NCBI RefSeq assembly: GCF_000377705.1
Contig: NZ_KB898623.1
Span: forward strand, 1 to 64,000
Direction of reading: 5' to 3'
DNA length: 64,000 bases
DNA from: Salsuginibacillus kocurii DSM 18087
GTDB taxonomy: Bacteria; Bacillota; Bacilli; Bacillales; Marinococcaceae
Shown here: positions 1 to 64,000 of the stretch, in pieces
Layout of the letters: every line of letters begins with the position of its first letter
Numbering within the stretch: position 1 is the first letter of the stretch
The notes under the pieces: model-generated
Database searches by the model: none
Told to the model about the DNA's origin: nothing
The model's input: the letters and a program-made list of their open reading frames with translations, nothing else
Program-made: the position numbers and the translations under genes

Positions 1-16
1 GGGGCTGTCCCAAAAG
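1..16. repeat. Left terminal inverted repeat of the IS
   Basis: GGGGCTGTCCCAAAAG matches, in inverted orientation and without mismatch, bases 1778-1793. Similarity stops at base 17. Confidence 0.9.
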
Positions 17-1672
17 CCTTTGAAAAGTATTAAAAAATCCGTTGTGATGGTTATTCATCACAACGGATTTTTTAGTATTATCCTTATGATAATGATAGAG
101 GTTGTCCACCTCCTTTTGTTTTAGGAGGTTATGGGCTATGGCTGCCAACCCAAACTCTACGTTGACCTTGTCTAGGCCGCGAAGAGAAAAGCGGCGCAAC
201 GACCTATTGCCCTTGATATGGCCGAACACGCTTTCGACCTCTACTTTACGCAACTTATAGGTCTCAGCGCCTTCTTCCGTACCAAGGGCTTCTCTCGCTT
301 TTTTCTTTTTCGCTTCATACAGCGGATTATAATGAATCTGCCGATTCCCTTTTGCTTTCGTACAAGCTGACTTGACCGGGCAATTACTGCAATCTTCCGC
401 CTCGTAAATCCGAAATTGACGTCGGTAGCCATACGTATCCGTTCGATGTTTTTTGTATCGAAAGGTTACCTTTTGATTATTCGGGCAAATAAAGTAATCT
501 CCTTTATCATCATAGGTCCAGTTTTGTACATGATAAGGATTTTTCTTAAAACTGCGTTTCTTCTCTTTTCGCCACATATTATAGGGAACGAGGAGATCGA
601 TGTCCTGATCATCGGCATATACATAATTACTCTCATTTCCATAACCAGCGTCCGCAACAACTTGCTCAGGGAAGGGCAGTGCTCGGTTTTTCAGCATTTT
701 CATATGCGGTTGAAAGCAGCGAGCGTCCGTTGGACGTTGGTGAATCGAGTACCCCAGAATAAATTGATTTTCCGTACCAGCTTGAACGTTATAACCCGGC
801 TTGAGCTGCCCATTTTTCATATGATCTTCCTTCATGCGCATAAATGTCGCATCACGGTCTGTCTTTGAGAAACTATTACGGTCTCCAAATGTGGCAAAAT
901 GATCTTCGTACTTTTGGAGCCGCGGCAAATAATCTGATGTCATGGATTTATGCATCCGCCGTAAGGTGCGAAGCTCTTCTTTCTTTACTTTTTTCTCTTC
1001 AGGATCGGCAGCTGATTCAACAGCCTGTTCCGCTTTGCCTAACTGCTCTTCCACTTGATGGACCGCCTCTTGAAGTTGTTCTGAGGTTATGCGAGCCGAA
1101 GGTTCTTCCGAAGGGGAACAGGTGGCTTCATCTTGACGGATCGTGTCTTCAATATGAGCGAAAAGGGTTTTTAGTTTGTCTTGGAGCTTTGCTTCATAAC
1201 GCTCAGAAGCCTTTCGCCATACAAATGAATACCGGTTGGCATTCGCCTCGATTTTCGTCCCATCGAGAAAATAATGTTCCATAGTGATATACTCTTGGTC
1301 TAAGAGAAGTTGGATTAATTGGGTGAAAAGGGGCTCAATCAAGTCTTGCATGCGTTCGGAACGAAAGCGGTTGATGGTTCGAAAATTCGGTACTTGCTGG
1401 GCAGCTAACCACATCATCGGCAGGTTTTCTTCAAGGGCTTTTTGAATGTCACGACAGGAATACCATTTTTGCGTGTAGGCATACAAAACAATTTTCGTCA
1501 TCATTTTTGGGTGATAAGAAGGGCGGCCTCCGCCCTCATAAGCGGCATAGAACAACTGCTCATCCACCTGTTCAATCATGTCATGCACCACACGTGACAC
1601 ATGATTTTCTGGAATCAAATCACTAAAATCCATTGGTAGAACGAGTTGTCCCATGGTATAATCTTTAAACAT
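1..1672 (-). CDS. IS1182-family DDE transposase, runs off left edge
   Basis: The frame opens with ATG at 1670-1672 (MFKDYTMGQLVLPMDF) after an AAAGGATG ribosome site and stays open for 557 codons to the window edge. No stop is seen, so the end is incomplete. The N-terminal part has the usual IS1182/DUF772 pattern (KIVLYAYTQKWYSCRDIQKAL region). The first catalytic Asp is in the DGTKIEANANR motif, the second in VVADAGYGNES, and the Glu in VEVESVFGHIKGN. A Cys cluster (DCSNCPVKSAC) precedes the last block. The frame reads through a hairpin and the terminal repeat, so the last residues depend on flanking DNA. It would cut and join the element's ends. I see no frameshift or internal stop. Confidence 0.88.
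   Translation of the reverse strand, partial: MFKDYTMGQLVLPMDFSDLIPENHVSRVVHDMIEQVDEQLFYAAYEGGGRPSYHPKMMTKIVLYAYTQKWYSCRDIQKALEENLPMMWLAAQQVPNFRTINRFRSERMQDLIEPLFTQLIQLLLDQEYITMEHYFLDGTKIEANANRYSFVWRKASERYEAKLQDKLKTLFAHIEDTIRQDEATCSPSEEPSARITSEQLQEAVHQVEEQLGKAEQAVESAADPEEKKVKKEELRTLRRMHKSMTSDYLPRLQKYEDHFATFGDRNSFSKTDRDATFMRMKEDHMKNGQLKPGYNVQAGTENQFILGYSIHQRPTDARCFQPHMKMLKNRALPFPEQVVADAGYGNESNYVYADDQDIDLLVPYNMWRKEKKRSFKKNPYHVQNWTYDDKGDYFICPNNQKVTFRYKKHRTDTYGYRRQFRIYEAEDCSNCPVKSACTKAKGNRQIHYNPLYEAKKKKAREALGTEEGAETYKLRKVEVESVFGHIKGNRSLRRFSLRGLDKVNVEFGLAAIAHNLLKQKEVDNLYHYHKDNTKKSVVMNNHHNGFFNTFQRLLGQP
31..74. terminator. Perfect 18-bp hairpin near the transposase 3' end
   Basis: Bases 31-48 and 57-74 are exact inverse copies around an 8-nt loop. 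The stem ends in A/T runs, so it has intrinsic-terminator form in both directions. It lies inside the open transposase frame. It could end the transposase mRNA or block transcription entering the element from outside. Confidence 0.6.
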
Positions 1673-1736
1673 AAGAGATCATCCTTTCTAGTGGTTGGTG
1701 TGGTTACTTTCCATTTTAGCAAAAGGATGATCTCTT
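1673..1736 (-). promoter_or_regulatory. Inverted repeat sequestering the transposase ribosome site
   Basis: AAGAGATCATCCTTT (1673-1687) and its exact complement (1722-1736) flank a 34-nt loop. In the transposase mRNA the downstream arm holds the AAAGGATG ribosome site and ends one base before the ATG. A possible -10 (TAAAAT, 1713-1718) lies in the loop. Transcripts from that promoter would lack the upstream arm and be free for translation, while read-through transcripts would fold and be silent. The pairing is seen; the regulatory role is inferred from other insertion sequences such as IS10. Confidence 0.65.
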
Positions 1737-1777
1737 TTTTAGTATTTTAAATTGGAATAAAAAGGTAAGGGGCTGCC

Positions 1778-1793
1778 CTTTTGGGACAGCCCC
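1778..1793. repeat. Right terminal inverted repeat of the IS
   Basis: CTTTTGGGACAGCCCC is the perfect inverse of bases 1-16. Together with the adjoining GGGGCTGCCC at 1769-1778 it also folds on itself, so this end is a small palindrome (1769-1793), unlike the left end. Confidence 0.9.
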
Positions 1794-1859
1794 TTCTGTG
1801 CTTTTTGCAGGGCTAATGGCGACACCTCAACTAACGTTGCAAATGTATCAAGAGATCAT

Positions 1860-2416
1860 AAGTCCCGCTCCTTCAAAGCCAAAAAGTAGCTTTGCCAGCG
1901 CTCGCCTTTTGCTTGACGCCCCTCAACTCCGTTTTCCGCTTTTCTTTGTCTAGCTACGGACGTTAGCGGCTTGCAATCGCTTCTGGACCGGTCTGCGGCG
2001 GCAACAGCCTCCTCGCCGGTTAAGAACCGTGCGGCGCCGCTGACCAAACGCCCTCCGCTTTTCTGTCTAGCTACGGGCGTTAGCGGCTTGCAATCGCTTC
2101 TGGACCGGTCTGCGGCGGCAACAGCCTCCTCGCCGGTTAAGAACCGTGCGGCGCCGCTGACCAAACGCCCTCCGCTTTTCTGTCTAGCTACGGGCGTTAG
2201 CGGCTTGCAATCGCTTCTGGACCGGTCTGCGGCGGCAACAGCCTCCTCGGGGGGTGAGAAGGGCTCTGCGTCGCAAGACAAGTCCGCTCCGCTTTTCTCT
2301 GTCTAGCTGCGCATGCTAGCGGCTCGAGGTTTTTTCTAGTCCTGACTCCGCACAGCGAGCTGTGCTGCGCAGTTCTTGAAAAACTTGTCGCCGCTTTTCA
2401 AGCATGCTCCGCTTTT
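1860..2416. repeat. Tandem array of palindromic dispersed repeats (117-bp period)
   Basis: Units begin with CTAGCT at 1950, 2067, 2184 and 2303, so the period is 117, 117 and 119 bp. A partial unit lies to the left (1860-1949). The two complete middle units are nearly identical. Each unit has outer arms that can pair (GGGCGTT with AACGCCC) and inner arms AGCGGC with GCCGCT, separated by a CCGCTTTTCT-TCTAGCT spacer. The last unit keeps the inner arms but has a different outer pair (GCATGCT with AGCATGC). Similar hairpin repeats are scattered through Bacillaceae genomes, from memory. Because 117 is divisible by three, open frames appear on both strands; they are artefacts. Bases 1794-1859 hold no gene. 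Confidence 0.8.
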
Positions 2417-2500
2417 CTACGTATCTTTTCGGAATGAATGTAAGACGGCGCGGACCATTCCACCTAGAAACTTCGGCAGTTTAACCGTGTAAAATTTCAT
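2417..2500 (-). CDS. spoVM: Stage V sporulation protein SpoVM
   Basis: A 27-codon gene, MKFYTVKLPKFLGGMVRAV followed by LHSFRKDT, nearly identical to the 26-residue B. subtilis SpoVM. SpoVM is an amphipathic helix that recognises the convex forespore membrane and anchors the coat ATPase SpoIVA. The ribosome site is strong, AAGGAGG seven bases before the ATG. It lies just after rpe, where SpoVM is expected; thiN, normally between them, is absent. The C-terminus has one extra Thr, because the stop TAG (2417-2419) is the first triplet of the repeat array that begins here. A sigma-E promoter is expected, but I cannot place one convincingly in 2501-2652. Confidence 0.93.
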   Translation of the reverse strand: MKFYTVKLPKFLGGMVRAVLHSFRKDT

Positions 2501-2652
2501 CGCCATTCCTCCTTGGTTCAAAGCTGGCGTTTATTCCGTCAATGCCCACATGTTCTTTGTTATATATATTCAACTTGACGAAAAAAGTACACGATTTTTT
2601 TAAAAGAGATTTAAAATCTTCTGCCTTCGCCTTTACCTCAGTTTATCCACGG

Positions 2653-3306
2653 TTACCCTTCCTTGCGAATGGCTTCCATTGCTGCTTTTCGGTCTGTTTG
2701 ATTAAAAATGGCTGAACCAGCAACGAGCACATTTGCTCCAGCTTGCTTACACCAGGCGGCTGTTTGCTCATTCACTCCGCCATCCACTTCAATATCAATT
2801 GCTTGTGAACAATGTTCAGTTAATGTTGTAATCTCGCGAATTTTTGTCAACGTCTCCTGAATAAAAGCTTGACCCCCAAAGCCAGGGTTTACCGTCATAA
2901 CTAAAATTAAATCTGTCAACTCCAGGCAATGCTGAACCACATCTATTGGCGTGTGAGGATTAATCGCCACTCCTGCTTTCATATCGTGTTCTTTGATGAG
3001 TTGAAGCGTCCGATGTAAATGCGGACTAGCTTCCGCATGCACAGTAAGAATATCTGCGCCTGCCTCTTTAAAATCGCTTACATACTTCTCTGGTTCTTCA
3101 ATCATTAAATGAACATCAAGTACTTTGTTTGTATGCGGACGAATGGCTTTAACCACGGGCGGTCCCATTGTAATGTTCGGCACAAAGCGGCCATCCATTA
3201 CATCCACATGAATATAATCAGCTCCGAGCTGATCAACTCCGCGGACCTCTTCACCCAAGTTGGAGAAATCTGCTGCTAAAATAGAAGGCGCAATTTTTAT
3301 CGTCAT
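2653..3306 (-). CDS. rpe: Ribulose-phosphate 3-epimerase
   Basis: 217 residues, the normal length. This TIM-barrel enzyme interconverts ribulose 5-phosphate and xylulose 5-phosphate in the pentose phosphate pathway. Visible signatures are the start MTIKIAPSILAADFSNLGEE, the metal-ligand strand HVDVMDGRFVPN near residue 33, the MTVNPGFGGQAF loop near residue 137 and the DGGVN phosphate-binding turn near residue 176. The start follows an AGGT-type ribosome site only three bases after the rsgA stop, so it is translated as part of the prpC-prkC-rsgA-rpe operon. In B. subtilis thiN follows; here the next gene is spoVM after about 150 bases. Confidence 0.95.
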   Translation of the reverse strand: MTIKIAPSILAADFSNLGEEVRGVDQLGADYIHVDVMDGRFVPNITMGPPVVKAIRPHTNKVLDVHLMIEEPEKYVSDFKEAGADILTVHAEASPHLHRTLQLIKEHDMKAGVAINPHTPIDVVQHCLELTDLILVMTVNPGFGGQAFIQETLTKIREITTLTEHCSQAIDIEVDGGVNEQTAAWCKQAGANVLVAGSAIFNQTDRKAAMEAIRKEG

Positions 3307-3309
3307 GTT

Positions 3310-4191
3310 TTACCTCCAGGAAGTTTGTTTCACAATCTCTTCGTAAAATGATAGATAATGCTCGTAACGTTCACGGGAGATTTCAGCTTGTTCAACAGCT
3401 TCTTTGATCGCACAAGCCGGCTCTTTTCGATGCGTACATTCCCGAAACTTACAGGCGCTTCGCCGCTCCCTCATTTCCGGAAAATAAAGAGTAAGCTCTT
3501 CGGGCTGAATGTTTTCAAAATCGAGCGCACTAAAGCCAGGTGTATCTGCTACTTGTCCGCCCTGAACAGAGAGAAGTTCCACGTGACGAGTCGTATGTTT
3601 GCCACGCTTTAGCTGTTTTGAAATTTCACCCACTTCCAGATCGAGGCCGGGGCTGATCCTATTTAAGAAGCTGGACTTTCCAACTCCTGATGCTCCTGCC
3701 AGCACCGTAACCTTACCTGCAAAAGCAGTAGCAACTTGGTCCAGGTCCTCTTCATCTGTATGAGAGACAAAATAAACAGGATACTCCAATGATTCATAAA
3801 GCTGCTGGTAGCCTTTCATTTGCTCATATTTCTCCTCATTGCACTGATCTCTTTTCGTAAACAGCAAGATCGGTTCGATATCTTTCGCTTCCACATGTAC
3901 AAGCATGCGGTCTAAGAGCCAAGGAGAAAAATCCGGAGAAACCGCTGAACACACAATTAATGCCTGCTCTACATTGGCAATCGGAGGTCGAGTCAATTTA
4001 TTAAACCGCGCTTTAATTTCGAGGACGTATCCTTCCTCTATAGTCTCAGCCTCAAAGATTACCTCATCACCTACTAGTGGTTTTTCTTTCTTTTTGCGAA
4101 ATAACCCTCTGGCCCGGCATTGATAACGACCTGTTTCATTTTCTACGTAAAAAAAACCACCGACTGCTTTTACAATCTTACCTTCAGCCAT
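3310..4191 (-). CDS. rsgA: Ribosome small-subunit biogenesis GTPase RsgA
   Basis: 293 residues. An N-terminal OB-fold (about 1-65) is followed by a circularly permuted GTPase domain. The G4-like TKRD is at 112-115, the P-loop GASGVGKS at 166-173 and DTPG at 216-219. The C-terminal zinc motif uses Cys247, Cys252, His254 and Cys260. RsgA checks the decoding site of late 30S particles and leaves on GTP hydrolysis. AGGAGG precedes the ATG. The gene sits in the usual kinase/phosphatase operon, nine bases after prkC and three before rpe; in B. subtilis the homologue CpgA is phosphorylated by PrkC. Confidence 0.96.
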   Translation of the reverse strand: MAEGKIVKAVGGFFYVENETGRYQCRARGLFRKKKEKPLVGDEVIFEAETIEEGYVLEIKARFNKLTRPPIANVEQALIVCSAVSPDFSPWLLDRMLVHVEAKDIEPILLFTKRDQCNEEKYEQMKGYQQLYESLEYPVYFVSHTDEEDLDQVATAFAGKVTVLAGASGVGKSSFLNRISPGLDLEVGEISKQLKRGKHTTRHVELLSVQGGQVADTPGFSALDFENIQPEELTLYFPEMRERRSACKFRECTHRKEPACAIKEAVEQAEISRERYEHYLSFYEEIVKQTSWR

Positions 4192-4200
4192 AGAGCCTCC

Positions 4201-6222
4201 TTATTCTTCGTACGGAAATGTATTGGATTGGACTTCTTCATCATCGATATAAAGTGTGTACGTGCCATCTATTTCGGGTGTAATCTCAAGTGGTATGTGG
4301 TACGTTTCTGACTCCTCAATCGTCTCTTCTACGAAAACTGACGGCTCATCTGTTGTCGCATCCTCATAAACGATCAGCACCTCATACTCTATTCCTTCGT
4401 CCTGTTCCTCTTCTGAGATTTCCACCGGAAGAACTGCTTCTACTTGTTGGCTTTCTGGTTCTTCTGGTTCTTCTTCCTCTACTACTTCTTCTTCTTCCTC
4501 TTCTTCTGGCCCTAACGAAATCACAAATTGGACCTCATCCCCGTATTCTACCGTTTCATACGGCCCAGGTTCATGTTGAATAACATCACCTTCAGCTACC
4601 GACTCAGAATGTGCTTCATTAAAGGTCCCCGTAAGTCCCTGTGATTGTAAATAATTACGTACATTTTCTTCTGACTGGTCCTGAAGGTTATCTAGAGAAA
4701 ATTCAGGGAGTGAACTATATACTAAGTGAATTTCATCTTCATAAACAACACGTTCACCTTCGTCCGGGTCTTGACTGATAATTGTGTTTTCCTCTGCTTC
4801 AGTGGACTCTTCAGCTTCAAAACTGACTTCTTCAAAATCAGCCAGAGTTTCTTCAGCTTGTTCTCTCTGCATGCCCATAACACCTGGCATATCAACATTT
4901 TCAGGCCCTTCACTAACATGTAAATTTACAGTTGAGCCTTCTTTTACCGTCCGGCCTGGGTTCGGATTTTGCCTAATAACATAATCTTCTTCTATTTCTT
5001 CATCTTCAATCCACTCAATTTCGCTGATAAGCCCTTGTTCTTCAAGCTGTTCTTCTGCGTCCTCTATATGAAGCCCAGCCACCTCAGGCACGTCTACATC
5101 ATCAACACTAAATAAGGCAGGAATTAAAGTAAAGGCGGCAACAATCGCCCCAAAAAACAACAATCCAATAAGAAATAATATTAACACCCAATTCTTCTTC
5201 TTCTTCTTTTTCTTAATTGGTCGCTCTTCATTGGAATTAGCTTCTTCGTTAGGGAGAGGTCCTGCAAGCGTTTCCTCTTCCTTTATATCCGCTCCTGCAA
5301 TCTGCGTCTCTTCGTCAGGGTACTCCACTCCGCCTACAATAGGAACCGCTTTTGTCTGCTCATTATCCTCCTGCTCTAAAACAAGAGGTGCTTCCTCATA
5401 CCGGTCAGGATCTAACGTAGTATCCACATCTCTTACCATTGCCTCAACGCTTTCATGACGTTGGTCGGGGTCTTTTGCGGTTGCTTTATAAATCGCATTT
5501 TTTAAACTTTGCGGGATGTTCTCGCGGAAATTCGATGGGTCCGGAAGAGGCTCCTGCAAATGTTTAATCGCAATGGAGACGGCAGAATCCGCATGAAAAG
5601 GCAGCTCGCCTGTAACCATTTCAAATAACACAATACCTAAAGCGTAAATATCAGAGGCTGTAGTCACCATGCCTCCCCGGGCCTGTTCTGGTGACAAATA
5701 ATGGACTGTACCGAGCACAGATTTTGTATGAGTCATCGTCGCTTCTGTTGAAGCTCTAGCAATCCCAAAGTCAGCTACCTTTGCTTCTTGGTTCTGATTT
5801 AGCAATATATTGTGCGGCTTAATATCTCGGTGTATGACTTGCTGGCTGTGTGCATAAGCTATCGCTGAACCAACTTGGTGAAAGATCCGGATAACATCAT
5901 CAAGCGACAAAACACCGACGCGATTGATATATTCTTTTAATGTTTCACCTTCGATATATTCCATGACAATAAAATCGACCCCATCCGCTTCACCAACATC
6001 ATAAATATCTACAATATTTGAGTGAATCAAATTGGTCGATGACAGCGCTTCCCGATGAAAGCGCCGTACAAAATCACTGTCTCCCTTATAATGAGGCTGG
6101 AGCACTTTAACAGCCACCGGACGTTCTAAAATAATATCTCTCGCTTCGTATACCACAGCCATTCCGCCATCTCCAATGGTACGGATGACTTCATAGCGGT
6201 CATTGATTCGTTGTCCAATCAA
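4201..6222 (-). CDS. prkC: PASTA-domain Ser/Thr protein kinase PrkC
   Basis: 673 residues. The cytoplasmic kinase domain (1-270) has the glycine loop GDGGMAVVYEA, Lys39, the catalytic HRDIKPHN (131-138), DFG (151-153) and SPEQARG. A lysine cluster (337-343) leads to one membrane segment (345-370). Outside are three PASTA repeats (about 376-437, 442-504, 507-571), then a Glu-rich linker (573-590) and a C-terminal domain like that of B. subtilis PrkC. It senses muropeptides and phosphorylates translation and cell-wall factors; in spores it triggers germination. It lies six bases after its partner phosphatase gene prpC. The very acidic external part suggests a saline or alkaline habitat. Confidence 0.96.
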   Translation of the reverse strand: MIGQRINDRYEVIRTIGDGGMAVVYEARDIILERPVAVKVLQPHYKGDSDFVRRFHREALSSTNLIHSNIVDIYDVGEADGVDFIVMEYIEGETLKEYINRVGVLSLDDVIRIFHQVGSAIAYAHSQQVIHRDIKPHNILLNQNQEAKVADFGIARASTEATMTHTKSVLGTVHYLSPEQARGGMVTTASDIYALGIVLFEMVTGELPFHADSAVSIAIKHLQEPLPDPSNFRENIPQSLKNAIYKATAKDPDQRHESVEAMVRDVDTTLDPDRYEEAPLVLEQEDNEQTKAVPIVGGVEYPDEETQIAGADIKEEETLAGPLPNEEANSNEERPIKKKKKKKNWVLILFLIGLLFFGAIVAAFTLIPALFSVDDVDVPEVAGLHIEDAEEQLEEQGLISEIEWIEDEEIEEDYVIRQNPNPGRTVKEGSTVNLHVSEGPENVDMPGVMGMQREQAEETLADFEEVSFEAEESTEAEENTIISQDPDEGERVVYEDEIHLVYSSLPEFSLDNLQDQSEENVRNYLQSQGLTGTFNEAHSESVAEGDVIQHEPGPYETVEYGDEVQFVISLGPEEEEEEEVVEEEEPEEPESQQVEAVLPVEISEEEQDEGIEYEVLIVYEDATTDEPSVFVEETIEESETYHIPLEITPEIDGTYTLYIDDEEVQSNTFPYEE

Positions 6223-6228
6223 ACTGAA

Positions 6229-6990
6229 TCACCTTCCGGATACATTTCCGTCTGTCGTCTGAAGCAATGCAGCTGTTACATTGTCAGTTGCTCCATGAGC
6301 ATTTGCTTCCTCAATAACCTTAGCCACTAGTTCTTGAGCTTGTTGATTTAAACGAAGCATTTCGCCTAACGTTTCTTCTGATAACGTATCAGTCACTCCA
6401 TCTGAACATAAGAAAAGCGAATAACCTGATTCTTGATTATAGAGGTTACTGCTGACAGTAACCTCTTCTTCTGTTCCCAGTGCTTGTAGTAAGACATTTT
6501 TTTGCGGGTGATGCTCTGCTTCTTCAGAAGTGATTTGCCCTTGCTTTACATATTCATTGACAAGGGAATGGTCTTCCGTCAACAGCGTAAACATCTTATT
6601 AGCCTCTAATAGATACGCTCTGCTGTCTCCTACGTGGGCCACTGCAATATCCTTGGGAAAGCCGCAGGCTGCAACCACTGTAGTTCCCATCCCTGCTTTT
6701 TCCGGATCTGCTAGCGCTTCTTTAAAAATTTCACCATTCACTTCAGTAATCACTTCAATCAGCCAAGCTTCTGCCTCTTCTACTGTTTCAAACGGTTCTT
6801 TTTGTTCACTCTTTTGCTTGAAAATATCAACAACCGCCTGGCTGGCAATGTCTCCAGCCTTATGTCCTCCCATGCCATCAGCGACAACAAGAAGAATTTG
6901 ATCATCGGCCAAAGCTTTGACAAAAGCCGCGTCTTCATTATGAGGCCGAATTTGTCCTCGATCTGATAACGACCCAAAGTCCAACTGCAT
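6229..6990 (-). CDS. prpC: PP2C-type Ser/Thr phosphatase PrpC
   Basis: 253 residues, one PP2C/PPM domain. The metal-binding motifs are visible: RPHNEDA at 15-21, ADGMGGH near Asp38, the central VGDSRAYLL and the late CSDGVTD. It removes phosphate from proteins phosphorylated by PrkC, including the kinase itself. The gene is six bases ahead of prkC and starts directly after the rlmN stop, so dephosphorylation, phosphorylation and rRNA modification are co-expressed. Length and gene pairing match B. subtilis. Confidence 0.95.
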   Translation of the reverse strand: MQLDFGSLSDRGQIRPHNEDAAFVKALADDQILLVVADGMGGHKAGDIASQAVVDIFKQKSEQKEPFETVEEAEAWLIEVITEVNGEIFKEALADPEKAGMGTTVVAACGFPKDIAVAHVGDSRAYLLEANKMFTLLTEDHSLVNEYVKQGQITSEEAEHHPQKNVLLQALGTEEEVTVSSNLYNQESGYSLFLCSDGVTDTLSEETLGEMLRLNQQAQELVAKVIEEANAHGATDNVTAALLQTTDGNVSGR

Positions 6991-8076
6991 TCACCTCGTT
7001 TCTTCTTCGCGCTCCTTTGCTCTTAACTGTCCGCAGGCTGCCTCAATGTCGTGTCCTTGCTCACGACGAATCGTAACATTAACCCCGCGACTCTTTAATG
7101 TTCGTTCAAAAGCAAAAATATCATTACGCGAGGTCCGAACATAATCACGTTCAGGTACATCATTAACTGGAATTAAGTTGACGTGGCAGTTTATGCCTTT
7201 GATTAAATCTGCCAATTGTTCTGCGTGTTCTACTTGGTCATTAACACCGCCAAATAAACCATACTCAAAACTAATACGGCGATTTGTTTTTTCTTGATAA
7301 TAACGAATGGCTTCCATAAGCTTATCAAGCGGCCAAGCCCGGTTTACTGGCATCAAGCGACTGCGGATTTCAGTAGTTGGGGCATGAAGCGAAACGGCAA
7401 AGTTAATTTGTGTCTGCTCGTCGGCAAAGTCATAAATACGTGGCACTACCCCGCTCGTGGAAACGGTAATGTGTCTTGCGCCAATATTTAATCCTTTATC
7501 ATGATTAATTGTGCGTAAAAACGGCATCAATTCATCATAATTATCAAATGGCTCGCCTATTCCCATAATAACGACTGAATCCACGCGTTCTTCCTTTTCA
7601 TCCAAGGCGCGCTGCACATCAAGAACTTGTGCAACAATTTCGCCCGCTTCAAGGTTACGTTTTAAACCGCCCAACGTAGACGCACAAAACGTGCAACCGA
7701 GCCGACAGCCAACCTGAGTGGTTACACAGACACTATTCCCATAGTCATGTCGCATCAGAACGGTTTCGATTGCATATCCGTCCGGCAGGTCAAATAAAAA
7801 TTTCATTGTCCCATCCTGGGATTCCTGACAGACCACTTCTTTTAAAAGTGTGAGGGAAAAAGAATCATGTAGTTTCTCCCGCAAATCCTTGGAGAGATTT
7901 GTCATTTCCTCGAACGAAGTGACTCGCTTCTCATAAATCCATTCAAAAATCTGGGTCGCCCGGAAAGCAGGTTCATTCTGTTCTACTAGCCAGTCTTTTA
8001 GACCATCAAATTCCAGCGATAAAATCGAAGGTTTACCTTTGATTTCCGCTGGTACTTTTTGTTTCAGTTTTTCCAC
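6991..8076 (-). CDS. rlmN: 23S rRNA A2503 / tRNA A37 C2-methyltransferase RlmN
   Basis: 361 residues. This radical-SAM enzyme methylates C2 of A2503 in 23S rRNA and A37 in some tRNAs. The [4Fe-4S] ligands are Cys124, Cys128 and Cys131 (CRLGCTFC). The two catalytic cysteines of the family are present as Cys117 (NSVCVTT) and Cys348 (EAACGQLRA). The GIGEP motif is also present. It lies ten bases after rsmB and touches prpC. I see nothing suggesting it is a Cfr-type (C8) resistance enzyme: the context and N-terminus are those of RlmN. Confidence 0.95.
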
Positions 8077-8086
8077 ATTTAGCCTC

Positions 8087-9442
8087 CTAGAGGGTTTCTT
8101 TTTGCATGGCAGCGATGAAAAACCCGTCCGTTTGATACATGTGCGGCAGGATTGTCACTGCGCCTTCTGCACTCTTCTTTACCGCACCTTCATGTACAGG
8201 CAGCCTGGAAAAGAGTGTTTGATCAAAGGCAAATTCCGTCTGATCATTTAAAAATGCTGTCAATTGCTTCTCATTTTCAGCAGGGTTCAGCGTACACGTA
8301 CTATATACAAGCCGTCCTCCCGGTTTAACCAGTTTGGCGGCTTCCTTCAATATGCTTTCTTGCAGGGTAAGGATCTCATTTATTGTGCCCTGTTTCATAT
8401 GCTCTTTAATCTCCGGTTTGCGTTTTATAACACCAAGGCCGCTGCAAGGCGCATCGACTAAAACAACGTCAAATGTTTCTTCTTCCAATTCCTCGCTTGC
8501 CTGTCTTGCATCCATTTGAGCGACTTGAATCGATGATAAACCTAGGCGCATTGCTTGCTGTTTTACATTCAACACTTTTTGGTCATATAAGTCAAATGCA
8601 AAAATGAAAGCTGAATCAAGCCCCACTTCAGCCATATGCGTCGTTTTTCCGCCAGGAGCTGCACACAGGTCGGCTATTTTGTCGCCTTTTTTCGGGTTCG
8701 CAGCATGGGCCACTAACATCGAGCTTTCATCCTGGACAGTAAACAACCCTTGAGCATAGGCTTTAGATGAAAATGGGTCGCCTTTTTGAATCAGGATAGC
8801 TTCTTCGGCAAGGTTTCCTTTTTCTACTTGAAACCCTTCCTCTTCCAGCTTCTTCATCAAGTCATCTCTCGTTATCTTGAGGGTTTGCGTTCGAATCGTC
8901 AACAGCGGAGTTTCCAAATGAGAACGAGCGATATTTTCCGCTTCACCCTTTCCGTAGCCTTCTTCCCATAATGTAAGAATCCAGCGTGGATGAGATGTCT
9001 TAATTTCCAGCTGCTCAAGCGGGTGCTTAACCTTTTCTACGTCAGGTATGCCTTTGCGGTCAAGGTTCCTGAGTACGCCATTTACAAGTCCTGATAAGCC
9101 TTTCCGGCCATGAGTTTTTGCCAAATGGACTGCTTCAAAAATAGCCGCTCTAGCAGGAATGCGGTCTAAATAAACCATTTGATAAGCGGCAAGACGTAAA
9201 ATAATGCGAATGCGGTTGTCCATTTTTTGGATCGGCTGTTTTAAAAATGGTTGCAAATAAAAGTCAAGCGTACGTGAACGTTTGATCGTGCCGTACACAA
9301 GCTCTGTCAATAAAGCACGATCCTTCGGGTCCATGTCATGTTCTTCAAGGACATGGTTAATCAAGAGGTGGCTGTACGCCCCTTCTTGTTCTACACGTTC
9401 TAAAATGGTCAAGGCATGATCTCGAACCGAGTGCTTACTCAT
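8087..9442 (-). CDS. rsmB: 16S rRNA C967 (m5C) methyltransferase RsmB
   Basis: 451 residues. An N-terminal NusB-like RNA-binding domain (about 1-140) precedes a Rossmann methyltransferase domain. The SAM site is in [15 protein letters not shown]. The two catalytic cysteines are in DAPCSGLG and [12 protein letters not shown]. It methylates C967 of 16S rRNA. Its start overlaps the end of fmt by eight bases, which indicates translational coupling. Order fmt-rsmB-rlmN-prpC is as in B. subtilis. Confidence 0.95.
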
Positions 9443-10379
9443 CTCCTAATCGCTCCCCGGGACTTATTTCTTGCTGCAGGCCGTTGAGAAATGAAGCTGC
9501 CGGCATGCGTTTCTTGCCTGATGGCTGTACTTCTAGCAAATAAACGGCACCGTCTCCTCCAGTTTTTACGAGCAGCTTTTCTCGTTCCGCCTCGAGCACT
9601 TCACCAGGCGCACCGGTAAATGTCCCTTCAGCAGGACGCACTTCCCAGACTTTCAAGCTTTCCCCTCGAAAAGACGTATAGGTGACCGGCCATGGGTTCA
9701 TTCCGCGCACATGATTGAATATCGCTCTGGCTGAATGGTTCCAATTAATTTTTTCCTCGCCGCGTTTAATAGTAGGAGAGAAGGTTACTTCTTCTTCTTG
9801 TTGAGGAAGCGGCTCAAGCCGGTCTTCTTCAATCGCCGGAAGCCATTCAGCTAATAGCTTGGCTCCTGCCTTGCTTAACTTATCGTGGAGACTGCCTACA
9901 TGATCACTTTCTTCAATCGCAACGCTTGTCTTAGCAATGATATCCCCGGCATCAAGAGCTTCTACCATATACATTAACGTGACCCCCGTTTCTGTATCGC
10001 CATTAATGATGGCCCGGTGAATAGGGGCACCGCCTCGATGCTTAGGAAGAAGAGAGGCGTGTACATTCATGCATCCTAACGGTGGTGCTTCAATGATTTG
10101 CTTTGGCAGGATCTGACCGTATGCACAAGTCACAACTAAGTCAGGTTTCATGTTTAAAATTGGCTCATAGCTCTCTTTTTCTTTTAATGATTCCGGCTGG
10201 AAGACAGGTAAATCATTTGCTTCGGCTTCTACTTTAACCGGTGGCGGAGTCAGCTTTTTTTTCCTTCCTTTTGGACGGTCAGGTTGTGTAACCACTCCTG
10301 CAACCTCATAAGTTGAGGCAATTAACGTTTGTAAAACAGGTACCGCAAAGTCGGGGGTCCCCATAAAAAGTATTCTCAT
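9435..10379 (-). CDS. fmt: Methionyl-tRNA formyltransferase
   Basis: 314 residues. It formylates initiator Met-tRNA using 10-formyl-THF. The N-terminal domain begins MRILFMGTPDFAVPVL. The active-site Asn and His are in MNVHASLLPKHRGGAPI and the Asp in VEALDAGDI. The C-terminal OB-like tRNA-binding domain follows (about 205-314). It stands 40 bases after priA. In B. subtilis the deformylase gene def lies between priA and fmt; no trace of it is visible here, so the deformylase must be encoded elsewhere. Confidence 0.95.
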   Translation of the reverse strand: MRILFMGTPDFAVPVLQTLIASTYEVAGVVTQPDRPKGRKKKLTPPPVKVEAEANDLPVFQPESLKEKESYEPILNMKPDLVVTCAYGQILPKQIIEAPPLGCMNVHASLLPKHRGGAPIHRAIINGDTETGVTLMYMVEALDAGDIIAKTSVAIEESDHVGSLHDKLSKAGAKLLAEWLPAIEEDRLEPLPQQEEEVTFSPTIKRGEEKINWNHSARAIFNHVRGMNPWPVTYTSFRGESLKVWEVRPAEGTFTGAPGEVLEAEREKLLVKTGGDGAVYLLEVQPSGKKRMPAASFLNGLQQEISPGERLGDE

Positions 10380-10419
10380 CAGTCAAACTCCCTTTCTCAA
10401 AGCAACCGCCACCCCAAGA

Positions 10420-12822
10420 TTACATAAACATTTGCGGGTGACGGTCAATGGCGATATATAGATCTTCATTTGTAATTTCTTTTTTGTAATGATTTAAAAG
10501 GTCCTTTAAAATACGAGAGAGTTCAGGCTCATCCCTATATTTTATCATGCATTGATATCGATATCTATCCTTGATCCGAGCAATCGGCGAGGGGGTGGGT
10601 CCATAAATCATAGCCTCATTCGACAGGTGGTGAGAAAGAGCTTCGCCAATGGCTCCAGCTGTTTGAATCACCTTTGCTATATTAGGATGTGAAATGGTAA
10701 TTAAACAAATGAACACATACGGCGGGTACAAGGCACGGTGCCGCCTTTTCATTTCGTCATAATAAAAAGAAACAAAATCATGACTCTTTGCATGCTGTAT
10801 GCTGTAATGCTCAGGCTCATAGCTTTGAATAACCACTTCCCCTTCAACTTTGTCACGTCCAGCGCGACCGCTGACCTGGGTTAACAGTTGAAACGTCCGT
10901 TCTGCTGCCCGAAAGTCTGGAAGCTTTAAAAGGGTATCTGCAGCCAACACACCAGCAAGCGTAATGTTTGGAAAATCAAGCCCTTTGGCGATCATCTGGG
11001 TGCCGAGCAAAATATCAGCTTCTCCCGCTCCAAAAGAAGAAAGCAGTTTCTCATGTGCACCTTTCTTTTGTGTCGTATCTACATCCATGCGGATAATTCG
11101 AGCTTCCGGCAAAAGACGTTGCAATTCTTCTTCCACACGCTGTGTTCCTGTTCCAAAGAAACGAATATGTTCACTTTCACATTCCGGGCAAGTGGAAGCT
11201 GCTTCCTCTTCATGTGCGCAGTAATGGCATTTTAGCAAATTTTGATTGCGGTGATACGTCAGTGTAATGTCACAATGCGGACATTCTGCGGTAAAGCCGC
11301 AGTTTCTACACATCACAAACGTCGAGAACCCGCGCCGGTTCAAAAACAAGACACTTTGCTCGTTGCGTGCAATTCGCTCCTTTAATTTCTCATAAAGAGC
11401 TTGGGATAGAACACTCCGATTTCCTTCCCTTAATTCTTCCCGCATATCTACAACTTCAATAGCGGGCATAGGGCGATTATTGACGCGCTTTGGCAGTTCA
11501 AGCAATGTATAAACGCCTTTGTTTGCCCGCGCGTACGATTCCAGCGAAGGGGTCGCGCTCCCCAATAAAACGGGACACTGATGATAGCTGCTTCTCCAAA
11601 TTGCTACATCGCGGGCATGATATCTTGGATGGTCTTCTTGCTTGTATGTACTCTCATGTTCTTCATCAATAATAATCAGCCCTAAATGTTGAAAGGGAGC
11701 AAAAATAGCAGACCGTGCGCCGACAACAACTTTGACTTCCTGCCGGTGTATTTTCCGCCATTCATCATATTTTTCTCCAATGGATAAAGCGCTATGTAAT
11801 ACAGCTACCTCCTGGCCAAAGCGAGCTTTAAAACGTTCGACCATCTGCGGGGTGAGTGAGATCTCCGGTACTAATACTATTGCCTCTTTCCCCTCTTTTA
11901 AGACGTGATCAATCGTCTGCAAATAGACTTCCGTTTTTCCACTGCCGGTTACTCCTCTCAACAGAAAAGGAGACTGGCTGTTCGCTGAAACAGCGGTAGT
12001 TAGCTGGCTAAGCAGTTGTTGTTGATCATCTGTCAAGGGCAGAGCGGCACTCTGCTCATTTTCCGCTTCAATAAAAGGGTCGCGGTACATTTCTATTTCT
12101 TTTTCAACAACCACTTCTTTTTGTACAAGGGCATCAACGACTGACTTTGTGATCGAAAGCTCCTGCAGTACAGTTGAAAGCGCAATCTGCGGCTCCGGAG
12201 TCTTTTTCAGGAAATCAACAATCTGCTGTTGCTTTTTGGCCCGTTTAATTTGCTCACCAACCCATTTTTCATCGGTTGCTTGTTCGGAAAGCTGGATATA
12301 CTTTACCAGTTTGGCCCGGGCCTGGTCTTTTACTTTATACTCGATAAACACGAGATTCTCAGCAAGCGCTTTTTTAACAAACGTTAAATCTGGAGAGTCT
12401 AAGTCTTTCCAGGCCACACTTGTACGGTTATGAAACTTCTCCGGCAGACTTCCCGGCAGTTGTTCCGCTTCTGCGTTACGAACGACTTGTTTGGAGGTTT
12501 TGCCTCGCATCGCTGCTGGGAGCATGGCCTGATAAGCTGTAATATGAAAACAGACTGTCTCTTCTACCAGCCACTTGCCAAGTTCAATCAGTTCTTGTGT
12601 AAGTACTGGCTCCGGGTCCAATAACTCTACAATCTCTTTGCGTCCAGAAACGTCTGACACGGATTCCACTGCCATGACAAAACCTTGCAATTTACGTGGA
12701 CCAAAGGGTACAACAACACGCATCCCGGGGTCCACCATTTCTTCCAATTTGGCCGGGATGTCATAATCAAAAAGCTTATCCGTTTGACCAGCAGCTACAT
12801 CGACAATGACACGGGCAATCAT
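10420..12822 (-). CDS. priA: Primosomal replication-restart helicase PriA
   Basis: 800 residues. An N-terminal 3'-OH DNA-binding domain is followed by a superfamily-2 helicase. Walker A is GVTGSGKTEVYL and Walker B is IIIDEEHEST. The eight zinc-binding cysteines appear in CRNCG, CPHCD, CHYCA and CPECE. QVSGRAGRD is helicase motif VI. PriA loads the replisome at stalled forks. The start overlaps the coaBC stop in an ATGA, so the two are translationally coupled. Confidence 0.96.
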   Translation of the reverse strand: MIARVIVDVAAGQTDKLFDYDIPAKLEEMVDPGMRVVVPFGPRKLQGFVMAVESVSDVSGRKEIVELLDPEPVLTQELIELGKWLVEETVCFHITAYQAMLPAAMRGKTSKQVVRNAEAEQLPGSLPEKFHNRTSVAWKDLDSPDLTFVKKALAENLVFIEYKVKDQARAKLVKYIQLSEQATDEKWVGEQIKRAKKQQQIVDFLKKTPEPQIALSTVLQELSITKSVVDALVQKEVVVEKEIEMYRDPFIEAENEQSAALPLTDDQQQLLSQLTTAVSANSQSPFLLRGVTGSGKTEVYLQTIDHVLKEGKEAIVLVPEISLTPQMVERFKARFGQEVAVLHSALSIGEKYDEWRKIHRQEVKVVVGARSAIFAPFQHLGLIIIDEEHESTYKQEDHPRYHARDVAIWRSSYHQCPVLLGSATPSLESYARANKGVYTLLELPKRVNNRPMPAIEVVDMREELREGNRSVLSQALYEKLKERIARNEQSVLFLNRRGFSTFVMCRNCGFTAECPHCDITLTYHRNQNLLKCHYCAHEEEAASTCPECESEHIRFFGTGTQRVEEELQRLLPEARIIRMDVDTTQKKGAHEKLLSSFGAGEADILLGTQMIAKGLDFPNITLAGVLAADTLLKLPDFRAAERTFQLLTQVSGRAGRDKVEGEVVIQSYEPEHYSIQHAKSHDFVSFYYDEMKRRHRALYPPYVFICLITISHPNIAKVIQTAGAIGEALSHHLSNEAMIYGPTPSPIARIKDRYRYQCMIKYRDEPELSRILKDLLNHYKKEITNEDLYIAIDRHPQMFM

Positions 12823-14024
12823 AGTTTAGAAATCCCTTTCCACTCTTTTTCCAAGGCAGCTACCAAGTGCTCTCCAATTTCCAGTTTGGATAACTGCTCT
12901 AATTCCTTGCGCTCTCCATCTTTTGAAAAAAGGATAACCGTGTTTGTATCCGTGCCGAATCCACTTGCGGTTTGGCCGATGTCATTTACGACTACATAAT
13001 CGAGATTTTTCTTGTTAAGTTTTTCTTTTGCATAGGTTTCTAGTTGTTCCGTTTCAGCTGCAAATCCCATTAGCAGCTGGCCTTTCTTTCGTTCGCCAAG
13101 CTCTTTTAAGATATCTGTAGTTCGTTCCATTTCAACAACCAAATCCCCAGTCTGCTTTTTAACTTTATGGCCAAACACGTGCTTCGGACGATAATCAGCG
13201 ACAGCGGCCGTTTTAACGACAGCATCCGTCTCGTCAAAACGGGCAAATACGGCTTCACTCATTTCCTCAGCCGTTGAAACATCAATTCGAGTGACTCCCG
13301 CCGGTGTAAGCTCATGAACCGGCCCTGCAATAAGCGTCACTTCAGCTCCTGCCTTGGCAGCAGCTGCAGCAACGGCAAAACCCATTTTCCCACTGGAGGG
13401 GTTGGAAAAGTAACGAATAGGGTCGATCGGTTCTCGCGTCGGGCCGGCGGTTACTACAATCGATTTTCCAGTGAGGCGTTTTTTAAAAGCAAGGTCGTTT
13501 TGCAGTTTTTGCACGATCGCCTCTGGTTCAGCCATTCGACCTTTGCCTGTCCATCCACAAGCTAAATATCCTTCCCCTGCTTCAAGGTAGGAAACACCTT
13601 GTTGGAAAAGCTCTTTCATGTTCGCTTGCACTGCCGGGTGATTATACATATTCACATTCATGGCAGGAGCAATATAGACTGGTGCCAAGGTAGCAAGCAA
13701 GGTGGTAGTGAGCATGTCATCCGATATCCCCTGTGCCATTTTTCCGATTACATTGGCTGTTGCCGGCGCTATTACAACAACATCTGCCCAATCCGCAAGA
13801 TCGACATGGGCTACTTTATCCGGCTCTTTCTCTGCATATGTATCTGTATATACCGTGTGGCGGGTTAATGCTTGAAAGGTTAAGGGCGTCACAAAATGCT
13901 CCGCTCCTTCTGTCATGATGACGCGTACATGCGCTCCAGCCTGCGTCAATTTGCTAGCTAAAGCAGCCGCTTTATAAGCGGCAATGCCACCAGTTACACC
14001 GAGCAATACGTTTGTCTCCTCCAC
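12819..14024 (-). CDS. coaBC: Bifunctional phosphopantothenoylcysteine decarboxylase/synthetase
   Basis: 401 residues. The N-terminal FMN-binding CoaC part (1-185) has TGGIAAYKAA, PAMNVNMY and the catalytic Cys in GYLACGWTGKGRM. The C-terminal CoaB part starts near TAGPTREPIDPIRYFSN and contains FAAETE. Together they join cysteine to phosphopantothenate and decarboxylate it, two steps of coenzyme A synthesis. It follows rpoZ after a clear terminator (14159-14191), so it probably has its own promoter in 14025-14158 or depends on read-through. Confidence 0.95.
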   Translation of the reverse strand: MEETNVLLGVTGGIAAYKAAALASKLTQAGAHVRVIMTEGAEHFVTPLTFQALTRHTVYTDTYAEKEPDKVAHVDLADWADVVVIAPATANVIGKMAQGISDDMLTTTLLATLAPVYIAPAMNVNMYNHPAVQANMKELFQQGVSYLEAGEGYLACGWTGKGRMAEPEAIVQKLQNDLAFKKRLTGKSIVVTAGPTREPIDPIRYFSNPSSGKMGFAVAAAAAKAGAEVTLIAGPVHELTPAGVTRIDVSTAEEMSEAVFARFDETDAVVKTAAVADYRPKHVFGHKVKKQTGDLVVEMERTTDILKELGERKKGQLLMGFAAETEQLETYAKEKLNKKNLDYVVVNDIGQTASGFGTDTNTVILFSKDGERKELEQLSKLEIGEHLVAALEKEWKGISKL

Positions 14025-14158
14025 CCTATTCTCCCCCTTTAATATTCTTCTTTAATTACTTTTGTTACCAAGTGCCATTCATGGTTAAAGAACCCTGACC
14101 GGCAGTTCTGTAAGAAGCAATAAGAATAAAGCTTTACACAGCTAATTTATTGTACATG

Positions 14159-14191
14159 AAAAAAGAACAACCTATTTATGGATAGGTTGTT
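14159..14191 (-). terminator. Intrinsic terminator after rpoZ
   Basis: A perfect 10-bp stem (14166-14175 with 14182-14191) and 6-nt loop is followed on the minus strand by C and six U. It is 9 bases downstream of the rpoZ stop and would separate gmk-rpoZ from coaBC-priA. Confidence 0.85.
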
Positions 14192-14200
14192 TAACATAAA

Positions 14201-14404
14201 CTAATCTTTTGATTTAAAGTTCAGCTTCCCTTCTTGTATTTCTTCCAATGCTTTTCCGACAAGTTTATGTGACTCTGACCGCGCTACCCGTATATTCGTT
14301 TCATCTGTTTCCTGAAGTTCACGGGCACGCTGGGCTGAAATCGTCACTAACGTGTACTTTGAATCAATTGTCTTTAATAAGTCATCAATCGATGGATATA
14401 ACAT
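14201..14404 (-). CDS. rpoZ: RNA polymerase omega subunit
   Basis: 67 residues, beginning [20 protein letters not shown] and containing [10 protein letters not shown], the conserved omega signature. Omega binds the beta-prime subunit and helps assemble RNA polymerase. Its ATG shares one base with the gmk stop (TAATG), which gives tight coupling. The gene pair gmk-rpoZ is standard in Firmicutes. Confidence 0.95.
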
Positions 14405-15021
14405 TATTGATCAACCTCCACCAGTTCTTTATATTTATGAATCAAGCGATCTCTCCGGCAATGTTCAGCTGTAACAATCGCCTCTATGCGTTTCACAGCT
14501 TCTTCGACCTCGTCATTTTCAACGACGTAGTCATATTGTTTCATCATTTCAATCTCTTCTTTAGCTACAGTCATACGTTGATTGATCAAGTCTTCACTTT
14601 CCGTAGCTCGTCCTACAATACGCTCTCGCAATTCTTTTAAACTTGGAGGCATTAAGAAGAGGAACACACCTTCCGGATAGCGTTCCTTTACTTTAAGAGC
14701 ACCCTGGACTTCGATCTCTAAAATAATATCGTTACCCTCATTTAAGCTCTGTTCCACATAAGGAAGAGGTGTGCCGTAGTAATTGTTGACATATTCAGCC
14801 CATTCTAACAGCTGATTTTGTTCAATCATCTCTTTAAATTCATCTTTTGTTTTAAAGAAATAGTTCACCCCATCGATTTCACCTTCACGGGGGGCGCGTG
14901 TAGTAGCAGATACAGAATAATTAATATTGTTCTCTGTTTCTCTTAGCGCACGGCAAACCGTTCCCTTCCCCACACCGGCAGGGCCAGATAAAACGATAAG
15001 TAACCCTTTTTCTTTTTTCAT
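14404..15021 (-). CDS. gmk: Guanylate kinase
   Basis: 205 residues. It phosphorylates GMP to GDP with ATP. The P-loop is [11 protein letters not shown] near residue 12. The GMP-binding region [19 protein letters not shown] and the lid region near [11 protein letters not shown]-type sequence are recognisable. It lies 33 bases after remA and is coupled to rpoZ. Length matches the bacterial family. Confidence 0.96.
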
Positions 15022-15054
15022 AACGTGTTCACGCCCTCTTTACACTAAATCTAA

Positions 15055-15315
15055 TTATTCCTCATCTGAATCGTCTTTTGTATGAAGACGCTGTGCCACT
15101 GTTTCTGGTTGCACAGCAGATAAAATGACATGGTCGCTGTCCATAATAATAACCGCACGAGTACGCCGGCCGTATGTAGCATCTATAAGCATATTGCGGT
15201 CGCGCCCTTCTTGAATGATACGTTTTATTGGAGCTGATTCCGGGCTTACGATCGATATCATCCGATTGGCAGAAACAATATTTCCAAACCCAATGTTAAT
15301 TAATTTGATGTTCAA
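15055..15315 (-). CDS. remA: Biofilm/osmoprotection regulator RemA (DUF370)
   Basis: 86 residues. [32 protein letters not shown] and the basic [14 protein letters not shown] block match RemA (YlzA) of B. subtilis. RemA forms ring-shaped oligomers that wrap DNA and activate extracellular-matrix and osmoprotection genes. The start is TTG, seven bases after GAGGGG, and aligns with the B. subtilis start. Position between yicC and gmk is conserved. The tail KDDSDEE is acidic. Confidence 0.93.
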
Positions 15316-15471
15316 GTAAATCCCCTCACTCTTCGTTTGGTCGGCTATGCTTTGTTGACATGGCTGCTTTTATCTATACAAGTTTAGAAAGCACGCTTCC
15401 ATCGGTTTCTTAATCCCTTTTATATTAAGTATATACGTTCTGCGAGCAGAAGACAAAATACAACCTCCCTA

Positions 15472-16353
15472 TTAACAAATATTTTGAATCTGTTCTTTCA
15501 TTTTTTCAAGCAGGCTTTTTCCTTCTACGACATGAGCACTCATCGCGGCATCATTTGCTTTTGATCCAACCGTATTAATCTCGCGGTGCATTTCCTGAAG
15601 AATGAATTCCAGCTTTCTTCCTGCAACGCCAGCCTGGTCAACCGTAGTACGGAACTGCCCTATATGCGCTTGTAATCTCGTGATCTCCTCTTCAATGTTC
15701 ACTTTATCTGCATAGAGAAAAACTTCCAACCGCAACCGTTCCAATTCTTCTTCCCGGCTTTCAATTTTCCATTCTTTTAACAGGGCATGCAGCTTCTCCC
15801 GATATGATACTACCACTTTTGGAGATAAGCGCTCCAGTTCTTTTGTATGATATGAAAACTCCTCTACTTCTTGCAGCAAGGCTTCGGTTAAAGCTTCACC
15901 TTCACGTGTTCTCATCGTATTTAACGATTCAAGTGCTTCCTCAAGCGCCTGTAAAAAAGCAATTCGACTTTCTTCAGTTAAGGAAAGGTCTTCTTGAATT
16001 GTCGTAAGCTCTGGCGAAAAAAGCACAGATTCTATCGGCAGGGAGCCTTCAAATTCACCGTACTGCTTTAGCTCATCAGCGGCCTTCATATATTGATGGA
16101 TGAGAGGCCAATCCAGCTGGACGGTTTTATCCGCCTTCGCATCGTCACTTGCCGCGACATAGACATCTATTTTTCCCCGCTTACAGTGGGACTGAATACG
16201 TCTTTTTGCTTCCTCTTCAATCCCATTAAAACGGCGCGGCATTCTAAATTGGACGTCACAGTAACGGTGATTTACGCTTTTTATTTCAATTTGAACCCGA
16301 GCGTTTCCATAGCTGGCTGTAGCATATCCATACCCGGTCATACTCGTTAACAT
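15472..16353 (-). CDS. yicC: YicC-family endoribonuclease
   Basis: 293 residues, starting MLTSMTGYGYA, with the conserved IEIKSVNHRYCDVQFRMPR N-terminal block and a C-terminal DUF1732 block (GRKLEFILQEMHREINTVGSKA). E. coli YicC has endoribonuclease activity and affects small-RNA turnover; the B. subtilis homologue is YloC. It lies upstream of remA with a 156-base gap that may carry the remA promoter. Confidence 0.92.
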   Translation of the reverse strand: MLTSMTGYGYATASYGNARVQIEIKSVNHRYCDVQFRMPRRFNGIEEEAKRRIQSHCKRGKIDVYVAASDDAKADKTVQLDWPLIHQYMKAADELKQYGEFEGSLPIESVLFSPELTTIQEDLSLTEESRIAFLQALEEALESLNTMRTREGEALTEALLQEVEEFSYHTKELERLSPKVVVSYREKLHALLKEWKIESREEELERLRLEVFLYADKVNIEEEITRLQAHIGQFRTTVDQAGVAGRKLEFILQEMHREINTVGSKANDAAMSAHVVEGKSLLEKMKEQIQNIC

Positions 16354-16513
16354 AACATCACTTCCGCGCTCCTTGGGTTTATTCTATCCAATTTTACCAC
16401 CTACAACAAGCAAAAGAAAAGAGAGAAAGGCGAAGTATGAGGATAAAACGGCTGGGGCGGGCGCGTTTATGTTAGATGAACTATTTGCACAAACAATGAA
16501 AGTGCTACTGCAT

Positions 16514-16558
16514 AGCAAAACCCTTTCAAACCTGCTCTGGGTATGAAAGGGTTTTGCT
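16514..16558. terminator. Hairpin downstream of the P-type ATPase gene
   Basis: A perfect 15-bp stem (16514-16528 with 16544-16558) around a 15-nt loop lies 15 bases after the ATPase stop. The U-tract is short on either side, so it may be a terminator or an mRNA-stabilising stem. Confidence 0.6.
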
Positions 16559-16572
16559 GTACCTGTTTAACT

Positions 16573-19197
16573 TTATACTTTACTGTTGCGTCTGGGAATG
16601 GCAAATAAAAGGGTCGGCAAGGCAGCCAGCGGCACTATTAACAACCATTCCGTCAGTGGCAGCGCTGTAGTATGGAAAATGCCTTGTAATGGCTCAAAAT
16701 ATATAACAACGAGCATTAGCAGCACAGAAGATGCCACCGCTCCAAGCAAATAAACATTGCCGAATGGATTTCGTGACGTAATATTTGTTTCACTGCGGCA
16801 ATCAAACACGTGAATCAGTTGAGCCATAATTAACGTTGCAAAAGCAATGGTCTGTGCTCTCGTTAAATCATCCGGGAAAAGCATGAAGCTCGTCACAAAT
16901 GCAATCAATGTAACGATTGCGATTAAAAAACCACGGCTAATGACCTTCCAGCCAAGTTTTCTGGCAAATATGCTTTCATTTGCTGGACGAGGCGGACGGT
17001 TCATCACATCCCGCTCTGGTTTATCCAGGCCAAGAGCCATTGCAGGCAAACCATCTGTGACAAGATTAATCCATAAAATTTGAATCGCAACAAGCGGAAG
17101 AGGCAAGCCCATTAACATAGCAAACAGCATAACGAGAATCTCACCGACATTAGAAGCGAGCATATAGCGAATGAACTTACGAATATTATCATAAATATTC
17201 CGCCCTTCTTTGATCGCTTGTTTAATCGTTGAGAAATGATCATCACTTAAAATTAAAGAAGCAGCTTCTTTAGCTACATCTGTCCCCGTCTTGCCCATTG
17301 CAACACCAATGTTTGCCGCTTTTAGAGCAGGTGCGTCATTCACCCCGTCGCCGGTCATAGCTACGATGTGCCCATTTCGCTTTAAAGCTTGGACGATTTT
17401 CAATTTATGCTCGGGTGTGACGCGTGCATACACATAAGTGTCTTGCACTTCACGCTCTAGTTCTTTCGGGCTGAAGCGGTCAAGGTCGCGCCCAGTTAAC
17501 ACTTTTCCATGTTCTGGCAAGAGCTCTAACTGGCTCGCGATAGCCTCTGCTGTTACGTGATGGTCGCCGGTAATCATTACCGTTTTTACTCCGGCTCTGC
17601 GGCACTCGCGAATCGCTTCCACTGCATCTTCACGCGGGGGGTCGATCATCCCTTGCATGCCTACAAGCGTAATTCCTTGCTCCACCTCATCCCAATCCAC
17701 CTCTGCAATTGGTCCATTAATTTTTTTATACCCTACAGCGAGGGGACGGAGGGCGGCTTTTCCCATCTGTTGAATGGCCTGGTTCCAAATGAGTTGCCGC
17801 TCTGCTGTAAACGGTAAAATACGGCCGGCAGCCTGAATCGCTGCAGCACGTTCAGCTAATACATCAGGAGCTCCTCGCAATACAGCGTACTTTTCATTAT
17901 TGTTCGTCTGATAAATAATGGTAGATCGTTTCCGTTCACTGTCAAATGACTTGCTGGCGAGCAAATGGGCTGAAGACGTGATGCCTGCCTGCTTAGCGGC
18001 ATTAACCATAGCTTGTTCAGTTGGGTTTGTTCCTTCAAGCTGTTCGCCCATTGCCCCGTATAATAGGATTTGTTGCAATAAGTTATCTTCTTTTGCAGAA
18101 ACTTTTTTTGCCTGCTCAGTGTAAAATGCCATGCCTTTATTATATTCTACATCCCAGCTGCGCTCCCAGGACCACAATTTCGTTACAGTCATTTCATTTT
18201 TTGTTAGGGTCCCTGTTTTATCTGAACAAATAATGGTAGCACAACCTAATGTTTCTACGGCCGGGAGCCGACGCACAATAGCTTTATGCTTAATCATGCG
18301 CTGTACGCCCAGGGCAAGAGCAACGGTTACTATTGCCGGGAGTCCTTCAGGGATAGCAGCTACCGCCAAAGAAACGCCGGCAAAGAGCATCGTATAGACA
18401 TCGTGGCCTTGCATGACCCCTGTCCAAACAACTAGGCAGGTGAGGGCCAGTGCCCCTACAACTAACACTTTTCCAAGGTGTTCAAGTCTTCGTTGCAATG
18501 GGGTCATGGTAGCCACCGTATTATCAAGAAGGTGGGCAATTTTCCCCATTTCTGTCTGCATCCCGGTTGCTACTACCACCCCTTCTCCCGTACCTCGCAA
18601 AACTGTAGTGCCAGCATAACCCATGTTTGTATTTTCAGCGAGGGCGTTTGCCCGGTCCCATACAACCCCTGTGTTTTTATCAACAGGTTGTGATTCTCCG
18701 GATAAAGCTGATTCTTCCACCAATAATTCATGGGCACTGAGAAGACGAAGGTCAGCTCCAATTCGGTCTCCTGCCTGCAGTTTAACAATGTCGCCGGGCA
18801 CAACGGTCTTAGCTGGAATCTCAACCCATGCCCCATTTCGTTTCACTGTCATTTGGGGGGCTGTCCACGCCTTCAATGTTTCAATCGAACGTTCCGCTTT
18901 TCGCTCCTGCATAAACCCGAGTACACCGTTTAAAAAGACAATAATCATGATCGTTATCGCATCTACGTATTCTCCTAAAAGTCCGGAAAGCAATGTAGCA
19001 GCGAGCAAGACCAATACCATAAAATCTTTAAATTGCTCTAAAAAAATGAGTAAACTTGATCGCTTCTTTTCACTAGATAATTCATTTAACCCTACTTGCT
19101 GCAGTCTATATTTCGCTTCTTGCGAAGATAGACCCGATTGCTCGTCTGTATGAAAGTGCTGTAAACATTCATCTGTAGAATAATTATGCCAATTCAC
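16573..19197 (-). CDS. P-type Ca2+-transporting ATPase (YloB-like)
   Basis: About 874 residues, P2A type. Visible are PEGLPAIV in the transport helix, the phosphorylated Asp in [12 protein letters not shown], the hinge [15 protein letters not shown] and about ten membrane segments. It resembles B. subtilis YloB, which pumps calcium out of the cell and is linked to spore properties. I place the start at GTG 19195-19197 ([10 protein letters not shown]) because GGGGGAG lies eight bases upstream; a GTG 21 bases further up is possible but has no ribosome site. It is divergent from rqcH. Confidence 0.93.
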
Positions 19198-19239
19198 TAG
19201 ACGCTCCCCCACCCTCACAGTATCTTACAGCACATCCTA

Positions 19240-19268
19240 TTCAGGCACGTCCACTTTCATGCTATACT
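19240..19268 (+). promoter_or_regulatory. Sigma-A-type promoter for rqcH
   Basis: TTCAGG (19240-19245), a 17-bp spacer and TATACT (19263-19268) stand 25 bases before the rqcH ATG, in the 96-bp divergent region. The -35 is weak and the -10 good. Confidence 0.5.
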
Positions 19269-19293
19269 TGTTCGTGACAGAAAGGGTGGTACT

Positions 19294-21006
19294 ATGTCTT
19301 TTGATGGCATTGTTACCCGGGCGATCACTCATGAACTAAGTGAAACACTCGTACCCGGTAGAATTACAAAAATTAAACAACCAACAGCTCAAGATATCAT
19401 TTTAACTATTCGCGCGAACCGTACTAATCATCAACTTTTAGTTTCAGTGCATCCTAGTTTTGCACGTTTGCATCTTACGAACCAAAGCTTTGAGAACCCG
19501 GCGGAACCACCGATGTTCTGCACACTCCTGCGCAAACATTTGGATGGAGCATTTATTCGAGCTATTGAGCAAAAAGAAATGGAACGAATCATCACTCTGA
19601 CAATCGAAGGCAGAGATGAACTGGGCGACCCGTCCGAAAAAAAAGTAATCATTGAAATTATGGGAAAGCATTCAAATGTTACATTGGTCGATGCAGAAAG
19701 TGAGCAGATCATTGACGGCATTAAACACCTGTCACCAGCAGTCAATCGCCATCGCACGATCATGCCCGGCAGAACCTATGTCTTCCCGCCTGCCCAGCAT
19801 AAACGAAATCCGCTCGAAGCTGACGAAGAGGAGTGTTTAAAACAGCTTGACCCCAACCAAGGAAAAATTGACAAACAAATCGTGTCGGCATTTAGCGGTA
19901 TCTCTCCGCTCGTGGCCAGTGAGATTACGCACCGGGCCGGGTTGGGCAACGTGCGGCAGGTTGCGGAAGCATTCACAACTATCTTTGCTGACATTAGCAA
20001 GCACCACTACTCACCTACGCTCGTAACGAGCAAAGACAAAGAGTATTTTTCCGCTCTTCCGCTTACCCAGTTTAATGAACAAGCAAGCCATTTTGAGTCT
20101 ATGAGTGAATTACTTGAACAATTTTTTTCCGGCAAGGCTGAACGCGACCGCGTAAAACAGCAGGCGTATGACTTGGAACGGATGCTGCGCAACGAGTGGC
20201 AAAAAAATAAGAAAAAGTTAAAAAAGCTGGAGAAGGATCTGCAGAAAGCAGAAAAAGACACAGAAGCCCAAAAACTGGGTGAACTTTTAACGGCAAATAT
20301 GCATCTCGTTAAAACAGGGATGGAAGAAATTGAAGTGCTGGATTATTATGACGAAGCTGGGGGGAGCTTGACGATAGTACTCGACCCGGAAAAATCGCCG
20401 TCTGACAATGCCCAGGCATATTTTCAAAAATACAACAAAGCCAAGACAACCGCGCAGGAGGCAAAGAAACAAAATAAACTTACTGTGCGGGAAATGAATT
20501 ACCTCGAAGGTCTGCTACAACAGATTGAAAGTGCATCGCCGGGCGACATTCAAGAAATGCGCGAGGAACTAGAAGAAGAAGGCTACATCAAACGAAAACA
20601 AGAGAAAAAGAAACGGAAAAAGAAAGATACGAGGCCACAGCTAGAAAAGTACCGTTCTTCTACTGGGGATGAGATTTATGTAGGGAAAAACAATAAACAA
20701 AATGAACATTTAACGAACCGCTATGCTCGTTCTTCAGATATTTGGCTGCACACTAAAGATATTCCAGGCTCACACGTTGTCATTCGAAACGCTGAACCGG
20801 AAGAGGCAACATTGATGGAAGCCGCAAATATCGCCGCTTATTTTTCAAAAGCGAAAGCATCGAGTTCTGTACCGGTCGATTACACAGAAATTAAACATGT
20901 AAAAAAACCGAGTGGCGCAAAGCCTGGCTTTGTTACGTATGATCAGCAAAAAACACTCTATGTCACACCGGACCAATCCTTAATTGAACAATTAAAGGAC
21001 AGGTAA
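19294..21006 (+). CDS. rqcH: Ribosome quality-control factor RqcH (NEMF/Tae2, FbpA family)
   Basis: 570 residues. An NFACT-N domain (1-170), helix-hairpin-helix, a long charged coiled coil (about 280-450, rich in Lys and Glu) and an NFACT-R domain (DIWLHTKDIPGSHVVIR) appear in order. RqcH binds stalled 50S-peptidyl-tRNA complexes and recruits tRNA-Ala to add alanine tails that mark the peptide for degradation. Older names are YloA and FbpA. The ribosome site is AAAGGGTGG. It is the only plus-strand gene in the window and ends at a shared terminator. Confidence 0.94.
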   Translation: MSFDGIVTRAITHELSETLVPGRITKIKQPTAQDIILTIRANRTNHQLLVSVHPSFARLHLTNQSFENPAEPPMFCTLLRKHLDGAFIRAIEQKEMERIITLTIEGRDELGDPSEKKVIIEIMGKHSNVTLVDAESEQIIDGIKHLSPAVNRHRTIMPGRTYVFPPAQHKRNPLEADEEECLKQLDPNQGKIDKQIVSAFSGISPLVASEITHRAGLGNVRQVAEAFTTIFADISKHHYSPTLVTSKDKEYFSALPLTQFNEQASHFESMSELLEQFFSGKAERDRVKQQAYDLERMLRNEWQKNKKKLKKLEKDLQKAEKDTEAQKLGELLTANMHLVKTGMEEIEVLDYYDEAGGSLTIVLDPEKSPSDNAQAYFQKYNKAKTTAQEAKKQNKLTVREMNYLEGLLQQIESASPGDIQEMREELEEEGYIKRKQEKKKRKKKDTRPQLEKYRSSTGDEIYVGKNNKQNEHLTNRYARSSDIWLHTKDIPGSHVVIRNAEPEEATLMEAANIAAYFSKAKASSSVPVDYTEIKHVKKPSGAKPGFVTYDQQKTLYVTPDQSLIEQLKDR

Positions 21007-21016
21007 CAAATAATCA

Positions 21017-21055
21017 CAAAAGCTCCTTCATTGCTGAAATGAGGAGCTTTTTTTT
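21017..21055. terminator. Bidirectional terminator between rqcH and the methyltransferase gene
   Basis: AAAAGCTCC...GGAGCTTTT forms a stem of about 12 bp with one bulge. It is followed by a run of eight T on the plus strand and by A/T-rich sequence on the other, and it lies between two convergent genes. Confidence 0.85.
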
Positions 21056-21065
21056 ATGTTGCACG

Positions 21066-21728
21066 TTATGAAGTTGGCAGAGTAGCTGCTGTCACAAAGG
21101 CTAAACCGTCCAGGACGGGAATATGCGCTTCATCCTTTAAGCCATTATCTTTTAAAAACTGGCGCATGGCGCGTGGACTCCACGTATGTCTTTTTTCGCT
21201 GACTCCGGCCCACATTTGCAATGCTTCCCGTTCAAAGCCCTCTAACTGCTTTTCATCGCAATAAGCACTGGCTGTTTCCTCCCCAAAAAAAGGTCCTGGG
21301 TTTAACATGATCAAACGCCCGTCTTGTTTAAGAACCCGTTTCATTTCCTTTAAGCCAAGCTCCGGTTCTGGCAGCAGAAATAAAACACAGGTAGAAGTCA
21401 CAACATCAAATTGAGCCTCCCCATAGGGCAGCGCATAAGCCTCGCCTTGGACCAAATTGCTTTTCTCTGAAAATCCTTCCGCTGTTAACAGCGATCCGGC
21501 CTTTTCAACCATTTGCTCTGATAAATCAATGCCGTAAAGAGCATGTGCTTGAGGAGCAGCTTTTAGTAGTAAACGTCCGGACCCACATCCCACGTCCAGG
21601 ATCGTCTTATTGTGAATATCAGCTTCTTGGATAATTGTTTCGTGAATTTGAGCAAGCCAGGATGTTTGCGCCATTTCATCAAAAAAGCGGACCCGGTTAT
21701 CAAATTCTGACCCTGTCATTTTTCGCAT
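21066..21728 (-). CDS. Class I SAM-dependent methyltransferase, substrate unknown
   Basis: 220 residues. The SAM-binding motif I is ILDVGCGSGRLLLKA near residue 40, and later blocks (YALPYGEAQFDVVTSTCVLFLL, VLKQDGRLIML) fit the UbiE/Methyltransf_11 group. I cannot name the substrate. It begins 23 bases after the pyrE stop, in the same direction, and ends at a terminator, so it probably forms the tail of the pyrimidine transcript. I do not recall this gene being part of the B. subtilis pyr operon. The start could be either of two Met codons three apart. Confidence 0.8.
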   Translation of the reverse strand: MRKMTGSEFDNRVRFFDEMAQTSWLAQIHETIIQEADIHNKTILDVGCGSGRLLLKAAPQAHALYGIDLSEQMVEKAGSLLTAEGFSEKSNLVQGEAYALPYGEAQFDVVTSTCVLFLLPEPELGLKEMKRVLKQDGRLIMLNPGPFFGEETASAYCDEKQLEGFEREALQMWAGVSEKRHTWSPRAMRQFLKDNGLKDEAHIPVLDGLAFVTAATLPTS

Positions 21729-21751
21729 TCAATCACCTGATTCCTCTTTGC

Positions 21752-22407
21752 TTAGAAGTTAAGGATACCATGTTTTTCTTGAAGGTGCATCCAGCGGCTG
21801 TCGCTCGGGTCTTGTTGAAATTGCTTAATCTTGTTCTCATCTGCAGCTGTAATCGCGCCATTACGGCGAGCTTCCCTCATAAGTACCTCCAGGTTGGTAA
21901 GGGAATAGGAAGGAAGGCTGGCGTCTGCTAATTGTTTCTTGCCTTTATTAAGACCGTACGTAAAGATAGAAACCACCCCTGCTACCTCCATACCTTCATT
22001 TCGTAATGCTTCGGCAGCTTCGATTACGCTCTTTCCTGTCGAGATTAGATCTTCAATTAATACGACCCGCTGACCTTTCTCATAGGCTCCTTCTATTCGA
22101 TTTCCTTTGCCGTGCGACTTAGCAGAGCCTCTAACATAAAGCATCGGCAGGTCTAGCCTTTCACTTATCCAAGCAGCATGAGGGATGCCTGCGGTGGCAG
22201 TACCGGCGATCACATCAACCATAGAAAACTCGCGTTGGATCAACTCTGTAAAACCTTGTATGACATCCTTTCGGACAGCAGGATAAGATAAAATTAAGCG
22301 GTTATCACAGTAGATTGGCGATTTAATGCCCGAAGTCCAAGTGAAAGGATCATTAGGAGCTAAACTAACTGCTTCAATTGATAATAAATGACTGGCAATA
22401 ACATGGT

Positions 22408-22411
<4 letters not shown>
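21752..22411 (-). CDS. pyrE: Orotate phosphoribosyltransferase
   Basis: 219 residues. It joins orotate to PRPP to make OMP. The PRPP-binding motif is VVLIEDLISTGKS near residue 115, and TATAGIPHA is also present. I choose ATG 22409-22411 (MNHVIASHLL) because it overlaps the pyrF stop as ATGA and follows GGAGG by eight bases; an ATG five codons upstream has no such site. It is the last biosynthetic gene of the operon, as in B. subtilis. Confidence 0.96.
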
Positions 22412-24810
<2,399 letters not shown>

Positions 24811-24814
<4 letters not shown>

Positions 24815-27800
24815 ACATGCACCTCTTGCTTGTGTGCCGTTCTTAACGCAGGGACAGGTTCAGTAGCAAACGTAATCATTTCCAGTACTTTTAAAAGCGC
24901 TTCTGCCGTATCCATTGAAGTCAAGCAGACGATGCCGTTTTCAACCGCTTCCCGGCGGATCCGAAAGCCGTCCCGGGCTGGTTGTTTGCCTTTTGTGAGC
25001 GTATTAATAACAAATTGAGCGTCTCCGCCTTGAATGGTTTCTAAAAGGTTTGGGCTTTTTTCACCTACTTTATTTACTTCAGCGGCAGGGATGCCGTGAT
25101 CCGCTAAGAGAGCAGCTGTTCCTTTGGTGGCAAGAAGGTCATAGCCGATGCGGTGAAAACGTCTGGCCAGGCTGATTGCTTCATCTTTATCTTTGTCAGC
25201 GATCGTAAAGAGCACCGTGCCATGGACTGGAACGTTCATACCAGCTGCTTTTAGTCCTTTGTACAGGGCTTTTTCCAAGGTATAATCCCGTCCCATCACT
25301 TCCCCGGTCGATTTCATTTCAGGGCCAAGGCTGATATCCACCCGCCTTAGCTTAGCAAATGAGAAGACCGGCACTTTAACAGAAACCTGGGTTGGTTCAG
25401 GGTGGCAGCCCGTATCGTATCCGAGCTCCGACAGTTTTTCTCCGAGAATCGCGCGGGTAGCCAGATTGGCAATCGGCACGCCGGTAATTTTGCTCATAAA
25501 CGGTACAGTACGGCTTGCGCGTGGATTCACTTCTAGTACGTACACATCGTCTTTAAATAGCACAAACTGAATATTTAACAGTCCAATGATCTTCAATCCA
25601 CGTGCCAGCGCAATCGTTTGCTCTATAATCGTCTCTTTTGTTTTTGCTGTCAGGCTCTGCGGGGGATAGACAGCAATTGAATCACCGGAATGAACGCCGG
25701 CCCGCTCGATGTGTTCCATAATGCCGGGGATATAGACATTTTCTCCGTCTGAGATCGCATCGACTTCGAGTTCCTTTCCAATCAAGTAGCGATCAATTAA
25801 TACCGGGTGGTCCGGGCTTACTTTTACCGCACTTTCCATGTACTGCAGTAGTTCCTCATCATTATCTACGATCTGCATGGCACGGCCGCCGAGCACATAA
25901 GAAGGCCGGACTAATACCGGATAGCCGATTCGTGCTGAAATATTCCTCGCTTCTTCTACCGAGGAAGCGGTTTTGCCGAGCGGCTGAGGAATGTTCAGTT
26001 CATGCAGGGCTTGCTCGAATTTGTCCCGATCTTCGGCACGGTCCATATCTTCTAAGGAAGTACCTAATACGGTAACACCGAGCTCTTTTAATTCTTCGGC
26101 CAAATTAATAGCTGTCTGGCCGCCAAATTGAACGATCACGCCTTTTGGCTTTTCGTGTTCAATAATGGTAAGTACATCTTCTTTCGTGAGCGGTTCAAAG
26201 TAAAGCTTGTCTGAGGTACTGAAGTCAGTGGAAACCGTCTCCGGGTTGTTATTTACGATAATGGCTTCATAGCCTGCATCTTGAATCGCCCAGACCGTGT
26301 GGACGGTCGCATAGTCAAATTCAATCCCCTGCCCAATCCGGATCGGACCAGAGCCCAGCACAAGAATGGAGTCCTTTTTAGTTACGAGTGATTCCTCTTC
26401 TTCTTCATACGTGCTGTAGTAGTAAGGCGTAAAGGATTCAAACTCAGCCGCGCACGTGTCCACCATTTTATAAACGGGGTGGATGCCCGCTGCCTGGCGC
26501 ATACGACGAAGCTCATCTTCATTCATTTCCCACTTCATGGCAATATGACGATCACTGATGCCCAGCTGCTTGGCTTCTCCCAATGTTCTTTGATCCAAGC
26601 GCTGCTCCCTTAAATGGTCATCAAATTGCACAAGCTGTTGTAGTTTCGTTAAGAAGTAGCGGTCTATCCAAGTAAAACGGAATACATCTTCTAATGAGTA
26701 GCCGCGGCGAAAGCCTTCCCCAACCGCAAAAATCCGCTCATCATCTGCTCGTTTTAACTGGTCAATTAATTGTTCATCTGTTTTCTCGCAGTCTATGTCA
26801 CGAAGGATGTGATCTTCTTTTGTATCAAGAGAACGAATGCCTTTAAGCAATGATTCTTCCAGCGTGCGACCAATAGACATTACTTCTCCAGTCGCTTTCA
26901 TTTGCGTACCAAGACGACGGTTAGCCGCTTCAAATTTATCAAATGGCCATCTAGGGAACTTGGTTACCACATAATCCAGAGCAGGTTCAAAACTTGCAAA
27001 TGTGGTGCCGGTAATTGGGTTTCTTAGTTCGTCAAGAGAATAACCGACCGCAATTTTTGCAGCCATTTTAGCAATCGGATAGCCTGTTGCTTTTGAAGCA
27101 AGCGCAGACGAACGGCTGACACGCGGATTAACTTCTATTACGTAGTATTCATCTCGCACAGGATCATGGGCAAACTGAACATTGCAACCGCCTTCGATCC
27201 CTAACTCGCGAATGATGCGAAGTGATGAGTTCCGCAGGCGCTGATAATCGCGATCTGATAACGTCTGACTCGGTGCTACTACGATTGAATCCCCTGTATG
27301 AATTCCTACTGGATCAATATTTTCCATATTACAGACGACAATCGCTTGGTTATCTTTATCGCGCATAACTTCGTATTCTACTTCTTTAAATCCAGCAATA
27401 CTTTTCTCGATTAAACATTGGGTAACCGGGCTGTACTTTAAGCCTGACGCTACAATTTCCTCAAGTTCTTGTTCATCATAAACGAGACCGCCGCCGGTTC
27501 CTCCCAGCGTATAAGCAGGCCTTACAATCACAGGGTAACCGGTTGATTCTGTGAACTCTTTAGCCTGTGATACAGTTTCTACAATCGCGCTTTCAGGCAC
27601 AGGCTCCCCAAGACGCGCCATTAAACTTCTAAACTCCTCGCGATCTTCTGCTTCTTGAATCGCTTTTAAGTCTGTTCCTAATAACTCCACATTGTAGCGC
27701 TCAAGGATGCCTGCTTGATTTAATTCCATCGCCATATTTAAGCCGGTCTGACCGCCGAGTGTAGCCAATAAGCCATCGGGCCGTTCCTGGCGGATGATCC

Positions 27801-28026
27801 GGCTCACAAAATCAAAGGTAAGAGGTTCGATATAAACAGCGTCAGCCATATTCGTATCAGTCATAATCGTAGCCGGATTTGAATTGATTAACACCGTTTC
27901 ATACCCTTCTTCTTTTAAAGCCTGGCACGCCTGCGTACCTGCATAATCAAATTCCGCTGCCTGGCCAATAACGATTGGACCTGAGCCAATCACTAGAATC
28001 TTCTTGATATCTTCACGCTTAGGCAT
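24811..28026 (-). CDS. carB: Carbamoyl-phosphate synthase large chain, pyrimidine-specific
   Basis: 1071 residues. Two homologous halves each hold an ATP-grasp unit: the first begins [22 protein letters not shown] and the second [21 protein letters not shown]. An MGS-like C-terminal allosteric domain follows (about 935-1071). It makes carbamoyl phosphate from bicarbonate, ATP and ammonia channelled from CarA. I choose ATG 28024-28026 ([10 protein letters not shown]), preceded by AAAGGAG and overlapping the carA stop by eight bases. The operon position marks this as the pyrimidine-regulated enzyme (PyrAB of B. subtilis). Confidence 0.97.
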
Positions 28027-29119
28027 TCGTTGACAGCTCCTTTCTCTCCGTTTCACTTTTTTCCATTATTTCAAAGAATCGATCAAACAGTGGATTCGCA
28101 TCTTCGGGCCCAGGACTTGCTTCCGGATGATACTGCACACTAAACACTGGGTATTTTTTATGGGCGACCCCTTCAACCGTTCCATCATTAATAGCTACAT
28201 GAGTAATACTTAAATCAGTGCCGGCCAGTGATGATTCATCAATGGTGTAGCCATGATTTTGCGCGGTAATATCGACCCGACCGGTTCGTACATCTTTGAC
28301 TGGATGGTTGGACCCGCGATGGCCAAATTTCAATTTGGAAGCAGTAGCCCCGCAGGCCAAGCTGATTAACTGGTGGCCTAAACAAATCCCGAAAATAGGA
28401 AGCTTGGAAATTAAGGTTTTAACCGTTTCAATCGCTTCGCCAACATCAGTTGGGTCTCCTGGGCCGTTACTTAGCATGATGCCATCTGGTTTAAGAGAAA
28501 GAATTTCTTTTGCAGACATGTCATAAGGTACAACATATACATCAGCACCACGTTTAATCAGCTGCCTAATAATTCCGTGTTTCGCACCGTAATCAATCAG
28601 CACGACCCGGGGCCCAACCCCAGGGGCATGATAGGCTCCTTGGGTCGAAACGCGACATACCTGATCGCGAGGAAAGGTCTGCGTCGTTAATTCCGCTGCC
28701 GTTACTTCCATATCTTCGTCAAGTGAGACAAAACGGCCCTTCAATGTTCCGTGCGCTCTTATGATCTTTGTAAGGCGCCGCGTATCAATTCCTGCCAAAC
28801 CGGGAATATTTTTTTCCTGCAACAACTCATGCAGTGTATTCTCTGAACGCCAGTGACTTGGAGCAGCAGCTGCTTCTTTTACGATCAATCCCGCTAAAGA
28901 AGGGTGAATTGATTCGAAGTCGTCACGGTTGATACCATAGTTACCTATCAGCGGATAGGTGAGCGTTACAATTTGATCGCAATACGAAGGGTCTGAAAGA
29001 ATTTCCTGATAACCGGTCATTCCGGTGTTAAAAACGACCTCCCCTGCTCTTCCCTCCTTTGCGCCAAACGCTTCTCCGATAAATACACTTCCGTCTTCTA
29101 ATACGAGTGCCCGTTTCAT
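28019..29119 (-). CDS. carA: Carbamoyl-phosphate synthase small chain, pyrimidine-specific
   Basis: 366 residues. It is the glutamine amidotransferase that supplies ammonia to CarB. The nucleophile Cys is in [15 protein letters not shown], and the His and Glu of the triad are in [13 protein letters not shown]. The start is ATG 29117-29119 ([13 protein letters not shown]), after GGGGAGAGG; it matches the B. subtilis start. A frame continues open upstream to the pyrB stop without a better start. In B. subtilis pyrC lies between pyrB and this gene; here only 123 bases do. Confidence 0.96.
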
Positions 29120-29242
29120 AAGCCTCTCTCCCCTTTTTTCTTTGGCTTTGTTATATGTTGTTATTAATTTTCGCTTCAAAAGTACCGCACCTTCCCTTGT
29201 AACCAACACCACCTTACACTGGTCGTAACCAACGCCTTTTCT

Positions 29243-30181
29243 TTAAACGTTTGCCGTAGTCAGTTGTTCATTGAGCGTATATTGCAAAAGTGCCATTCGA
29301 ATAAAAACACCATTTTTCATTTGCTTAAATATGCGGGAACGCTCGCACTCCACTAGCTCAGAAGCAATTTCCACGCCGCGGTTAATAGGAGCAGGGTGCA
29401 TAATAATCGCACCTGATTTCATGCGCTGCTCTCTCTCAAGTGTTAGGCCATACAGCTGATGGTAACTGTCTTTTCCAGCTGCCATCTTCACCGCATGGCG
29501 CTCATGCTGGATACGGAGCATCATCATCACATCTGCTTGTTTTACGGCCGCATCCATCGGCAAATAAGGAACAGCAGGGTCTATCATTTCGACCCATTCA
29601 CGCGGCCCACTTACATAAACATTTGCGCCAAGCCGTTGTAAAGCTTCTATATTTGATCGTGCTACCCGGCTATGCTGAATATCGCCGGCAATCACTACAT
29701 TGAGCCCTTGAAATGATCCAAATTCTTCTTGTATGGTCATTAAATCGAGCAGGGACTGAGAGGGATGATGGCCGCATCCATCTCCTCCATTAATAATAGG
29801 TATCTTGACACCATTTACTAAGTCATCAAAGTAACGATCCTGACGATGTCTAACGACCACAACATCTGCCCCAATCGCTTCCATTGTTTTGACGGTGTCA
29901 TAAAGTGTTTCCCCTTTAGTTACACTGGATTGATCAGCGTCAACATTTAAAATATGCATGCCTAACTTTTTCTCAGCTGCTTCAAAACTCATTTTTGTTC
30001 TTGTGCTCGGTTCAAAAAATAGATTCGCCACAAAACAATCCTCGCTAAATTTACTAAACTGCCCTCTTTTAATTTTTTCAGCTTCGCTTAAGAGTGAATG
30101 AACGATAGAGATAGGTAAATCAGTCAGTGTCGTAATATGTGACGAGTTTTTTAAAAAAGACTTGTTTTTAAGTTGCAGCAT
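29243..30181 (-). CDS. pyrB: Aspartate carbamoyltransferase catalytic chain
   Basis: 312 residues. It condenses carbamoyl phosphate with aspartate. The carbamoyl-phosphate loop is FEPSTRTKMSFEAAEKKLG near residue 50, with QHSRVARSN and HPAPINRGVEI further on. No regulatory chain (pyrI) accompanies it, as expected for Bacillus; control is at the attenuator upstream (30316-30432). The next gene is carA, not pyrC. Confidence 0.96.
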   Translation of the reverse strand: MLQLKNKSFLKNSSHITTLTDLPISIVHSLLSEAEKIKRGQFSKFSEDCFVANLFFEPSTRTKMSFEAAEKKLGMHILNVDADQSSVTKGETLYDTVKTMEAIGADVVVVRHRQDRYFDDLVNGVKIPIINGGDGCGHHPSQSLLDLMTIQEEFGSFQGLNVVIAGDIQHSRVARSNIEALQRLGANVYVSGPREWVEMIDPAVPYLPMDAAVKQADVMMMLRIQHERHAVKMAAGKDSYHQLYGLTLEREQRMKSGAIIMHPAPINRGVEIASELVECERSRIFKQMKNGVFIRMALLQYTLNEQLTTANV

Positions 30182-30315
30182 GAGAATATACCCCTTTCAT
30201 CAGCTTAAATGTAGTGATCGTATTCACAGAAAGTACAATACATGAACAGTTGGGCCGTCGTCTTCAGAGCGTAATCATACAAATGCCTTTCCTTGTCATG
30301 CACTAAACTTTTTTA

Positions 30316-30432
30316 TAAAAAACACCCTGACTCAATAAGAATCAGGGTGTGTAAAACCGCAAATGGATAGAGGTATCCACGTGCTGGATACAGGCGTGCT
30401 GCCTGCTACACCCTTATTTGTCTCTCGGGACA
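30316..30432 (-). promoter_or_regulatory. PyrR-responsive attenuator upstream of pyrB
   Basis: On the minus strand a PyrR-type binding loop (TGTCCCGAGAGACA, 30419-30432) comes first. An antiterminator arm (AGGGTGTA, 30407-30414) follows, then a terminator with a strong CACCCTGA stem and a U-run (30316-30350). The antiterminator arm can pair with the ACACCCT half of the terminator, so the two folds exclude each other. With UMP, PyrR would hold the loop and favour termination. The rest of 30182-30315 shows no gene I can support. Confidence 0.8.
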
Positions 30433-30447
30433 TATTTAAAGGGAGAA

Positions 30448-31785
30448 TTATTCGTACTTCTTCGTATCTTCATTCATTGCCTCATTCATAGAAGCAAACA
30501 TTTTGTTATTTCCATAGGAATGTTCCCGGCCAGGCAGGATTAGATTCAACAGAATTCCGATCACGGTAGCCAGCGCCAAGCCAGCTATTTCAAGATCATC
30601 TGTAATTTCGATAAATGCACCGCCAATACCAAGGACTAATATAATACTAGAAATGATCAGGTTTCGTTTTACACCAAAGTCAATTTGATTATCAATCAAC
30701 ATCCGCATCCCGGCTGAGGCGATAATCCCGAATAATAGAATCGAGATGCCGCCCATTACAGCCGTTGGGACACTTGCAATTAAAGCTTCGATCTTACCAA
30801 TAAAGCCAAAGATAATGGCCAGAACAGCAGCCCCCCCGATGACATAGACGCTGAACACTCGGGTTATAGCAAGCACTCCAATATTTTCTCCATACGTCGT
30901 ATTCGGTGGACCTCCCAACAAAGAAGCGGTAATCGTGGCCACCCCATCCCCCATAATAGAACGGTGCAGGCCAGGCTTCTTTAAGAAGTTTCTCGAGGTG
31001 ACTTTCCCTAACACCATCTGGTCGCCAATATGTTCTGATAATGTTACGACGGCAATCGGCACCATGATAAAAATAATAGTCCAAGACCATTCAGGGGTGT
31101 AGGTTGCATACGGAATGACAAAGTCCGGCACTTGAAACCAAGGTGCTTCGGCAACGGGCGTCGTATTAACCAGACCGGCAGCCAGTGCGATCAAGTAACC
31201 GCCGACAATCCCTAACAAAATAGGTATCAAGCTTAAGAAGCCAGTGAAAAATACAGATACAAGGACTGTGATCGCCAAAGTGGCAAGGGCTACACTGAAG
31301 TTTAGCATCGGATCAATGTACTGCCCGGCCTGATCATCATAATTCATGGCCATTTCAATCGCTGTTCCGGCCAAGCCCAGGCCGATAACCATGATGACGG
31401 GGCCAACCACAACGGGAGGCAGCAAATTCATCAGCCAATTCACGCCTGTTTTACGAATGATTAGTGCCGTAATACCATAAATAATTCCAGCGAAAAATGT
31501 TCCAATCATTACGCCTTCGGGGCCGCCAATCGCCATAGCTGATATAATCGGATAAATAAAAGCAAAGGAAGAACCTAAATAAGCTGGAATCTGCCCTTTT
31601 GTAACAAGCAAGTAAGCTAACGTCCCAAGGCCGCTGGATACTAACGCTACAGCTGGGCTTAAATCAGTTAAAATCGGGACAAGAATTGTTGCGCCAAACA
31701 TGGCAAATAAGTGTTGCAGGCTGAGAAGCAGCCATTTATTTTTTGGGGGCAGTTCTTGGATGTCAATTTCTTTTTGTTGTGCCAC
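30448..31785 (-). CDS. uraA: Uracil permease (NCS2 family)
   Basis: About 445 residues with some twelve or more hydrophobic segments. SLQHLFAMFGATILVPIL near the start and the GGPPNTTYGENIG block with its conserved Glu mark the NCS2 uracil:proton symporters (PyrP of B. subtilis). I place the start at GTG 31783-31785 (AQQKEIDIQE follows) because AGGAG lies nine bases before it; a TTG 21 codons upstream has no ribosome site. It lies between two PyrR attenuators. Confidence 0.93.
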   Translation of the reverse strand: MAQQKEIDIQELPPKNKWLLLSLQHLFAMFGATILVPILTDLSPAVALVSSGLGTLAYLLVTKGQIPAYLGSSFAFIYPIISAMAIGGPEGVMIGTFFAGIIYGITALIIRKTGVNWLMNLLPPVVVGPVIMVIGLGLAGTAIEMAMNYDDQAGQYIDPMLNFSVALATLAITVLVSVFFTGFLSLIPILLGIVGGYLIALAAGLVNTTPVAEAPWFQVPDFVIPYATYTPEWSWTIIFIMVPIAVVTLSEHIGDQMVLGKVTSRNFLKKPGLHRSIMGDGVATITASLLGGPPNTTYGENIGVLAITRVFSVYVIGGAAVLAIIFGFIGKIEALIASVPTAVMGGISILLFGIIASAGMRMLIDNQIDFGVKRNLIISSIILVLGIGGAFIEITDDLEIAGLALATVIGILLNLILPGREHSYGNNKMFASMNEAMNEDTKKYE

Positions 31786-31930
31786 TCTTATCATCTCCTG
31801 TGCATATGATTCGGTGTGTCCCTGGCTTAAATCCTTTTGGATTTTCAAAGGAAAGTAGTTTTATAAACAGCTTGTTTGTTATAAAGCGTTTATGTGGGCG
31901 ATTAATGGAGCCAATGACCTAAAAAAGTCC

Positions 31931-32043
31931 AAAAAAAATCTTTGCCGGAACGAGCAAAGAGGTTTCGCCGCACAGGTAGAAGAGCCTTTCTTTGCTCTTG
32001 CATACTTGTGGTACGTCCCCCCTTTTCGGTCTCACGGGACCGA
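31931..32043 (-). promoter_or_regulatory. PyrR-responsive attenuator upstream of uraA
   Basis: The PyrR-type stem-loop TCGGTCCCGTGAGACCGA (32026-32043) is first. GAGCAAAG (31990-31997) can pair with CTTTGCTC (31951-31959 region) as an antiterminator. The terminator TCTTTGC-loop-GCAAAGA with eight U is at 31931-31960. Terminator and antiterminator share the CTTTGC arm, so they are mutually exclusive. Bases 31786-31930 hold nothing else I recognise. Confidence 0.82.
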
Positions 32044-32059
32044 TTTAAAGAGGTAGTGC

Positions 32060-32745
<686 letters not shown>

Positions 32746-32774
32746 TCTTAAAGGTAAGCTTTATTCTGTTAGTT

Positions 32775-32803
32775 AGTATGACAAAAGCCAGGCAAAAAAT
32801 CAA
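32775..32803 (-). promoter_or_regulatory. Sigma-A promoter of the pyr operon
   Basis: TTGATT (32798-32803), a 17-bp spacer and CATACT (32775-32780). The transcript would start near 32768, just ahead of the PyrR loop. The -35 contains the TGA stop of the upstream pseudouridine synthase gene. Confidence 0.6.
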
Positions 32804-33720
32804 GCATTCATTCGAAGTTGCGTCAAAACTTGTGTGAAATCATCGGGAAATGGCGCTTGAAACTTCATGAATTCTTTAGTGGCAGGGTGAACAAAAGCCA
32901 ACGTTTCTGCATGTAACGCCTGCCCTCTAATAGCGAACTTTGACTTTGGTCCATATTTAGGATCTTTTACAACAGGGTGATTTATATATGCTAAATGCAC
33001 CCTGATTTGATGTGTTCGGCCTGTTTCGAGCTGGCAAGTTAATAGAGAATGCGAGTTGAATCGTTCTTCCACTTCAAAGTGAGTAGTTGCTTCTTTTCCA
33101 TGCTGGTCAGTTACAGCCATTTTTTGGCGGTCATTAGGGTCTCGTCCAATTGGAGCTTCGATCGTCCCACGCTGGTGGGCAATGACTCCGTGGACAATTG
33201 CTTTATACAAACGTTCTGCTTTCTTTTCTCGCAATTGGTCTGCTAGCTGTTCATGAGCATAGTCCGTCTTAGCCACTACGAGTAATCCGGATGTATCTTT
33301 ATCAAGTCGATGGACAATCCCTGGGCGGAAGTCGCCGTTCAGTGTAGATAGGGAAGGTGTATAATGCAAAAGTGCATTTACTAACGTGCCAGTCGTATGA
33401 CCCGGAGCGGGATGAACAACCATGCCTCTTGGTTTGTTAACAACGAGCAGTTCTTCATCTTCATATAAAACATCAAGAGCAACATTCTCCGGCTCAATTG
33501 TTTCATGTTCGGGCGCTGGTGGGGTAACTGTTACTTGGTCGCCAGCTTTAAGTTTGTAGTTACTTTTTTCACTTTTGTTATTCACTTGCACGTGACCTTC
33601 TTTTGCCCATTTTTGCACAGTGCTGCGAGACCAGTCAGGAAAAAGCGCGACAATATGTTTATCCAGCCGTTCCCCTTCTCCTTCTTGAGATACTACAAGA
33701 CTTAATTGTTCATCCTTCAT
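32800..33720 (-). CDS. RluD-type 23S rRNA pseudouridine synthase (YlyB)
   Basis: 306 residues. An N-terminal S4 RNA-binding domain (about 12-70) precedes the synthase domain with the catalytic Asp in GIVHRLDKDTSGLLVVAKT. It converts uridines in 23S rRNA to pseudouridine; exact sites cannot be read from sequence. The start is ATG 33718-33720 (MKDEQLSLVV), after AAAGGAG, overlapping the lspA stop by 11 bases. Gene order lspA-rluD-pyrR is conserved in Bacillus. Confidence 0.93.
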   Translation of the reverse strand: MKDEQLSLVVSQEGEGERLDKHIVALFPDWSRSTVQKWAKEGHVQVNNKSEKSNYKLKAGDQVTVTPPAPEHETIEPENVALDVLYEDEELLVVNKPRGMVVHPAPGHTTGTLVNALLHYTPSLSTLNGDFRPGIVHRLDKDTSGLLVVAKTDYAHEQLADQLREKKAERLYKAIVHGVIAHQRGTIEAPIGRDPNDRQKMAVTDQHGKEATTHFEVEERFNSHSLLTCQLETGRTHQIRVHLAYINHPVVKDPKYGPKSKFAIRGQALHAETLAFVHPATKEFMKFQAPFPDDFTQVLTQLRMNA

Positions 33721-34186
33721 GCGCTTGCTCCTTTTCTTTTCGTTCATCTAAAAAAATGCGTCCTAAGAGTAAAATAACACCAATTACCAGTGCTGCATCA
33801 GCTACATTGAAAATCGGAAAACTATAGGCTCCGAAATATACATCAACAAAATCCACTACTTCTCCAAAAAGAATACGGTCAATGAAATTTCCAATTGCCC
33901 CGCCTAGCAACAATCCTAGCGGAAGACCGTACCAAACACTGCGTCCTGCATAGAGATACATGTAATAGATGAGAGCAACTGTGACAACGACTGTTACAAT
34001 GTAGAATAACCATTGCTGGCCTTGCAAAATACCAAAAGCGGCCCCTGCATTACGGTGCGAGGTGAGGTAAAGAAACCCATCAATAACCGGGATCGATTCT
34101 CTAATTTCCATGTTATTTACAACCAAACGCTTGGTCCATTGATCCAATGAAATGATCACAACTGCGAGCAGGTAATACTTCCACAT
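33710..34186 (-). CDS. lspA: Lipoprotein signal peptidase II
   Basis: 158 residues with four hydrophobic membrane segments. The two catalytic aspartates are in GNFIDRI and FNVADAALVIG, and the N-terminal DQWTKR motif is present. It removes signal peptides from lipidated prolipoproteins. AAAGGA lies ten bases before the ATG. In B. subtilis a small DksA/TraR-like gene lies between ileS and lspA; bases 34187-34406 hold only a hairpin here. Confidence 0.95.
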   Translation of the reverse strand: MWKYYLLAVVIISLDQWTKRLVVNNMEIRESIPVIDGFLYLTSHRNAGAAFGILQGQQWLFYIVTVVVTVALIYYMYLYAGRSVWYGLPLGLLLGGAIGNFIDRILFGEVVDFVDVYFGAYSFPIFNVADAALVIGVILLLGRIFLDERKEKEQAHEG

Positions 34187-34309
34187 GCCAGCGACGTCCT
34201 TTCTTTCTCTCTCAATATCATTTCTTGCACTCTTCGCATTTTAGCATACCCGGGGATAAGCAGGAAGCAAAATCCTCCTACATCTTTAGTATAGCTACTC
34301 ATACCAAAG

Positions 34310-34346
34310 AGCTGCCCAGAAGATTGAACGTCTCGGCTGGGCAGCT
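34310..34346. terminator. Hairpin between ileS and lspA
   Basis: AGCTGCCCA (34310-34318) pairs with TGGGCAGCT (34338-34346). In the minus direction the following U-run is short (CUUUGG), so termination after ileS may be partial. The remainder of 34187-34406 shows no supported gene. Confidence 0.55.
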
Positions 34347-34406
34347 TCTCTTCTTTTACTTTTTGTCTCACTTAGTTTGAAACAAAGAGTAAAAAACACT
34401 TATTTT

Positions 34407-37178
34407 TTAGACCACGTGAGAATAATGCTCTTTTACCACAGTGGCACAACGTGAACAGAGTTCTGGATGTGTTTCATCTTCACCAACATTTTCTTTAACA
34501 TGCCAGCAGCGTTCACATTTTTCTCCAGAGGCCGCTTCAACCCGCACAGAGATCGTTTCAAACACATGGGAATCTGTTGGGGCACTCTCTTTTTCCCCCA
34601 TAATTACGGCATCTGAGACGATAAAGAGTCCATTCAAATCACCAGCTGATTCTAACAGGCTTCTCGTTTCTCCCGAGACAAACAATTCCACCCGTGCTTC
34701 TAGCGACTTGCCAATAACTTTATTATTCCGTGCTTCTTCGAGGGCTTTTAACACTTCATCGCGCACTTCCATAATGTGGGTCCATTTTTCGCGAAGAGCG
34801 TCAGCCCCTTCAATGGCTACAGGTTCTGGAATGTCTGTTAATTGTACAGATTCTTCCGTTACTCCTGGAAGGTGGGCCCATACTTCTTCCGTCGTATGCG
34901 GGATAATTGGCGTTACAAGCTTTGTTAATGTAACAAGCGTATCATACATCACCGTTTGGGTCGCTCGTCTAGCTGAAAGGTTTTCAGGTTCTACATAGAG
35001 TGTGTCTTTGGCAACATCCATATAAAAGGAGCTTAATTCAATGGTACAGAAATGATGCACGCTTTGATACACATTTGAAAATTGGTAGCTGTCATAGCCT
35101 TCTTTCGCTTTTTTCAATACATCCTGCAGACGAACATAGATATATTGGTCGATTTCACGAAAATCGGAGCGGTCTACCCGATTGGTTGCTGGGTCAAAAT
35201 CATGTAAGTTGCCAAGCAAAAAGCGAAACGTGTTCCGGATTTTACGATAGCCTTCAGCTACTTGCTTTAATATCGCATCAGAAATACGCACATCTGCCTG
35301 ATAATCAACGGAAGCTGTCCAAAGCCTTAAAATGTCGGCACCCATTTGTTTCATGATGTCATTTGGTACCATTACATTGCCTAACGATTTACTCATTTTT
35401 TGCCCTTCTCCGTCCAACGCAAAGCCATGACTGACAATCGTGTGGTACGGAGCTTTTCCTGTCACCGCCACACTTGTTGAAAGTGATGAATTAAACCAGC
35501 CGCGATATTGGTCTGAGCCTTCAATGTACACATCCGCCGGGCGCTGGAGATCTTCTCGTTCTTCCAGTACTGCCTGGTGAGAAGAACCAGAGTCAAACCA
35601 CACGTCCATAATATCCATTTCTCTTGTGAAGGTACCTTGTGGGCTGTGGGTAGAAGTGTATCCTTCAGGCAGTAGATCTTTTGTTTCCCATTCAAACCAG
35701 ATATTTGAGCCATGCTCTCTAAAGAGGGCCGCCACGTGTTCAATCGTTTCATCTTCCACAATGGGCGTACCATCTTCTCCATAAAAAATTGGAATTGGAA
35801 CGCCCCAGGCACGCTGCCTGGAAATACACCAGTCGCCTCTGTCGCGTACCATATTGTAGAGCCTGGTTTCTCCCCAGCCTGGGTACCAGTTTACATTTTC
35901 CACTTCTTGCAGCAATTCTTCACGAATGTTTTCAATTGAAGCAAACCACTGATTCGTTGCTCTAAAAATTACTGGCTTTTTTGTACGCCAATCGTGAGGA
36001 TACGAATGAGTAATGAATGTTAACTTCAAAAGCACACCGCGCTCATCCAGCTGTTCAGTAATAGACTTATTGGCTTCGTCATAAAAGACACCTTCAAATC
36101 CTGGCGCTTCCTCAGTGAAGTAGCCTTTGTCGTTTACCGGGCAAAGGACATCGAGCCCATATTGCTGGCCGACAACAAAGTCATCTTCCCCGTGGCCTGG
36201 AGCGGTATGAACACAGCCCGTACCAGCTTCTAAATTAACATGCTCTCCTAAAACAACAAGCGATTCGCGTTCATATAGTGGATGAACTGCTTTCACGCCT
36301 TCGAGTTTAGACCCTGTCAATGTCTTCACAATTTCTGTATCTTCCCAACCAAATTCTTCAGCCAATGTGTCAACTAACTCAGTTGCCACAATAAACTTCT
36401 CTCCACCTGTTTTTACAACGCTGTACTCAAGTTCAGGATGAACAGCAATAGCCAAGTTTGCTGGGATAGTCCACGGAGTTGTTGTCCAGATCACGAATTT
36501 TTCCGTGTTCTCTAATACTTCATTGCCGTTAGAAACCGTAAAGCTGACATAGATGGAAGGAGAGCGCTTATCATGATACTCAATCTCTGCCTCCGCTAAC
36601 GCCGACTCTGAGGAAGGAGACCAGTATACAGGTTTTTCTCCTTTATAAATATGGCCGTTTTTTGCCATTTCCCCAAACACCCGTACTTGCTGCGCTTCGT
36701 ATTCGGGTGTCAGAGTGACGTATGGATTTTCCCAATCCCCACGCACACCAAGACGCTTAAATTGGTCACGCTGGCGGTCAATCTGTTTCATCGCATATTC
36801 TTCACATTTCTTGCGAAATTCAGCTACTGATAATTTTTTGCGATCGACTTTTTTGTTTTTTGTGAGGGCTGTTTCAATCGGCAAACCATGGGTGTCCCAG
36901 CCCGGCACGTAAGGGGCATGATAGCCATTCATGGAATGGTAGCGCACAATAAAATCCTTTAAAATTTTATTCAAGGCGTGACCCATATGAATATCTCCAT
37001 TCGCGTATGGAGGCCCGTCGTGAAGAACAAACATCTCTCGGCCTTTCGTCCGTTCTTGCACCTTTGCATAAATATTTTCTTCTTCCCATTGCTTTTGCCG
37101 TTCTGGTTCTTTGTTTGGCAAATTACCACGCATCGGGAACTTCGTTTTTGGCATAAGCAGTGTCTCTTTATAACTCAA
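34407..37178 (-). CDS. ileS: Isoleucyl-tRNA synthetase
   Basis: About 923 residues, class I. The HIGH-type motif is in [18 protein letters not shown] is in [11 protein letters not shown], and the editing domain holds [13 protein letters not shown]. The C-terminal zinc motif is [10 protein letters not shown] plus CSRC. I place the start at TTG 37176-37178 ([10 protein letters not shown] follows) because AAGGAGG lies eight bases upstream and the N-terminus then matches B. subtilis; the upstream ATG gives an 18-residue extension across the ribosome site. Expression is governed by the T-box leader at 37217-37545. Confidence 0.96.
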
Positions 37179-37216
37179 TGAATTGTCCTCCTTAAAATCT
37201 GATTCTATAAGCATAC

Positions 37217-37545
37217 AAAAATCCCCGTCCAAAAAGGGACGAGGATTACCCGCGGTACCACCCTGATGGAGCTGCGCCTGCTAGACGAGAACATGAGTTA
37301 CCGCCCGTTTGACAGCTTCTCTTTCTCTCCCTATTACGTTGGCATTTTCCGCTCTAAAACGCTCCGCTTAGGTCCACTATAACGGGTGGGACCGCCAGAA
37401 TCTACAAAACCATTTTTCGGTTCTTCGGTCTGGGGATTCGAGGGTGATATTTAGTCCGGTGCTTCCATCAGGCTTCCACCATCCCTGATTCGCTAGCTGG
37501 GCTGCCGTACCTACTGTCCCTGTCATCATCACAATTTTTATGAAT
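37217..37545 (-). promoter_or_regulatory. T-box riboswitch for ileS (specifier AUC)
   Basis: The T-box core AGGGTGGTACCGCG is present at 37251-37264. It is followed by a terminator (37217-37246; TCCTCGTCC pairing with GGACGGGGA, then U-run). Upstream, GACAGGGACAGTAGG and the AGGGATGG-type distal loop fit Stem I. An ATC in AAATATCACC (37446-37448) sits where the specifier codon should be, which matches tRNA-Ile. Uncharged tRNA would stabilise the antiterminator and switch ileS on. This explains the 409-base gap between divIVA and ileS. Confidence 0.92.
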
Positions 37546-37562
37546 ACTCGATGTGTAAAAAA

Positions 37563-37591
37563 AGTATAGACCTCGCTTCTTCGTACGTCAA
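37563..37591 (-). promoter_or_regulatory. Sigma-A promoter for the ileS T-box transcript
   Basis: TTGACG (37586-37591), exactly 17 bp, TATACT (37563-37568): a near-consensus promoter just upstream of Stem I. The -35 hexamer includes the TGA stop codon of divIVA. Confidence 0.8.
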
Positions 37592-38112
37592 GTCGAAGAA
37601 TAGCTGTCTTTATACATAGGTGTATTTTCGTCTTCATCACTTTGGTCCATGGATCGCGTTAACTCATCCCAATCTTCATTATGTAACATTTCCAGTTGGG
37701 ACTCAATTAACATTTTAAAGCGCATACGGTATACGGAAGCTTGTTTTTTCATTTCTTCTGTCTCAAGCGAAACCTTCCGCGATTTTGACAACGCATCATT
37801 AATAATGCGGTCCGCATTCTTTTCCGCTTCTTTAACTATTAAGTCCGCTTCTTTTTTAGCATTTCGCTTCACTTCTTCAGCAGATTCCTGAGCAACTAAT
37901 ATCGATTTGTTAAGGGTTTCTTCAATATTTGAAAAATGCTCAAGTCGTTCCTCTAGCTCTGTTACTTTCTCAAATAATTCGTTTTTCTCTCGAATTACAG
38001 TTTCAAAGTCTTTGATCACCTGGTCCAAAAATTCATTGACTTCATCTTCATCATAACCGCGAAATCCACGTGCAAACTCTTTGTTGTGAATATCTAAAGG
38101 AGTTAATGACAA
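37588..38112 (-). CDS. divIVA: Cell-division/polar organiser DivIVA
   Basis: 174 residues. The N-terminal membrane-curvature-binding domain has LTPLDIHNKEFARGFRGYDE, followed by a long coiled coil (NIEETLNKSILVAQESAEEV, EAEKNADRII). DivIVA marks curved membrane at septa and poles, places MinCD and anchors the chromosome in sporulation. The likely start is TTG 38110-38112 (SLTPLDIHNK follows), eight bases after AGGAGG; the upstream GTG lies within the ribosome site. The C-terminal end has repeated acidic residues and SYSST. Confidence 0.95.
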   Translation of the reverse strand: MSLTPLDIHNKEFARGFRGYDEDEVNEFLDQVIKDFETVIREKNELFEKVTELEERLEHFSNIEETLNKSILVAQESAEEVKRNAKKEADLIVKEAEKNADRIINDALSKSRKVSLETEEMKKQASVYRMRFKMLIESQLEMLHNEDWDELTRSMDQSDEDENTPMYKDSYSST

Positions 38113-38204
38113 AGAAAACACCTCCTAAATAAACATTTTATTCAGCGGTCTGCTCAACATTTTATACTGTACTTCTTCGAGATATAGCCGTTATTTCCCT
38201 GTAG

Positions 38205-38984
38205 TTATTTTATTTTTTTTCCATAGTGGATAAAAAAACTGCCTTTTTTGGACTCACCCTCTATACTCAGCAACTTGCTGCGGCCAAGCCCCCGCACCGA
38301 AATAAAATCCCCCGGCTCTACGATAAAAGATGGTTCTTCAATCGTTTGCCAATTTACTTTGACTCGTCCTTTCTCAATAAACGGTAGAGCTTTTGTGCGA
38401 GAAAGACGGTATATCTCTGCAAGTAAGACATCCAAACGAAACGATTTAACAAAACCTTTTGCTTCACTCCATTCTTCAGTTACCGTAAGAGCTTGGGCTA
38501 ACGGCAGCGTTCGAAGCGAAACCGATGTATTGCCAACCGAAGTTAAATTCATTTCTACAAATGTCGCAATTTCTTTAGCAACAAGAAATTGAAAGGTGTC
38601 GCCCTGCTTAACAATATCGCCAAACTTTTCTCTTCGTACCCCTAAACTCATTAAAGCACCTAATAAATCACGATGGCTTAACTCAACAAACCGGCCGGGA
38701 TACGTTAATTCTAACAGTACAAGTTCAAACTGTCCGCGTTCATTGGACTCATAGAAAGGAGCAATCAGGGCTCTTCTTCGCTCAACAGGTCCATTGAAGC
38801 CGCCATCAAACGAAAGCAGAATCTCTTCATCTTTGCCGATCACACTACGGACAATTTCCTGCTGCCGCGGATCTAAAAAGTCCGTTAATTTAGCGGTGTA
38901 GCGTGTTTGTACGATATCTTTCCATTCTAATACTTGGTCGATAAACGGGTGCTCGTCTTTTCGGAAATGCTGATAAATAGACAA
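38205..38984 (-). CDS. ylmH: YlmH, S4-domain RNA-binding protein
   Basis: 259 residues. The C-terminal S4 domain (about 180-245) includes FRLDVLLAEIYRLSRTKA and VEPGDFISVRGLGR. YlmH (RqcP-like in B. subtilis) acts with RqcH in ribosome rescue, binding the 50S-peptidyl-tRNA; that role is known from the family. It is encoded between sepF-ylmG and divIVA, the conserved ylm order. Its possible partner rqcH is at 19294. Confidence 0.92.
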   Translation of the reverse strand: MSIYQHFRKDEHPFIDQVLEWKDIVQTRYTAKLTDFLDPRQQEIVRSVIGKDEEILLSFDGGFNGPVERRRALIAPFYESNERGQFELVLLELTYPGRFVELSHRDLLGALMSLGVRREKFGDIVKQGDTFQFLVAKEIATFVEMNLTSVGNTSVSLRTLPLAQALTVTEEWSEAKGFVKSFRLDVLLAEIYRLSRTKALPFIEKGRVKVNWQTIEEPSFIVEPGDFISVRGLGRSKLLSIEGESKKGSFFIHYGKKIK

Positions 38985-39095
38985 CGCGTTCGAACCTCCA
39001 TTACATCACAAACGCAGCTTTCACTGCTTGCCGCACCACCTGTTATTATAGCCAGCCTTATAACTAAGGCTTATATACAGACTGACGACCGTTGC

Positions 39096-39350
39096 TTACG
39101 TAAACAGCGCAATCACGCCATAGCGAGCAAAGTTTAAAGCAATTAATGCGACAATTGGCGAGATATCGATCATTCCAAGTGGCGGAATGACTTTACGAAA
39201 CGGTTCAATAAACGGTTCTACAATTGAACCGAGCATTTGTCCAAATTGTGATTCACGTGAACCTGGGAACCACGACATGAAAATATAAATAATGACGGCA
39301 AATGAATAGATTTGCATACCAAAAGCTAGAAAATAACCGATAGATTCCAT
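39096..39350 (-). CDS. ylmG: YggT-family membrane protein YlmG
   Basis: 84 residues with two membrane helices (about 5-28 and 62-82) and between them the family motif [13 protein letters not shown] after [13 protein letters not shown]. Its function is not settled; YggT/YlmG proteins are linked to division and septum-plane organisation through neighbours such as sepF and to osmotic or membrane roles elsewhere. It begins 21 bases after sepF. Confidence 0.9.
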
Positions 39351-39371
39351 TTTTTCACCACCTTAATCCAC

Positions 39372-39809
39372 TTAAAACTCGTGACCTTCTTGCATCATTT
39401 CTGTTATTTGCCCAGTGACGTTGACATTATCGGGCACGCAGAGGAAAATATTTTGACCAATTTTAGTTATATCACCGCCAATGGCATAAACTGTGCCGCT
39501 TAAAAAATCAACGATACGAAGCGCCTGATCACGACCAATTCGTTGCAAATTAATAATTACAGCTTTGCGGTTCTTTAACTGGTCTGCAATATCTTGTGCT
39601 TCATCATACGTACGAGGTTCTACAAGCATGACTTTGGCCGATTGTTGAACGCTTTGCAGGCTCACAACATTCTTTTTATCTTGTTCTCCTGTTTGGGCTT
39701 TTACTTTCTGTTCTTCCTGGGATTCCGGCCACTCGGTAACTTCTTCCACTTCCTCAACGACATCATCATCTAATTCGAAAAATTTTTTAAAACGGTTTTT
39801 CATGCTCAA
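39372..39809 (-). CDS. sepF: Cell-division protein SepF
   Basis: 145 residues. A short amphipathic N-terminus ([13 protein letters not shown]) serves as the membrane anchor. An acidic linker leads to the conserved globular domain with [20 protein letters not shown] and [22 protein letters not shown]. SepF forms rings that bind the FtsZ C-terminal tail and shape the septum. It overlaps ylmE by four bases (ATGA). Confidence 0.95.
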
Positions 39810-40519
39810 TCTGAACGCACCTCCTCACTGCCAGACACGTCTTGTCCAACTAATAACTGCCCAAGCCGTACCATAGTAGCTCCTTCTTCAACAGCAATTT
39901 CAAAGTCATTTGACATTCCCATTGATAAATGATGGCAGGGAGCGTGAGCAAGTTGTTTAGTTGCGATTATATCACGAAGTTGACGAAGTTCCTTGAAAAA
40001 TGGGCGAACTTCTTCAGGATATTCTACAAAAGGAGCCATTGTCATTAAACCGCTTATCTCAAGCGCTGGATATTCTTTTAGCTGCTCAATGAATGCTTCC
40101 AAATCAGCGGGAGCCAAGCCTGTCTTTGTACGTTCGCCAGACACATTCACCTGTACTAAACATTTCATTTTTTCTCCGGGTGGCATGCGTTTATTAATTT
40201 CTTCAGCCAAGGAGAGGCGGTCCAATGAATGTATATAATTATAATAAGGAATAATCTTTTTCGCCTTTTTTGACTGAAGTTGGCCTACGAAATGCCAGGT
40301 CCCCCGGGCTTCAAGAGCATTGTATTTATTCATTGCTTCATCTACGCGATTTTCCCCAAAATGTTTTATACCTGCCTCCCAGGCTTCGTATGCTCTGTTG
40401 CTGGAGACGTACTTTGTTACAGCAATGACTTCCACCTCTTCCGCCGTTCTTCCGCTAATCTCCAGAGCGTGGGAAAGTCTTTCCTTTATAGTTGATAAAT
40501 TTGTTGCAACCGTGCTCAC
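39806..40519 (-). CDS. ylmE: YggS-family pyridoxal-phosphate homeostasis protein YlmE
   Basis: 237 residues, an alanine-racemase-type barrel without racemase C-terminal domain. The PLP lysine is in [10 protein letters not shown] near residue 36, with [19 protein letters not shown] and [13 protein letters not shown]. It controls free PLP and amino-acid pools and has no known direct role in division despite its position before sepF. It lies 17 bases after pgeF. Confidence 0.94.
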
Positions 40520-40536
40520 GAAAGAATCTCCTCTCT

Positions 40537-41376
40537 CTATGTCTCGTTTTCAACCCAGCCAATTCCAGCGAGCATTCTGCCAGACTCAAGACCGTCTCTA
40601 CGGTGTGAATAGAAGAGGGAAGAATGATCATATGTACAATACTCCGACTTGAGAATATGAGTACTCTTCACCCCTTCAGCCCTTAGAAGAGCTTCATTGA
40701 CTCGTTTTAAATCAATGCGGTAGCTCCCCTCACCTGCATAGTCAATCGCTTCATCTAATTCGACTTGCGGGAGTTGAAGGTTCACTATTTCATTATACAC
40801 TCGTTCATCTACTTCGTAATTTGTTTTTCCAATTGAAGGGCCAATCGCTGCTTGGAGTGAATTAATATTTATTCCTTGAGCTTTTAAATGATAGATCATT
40901 TCATTAACAATATTGGCAGCTGTGCCTTTCCAGCCAGCGTGAGCCAGCCCAATCCAGCCGGTTGAAGGGTCTACAAACCAAATAGGAACACAATCCGCAT
41001 AAACTGCAGTCAATAACAAGCCCTCATCGTTTGTTATCAACCCATCTGCTTTTCCACAGGCATTTTCTATGTCTTTAGCACCTTGGCCACGCTGCGAACG
41101 GTTCACCACTTGAATCTGATTGCCATGAACCTGCTCAGGCGCAACCCACTGCGCTAATGGAATTTGAATATCTTCAGCCAAGTATGCTCGGTTTTTTAAT
41201 ACATCACTCGGCTCATCGCCAACATGAAGCCCCGTGTTAAGCGTATCATAAGGCTGCTTGCTCTCTCCGTGAAGGCGAGTCGAGAATCTTGCGCGGAGTA
41301 AGGGGAACTTATTTTCCCATGATGTCAGCTGCAGCCAGCGACCCATTTGTTCAAATGGTTCGTCTTTCATGCCCAT
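40537..41376 (-). CDS. pgeF: Purine nucleoside phosphorylase PgeF/YlmD family (DUF152)
   Basis: 279 residues. The zinc/copper ligand motifs typical of the family are seen: TGLHVGDEP, YADCVPIWFVD with the active Cys, and LAHAGWKGTAANIV with its His. Family members act on purine nucleosides (phosphorylase and deaminase activities) and, in some species, on mis-made peptidoglycan precursors. It is the second gene of the ylmC-ylmH group. The start has a close alternative Met two codons later. Confidence 0.9.
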   Translation of the reverse strand: MGMKDEPFEQMGRWLQLTSWENKFPLLRARFSTRLHGESKQPYDTLNTGLHVGDEPSDVLKNRAYLAEDIQIPLAQWVAPEQVHGNQIQVVNRSQRGQGAKDIENACGKADGLITNDEGLLLTAVYADCVPIWFVDPSTGWIGLAHAGWKGTAANIVNEMIYHLKAQGININSLQAAIGPSIGKTNYEVDERVYNEIVNLQLPQVELDEAIDYAGEGSYRIDLKRVNEALLRAEGVKSTHILKSEYCTYDHSSLFYSHRRDGLESGRMLAGIGWVENET

Positions 41377-41470
41377 CCTACCTCTCGTTATTTCGTCGTT
41401 CTAATACAGGATTCAATTAATTGTACCATATTTTTTTCAGCCCCCACACCCTAAGAACGCTTACTTATAT

Positions 41471-41716
41471 TTACGGATGGCTTTTGGGTGCATGGACAAG
41501 AATGACATCATTGCCGATTTTCACAACATTCGACCAAGGTATCATCCATTCTCCGTCTTTTGCGAGCCAGCCTAGCATCTTACCACCACTTCCTACAATT
41601 AAGCCGTCAATCATTCCTGTTTCCAAATTAACTTCTACATCTTGTAAAAAACCAAGCCGCTTGCCGGTGTGCATATTCACAATATCCTTTGTTTCCAACT
41701 CAGAGACTCGTAACAT
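41471..41716 (-). CDS. ylmC: PRC-barrel protein of the YlmC/YmxH sporulation family
   Basis: 81 residues from ATG 41714-41716 (MLRVSELETKDIVN), which follows GGGAGGGG and gives the B. subtilis YlmC length. A Met 15 codons upstream lacks a ribosome site. The motif pattern GKRLGFLQDVEVN ... IPWSNVVKIGNDVILV is that of the PRC-barrel family. The function is unknown; expression in sporulating cells is reported for relatives. It follows sigG. Confidence 0.88.
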   Translation of the reverse strand: MLRVSELETKDIVNMHTGKRLGFLQDVEVNLETGMIDGLIVGSGGKMLGWLAKDGEWMIPWSNVVKIGNDVILVHAPKSHP

Positions 41717-41848
41717 GCCGCCACCCCTCCCTGCTTTATTATCCATACTATAGATATGCATCTGTCTCCTGACATATCCATCCCTAAAATACGAAGTCTT
41801 TATTTTCTCTACTCTTTTTATTTGCGTATGATTTTTCTGTGCTAAACT

Positions 41849-41876
41849 ATAAAAAACTCCCGCTTAACGCGGGAGT
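41849..41876 (-). terminator. Terminator overlapping the sigG stop codon
   Basis: AACTCCCGC (41855-41863 on the plus strand) pairs with GCGGGAGTT (41868-41876). A U-rich tail follows at 41849-41856. The upstream arm of the stem encodes the last sigG codons (E-L-P-R) and touches the TAA at 41864-41866. Confidence 0.88.
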
Positions 41877-42661
41877 TCATCACTTGTATGTTTATTCATT
41901 TGTTTAATAGCTGATTTTTCCAAACGTGATACTTGAGCCTGAGAAATCCCTATTTCATCGGCTACTTCCATTTGGGTTTTCCCATCGAAAAACCTCATTG
42001 TCACAATGTTTTTTTCGCGATCATTTAGGCGCTCCATTGCTTCATCAAGCGCGATATGTTCAATCCATGAATGATCTTTTTCTTTTTCATCGCGAATCTG
42101 ATCCATCACATAAATGGGGTCTCCCCCATCATTATAAATCGGTTCAAACAATGAAACAGGGTCCTGGATCGCATCTAAAGCGAAAACAATGTCTTCTTTA
42201 GGTATTTCTAAGGCATCTGCAAGCTCCTGGACCGTAGGCTCTCGGTCTTTAATTTTATCGTTCATGAGTTGATCACGCATTTGCAGCGCTTTGTACGCTG
42301 TATCACGTAAGGAACGGGAGACACGGATCGGGTTGTTGTCCCGTAAGTGTCGCCTAATTTCCCCAATAATCATCGGTACTGCGTAAGTGGAAAAGCGGAC
42401 ATTGTGAGATAAATCGAAATTATCAATGGATTTCATAAGGCCAATACAGCCCACCTGGAACAAGTCATCGACATTCTCGCCACGGTGGTTGAATCGTTTG
42501 ATAACACTTAAGACCAACCGTAAATTTCCATTTACGAGTTCTTCCCTTGCTGAATGGTCACCATCCTGAAACGCTGTAAATAACTTTTTCATTTCTTGGT
42601 TTGTTAGGACTGGAAGCGTGGAAGTGTCTACACCGCAAATTTCAACCTTACTACGTGCCAT
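41864..42661 (-). CDS. sigG: Late forespore sigma factor SigG
   Basis: 265 residues. Region 2 (NLRLVLSVIKRFNHRGENVDDLFQ..., FSTYAVPMIIGEIRRHLRDN) and region 4 (LNDREKNIVTMRFFDGKTQMEVADEIGISQAQVSRLEKSA) are clear, and the N-terminus MARSKVEICGVDTSTLPVL is diagnostic for SigG, including the segment bound by anti-sigma factors SpoIIAB and CsfB. The start is ATG 42659-42661 after GGGAGGG; an earlier ATG would add 22 residues with no ribosome site. A sigma-F-type promoter is found at 42741-42769. Confidence 0.96.
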   Translation of the reverse strand: MARSKVEICGVDTSTLPVLTNQEMKKLFTAFQDGDHSAREELVNGNLRLVLSVIKRFNHRGENVDDLFQVGCIGLMKSIDNFDLSHNVRFSTYAVPMIIGEIRRHLRDNNPIRVSRSLRDTAYKALQMRDQLMNDKIKDREPTVQELADALEIPKEDIVFALDAIQDPVSLFEPIYNDGGDPIYVMDQIRDEKEKDHSWIEHIALDEAMERLNDREKNIVTMRFFDGKTQMEVADEIGISQAQVSRLEKSAIKQMNKHTSDELPR

Positions 42662-42740
42662 GCCGTCCCTCCCTGTCGTGATGTGCGAAAAACAGGTACA
42701 TTGTTTACCCTGAATTTCCGGAATCATGAAGCTACACGTT

Positions 42741-42769
42741 CAGTTTGTCCGGACGACATGTTTTTATGC
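42741..42769 (-). promoter_or_regulatory. Sigma-F-type promoter of sigG
   Basis: GCATA (42765-42769), 14-bp spacer, GGACAAACTG (42741-42750). The -10 fits the sigma-F/sigma-G consensus GGNNANAHTR at every position and the -35 fits GYATA. In B. subtilis spoIIIG (sigG) is switched on by sigma-F, so the site is in the right place. Bases 42770-42859 hold nothing I recognise. Confidence 0.75.
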
Positions 42770-42859
42770 GGAGCGGCCTATTTTCCTTTCCAAATTTGTC
42801 GAATTTAGTAAATCTGTCCTGAGTCTAAATCATTGAGCGTGCCACAAATACTCGAGCAT

Positions 42860-43579
42860 TCATACCATTTTATTAAATTCTTTCTGCAATCTTTTAATAA
42901 TTCGCTTTTCCAGCCTTGAAATATAAGACTGCGAAATACCCAATAAAGTGGCAACATCTTTTTGAGTATGAGGAGGTCCGCCTGCCAGACCGAATCGCAT
43001 CTCCATAATTTGTTTTTCCCTATCATTCAGGCGAGTCATTGCCCGCTTTAGCAAGGACTTGTCTACCTGAAATTCCAAATCTTTTGTAATAATATCGTTT
43101 TCTGTGCCGAGTACATCTGATAACAGCAGTTCATTTCCATCCCAATCTACATTTAACGGTTCATCAAAAGAGATTTCCGAACGCATTTTATTTGTCCGGC
43201 GCAAGTACATTAATATTTCATTTTCAATACAACGTGAAGCATACGTTGCCAGTTTTATTTTCTTTTCAGGATCGAAGGTATTAACAGCTTTAATTAAGCC
43301 AATTGTACCGATACTAATTAAATCTTCAATGTTAATGCCTGTATTTTCAAACTTGCGTGCAATGTATACTACCAGCCGCAAATTCCGTTCAATCAATACA
43401 GAGCGGACGTCTGGATCTCCCTCAGGCAAACGCGCTAACAAATCTTGTTCTTCTTCTTTAGTCAGCGGGGGTGGCAGTGCATCTTTTCCACCAATATAAT
43501 ATATATCATTTTTTCCTGTCTTCAAACGTTGCATCCACTGTTCTACTTTACGGAACCATTTAGTAATCTGGAACTTAAT
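42860..43579 (-). CDS. sigE: Early mother-cell sigma factor SigE (pro-sigma-E), ATT start
   Basis: Read from ATT 43577-43579 the protein has 239 residues, the B. subtilis length. The pro-sequence ([19 protein letters not shown] region) lines up position for position with the B. subtilis propeptide as far as YYIGG. SpoIIGA would cut it near residue 27-29. Region 2 is [26 protein letters not shown] and region 4 is [24 protein letters not shown] lies eight bases before the ATT. Between the in-frame stop at 43595-43597 and codon 16 there is no ATG, GTG, TTG or CTG; starting at the ATG of codon 16 (43534) would remove most of the propeptide. Confidence 0.93.
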
Positions 43580-43599
43580 GATAATAACCCCTTTCTAAG

Positions 43600-44493
43600 T
43601 TAGGATGCTTCTGACCATTCGTCGCAAATTGGAACAATGGCCTGAAAATCTGAATTGGTTGACAAACGTCTTTTCTCTACAGCAATTAATATAGATTCAA
43701 GCTTTATCCAGTTGTTTGCACGCTTAATTCTTGCTGCATCAGGACGTAAGGCTGCGAGTAAACCTTCTTTCGTGCCTACGCTCTGATAAGGAATAAAGCG
43801 GAGCTTGTATGTGTGTTTTGTTTCTTCGGAACACTGGTCAATCGATCCCTCTGCAAGCAACGTTAATTCATTGTATTGCTGTACTGGAAGTACCGCTTTG
43901 AAAGCTTCTAGCTCAAGGATAATAACCGGGGTGTTTGTTATTGGGTCTTTCAAAAGGTTGCCAGAATCAAGCAGTCCTCTTACATGTTGTTTTTTGTTAA
44001 AAAGTTCAATTTCCATATCTACAATATGAGAGGTTTGATGATTTCTTCTTTTTTGTAAATGATTAAGCCAAAGCAGAACACCCGTACCAATACTAAGCGT
44101 TAAGAGCACTACTCCTACATTTAGAGGGAAGGACGAGTCAGGCTCATTTAAGGCTCCTACAGGTTGTCTATACAATGATAGAGTTGAAATAAAACCGCCA
44201 ACTGTAAAACTAACGGCAAAAAAAAGCGTGACCATTTTTAAAAAGAGTGGAAATGGCTGCCTCCCAAAGGCCAATACAACAATACATGCAGCCAACATAA
44301 TATGGCTTGTAAACGATTCAAGATAATGACTATATCCAAGCGGCCAAAGAAAGATACTCAAACTAGATACTCCCGCACTAAAAACGAGACGTTTAAAGCT
44401 AATCGGTTTTTTAATCCAATAACTTGTTATGAGAAGGAGCATGCATGTTATCACTACATTCATTACATACATTACATCCATATAAATGGTCAC
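43600..44493 (-). CDS. spoIIGA: Pro-sigma-E processing protease SpoIIGA
   Basis: 297 residues. About five membrane helices (1-145) precede a cytoplasmic aspartic-protease domain with the active Asp176 in RGLLDSGNLL. SpoIIGA, activated by SpoIIR from the forespore, cleaves pro-sigma-E in the mother cell. The start is GTG 44491-44493 (TIYMDVMYVMN follows), in line with the B. subtilis protein. The gene is 20 bases ahead of sigE, as in all endospore formers. The serine protease gene bpr found upstream in B. subtilis is not here. Confidence 0.93.
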   Translation of the reverse strand: MTIYMDVMYVMNVVITCMLLLITSYWIKKPISFKRLVFSAGVSSLSIFLWPLGYSHYLESFTSHIMLAACIVVLAFGRQPFPLFLKMVTLFFAVSFTVGGFISTLSLYRQPVGALNEPDSSFPLNVGVVLLTLSIGTGVLLWLNHLQKRRNHQTSHIVDMEIELFNKKQHVRGLLDSGNLLKDPITNTPVIILELEAFKAVLPVQQYNELTLLAEGSIDQCSEETKHTYKLRFIPYQSVGTKEGLLAALRPDAARIKRANNWIKLESILIAVEKRRLSTNSDFQAIVPICDEWSEAS

Positions 44494-44513
44494 CTCATCC
44501 CCCCTCTCTACCT

Positions 44514-44566
44514 AAGTGTAAGCCACCAAAATAAAAAAAACTGTCGCTCTATCACGACAGAAAAAT
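44514..44566 (-). promoter_or_regulatory. Candidate spoIIG promoter with unusually long spacer
   Basis: On the minus strand GCGACA precedes TACACT by 21 bp. B. subtilis spoIIG is known for a sigma-A promoter with 22-bp spacing that needs Spo0A. The perfect inverted repeat CTGTCG/CGACAG (44541-44560) carries two TGTCG cores resembling 0A boxes; it is followed by eight T, so it also has terminator form. Which function applies cannot be settled by reading. Confidence 0.4.
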
Positions 44567-44611
44567 GCCAATTTTGTCTATTTTTACCTTTTATTCTCCT
44601 TATGAACGCAG

Positions 44612-44650
44612 AAAAAAGGGGTGCATCACCACAGGTGAACACCCCTTTTT
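44612..44650. terminator. Bidirectional terminator between ftsZ and spoIIGA
   Basis: AAAAAGGGGTG pairs with CACCCCTTTTT around a loop with its own small stem (TCACC/GGTGA). It is 115 bases downstream of ftsZ and would end the dcw transcript. The rest of 44561-44764 shows nothing else. Confidence 0.85.
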
Positions 44651-44764
44651 CTTATATGGTTTTATCATTATAAAAATGTCACTGATAAGCGTTGCAACGT
44701 AGTCTTATTCACTGCTGCTTAGCTTAGAGGTTGAAATCCTTGTCGCAAAGAAGAATTAAATTAA

Positions 44765-45919
44765 TTATTTTTTACGTCTGCGGTTCCTCAAGAAGGTTGG
44801 GATATCTAATGTGTCATTAGCTTCTTGTCCTTCTTGACGAGGTTGTTCGTTCACTGGTTCTTCTTTTCTACTAGGACTTGGTTGGGAACTAGAAGAAAGT
44901 GAAGGACGTTTCTGGCTAGCTTGAGTTGTTGCTGCACGTTTTTGTGCAGGAGCACTTTCTTGTTCATTTTCTTCAAAGCCAGTAGCAATTACTGTTACGA
45001 CAATTTCATCTTTTAACTCTTCATTAATGACTGAACCAAAGATCATGTTTACTTCTGGGTCTGATTCTTCAGACACGATTTCTGCTGCTTCATGAACTTC
45101 AAACAAGCTTAAGTTTGAACCGCCAGTAATATTCATCAATACACCTTGTGCACCGTCAACAGAAGTCTCCAAAAGCGGACTGGAAATAGCTTTTTTAGCA
45201 GCTTCGGCTGCACGGTTTTCACCTGTAGCTATTCCAATGCCCATGAGCGCTGAACCTTTGTCCATCATAATCGTTTTTACATCAGCAAAGTCTAAATTAA
45301 TTAGTCCTGGCACAGCAATTAAATCAGAAATACCTTGCACACCCTGTCTGAGCACATTATCCGCTTCACGGAAAGCTTCTAACATTGGTGTATTTTTATC
45401 TACGATTTCTAAAAGTCGATCATTTGGAATAACAATTAATGTATCTACTTTTTCTTTTAAACTGCCAGTTCCGTTCATAGCCTGCGTAGAACGTTTCCGG
45501 CCTTCAAAGGTAAATGGGCGCGTGACTACGCCTACTGTAAGGGCGCCAATTTCTTTAGCCACTTCTGCAATAACCGGCGCTGCACCTGTACCTGTGCCAC
45601 CGCCCATACCAGCAGTAATAAATACCATATCCGCACCTGTCAGTGCTTCTTCAAGCTGTTCTTTGCTTTCTTCGGCTGCTTTTTTACCAATCTCAGGGTC
45701 TGCTCCAGCTCCGAGCCCCCTTGTTAACTTTCCACCTAACTGAAGTTTTGTTTCTGCTTCAGATAGCTGCAACGCTTGAGCATCTGTATTGACTGCTATA
45801 AATTCTACTCCCTGCAAACCGTTTTCAATCATGCGATTTACAGCATTCGAACCGCCGCCACCTACACCGATCACTTTAATTTGCGCCATTTGGTCCATAT
45901 CCATTTCAAACTCTAACAT
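44765..45919 (-). CDS. ftsZ: Cell-division GTPase FtsZ
   Basis: 384 residues. The tubulin signature [14 protein letters not shown] is near residue 104, [17 protein letters not shown] near residue 14 and the T7 loop with its Asp near [12 protein letters not shown] disordered linker (about 318-365, rich in Ser, Gln, Glu) leads to the C-terminal peptide [13 protein letters not shown], which binds FtsA, SepF and EzrA. It polymerises into the Z-ring. It follows ftsA by 45 bases. Confidence 0.97.
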
Positions 45920-45964
45920 CTCAGGTCCCCCAATCAGTCAAGTCTACCTGTCTATGAAACGCGT

Positions 45965-47260
45965 TTATTCAAAAAAGACGCGAAAAACGTTTTTGACACG
46001 CTTCTTAATTCCAGGCCGATCGCTGTCGTCTTGGTTTACAGTTTCTTGTTTAACCGCTCGTTTTTCTACGGTTGTTGGTCCATGTTCATCTTCTAATGGT
46101 GCAACTGCTGCACCAACTTCCTTGCCTTGAATTTTAACATTACGCTGAGCAAATTCAATCAGCCCAATGCCATTGGTATATTTTGGCTCCCGTACGCCAA
46201 TATGATCTGGAATGGCAATCCGAACTCCCTGGTTCAGCACATCACGCGCCAATTCCAAGATCCCAGGCAACATGACTGTACCTCCAGTCAATGCATACCC
46301 GCCTGGCAAATCATAATAACCCAGCTTTGCAATTTCTGCTTCAACCATTTCAAACACTTCTTCGAGTCGCGGTTCAATGATGTGAGCCATCTCATACTGG
46401 CTGTATGCTTCTTCCACACCATTTCCGATCGTTACAAGAGAAAAGGTGACATCATCAGAAGCTTCATCAATGAAAGCATGTCCATAATCAATTTTGGCCT
46501 GCTCAGCATCTTCTGTCGATGTTCTTAAACCGACTGAAATATCATTGGTTATGTGATCCCCACCGATGGGCAACACAGACACAGCCTGCAGTCTCCCTTG
46601 CTCGAACACAGAGACAGTGGTAGATCCTCCTCCTATATCGACAAGCGCAACTCCAAGGGATCTTTCATCTTTTGAGATAGCGACAGATCCCGCAGCTAAA
46701 GGCTGTAAACAAATATCTGCAACTTCAAGTCCTGCTTTTTCTACACAGCGAAGTAGATTATGTAAGACTGTTTTAGATGCTGTGATAATCATACCTTCCA
46801 TTTCAAGGCGAACGCCGATCATACCGCGGGGATCTGTAATTTCATCAAGGCCATCAACAATAAATTGACTTGGCACAACATCAACTACTTCACGTTCTGG
46901 AGGGATTGATAATACTTGAGCAGCGTCTAAAACACGCTCGATATCATCTGCCCCGATCTCCCGATTAGGATCAGAGACAGCAACCACCCCATGACAAGGC
47001 TGTAATTGGATGTGATTTCCATTCACGCCGACGATTGCTTTTTCAATCGTCAAACCTGCAGTACGTTCTGCCTGGGTGACCGCGGATTCAATGGCATACA
47101 CAGTTTCATCAATGTCAACGATGGCACCTTTTTTAATCCCATCTGACACTGCTTCGCCTACCCCGATTACATGGAGCTGGCGACCATTCATTTCGCCTAC
47201 CATCACCCGTACACTGGACGTACCAATATCCAGACTTACATAAATTTCATCTCTTGACAT
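45965..47260 (-). CDS. ftsA: Actin-like division protein FtsA
   Basis: 431 residues. The actin-fold phosphate motifs are SLDIGTSSVRVMVGE and VDIGGGSTTVSVFEQG. The SHS2 (1C) domain lies between them (about 85-160). The C-terminal amphipathic helix is IKKRVKNVFRVFFE, the membrane anchor. FtsA tethers FtsZ to the membrane. GAGGAGGTGG precedes the start. Confidence 0.96.
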   Translation of the reverse strand: MSRDEIYVSLDIGTSSVRVMVGEMNGRQLHVIGVGEAVSDGIKKGAIVDIDETVYAIESAVTQAERTAGLTIEKAIVGVNGNHIQLQPCHGVVAVSDPNREIGADDIERVLDAAQVLSIPPEREVVDVVPSQFIVDGLDEITDPRGMIGVRLEMEGMIITASKTVLHNLLRCVEKAGLEVADICLQPLAAGSVAISKDERSLGVALVDIGGGSTTVSVFEQGRLQAVSVLPIGGDHITNDISVGLRTSTEDAEQAKIDYGHAFIDEASDDVTFSLVTIGNGVEEAYSQYEMAHIIEPRLEEVFEMVEAEIAKLGYYDLPGGYALTGGTVMLPGILELARDVLNQGVRIAIPDHIGVREPKYTNGIGLIEFAQRNVKIQGKEVGAAVAPLEDEHGPTTVEKRAVKQETVNQDDSDRPGIKKRVKNVFRVFFE

Positions 47261-47360
47261 TGTCCGTAAGCCACCTCCTCTTGATCAAATCTCTTTTTCA
47301 TTTGTTGTGTTAACTAATAGTTGTTTTTTACGATAATGGAATGCGTGACCCGAACCTTCC

Positions 47361-47388
47361 TTTGTAGAAGAGAAGTTCCACATTTCAA
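47361..47388 (-). promoter_or_regulatory. Possible promoter of ftsA-ftsZ
   Basis: The 302-base gap 47261-47562 before ftsA holds no gene. TTGAAA (47383-47388), 16 bp, TACAAA (47361-47366) is the best sigma-A-like match I see. B. subtilis has several promoters here, including a sigma-H one; I found no convincing sigma-H site. Confidence 0.35.
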
Positions 47389-47562
47389 ATGAAAATCCCT
47401 TCCAATTTTGTGAAATCTTAAGGTAAGATTAGAGAGGTGCGTTCCGAATGAGACTATTCTAATCAATTAAGATCAAACTAGGAACAAGTGACTCAGTTTG
47501 AGCAGACAATCACTGTATATCCCAATTAAACCTTAGTAGAATTCACCACATGTGAAGCTTTT

Positions 47563-47904
47563 TCACGCCTGCTTTTGAGGCATACATAACCTTACGATCT
47601 GTGATAAATTTTTAAAAAGCCCAAGTCCTAATGCAAAAACTGCGGCTAAGTATAAGTCTACACCAATTTGCTGGCCTAGAAAAGCTAAAGTTAGCGCCAA
47701 TATAAGATTACTTCCGAAGCCTGATAAACATATTCCTGTATGAAACGTGTTTTCAAGAGAGGCCCGAATTCCACCAAAGAGGGTGGCGAGGAGGCTGAGC
47801 AGTAATAAAGCAACATACATATCAAACCTAGCTGGGAACGGCACGTTTATTAGGATGCCAATCATTAGTCCCAGAAAGGTTCCAACTACCGGAATCCAAA
47901 TCAT
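47563..47904 (-). CDS. sbp: Small basic protein Sbp (DUF1290)
   Basis: 113 residues with three or four hydrophobic segments and few charges. MIWIPVVGTFLGLMIGILIN at the start and the LFGGIRASLENTF block match the Sbp family next to ftsA. The function is unknown. Its start overlaps ylxX by four bases. Confidence 0.88.
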   Translation of the reverse strand: MIWIPVVGTFLGLMIGILINVPFPARFDMYVALLLLSLLATLFGGIRASLENTFHTGICLSGFGSNLILALTLAFLGQQIGVDLYLAAVFALGLGLFKNLSQIVRLCMPQKQA

Positions 47905-48596
47905 TTCTCCCCCTCCTCATTTGCAGAGAAATGCTGCATACGAAGCTCCTGGGAAAAAGCAGGCAAACTTACCGCCTCAGCCGGGGTCATGTTTACGTTT
48001 GCTCGATCATTTTCCAGCCATTGCACCGATTCAGCCACCTGCATTTGACTCTTCAACTCTGCCGGCTCATCCGTTAACACATACACCGTAAGTGGAAGCG
48101 CAGGCAGCGGGTTGCCGTTTATGTGAGGTATTTGATTGACTTCACGAAATGCAGATTGTGTAGTAATTCGTTCATGGCCAATTGCTACATCCTCTGCTTC
48201 ATAGCGGTTCAAATCATTCAGCAAACGTCTTAAATGTTCCACGCGTACATGCTGGTCAGTTTCGTAAGGATGTTCTTCCGGCTTGATTCGTATCAACAAG
48301 CCACCACCTTCTCGGTCCGTCAAACCTGCATTTTTTTCGAGGTCTTCTAAAGTCTCCTCCATTGCAGCAGCCGTATGTGCTTTTTGCTCGTGTTGATAAT
48401 CAGCTAATAATGATTCATATTCAGAAAGAGACTCATTTAAAGCAAGTGCTCTCTCCTGTTCACGATCCAACAGCTGCCGTAATTCAAGGACAGTTTCTCC
48501 CTCAAACGCATTATCACCTACTGGCTGAATAAGTAACCAGCCTCCGACTACTCCTGTGCAAACAGCTATGGCAAACAACAGATACCGTGCCTTCAT
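47901..48596 (-). CDS. ylxX: DUF881 membrane protein YlxX
   Basis: 231 residues. One N-terminal membrane helix (about 5-25) is followed by a coiled coil (38-80) and the DUF881 domain with DREGGGLLIRI and a conserved VRVEHLRRLLNDL block. The function is unknown; it is always in the divIB-ftsA interval. It overlaps both neighbours by four bases, which indicates coupled translation. It and the next gene are diverged copies of one family. Confidence 0.87.
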   Translation of the reverse strand: MKARYLLFAIAVCTGVVGGWLLIQPVGDNAFEGETVLELRQLLDREQERALALNESLSEYESLLADYQHEQKAHTAAAMEETLEDLEKNAGLTDREGGGLLIRIKPEEHPYETDQHVRVEHLRRLLNDLNRYEAEDVAIGHERITTQSAFREVNQIPHINGNPLPALPLTVYVLTDEPAELKSQMQVAESVQWLENDRANVNMTPAEAVSLPAFSQELRMQHFSANEEGEK

Positions 48597-49306
48597 AAGG
48601 CTTCCTCCTCCAACATTCCATGTGCAGGAAGACTCAACTCGGCTACTTGTTGAATGCGTACTTGAATTTGTTCGTTCAATAACTGATCGGCTGTCCCGCC
48701 AGAAAGCTGTAAGGCATCAGATAAGGTCTCTGATGGCCCAATTGCCGTTATGACAAAAGGAGCAAAGGACGTCGTACCATCAACCTCAATTACCGGACCT
48801 AAACATTGTATGTATGAATGGCGGTTAATACGGGTCCCGTTAACCGCTACTGCCTCTGCTCCAGCTGCTAAAAGTTCATCGATGACTTGCTGAACGTGCC
48901 TGTCATGAACGATATAATCATTGGGATTGTGATGCTCTGGTATATAAGAATAATCATCAAGAGAGACTTTAACCCCCGGCCCCTCGTAGGCTATTTCTCC
49001 TTCAAGCATCCGCAATTGTTCAATTTGCTCAGTTATGAATTGCAAGCTATTTTCCGTTTCGGCTGCTTTTTCTTCCAATTGGCTCACTTCGCTTTGGCGC
49101 AGACGTAACTCTGCTTCTAATTCCCGGTTTTTATCTTGGGTGCTCATAATTCTTTCTTGTAAGTGTTCGCGCTGCTCCCACTCGACGTGGGCAGCTGAGG
49201 AAGAAGAAGGGGGACCAATCTCGGTGTCTACTAGCAATGTCACTACTATGAGGGCAACTAAGCCTAAAAATAATGCAACACCATATTGAAACCCTCTATT
49301 CTTCAA
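48593..49306 (-). CDS. ylxW: DUF881 membrane protein YlxW
   Basis: About 237 residues. A membrane helix (about 8-26) and long coiled coil (45-100) lead to the DUF881 domain (GPGVKVSLDDY, VHDRHVQQVIDELLAAGAEAVAVNGTRI). I place the start at TTG 49304-49306 (KNRGFQYGVALF follows), five bases after GGGGGAGG, which overlaps divIB by 11 bases. An upstream Met would overlap divIB by 83 bases and add a very basic tail. The function is unknown. Confidence 0.85.
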   Translation of the reverse strand: MKNRGFQYGVALFLGLVALIVVTLLVDTEIGPPSSSSAAHVEWEQREHLQERIMSTQDKNRELEAELRLRQSEVSQLEEKAAETENSLQFITEQIEQLRMLEGEIAYEGPGVKVSLDDYSYIPEHHNPNDYIVHDRHVQQVIDELLAAGAEAVAVNGTRINRHSYIQCLGPVIEVDGTTSFAPFVITAIGPSETLSDALQLSGGTADQLLNEQIQVRIQQVAELSLPAHGMLEEEAL

Positions 49307-50108
49307 TACTTCCTCCCCCTTCTTCCACTCCTTGTTCTCCTTGCTCTTCATTCTCTTCATCATCTTCGTAAGATTCAAAATATGGGCTCATTCCCATATG
49401 GAGGACTCCGGCTTCCTCGGGATCAATTTCATTAACAAGTGCAGGATAGGGCTCCATTGCTTCAGCAAAATCAGCGATTTCTGTATGTACCATTAACCCG
49501 TCGTTCATCACTAATTCTAGTGCAAACGGCTTGTCTTCTGAAGGTATATGATGAATCTCAGAAATACGGTTTACAATCCCATCTCCTGTTTCAGCAAGCT
49601 CAGCCGTAAATTCCCTTAAAATGTCGACATCTTCCCAATTATAAAGGACAGGAGCCTCCGAAGAGGGATGTTGTACAGCTTCATCTGTTAATAGCTGCCC
49701 ATTTGAAAGGATGGGGACATACCTATCCCCTTGTCTAAGAAAAGCCATAAGCGAATCTTCAACAATAGTAATGGTGACTGTATTGGGCCAATTTCTTGTT
49801 AACTCTGCTTGTTCGACGGTAGGGAGTGTTTCAATGCGTGCAGCAGCCTCTTCTAAATCTGCATTCCAGAGGTGGTCATTTTCTTGTATAGAGCTATACT
49901 GCAAAACTTCATTACTATCAGCAAACTCATTTCCTTCAACATTGATCTGTGATATATGACTTAGAGGGGACTGAAAGTATACCACTGTCAAAATGAGGAG
50001 AAAGAAAATGGACAAGTATAGAATAAGCCGACGATTGGCTCTCTTTTTTCTCTGCTCTTTTAACGTTGGGATCCGGTCTTCAATCGTCACTACTTTTCTA
50101 TCTGCCAT
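49296..50108 (-). CDS. divIB: Cell-division protein DivIB (FtsQ)
   Basis: 270 residues. A basic cytoplasmic part (KEQRKKRANRR) and a membrane helix (about 28-47) precede the external POTRA domain (SQINVEGNEFADSNEV) and beta domain. The start is ATG 50106-50108 (MADRKVVTIEDRIPTLKEQ), after a long G-run; a Met 14 codons upstream is less likely. DivIB works with FtsL and DivIC to activate septal wall synthesis. The final 25 residues are mostly Glu, Gly and Gln, a strongly acidic tail. Confidence 0.92.
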   Translation of the reverse strand: MADRKVVTIEDRIPTLKEQRKKRANRRLILYLSIFFLLILTVVYFQSPLSHISQINVEGNEFADSNEVLQYSSIQENDHLWNADLEEAAARIETLPTVEQAELTRNWPNTVTITIVEDSLMAFLRQGDRYVPILSNGQLLTDEAVQHPSSEAPVLYNWEDVDILREFTAELAETGDGIVNRISEIHHIPSEDKPFALELVMNDGLMVHTEIADFAEAMEPYPALVNEIDPEEAGVLHMGMSPYFESYEDDEENEEQGEQGVEEGGGSIEE

Positions 50109-50139
50109 TCCCGCCCCCCCCTTTTTATTGGATACTTGT

Positions 50140-51042
50140 TTAGCGGACAATCTCTACTTCAGTTTCCAACTTGATGCCATATTGTTTTTGAATTTCTGCT
50201 TTAGCATGTTCAATGATTGCAACTACATCTTCAGCCTTGGCCTCATCGACATTTACGATAAAATTTGCATGCAAGGTTGAAACCTGGGCACCACCCTTTT
50301 TAAAACCTTTCAGGCCAGCTTTTTCGATTAAATGGCCAGCGTGGTCTGGCAGGGGATTGCGAAAAACACTTCCTGCACACGGATGGTTCCAGGGCTGGGT
50401 ATCACGTCTGTAGTCTTTATTTTTCTGCATTTCTTTCGTGATTGCTTCTTTATCCCCTGCTTTTAATTTCAAGCGAGCTTCTACGCAAATGCCTCCATCA
50501 AATTGCAGGCTTGAGGTCCGGTAAGAAAAATTCAAGTCCTCATTAGGGACCCATTTTAATTCACCAGATGGATAAAGAATAAGGGCTTCTTCAACGATGT
50601 GAGCCATCTCTGACTTATGAGCTCCAGCATTCATAAAAACGGCCCCGCCAACATTCCCAGGGATTCCACCGGCAAACTCCAAGCCTGACCAACCTTTTTT
50701 GCTTAAAATGGTTGCCAGCTTGATTAATGAATAACCTGCTCCTACTTGGACCTTGCCGTCTTCTGAAACATCAAGGCGTGACATCTTATCACCTAGTTTA
50801 ATCACCGCACCACGAATGCCTGCATCACTTACGAGCAAGTTAGAACCTCTGCCTATAACCCGCCAGCTTAGTTGGTTATCTTTCAACACTTTTATCGTCT
50901 GTTCTAATTCTTCACTGCTTCTTGGTTCGATGAAAATGTCAGCAGGTCCGCCGATCCTCCAGGTAGTATGTTTACTTAAAGGTTCGTCTTGCTTTACGTG
51001 CTCAATTCCTACTTTCTGCAGTCGATCTACGAGCTCTTCCAT
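50140..51042 (-). CDS. murB: UDP-N-acetylenolpyruvoylglucosamine reductase
   Basis: 300 residues, type II MurB without the Tyr loop. FAD-binding blocks are HTTWRIGGPADIF and VIGRGSNLLVSDAGIRG, and GLEFAGGIPGNVGGAVFMNAGAH is diagnostic. The catalytic Ser is in AGSVFRNP. It makes UDP-MurNAc with NADPH. It sits 31 bases before divIB. Confidence 0.96.
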   Translation of the reverse strand: MEELVDRLQKVGIEHVKQDEPLSKHTTWRIGGPADIFIEPRSSEELEQTIKVLKDNQLSWRVIGRGSNLLVSDAGIRGAVIKLGDKMSRLDVSEDGKVQVGAGYSLIKLATILSKKGWSGLEFAGGIPGNVGGAVFMNAGAHKSEMAHIVEEALILYPSGELKWVPNEDLNFSYRTSSLQFDGGICVEARLKLKAGDKEAITKEMQKNKDYRRDTQPWNHPCAGSVFRNPLPDHAGHLIEKAGLKGFKKGGAQVSTLHANFIVNVDEAKAEDVVAIIEHAKAEIQKQYGIKLETEVEIVR

Positions 51043-51087
51043 TTTATCACCTCTTACTCCTCGTCACATGAGACGATAGACTACGAA

Positions 51088-52185
51088 TCACTTGCTTTCA
51101 ATCACTTCTTTAATTACTTGATATAAGCGATTGGAAGCATCGGGCACTCCAGCGTTTAAAGCTGCTTCATGCATACGTTCCCACGTCGCCGTCGTTTCAA
51201 ACAACTCATCAAGCGTTTCAATAAAATGCGTTTTGGACCAGTCCTGTTCCAGATGCACATAAGCTGCTCCTCGGGTTTCGAGTGTCCTTGCATTTTTTTC
51301 TTGATGGTTATTTGTTACATATGGACTTGGAATTAATATGGACGGGATTCCAAGCGCTGTTAATTCTGCCAACGTGGTGGCCCCTGCTCTTGTAACAAGA
51401 ACATCAATATGGGGCAGCACTTCTGGCATATTATGCAAAAAAGGTTCAACTGCAATATTAGCTGGACGGCCAGAAGCCTCCATCTTCTCATTCACTTTTT
51501 CATAATGAACCTGCCCCGTCACGTAAAGGACTTGATAATCTTTGCGTTCAATCTCCGCTATACTATCAAGAAAAGCATCGTTAATCGGCCTCGCGCCCCG
51601 GCTGCCTCCGACAACAAGCACCGTTCGTTTTTCCGGAACTAAACCAAATGAAGCCAAAGGGTTCTCTGAGCGAATGGAAGAAACCTCTTGAGCTCTTGGG
51701 TTCCCTGTATATGCAACTTTTTCTTTCGGAAAGTACGACGAAGAATCTTCAAAAGAAATAGCGACGCGACTTGCATATTTACTTAAAAATTTATTCGTTA
51801 AACCTGGAACGCTATTTTGTTCATGAACGATTGTCGGAATGTTCATCCGAGCGGCAGCATAAACAACCGGGCCACTTACATACCCTCCTGTTCCAATCAC
51901 TACATCCGGCCGGTCTTCTTTAAACATTTTCTTTGCTTGTTTAACAGCTTTTAAAAACCGGTACACCGTACGAACGTTATGGAGTGAAAGTTTGCGTTTA
52001 AAGCCACTAATTTTCACAGAGGAAAAAGCTACCCCCGCCCTTGGTACAAAGTCGCTTTCCAATCCTGTTTCACTTCCAATATATTTGATACGAGCGTGGG
52101 GCTCTTCCTTTTTCAAAAACCGTACAAAAGCTAAGGCAGGGTAGATGTGTCCACCTGTACCTCCACCTGTAACCACAACTTTCAT
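51088..52185 (-). CDS. murG: Undecaprenyl-PP-MurNAc-pentapeptide GlcNAc transferase
   Basis: 365 residues, GT-B fold. The N-terminal TGGGTGGHIYPALAF loop binds the lipid phosphate. HEQNSVPGLTNKFLS and the UDP-GlcNAc site RAGATTLAELTALGIPSILIPSPYVTNNHQ are clear. It converts lipid I to lipid II at the inner membrane face. Position between spoVE and murB is as in B. subtilis. Confidence 0.96.
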   Translation of the reverse strand: MKVVVTGGGTGGHIYPALAFVRFLKKEEPHARIKYIGSETGLESDFVPRAGVAFSSVKISGFKRKLSLHNVRTVYRFLKAVKQAKKMFKEDRPDVVIGTGGYVSGPVVYAAARMNIPTIVHEQNSVPGLTNKFLSKYASRVAISFEDSSSYFPKEKVAYTGNPRAQEVSSIRSENPLASFGLVPEKRTVLVVGGSRGARPINDAFLDSIAEIERKDYQVLYVTGQVHYEKVNEKMEASGRPANIAVEPFLHNMPEVLPHIDVLVTRAGATTLAELTALGIPSILIPSPYVTNNHQEKNARTLETRGAAYVHLEQDWSKTHFIETLDELFETTATWERMHEAALNAGVPDASNRLYQVIKEVIESK

Positions 52186-52206
52186 CGCAGACTTCCTTTC
52201 TGTTTG

Positions 52207-53316
52207 TTAAACGCTTCTGAGTTGAGAACTAATATTGAGCAATAAGCCTACCGCTAAGAGCATCAGGGTTAAAGAAGACCCTCCGTAGCTTAAAAATGGA
52301 AGAGTAATCCCGGTAACCGGGAACATTCCAATAACTACCCCGATGTTAATCATCACTTGAACGAGTAGAAGGCCTACAATACCAACAGCTAAGAAGGAAG
52401 CAAACGGATCGTCAATTAATAAAGCGATGCGAATACCTCTCCACATGAAAATGGAAAAAAGCAAAATAACGATAGCCCCGGTAATAAATCCGCCTTCCTC
52501 TGCTAAAATGGCAAAAATAAAGTCTGTTTGCGGCTCTGGCAAGTAATAGTATTTTTGTCGGCTATCTCCAAATCCCAACCCCACTAAACCACCAGGTCCG
52601 ATCGCATACAGTGATTGAATGCTTTGAAAACCGCTGCCCAGGGCATCAGACCAAGGGTCGAGAAAGGATGTTAATCTTTGCAGCCGGTAAGGAGCTGAGA
52701 TGACTAGCAAGGCAAAAGCCACCACACCGAGGAGACCAAGCCAGACAAAATGGAGAATACGGGCCCCACCGATGAAAATCATCGCCATGGCAGTAATGAC
52801 CATGACTGCTCCTGTCCCAAGGTCTGGCTGCAGCATGATCAGTCCAAACGCTGTCCCAATTAAAAGAAGAAGCGGGAAGACTCCTTGGCCAAAATAACTC
52901 ATATGCTCTCTTCTTACCGCCAATAAGTGAGCCACCATGCCGATCATAGCTAGCTTCATAAATTCTGAAGGTTGGACCGAAAAAGCTCCTATTCCAAGCC
53001 AGCTTCTAGCCCCTCCTCGTTGCAGTCCCACTCCTGGAATCAGAACGATAATCAGCAGGATAAAGCAAATCAGCATGATTAAAGGTAAATATGGGCGCCA
53101 CGTTTGATAGGGGATATTCATCATAACGGTTAAAGCAACCAATCCTAATGTGGCAAAGAGCAACTGACGTTTCAAAAAATAAGTTGAATCTCCAAAATTA
53201 TACTCTGCCCACGCTGCACTGGCGCTATATACCATTACAACTCCTATGGCTACCAAAAGTACCGTCACCAATAACAGCCAGCGATCAACCTGCTTAAACA
53301 TTTGATTAGATTCCAT
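52207..53316 (-). CDS. spoVE: SEDS-family glycosyltransferase SpoVE
   Basis: About 369 residues with ten membrane helices. SEDS motifs are MVYSASAAWAEY, SWLGIGAFSVQPSEFMKL, QPDLGTG, SLYAIGPGGLVGLG and ITLPFLSYGGSS. By position (murD-spoVE-murG) and sequence it is SpoVE, the spore-cortex polymerase paired with SpoVD, rather than vegetative FtsW. The start is likely ATG 53314-53316 (MESNQMFKQVDRW), with AAAGG ten bases upstream; ATG 53337 and 53349 lack a ribosome site. Confidence 0.92.
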   Translation of the reverse strand: MESNQMFKQVDRWLLLVTVLLVAIGVVMVYSASAAWAEYNFGDSTYFLKRQLLFATLGLVALTVMMNIPYQTWRPYLPLIMLICFILLIIVLIPGVGLQRGGARSWLGIGAFSVQPSEFMKLAMIGMVAHLLAVRREHMSYFGQGVFPLLLLIGTAFGLIMLQPDLGTGAVMVITAMAMIFIGGARILHFVWLGLLGVVAFALLVISAPYRLQRLTSFLDPWSDALGSGFQSIQSLYAIGPGGLVGLGFGDSRQKYYYLPEPQTDFIFAILAEEGGFITGAIVILLFSIFMWRGIRIALLIDDPFASFLAVGIVGLLLVQVMINIGVVIGMFPVTGITLPFLSYGGSSLTLMLLAVGLLLNISSQLRSV

Positions 53317-53396
53317 GTTCCTCACGCCTTTATTCATACAAGATGACACAGAATATGTGCTGGTCCAATGTATGATTGCATGAAGGAAGACATGCC

Positions 53397-54752
53397 TTAC
53401 TTCGGTAAACTTTTTACAAGCTCTATAAAATGCTTACCTCGTTCTTCGAAGGTGGCAAATTGATCCCAACTGGCACAGGCAGGGGAAAGAAGCAGAACAT
53501 CTCCTGAGGCTGAATGTTCAAAGGCTTCCGTTACTGCTTCGTCAAGCGTATCTACCGCCCTAATATATTTGCACTTTGCAGAGCTTGCCACTTCCGCCCA
53601 TTTTTCTTTGGTTTCGCCGTAGCTGATTACCGTTTTTACATGATTCATATGTTCAATCAACGAATGAAAATGATGACCCCGATCAAGGCCGCCAGCTATT
53701 AGTACAACTGGTGTTTGAAAAGCAGATAAAGCTTTTTCAGTTGCCAAAACATTTGTAGCCTTTGAATCATTATACACTTCACGCCCTGCAACTTCTCCAA
53801 TGTATTGCAGCCTGTGCGTAACCCCAGTGAAAGTCTTTAAAACGTTCCGGATGCCTGCATACGTAGCTCCGCTCTCTAACGCGGCAGCCACGGCAGCAAT
53901 CATATTCTCATGATTATGTTCGCCAGGCAAAAGGATATCTCCTTCATTGATTAGGAACTCTCCTTTTACATACAGGGCCCCATTCACAAAAGAAATTCCC
54001 TCCTTTAACAAGCGCTTGTTGGAAAAAGGAAGAAGAGAAGCTGAGCTTTCTTTTGCATAAGAAGCAATAACCGGGTCCTCAACGTTATATACAAACGTTG
54101 AGTCGGAAGTTAAATTGCGCATGATCTTTGCTTTAGACTGAATATAATCCTCTTTTGTGCCATGATAGTCCAAATGAGCATCATAGATATTTAGCCAAAC
54201 AGCAATATCAGGGCAGAACGAAGCTGTGCCTTTTAACTGAAAGCTGGATACTTCAGTAACCATTACTTCACTTTTTTTCACCTGTTGAGCTACTTCACAA
54301 GCTACACTTCCGATGTTGCCAGCAAGATGAGAGGCTTGTGAAGAGGCTTGAAGCATTTCGTGAATTAAAGTGGTGGTAGTCGTTTTCCCATTAGAACCCG
54401 TAATCGCAATTAAGCGGCCTTCATTAACAAGGTAGCTTAGTTCTAGCTCGGTAAGTACTGGGACTTGTTTTTCTTCAGCCGCTTGGACCAGCGAGTTATG
54501 ATAAGGAATGCCTGGATTCTTCACCACCGCTGCAAGTTTTTCATTCACAAGCGATAGCGGATGACCGCCAGCGACAACCTTAATCCCTTGATTTCGCAAT
54601 GCTTCTACATTTGTTAATTTCTCTTCCGGCAACGCATCATTTATAGTGACGTAAGCACCTAACTGGTGTAGCAACTTGGCAGCTGCTACACCACTCTTTG
54701 CCATACCTAACACAAGAACTTCTTTACCATTAAATGTTGTTATTTGTTTCAT
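53397..54752 (-). CDS. murD: UDP-MurNAc-L-alanine:D-glutamate ligase
   Basis: 451 residues, the same length as in B. subtilis. The ATP loop is [34 protein letters not shown] and the C-terminal [13 protein letters not shown] are family blocks. It adds D-Glu to the peptidoglycan stem. The start is ATG 54750-54752, which overlaps the mraY stop as ATGA. Confidence 0.96.
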
Positions 54753-55726
54753 CCTAACCACACCTCAATATAGATACCAAGCACTGCAAATACGAGCGCA
54801 GCCAGCCAAAATGTCACCACCACGCGCCATTCAGACCAGCCGGATAATTCGTAATGGTGATGCAATGGGCTCATCTTAAAGACTCGTTTGTTTCTTAATT
54901 TAAATGAAGCAACTTGAATGATTACTGATAATGTTTCGATGACGAATACCCCGCCAATGATGATCAATAAAAGCTCAAGGTTGACTGCAATGGCCACCGC
55001 TGCAATCGCTCCGCCAAGCGCAAGCGAACCGGTATCACCCATAAAAACTTTAGCAGGGTGAGCATTAAAGACAAGGAATCCTAGAGCTGCGCCAACTACA
55101 GCTGCGCTGAATAAAGCTACATCAGTTGCTCCTACATACCAACTCAAAATAGCATAAGCACCAAATGCCACGGCTGCTGTTCCCGCTAGTAAGCCATCAA
55201 GCCCATCTGTTAAATTAACAGCATTTGAAGCACCTACAAGCATGAGCATCACTAGAACGATATAAAACCAGCCAAGGTCAAGTGAATAGGTTGTCAGCGG
55301 AATAGTAATTTCAGTATTTAATCCAACAGCATCCAATACAAAGAAAAAGACAACTGCAATTAAAAGCTGGGCAACTAATTTTTGTTTTGACGTCAAACCA
55401 AGGTTCCGTTTTTTTACAACTTTAATAAAATCATCTAAAAATCCAATAATCCCAAAGCCTAGCAATACAAGTAAAAGCATCCAAACTTGAATCGTTAATT
55501 CTGAGAATATAAGGGCGATCACTATAGTTGCCGCAGCAATGGCAAGTAACACCATTACCCCGCCCATTGTAGGCGTCCCCTGCTTTTTTTGATGAGAGCT
55601 CGGACCTTCTTCACGGATGCTTTGGCCGAATTTCAAGCGTTTGAGTGCTGGGATGAGCATCGGCGATAAACCAACACAGAGGAGGAAAGAAACCACTAAG
55701 GCAAGCACAACTGACCATTCAATCAC
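54749..55726 (-). CDS. mraY: Phospho-MurNAc-pentapeptide transferase
   Basis: 325 residues with ten membrane helices. Conserved cytosolic motifs are GTPTMGG, the DD-rich [39 protein letters not shown] and [10 protein letters not shown]. It makes lipid I. The start codon is GTG and overlaps the murE stop by eight bases. Confidence 0.97.
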
Positions 55727-57221
55727 GTGGACCCCCTCCTTTCATCAGCTTGTGTACACTTTCTTTTGCAATCTCCCGGTCATCAAAGTAAAACCGTTCA
55801 CCCTTTATTTCTTGGTACGTTTCATGGCCTTTGCCAGCAATTAATACGGCGTCATTTGCAGCTGCGCTGGCAACAGCTTGCTCAATCGCCTTTCTGCGGT
55901 CAATCTCTACCTTGTAATTTGAACCTTTAATACCAGTTTCCATATCTCTTATGATAGCTTCCGGCTCCTCTGAACGCGGATTATCAGACGTTAAAATCGC
56001 TTCATCAGCATACTCCACAGCTAGCTTAGCCATCTCCGGGCGTTTCGCACGGTCACGGTCACCACCACAACCAACTACCGTAATTAACCGGCCTTTACTT
56101 GTTTCCTTTAGTGTTTTTAATACATTTTCAAGGCTGTCGGCTGTATGTGCATAATCAACAATGATCGAAAAATCCTGTTTCCCTTCTACGAGCTCAAACC
56201 GCCCATCTACCCCTTTGACAGCTTCCAGACTTTCTTTAATGACTTCTAAAGAACAGCCGTTTACAAGGCAGGCGCTGGCAGCAGCCAAGACATTATACAC
56301 GCTAAAGGTGCCAATTAATTTTACATTCAGGTCTATTGATCCATAGGGCGAGCTCAGCGTAAACGCCGTATGAGAGGAAGACAAGTGAATGTTTTTAGCA
56401 GTAACATCTGCATTTGCGTCCACTCCATATGTAAGTGTAGGTGCGGCACTCATTTTTTCAATCACTTCTGCAGCAGGATCATCAGCATTAATAACTGCTT
56501 TTTTGCCATTTGCGTCAAGGCTGTTTCCCAACTGGGCAAATAACAAACCTTTGGCATACGTATATGCTTCCATTGTTTTATGGTAGTCAAGGTGGTCCGG
56601 CGATAGATTAGTAAATACAGCCACATCAAAATCACAACCTCTTACACGCCCCAAGTCCAAAGCATGCGAAGAGACTTCCATTGCTGCTGCTTCTACGCCT
56701 TTATCTGCCATAGCAGCAAATGTGCGTTGCAAAACGAGTGATTCAGGCGTTGTATTTACCGTCTGCTGAACTTCATCGCCAATTTTTGTATAAAGAGTCC
56801 CCACCATTCCCGTTTTTTTGCCAGCTGTCTGCATAATCGCATCAATTAAATGAGTGACTGTCGTCTTGCCATTGGTGCCCGTCACGCCATAAAGTGTAAA
56901 CTGTTGTGTCGGCTGGTTATAAAATGCGACTGCTAATTCTGCCATTGCCCGCTTCGAATCTCTGACAAGGATGACAGGCACTTTATTCGTAGAGACAGGC
57001 CGTTCGGCAACAATTGCCACGGCCCCATTTTTTACTGCTTCTTCCGCAAAATCATGCCCATCCACAGTATATCCCGATATACAAATAAATAAAGATTGCG
57101 GCTGTGCCTCCCTAGAATCCATCTCCAGCGAGAGAATTTCAGGATCCCCGGTCCCAATCTGTTCGTAATCAATTAATATCTCACATAGCTTAGATAAGGT
57201 ATAAGTTGTTGAACCGTCCAT
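55719..57221 (-). CDS. murE: UDP-MurNAc-tripeptide ligase (meso-diaminopimelate)
   Basis: 500 residues. The ATP loop is [15 protein letters not shown]. The DNPR motif ([14 protein letters not shown]) is the signature for meso-diaminopimelate, so the wall should be of the A1-gamma type. The start is ATG 57219-57221 ([12 protein letters not shown]) after GGGGGAG; a Met 13 codons upstream is unlikely. It overlaps mraY. Confidence 0.96.
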
Positions 57222-57295
57222 AGTATAGCTCCCCCAAAAATGCGTATATAGCTCTAGCACTTTCTTTGATGTTTAGTTAATACACTTCTTCTATT

Positions 57296-59230
57296 TTAAT
57301 CGTCTGCTTGTGATTTGTCACCAAGATAAAGTCTGATCGTAGAACCTTGCTCAACTCTGCTACCAGGGGCGGGAGACTGACTAACAACATATTCCCCAGT
57401 TCCTTCCGTTTGTATTTCCAACGGATAGGACGCATGGTGGAGTTCAGTTAAGGGCAGACCGACCACGTCCGGAATTTCTACGGGCTCCGTATCGGTCCAA
57501 TCCAGCTCTTTTTCCAGCTGGTCTTCTCTTGGTTCAACCTCCATCGCTCGTAAACTGTCACCTATAACGTTCCCCACAATCGGTGCAGCTACTACGCCTC
57601 CGAACTGCATCGTATCTTTAGGGTTGTCAATGGCAATATAGACGACAATTTCAGGATCATCCATTGGGGCAACACCGATAAATGAGACAATATGATTATC
57701 TTTTAAATAACGCCCACCTGAAGATTTTTGAGCGGTTCCGGTCTTTCCTCCTACCCGGTATCCATCCACAAACGCCCCCTTACCAGTCCCTTTAGCTACT
57801 ACATGCTCGAGGGCCCGGCGCACTTCTTGAGACGTGTCTTCGCTGATTACCTGTTTTTTCATCACAGGCTCTTTTCTCTCAATAATGTCTTCTGTCTCTG
57901 GGTCAACCCATTCCATGGCCAAAAACGGCTCATACAAATACCCTCCATTCACTGCAGCTGCAACAGCTGTCACTTGCTGTAATGGGGTTACTGAAACGCC
58001 TTGGCCAAACGCAGTGGTAGCTTGTTCAAGCGGCCCCACATTCTCTGGGTCAAATAATATTCCTGTTCCTTCTCCTTGCAAGTCAATCCCTGTTTGTTCC
58101 CCAAAACCAAATTCGTGAATATAGTCAAACAACAGATCTTCACCGAGCCGTTCACCAAGCGTCACAAAGCCGGGGTTACACGAATTTTGCACCACTTCCA
58201 TGAAGGTTTGGTCCCCGTGTCCGCCTTTTTTCCAGCAGCGTAAGCGCTGACCAGCCACTTCAATGTGGCCCGGGTCGTGGAAACGGTCCTCGTCCAAGTC
58301 TACTACTTCTTCTTCCAGAGCCGCTGCTAATGTCATAATCTTAAACGTTGACCCTGGCTCATACTGTGACCAAACAGGCTTATTCTGGTTATAAATTTCT
58401 GGCGGCACGTCTTGAAAATGTTCAGGATCAAAGTCTGGCCGACTAGACATCCCAAGTATCCCGCCTGTATTAGGGTCCATTGCAATACCAATTGCCCCAT
58501 CAGGCGAATAAGTTGCTTCTGCGATATCCAGTTCTCGTTCAATAATTTTCTGAACCTGTTCATCAACACTTAAATTCACGTGCTGACCATCTTCGGGCTC
58601 AACATATCTCTCTGCCATACCAGGCATGCGCTGACCTTTAGCATCAGAATAAAAAGAAACCGAGCCGGGACTTCCACTTAATTCTTCATCATAGTATTGC
58701 TCAAGTCCTGTTAAGCCCTGGTTGTCAATCCCGGCAAAACCTAAAACATGTGATAAAAACGCACCGTTTGGATAATACCTTCGATTATCCTCGGCTATAT
58801 ATAGTCCCTCAAGATCTAAGCTACGCAGGGCATCAGCCAACTCAGGTGTCATTTTGCGCCCTTCCGGATTAATCCGGACGATCGATTGCTGCTCTGTAAT
58901 TTTCTCATACACTTCATCTTCTGCCTTCTGTAAAATGGAGGAAATTTCAACAGCAGCATGAGCAGGATCTTCAACCTGACTTGGCACAACTAACAGCGAC
59001 GGTGCACTTATATTGGTCGCAAGTGTTTCGCCATGGCGGTCCCTTATTTCTCCTCGTTCGGCTTCAAACGGTACATCTCTTGCCCAGGAGTCTTCAGCTA
59101 AATCTGTCAGCCATCCTCCAAGATAAAATTGCACATAAGCTAAGCGTGCGATGAGCAACACTGAAACAAACAGCCCAATTGCAAGCATTAGAATAAGTCG
59201 GCGTTTTAATTGTTTCCGATTCGGTTTCAA
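57296..59230 (-). CDS. spoVD: Sporulation-specific penicillin-binding protein SpoVD
   Basis: 644 residues, class B PBP. A membrane helix (about 11-32), a dimerisation domain and a transpeptidase domain with Ser294-T-F-K, Ser350-C-N and Lys496-T-G are in order. One PASTA repeat (about 584-638) is at the C-terminus, which distinguishes SpoVD from PbpB. SpoVD cross-links spore cortex with SpoVE. The start is TTG 59228-59230, nine bases after GGAGG. Confidence 0.94.
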   Translation of the reverse strand: MKPNRKQLKRRLILMLAIGLFVSVLLIARLAYVQFYLGGWLTDLAEDSWARDVPFEAERGEIRDRHGETLATNISAPSLLVVPSQVEDPAHAAVEISSILQKAEDEVYEKITEQQSIVRINPEGRKMTPELADALRSLDLEGLYIAEDNRRYYPNGAFLSHVLGFAGIDNQGLTGLEQYYDEELSGSPGSVSFYSDAKGQRMPGMAERYVEPEDGQHVNLSVDEQVQKIIERELDIAEATYSPDGAIGIAMDPNTGGILGMSSRPDFDPEHFQDVPPEIYNQNKPVWSQYEPGSTFKIMTLAAALEEEVVDLDEDRFHDPGHIEVAGQRLRCWKKGGHGDQTFMEVVQNSCNPGFVTLGERLGEDLLFDYIHEFGFGEQTGIDLQGEGTGILFDPENVGPLEQATTAFGQGVSVTPLQQVTAVAAAVNGGYLYEPFLAMEWVDPETEDIIERKEPVMKKQVISEDTSQEVRRALEHVVAKGTGKGAFVDGYRVGGKTGTAQKSSGGRYLKDNHIVSFIGVAPMDDPEIVVYIAIDNPKDTMQFGGVVAAPIVGNVIGDSLRAMEVEPREDQLEKELDWTDTEPVEIPDVVGLPLTELHHASYPLEIQTEGTGEYVVSQSPAPGSRVEQGSTIRLYLGDKSQADD

Positions 59231-59324
59231 TGCAGAAAGCCTCCACGTAAAAACTCCACCAAGGGCGGGTATTTTACTGTATGGTTGTACCTTCTACATT
59301 AGAACACTGAACCGGCCTCTTCTT

Positions 59325-61571
59325 TTACTCCGAATCGTTTACATCAGGGTGTTCTTCATGAAGCTCGTCTTCAGCTTGACCTTCATCGTCTTCCGTTTCT
59401 GCATCTTCATCACTTTCTTCGACCTCTTCTTCAAAATCTCGTTCTGCTAATTCAACGGTAAGATATTCCTTTGAATTGAGGTTAGCTCCAGTCTCAATAC
59501 TCTGTGCGGTCACAAAGCCATTACCAAGATGATGAACAGACAGGTCAAGCACCTCGCCAATCTTCGCTACATCTCTTAACGTCCAGCCTGTAAGGTCAGG
59601 CATTTCCCCTGGTTCTTCAGCAGGTCCTGCAAGGATAACTTTTTCACCATGAATCAAACTGCTTCCTGCTTTGGGTACTTGGTTGACAACTTCTCCTTCA
59701 TCATGAAGCACAAGTGGCTCTAACCCTTGGTCTTCAAGCGTATTAGCAGCTTCTTCAATTGACATGCCAGTAACATCTTCGACAGCTGTGCCTGACCGCT
59801 CATGGGAGGCTTCTTCTTCAAAATCGGGAGTCACATCTAAATATTGAAGACTTTGCTGCATCACTGTGTTAAATATCTTTGAAACAGGAGCTGTTCCGGA
59901 TTCTTGTTCGTCCAAATTCGGCCGATCGACAGCTACATATGTAATTAACTGTGGATCATCCTTTGGGGCCATGCCGAGGAAGGAAAAAATATTTTCGTCA
60001 TCTCCTTGCAAATATCCACCCTCTGGTCCAACAATTTGGGCTGTACCCGTTTTCCCAATCACGTCAAACCCTTCAATATGATAAGGAGTCCCCGTTCCAT
60101 TCGAAGAAGTTACCACATCTTCTAGCAAATCTCTTGTATGTTGAGCTGTTTCAGCAGATATTGGCGTTCCTGCTTCTTCTACCGAACGTTCATACAACAC
60201 ACTTTCGTCTGAGGCATCATACATGTTTTCAACCACATAAGGCTGAACCATGGTTCCATCGTTGGCAATAGCTGTCGCTGCTTGCACCATTTGAATAGGG
60301 GTGAACGCCGAGGCTTGTCCAAAGGCAGTCGCCGCTGTGTCAAACTCATATTGACGGGCAATAGAACTAGTAGCTTCTCGTGGTAAATCTATGCCAGTCG
60401 GCTCATTGAAACCAAAATCCTCAAGGTAATTGTAAAATTGCTCTGAACCTAAATGTTCTTTTACCATCTTTGCAAAGGCTACGTTAGATGAGCGCTCAAA
60501 TCCTTCATCGTACGTAATCTCTCCCCAGCCTTCGCCCTGGTTATGATCAGATACTGTATCTGGTCCAATAGAGTAACGACCGGACTGAAACGTATCTTCT
60601 CCATTGTAGACTCCTTCTTCTATCGCCGCAGCCAGTGTGAACATCTTCATGGTTGAGCCAGGTTCAATACTCTCTGAAACGGCATAATTGGAATAATTCT
60701 CTATACTATTATATTCATTCGGGTCAAAGCTGGGACGATTAGTCATTCCAAGAATAGCTCCAGTTTCAGGGTCAGCCACGATAGCTGTCATGCGTTCTGG
60801 GTCATACTCTTTCTCTACTTGAGACATCGCTTGTTCTAGCGATGTCTGAATCGTCGAATCAAGCGTCAAGGTCACTTCATTTCCTTCCACCGGTTCTTGA
60901 ATGGTTTCGTCAGGATCTAAAAGAGGCAGCCCTCTTCCATCTCGTTTATAAGATACCGACCCTGGCTCTCCAGTTAATTCTTCGTTCAACCCTGCTTCTA
61001 ACCCCATCCCTGCAGTACCCGTATTGCGGTCTACATACCCTAATACGTGCGAAGCAAATTCTTGGTTCGGATAATAACGTTTCGTTTCATCACGGAAAAA
61101 GATACCTTCTAACTCTAACGCTTCAATCTCTTCTTTTTCTTCGTAACTTAAAAAGCGTGAACCAGCGCCTAGTTCCACTTGGTAGCGTTCTTCTTCGATT
61201 CCCCGTCCAATCAGATCTCTTAAGTCTTCTTCTTCCATATCGATATGCGCGGCAAGTTCACTGGCTGTTTTATCAGGGTCCTCCACCGCTTCATCAGCGT
61301 CAGGGTGTAAGACTGCATAAACAGAATAGGACTGAACTTCTTCCGCAATCGGGTCACCGTGACGGTCATAAATCGTCCCCCGGCTTCCAGCGATTTCTTC
61401 CTCGGTGGTCCACCGGCTTTCTGCTATTGCTTCAAGGTTCTGACCATCAACTTCTTTTCCGACTTGCACATAAATAAGCCGCCCTGAAAAGACGGCAAGA
61501 AATATAAATATAATCGTTAAAATAAAAAGTGCACGTGTGATCACCGTGCCTCTTTTTTTATTTTCATTCAT
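59325..61571 (-). CDS. pbpB: Septal penicillin-binding protein PbpB (PBP2B)
   Basis: 748 residues from ATG 61569-61571 (MNENKKRGTV), after AGGTGG. A membrane helix (about 12-34) precedes the transpeptidase with Ser306-T-M-K, Ser361-S-N and Lys507-T-G. Two PASTA repeats follow (about 596-650 and 657-709) and then a 37-residue tail of almost only Asp and Glu (711-748), longer than in B. subtilis. PbpB is the essential septal transpeptidase. It is encoded directly after ftsL. Confidence 0.95.
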   Translation of the reverse strand: MNENKKRGTVITRALFILTIIFIFLAVFSGRLIYVQVGKEVDGQNLEAIAESRWTTEEEIAGSRGTIYDRHGDPIAEEVQSYSVYAVLHPDADEAVEDPDKTASELAAHIDMEEEDLRDLIGRGIEEERYQVELGAGSRFLSYEEKEEIEALELEGIFFRDETKRYYPNQEFASHVLGYVDRNTGTAGMGLEAGLNEELTGEPGSVSYKRDGRGLPLLDPDETIQEPVEGNEVTLTLDSTIQTSLEQAMSQVEKEYDPERMTAIVADPETGAILGMTNRPSFDPNEYNSIENYSNYAVSESIEPGSTMKMFTLAAAIEEGVYNGEDTFQSGRYSIGPDTVSDHNQGEGWGEITYDEGFERSSNVAFAKMVKEHLGSEQFYNYLEDFGFNEPTGIDLPREATSSIARQYEFDTAATAFGQASAFTPIQMVQAATAIANDGTMVQPYVVENMYDASDESVLYERSVEEAGTPISAETAQHTRDLLEDVVTSSNGTGTPYHIEGFDVIGKTGTAQIVGPEGGYLQGDDENIFSFLGMAPKDDPQLITYVAVDRPNLDEQESGTAPVSKIFNTVMQQSLQYLDVTPDFEEEASHERSGTAVEDVTGMSIEEAANTLEDQGLEPLVLHDEGEVVNQVPKAGSSLIHGEKVILAGPAEEPGEMPDLTGWTLRDVAKIGEVLDLSVHHLGNGFVTAQSIETGANLNSKEYLTVELAERDFEEEVEESDEDAETEDDEGQAEDELHEEHPDVNDSE

Positions 61572-61601
61572 TTTTCCACCACCTAAGCCTATAAGACTCA
61601 C

Positions 61602-61955
61602 TTAATCTTGGACGACTCGAACACGATCTTCTTGAAGTGACATATTTAATTCTTCTGTGGCGTAATGAATGATTCGATCTGGGGCACTAAGCTCGGATAC
61701 TTGTACATAAAGACTTTCATTAATCTCTTGCTGTTCCTGCACGGAAGTATTTAACGTGGATATTTCACGTTCTTGTGTATGAATGTGGGCGTAATTCGAA
61801 ATAATCACTGAGGCAACAATGGCTATAATCACAGTCACGAACAAAAACAGTAGCTTCTCGCCTTTTGTTATTTTGCCAGGCAGCCTTTTCTGTACCGTTT
61901 TATGTACTGTCTCCGGTGCAGATTTGAATTCTTGTTGTCTAGCATATTGCTGCAT
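61602..61955 (-). CDS. ftsL: Cell-division protein FtsL
   Basis: 117 residues. A short cytoplasmic part (1-33, basic) and a membrane helix (about 35-53) precede an external leucine-zipper-like coiled coil (60-105, ISTLNTSVQEQQEINESL). Sequence conservation in FtsL is low, so the call rests on topology and on its fixed place between rsmH and pbpB. It forms a complex with DivIC and DivIB. Confidence 0.92.
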   Translation of the reverse strand: MQQYARQQEFKSAPETVHKTVQKRLPGKITKGEKLLFLFVTVIIAIVASVIISNYAHIHTQEREISTLNTSVQEQQEINESLYVQVSELSAPDRIIHYATEELNMSLQEDRVRVVQD

Positions 61956-61969
61956 TCTAATCCCTCCCT

Positions 61970-62908
61970 CTAATTTTTCCTTGCAATTCTTAGCTTGGCC
62001 GAACGTGCACGGTTATTTTGTTCTTGCTCCTCAGCTGTTGGAACAATTGGTTTTTTGCTGACTAGTGCAAACTCAGGTTGATACTCCTCAGGGATAACAG
62101 GCAGGCCGCGCGGCAAATCTGGAAGGGAACTTTTCTGTTTAAAGAATTGTTTTGCAATGCGGTCCTCTAAAGAATGAAAGGAGATGACACAAATCCGGCC
62201 CTCTTTATTTAATAGTTGTGATGCTTGCTCAAGTGCTTCTTCAAATGCTTTCAACTCATCATTAACGCCAATACGTATAGCTTGAAAGGTTTTTTTAGCG
62301 GGGTGTCCGCCGGTTCGCCTGGCTGCTGCTGGAATAGCCGATTTAATGACCTCAGCAAGCTCGGTAGTTGTTTTAATAGGTTTTTCTTCTCTATTTCTTT
62401 CGATCTTGCGCGCAATTTGCTTGGCAAATTTCTCTTCCCCGTAGCGATGAATTAACCAAGCAAGATCAGCAAACGACCACTCATTAATGACTTGAAATGC
62501 TGTCCGTGTCTGGTTGCGGTTCATCCTCATATCTAAGGGTGCCTCATGCCAATAACTAAATCCCCGTTCTCCTTCATCAAATTGGTGAGAGGAGACACCA
62601 AGGTCAAACACAACTCCATCTACAGCGTCTATGCCTTGTTTGTGCAAAGCCGCTTTTAACCCTCTAAAGTTTTCTTCAATAATAATAAGTTGATTTTCAT
62701 AGGCAGCTAATCGCTTCTTTGCTGCTTTTACAGCCTCTTCATCTTGGTCGAAAGCAAAGACTCGGCCTTTTTCATTTAAATGCTTCAATATTTCTTCAGT
62801 ATGACCGCCGCCGCCCAACGTACAATCTACATACGTTCCTGAAGGGTTAATTTGTAAACCTTCAACCGTTTCATGGAGCAGGACAGTTTCATGTTGAAAC
62901 GCCTTCAA
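61970..62908 (-). CDS. rsmH: 16S rRNA m4C1402 methyltransferase RsmH
   Basis: About 312 residues. The SAM motif is [15 protein letters not shown] near residue 27. [22 protein letters not shown] and [16 protein letters not shown] are diagnostic. I choose TTG 62906-62908 ([14 protein letters not shown] follows), eight bases after AGGAGGTGG; an ATG ten codons upstream would overlap mraZ but has no ribosome site. Confidence 0.95.
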
Positions 62909-62927
62909 ACGTTCCACCTCCTGCGTT

Positions 62928-63359
62928 CTATAAATCAAGATCAGCCATGTTTTCTGCTAGCTCACTAAACGACATTTCCGCTTCGTCGACATAAGCTTCC
63001 CATTTGCTAGCAGACCAAATTTCAACGCGAGTCGAAACACCAACGATTACACATTCTCCTGATAACTCAGCATAGGTGCGAAGCGATGCCGGGATTGGGA
63101 CACGGCCTTGCTTGTCCGGTTTCACTTCGGCCGCTCCGGAAAACAAAAAGCGAGAGAATGCCCGTGCATCTTTTCTAGTTAAAGGTAATTGCTTCACTTT
63201 CTGTTCCAATGTCTTCCATTCTTCATACGGGTAGACAAATAAACAATGGTCCATCCCTCTTGTAATTACAAAAGGAGCACCTAAGCCATCACGGAATTTG
63301 GCAGGGAGGATGAGGCGTCCCTTATCATCGATTTGGTGATTAAACTCGCCGATAAACAT
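62928..63359 (-). CDS. mraZ: Transcriptional regulator MraZ
   Basis: 143 residues from ATG 63357-63359 ([16 protein letters not shown]), the B. subtilis length; AAAGGTGGAG precedes it. Two SpoVT/AbrB-like domains each carry the DKGR/DKQGR motif ([11 protein letters not shown] and [10 protein letters not shown]). MraZ forms rings and binds repeats upstream of its own gene to regulate the dcw cluster. The repeats are visible at 63399-63422. Confidence 0.95.
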
Positions 63360-63398
63360 AGCTTCTCCACCTTTACTCCACCCTATGTGTATAACGTA

Positions 63399-63422
63399 CC
63401 ACAATCCACCACCTGTTACCAC
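63399..63422 (-). promoter_or_regulatory. MraZ box: three GTGG repeats at 10-bp spacing
   Basis: On the minus strand GTGG occurs at 63419-63422, 63409-63412 and 63399-63402, exactly one helical turn apart (an extra GTGG overlaps at 63406-63409). MraZ binds such spaced direct repeats. The block begins just downstream of a TATAAT (63428-63433), where bound MraZ would cover the transcription start. Confidence 0.75.
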
Positions 63423-63427
63423 TTCAA

Positions 63428-63453
63428 ATTATAAATTTAATTTTAAAAAATGA
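63428..63453 (-). promoter_or_regulatory. Possible promoter of mraZ
   Basis: A perfect TATAAT -10 is present at 63428-63433. The nearest -35-like TTGAAA lies 20 bp further, longer than usual, so the exact -35 is uncertain. The rest of 63434-63603 is A/T-rich without a gene. Confidence 0.45.
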
Positions 63454-63603
63454 TTTCAATATCAGAGAAAAGCCCAGCCTTCTTTACTAACGTTTGTTAA
63501 AACATGAACTTTATTAACATTTATTTTCGGTCTCTTTAAATGTCGGTTTGCTAACTACCTATTAATACAGCTTTCACCCTTTCTCCTATATCTCTCGCAA
63601 ATA

Positions 63604-63635
63604 CGAAAAGCTGCCCCGGGTAGGACAGCTTTTCG
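63604..63635. terminator. Terminator after bshC
   Basis: CGAAAAGCTG (63604-63613) pairs with CAGCTTTTCG (63626-63635). It is 39 bases after the bshC stop and separates it from mraZ. Confidence 0.75.
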
Positions 63636-63673
63636 TGATTACTATTAAATTGTTTTATGGAAAACGCTCACTC

Positions 63674-64000
63674 TTATAAATAAACGACCTTTTTCCCTTT
63701 ACCGAGCGTAGAGACATTGTTTATAAATCGGTTAAGATCATCATCTCCATTATGGTTCAACCAACACATGACGTTAAACAGCCGTTCTTGCGTACCTCCA
63801 AGGGGAAAGAGATGATTTTTTGCCATACGGAGATTCTTTAAGCGAGTATATAAGCGTTCGGTCTGAAGCTCATTTAACCGCAACCCGAGACTAGTGACTT
63901 CCTTCACGATCTGGCCTCTTTTCTGCTTGACGTATGTTTCTTGCCCGTCCGCCGTTTCATGGATCAACTGAAAAAGTTGGTCTAAGGATGGCAATATTTC
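63674..64000 (-). CDS. bshC: Bacillithiol synthase BshC, C-terminal part (runs off right edge)
   Basis: 109 codons are visible and the frame is open to the window edge; the 5' part lies outside. The C-terminal block LFPLGGTQERLFNVMCWLNHNG followed by GKGKKVVYL matches the end of BshC (YllA). The preceding LQTERLYTRLKNLRMAK is helical coiled coil. BshC adds cysteine to glucosaminyl-malate in bacillithiol synthesis. Its place directly upstream of mraZ supports the call. Confidence 0.85.
   Translation of the reverse strand, partial: EILPSLDQLFQLIHETADGQETYVKQKRGQIVKEVTSLGLRLNELQTERLYTRLKNLRMAKNHLFPLGGTQERLFNVMCWLNHNGDDDLNRFINNVSTLGKGKKVVYL

Follow-up and report, generated by a model that had tools for sequence, protein, structure and literature searches.

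Candidate near-cognate AUU start codon for pro-sigma-E in Salsuginibacillus kocurii

Where does translation of sigE begin when the start region of the gene offers no canonical start codon? The question is raised by the spoIIGA–sigE–sigG cluster of Salsuginibacillus kocurii, which we analysed in a window of 64,000 nucleotides (nt) (G000:C1:1-64000) from a 3.83 Mb draft genome in 23 contigs. NCBI holds two named species of the genus, S. kocurii and S. halophilus, and a paper on GTDB taxa places Salsuginibacillus in ‘the Marinococcus family’ (PMC10408702); among eight papers listed for Salsuginibacillus, none has a title on sigE. Our best reading is that a near-cognate AUU at 43579-43577, behind an extended Shine–Dalgarno (SD) sequence, quite likely starts a 239-residue pro-sigma-E, which is probably kept low relative to SpoIIGA (Table 1). 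If so, a committed developmental switch would depend for its translation on a naturally very weak start codon, and changing one base would open the ratio of pro-sigma-E to its protease to test. Gene models that begin at the first ATG would lose 15 of the 26 residues preceding YYIGG.

Table 1 Coordinates of the sigE cluster and of its start region
Feature	Position	Strand	Remarks
sigE (pro-sigma-E), read from ATT	42860..43579	minus	239 codons + stop
spoIIGA (pro-sigma-E protease)	43600..44493	minus	297 aa, LLDSGN present
sigG, 3′ gene of cluster, ATG start	41864..42661	minus	
Candidate start ATT	43577..43579	minus	26 codons 5′ of YYIGG; putative
Shine–Dalgarno AGAAAGGGG	43588..43596	minus	−12.4 kcal/mol, spacing 8 to ATT
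Second near-cognate candidate ATC	43580..43582	minus	spacing 5 from SD
First canonical in-frame ATG, codon 16	43532..43534	minus	SD −2.2 kcal/mol
Propeptide region, 26 residues before YYIGG	43502..43579	minus	sequence strongly diverged

The sigE locus and its start region

The sigE product scores 418.2 bits against TIGR02835 (cut-off 348.6) and 420 bits against NF006158 (cut-off 339), which places it within the curated SigE families, and SigG scores 483.7 bits against TIGR02850 (cut-off 457). The gene order is the one expected for SigE loci, though SpoIIGA, at 190.4 bits, falls below the curated cut-off of 209.55 for TIGR02854, the sole NCBIfam match of that protein. Other genes of the SigE pathway are also found in the genome, with SpoIIR at 161 bits (cut-off 151.9) and sigK at 352.5 bits (cut-off 298.65). 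Among the best-scoring hits to the SigE models in the genome, none is a second, normal copy of sigE: the next-best, on contig C6, scores as sigK, two further hits are pieces of that sigK sequence, and one is the sigG of the window.

The sigK sequences have an arrangement of their own. The complete gene lies at the start of contig C6 (L277), and a truncated second copy of its 5′ part ends at ENEILM near GAAAATGA (start of C8, C22 and start of C6 in G000). The truncated copy is followed by 10 kb with an IS21 IstB-like open reading frame (ORF) and an integrase-core ORF (C22, locus L276, 10,209 bp), beyond which the region upstream of sigK occurs a second time. The arrangement suggests that part of sigK was duplicated in tandem, with a junction resembling that of skin as generally described. 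We also considered whether skin had been excised in the cells sequenced, which would have shown sigma-E to be active, and set this aside because a partial tandem duplication of sigK accounts for C8, C22 and C6 better than one locus in two states does.

Read directly on the minus strand, the sigE frame runs TAG(43597-43595) AAA GGG GTT ATT ATC ATT(43579-43577) and continues AAG TTC CAG ATT ACT AAA TGG TTC CGT AAA GTA GAA CAG TGG ATG(43534-43532); the spoIIGA stop TAA (43602-43600) ends 20 nt 5′ of the ATT. Direct reading bears out the first-pass annotation on three points: the first ATG, GTG, TTG or CTG after the TAG in this frame is the ATG at 43534-43532, the ATT opens exactly 239 codons (42860-43579 with the stop), and AAAGGGG lies eight bases 5′ of it. 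Further in-frame near-cognate codons precede the candidate, namely an ATT at 43585-43583 (spacing 1) and an ATC at 43582-43580 (spacing 5).

The SD at 43596-43588 is the only strong one in the start region and stands at a working distance from the ATT. Its energy was computed against what we take to be the Bacillus anti-SD string, which may differ from the 16S of this genome. An equally strong or stronger SD precedes sigE in 91 of 238 orthologues (median −12.1 kcal/mol), among which spacing 7 is the commonest (73) and spacing 8 the second (46). In the window, a site of this strength at spacing 4–13 was met at 69 of 18,270 sampled positions (0.4%), and at spacing 7–9 at 26 of them. No canonical start (ATG, GTG, TTG or CTG) was found at a usable distance from the SD in any frame, the first such codon being an out-of-frame ATG 20 nt 3′ of the ATT; this any-frame check rules out that the SD belongs to another ORF. 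The ATC at spacing 5 shares the SD energy of the ATT, and a start there is less likely. On the same strand, within 43535-43640, CCATTGTTC could form a 9-bp stem with GAACAGTGG that encloses both SD and ATT, and the mRNA fold over 43530-43640 has a z of −2.2.

Start codons of sigE among relatives

The sigE starts were compared across a convenience sample of loci. A gene-order search matched 378 of 397 genomes, from which the best 30 loci and 60 more listed places were used; to these were added all 23 host-family matches, all 26 of a second family, 30 of 37 of a third, and the best 80 of 586 named loci. Of 275 loci, 26 were excluded as non-sigE or as repeats of other hits of the window genome or its congener; of the 249 scripted, two could not be parsed (L060, L068), and merging identical ORFs left 239 distinct sigE ORFs. 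The congener ORF (L009) was merged with an identical one of S. halophilus (L029), and the genus is represented by two genomes. Calls rest on SD energy and position: a start is an ATG, GTG or TTG that lies −36 to −21 codons from YYIGG and is preceded, at spacing 4–13, by an SD no weaker than −4 kcal/mol, a rule blind to starts nearer than −21.

An SD-supported canonical start was called in 238 of the 239 ORFs, the window gene being the sole exception. These starts are ATG in 170, TTG in 47 and GTG in 21, lie at −32 to −21 in 234 and at −33 to −36 in four, and peak at −26 (130), the position of the window ATT, followed by −27 (53). In 16 of the 239, an SD-supported canonical codon occurs additionally at −20 to −9. 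In S. halophilus, ATG occupies the very codon that is ATT in the window genome. Comparison of sigE starts in close relatives, as proposed in the first-pass annotation, shows that the position is shared and that the ATT codon is not conserved, being seen in one genome only, with ATG in the congener and a called canonical start in all 238 orthologues. A scan of viral contigs for relatives returned three, the best at 60% identity, and found no near strain. One surveyed locus (L245, G413:C1:2287785-2288486) has a sigE with an in-frame TGA and TAG, in a genome 75% complete and 10% contaminated, and is either a pseudogene or poor sequence.

The main rival to the near-cognate codon is an ordinary ATG: G may have been turned into T at 43577 by a base error in the draft or by a mutation that the cultured strain acquired recently. 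The SD, its spacing, the modal position and the S. halophilus ATG would all fit such a codon and one change would be enough; moreover, the genome is a 23-contig draft, and an error is made more likely by the fact that the finding was singled out in a scan. However, the frame and the neighbouring genes are otherwise intact and a single-base error at exactly this codon is improbable a priori, and we regard this explanation as unlikely.

The family of the host has a leaning towards weak starts. At E 1e-90, sigE is found in 23 of its 29 genomes, where it begins with TTG in 19, ATG in two, GTG in one and ATT in one, compared with ATG 168, TTG 28 and GTG 20 among the 216 distinct ORFs from outside the family. 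The TTG genes share ancestry and therefore represent few events, not 19. The sigG genes at the family loci (23 distinct) begin with GTG in 10, ATG in nine and TTG in two, with two mis-picked by the motif, and at L118 and L123 the called ATG may not be the real start. Such frequent non-ATG starts agree with the GTG or TTG reported for sigG in 11 of 15 representative Bacilli (PMC5942855). The sigE and sigG counts make a tuning role more believable than accident, short of proof. The six family genomes in which sigE is absent at E 1e-90 (G013–G017 and G027) are all five of genus g7 and the only one of g11, which suggests that these genera have lost sporulation.

The propeptide and the choice of start

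Mature sigma-E of the window is ordinary, with 84.5% identity to S. halophilus. Over the 26 residues preceding YYIGG, identity is 19.2% with S. halophilus and 3.8–19.2% with 21 other family members, which themselves share 19.2–46.2% with S. halophilus, so that the ranges touch. Against the 238 orthologues the propeptide has a median of three and a maximum of six identical residues out of 26, compared with a median of 11 for orthologues among themselves; three orthologues (L087, L104 and L105) are equally distant from the rest. The propeptide was said in the first-pass annotation to align residue for residue with pro-sigma-E of Bacillus subtilis, whose extension is 27 residues long (PMC13174948). 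This does not hold: only three of 26 residues match Bacillus ectoiniformans (L034), the nearest stand-in for B. subtilis, and a hidden Markov model (HMM) aligns the propeptide only with a three-residue insertion. The commonest family residues W12, Y13, K14, G20, K22 and E25 (D here) are missing. The propeptide does not follow the family pattern, and only a start at the ATT (or ATC) gives it a normal length.

This divergence bears on the second rival, in which translation starts at the ATG at 43534, the 15 preceding codons are non-coding and decaying, and only 11 residues of propeptide are left. That ATG is the earliest canonical start, and residues 2–15 are unlike the family: on an ungapped profile built from 128 non-redundant propeptides they score −22.4, against a mean of −26.3 for random stop-free translations (P 0.32), and 79% of their shuffles score equally well or better. 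Over the entire propeptide, profile scores this low occur in about 1.6% of orthologues. Residues 1–15 lift the score of an N-terminal HMM only from 70.2 to 74.3 bits. However, the divergence spans residues 16–26 too (profile score −3.0) and thus extends past the ATG. When gaps are allowed, the propeptide as a whole exceeds random window translations (P 0.012; 1,000 random 26-mers, 60 orthologues), though this comparison includes residues after the ATG. The SD of the ATG is just −2.2 kcal/mol, the called start lies at −22 or further in every one of the 238 orthologues, and the strong upstream SD would be left without any canonical start at a usable distance. We consider a start at this ATG quite improbable.

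Residues 1–15 also have a strong predicted amphipathic helical moment (P 0.006 against window translations). Helical windows at residues 4–19 were picked post hoc, and a maximum statistic is fairer; the moment is no family trait, with a median 26-mer maximum of 0.504 in orthologues and a null mean of 0.484. A frameshift masking a normal propeptide was rejected, as the other two frames of 43501-43600 have median local scores to orthologous propeptides of 13 and 13, against 19 for the ATT frame, and contain stops. Co-divergence of SpoIIGA with the propeptide was likewise rejected: at 26–31% identity to the 21 family members, where S. halophilus has 20–27%, the protein is not special.

Because the propeptide matches the family so poorly, the coding of the residues before the ATG draws its support from signal and position and hardly from sequence. 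The case for ATT rests on the SD, its spacing, the position and the congener. On this footing, ATT as the start, proposed in the first-pass annotation, remains the best reading (−12.4 kcal/mol, spacing 8, position −26, ATG in S. halophilus and no SD-backed canonical alternative), and the interpretation given there is supported in part. Use of both starts, with full-length pro-sigma-E made from the AUU and a shorter version, less bound to membrane and protease, from the AUG, is very improbable: leaky near-cognate initiation could permit internal initiation, and sigR makes two isoforms from two starts (PMC5472188), but the AUG lacks an SD (−2.2 kcal/mol).

Near-cognate initiation and known systems

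For the near-cognate start, we propose that initiator tRNA would decode the AUU as formyl-methionine, with the extended SD AGAAAGGGG, at the usual distance, anchoring the 30S subunit there; the pro-sigma-E so made would carry a normal-length propeptide. Use of the AUU may keep pro-sigma-E low relative to SpoIIGA, encoded immediately 5′; by analogy with known cases, a lowered yield is probable because AUU starts are inefficient and initiation factor IF3 discriminates against them, and IF3 may act on the sigE AUU in the same way. The infC gene of the same genome reads GGAGGTGGCTC ATT ATT CGT, the two ATT codons standing after GGAGG, and no canonical start was found between its upstream TGA and codon 6; an ATT-only start is expected behaviour for infC, which makes it the positive control of this genome. 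It is conceivable, and we judge it decidedly unlikely, that pro-sigma-E and IF3 share the AUU as a gate, with mother-cell entry controlled by start-codon fidelity, both proteins rising when IF3 drops relative to 30S subunits at the end of growth, and the AUU as the extreme of the weak sigE starts of the family (TTG in 19 of 23).

With a start region devoid of canonical start codons, the sigE of the window probably adds a member, in an unusual setting, to the few genes known to use near-cognate starts. The literature searched, from which subscription papers were mostly absent, yielded no previous report of a sporulation sigma factor that starts in this way. Near-cognate starts have been regarded as known mainly from infC, as in the first-pass annotation; this is too narrow in view of the published cases of sigR, cvfC1, ccpN and pncA (PMC5472188, PMC13009471, PMC13398362). 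For infC itself, reported starts are ATT in Escherichia coli and ATC in Streptomyces (PMC5472188) and AUA in Staphylococcus aureus (PMC13009471). The infC of the window genome, with ATT only, and sigE have in common a near-cognate start and a strong SD. In contrast, E. coli infC is homeostatically autoregulated, and sigE is not known to control IF3.

Streptomyces sigR, too, encodes a sigma factor and combines a strong SD with a non-canonical start; that start is GTC and is repressed by IF3, and replacing it with a canonical start leads to overproduction of SigR relative to RsrA and loss of their balance (PMC5472188). The two genes differ in codon (GTC versus ATT) and in partner, which is an anti-sigma factor for SigR and, as suggested here, the protease encoded upstream for sigE. 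Both the effect and the dependence on IF3 have been demonstrated for sigR (PMC5472188); for the sigE of the window both are proposed by analogy.

Within the Bacillota, S. aureus cvfC1 (AUU) and ccpN (AUA) combine near-cognate starts with extended SDs, as we find for sigE, and give about 10% of the AUG yield in poor medium (PMC13009471). Their starts were proven by ribosome profiling and reporters, and that of ccpN is conserved to B. subtilis (PMC13009471), whereas the ATT of sigE is not conserved in the congener. B. subtilis sigG is, like sigE, a sporulation sigma factor gene with restrained translation, which is held down by a canonical weak start and a hairpin at the ribosome-binding site; the account in PMC5942855 involves no near-cognate codon for it. 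Finally, Borrelia burgdorferi pncA (BBE22) starts with an AUU, supported by biochemistry and structure, that databases had missed, giving a shortened protein (PMC13398362); the likeness to the sigE of the window lies in this missed AUU, and the difference in the product, which for pncA is a metabolic enzyme.
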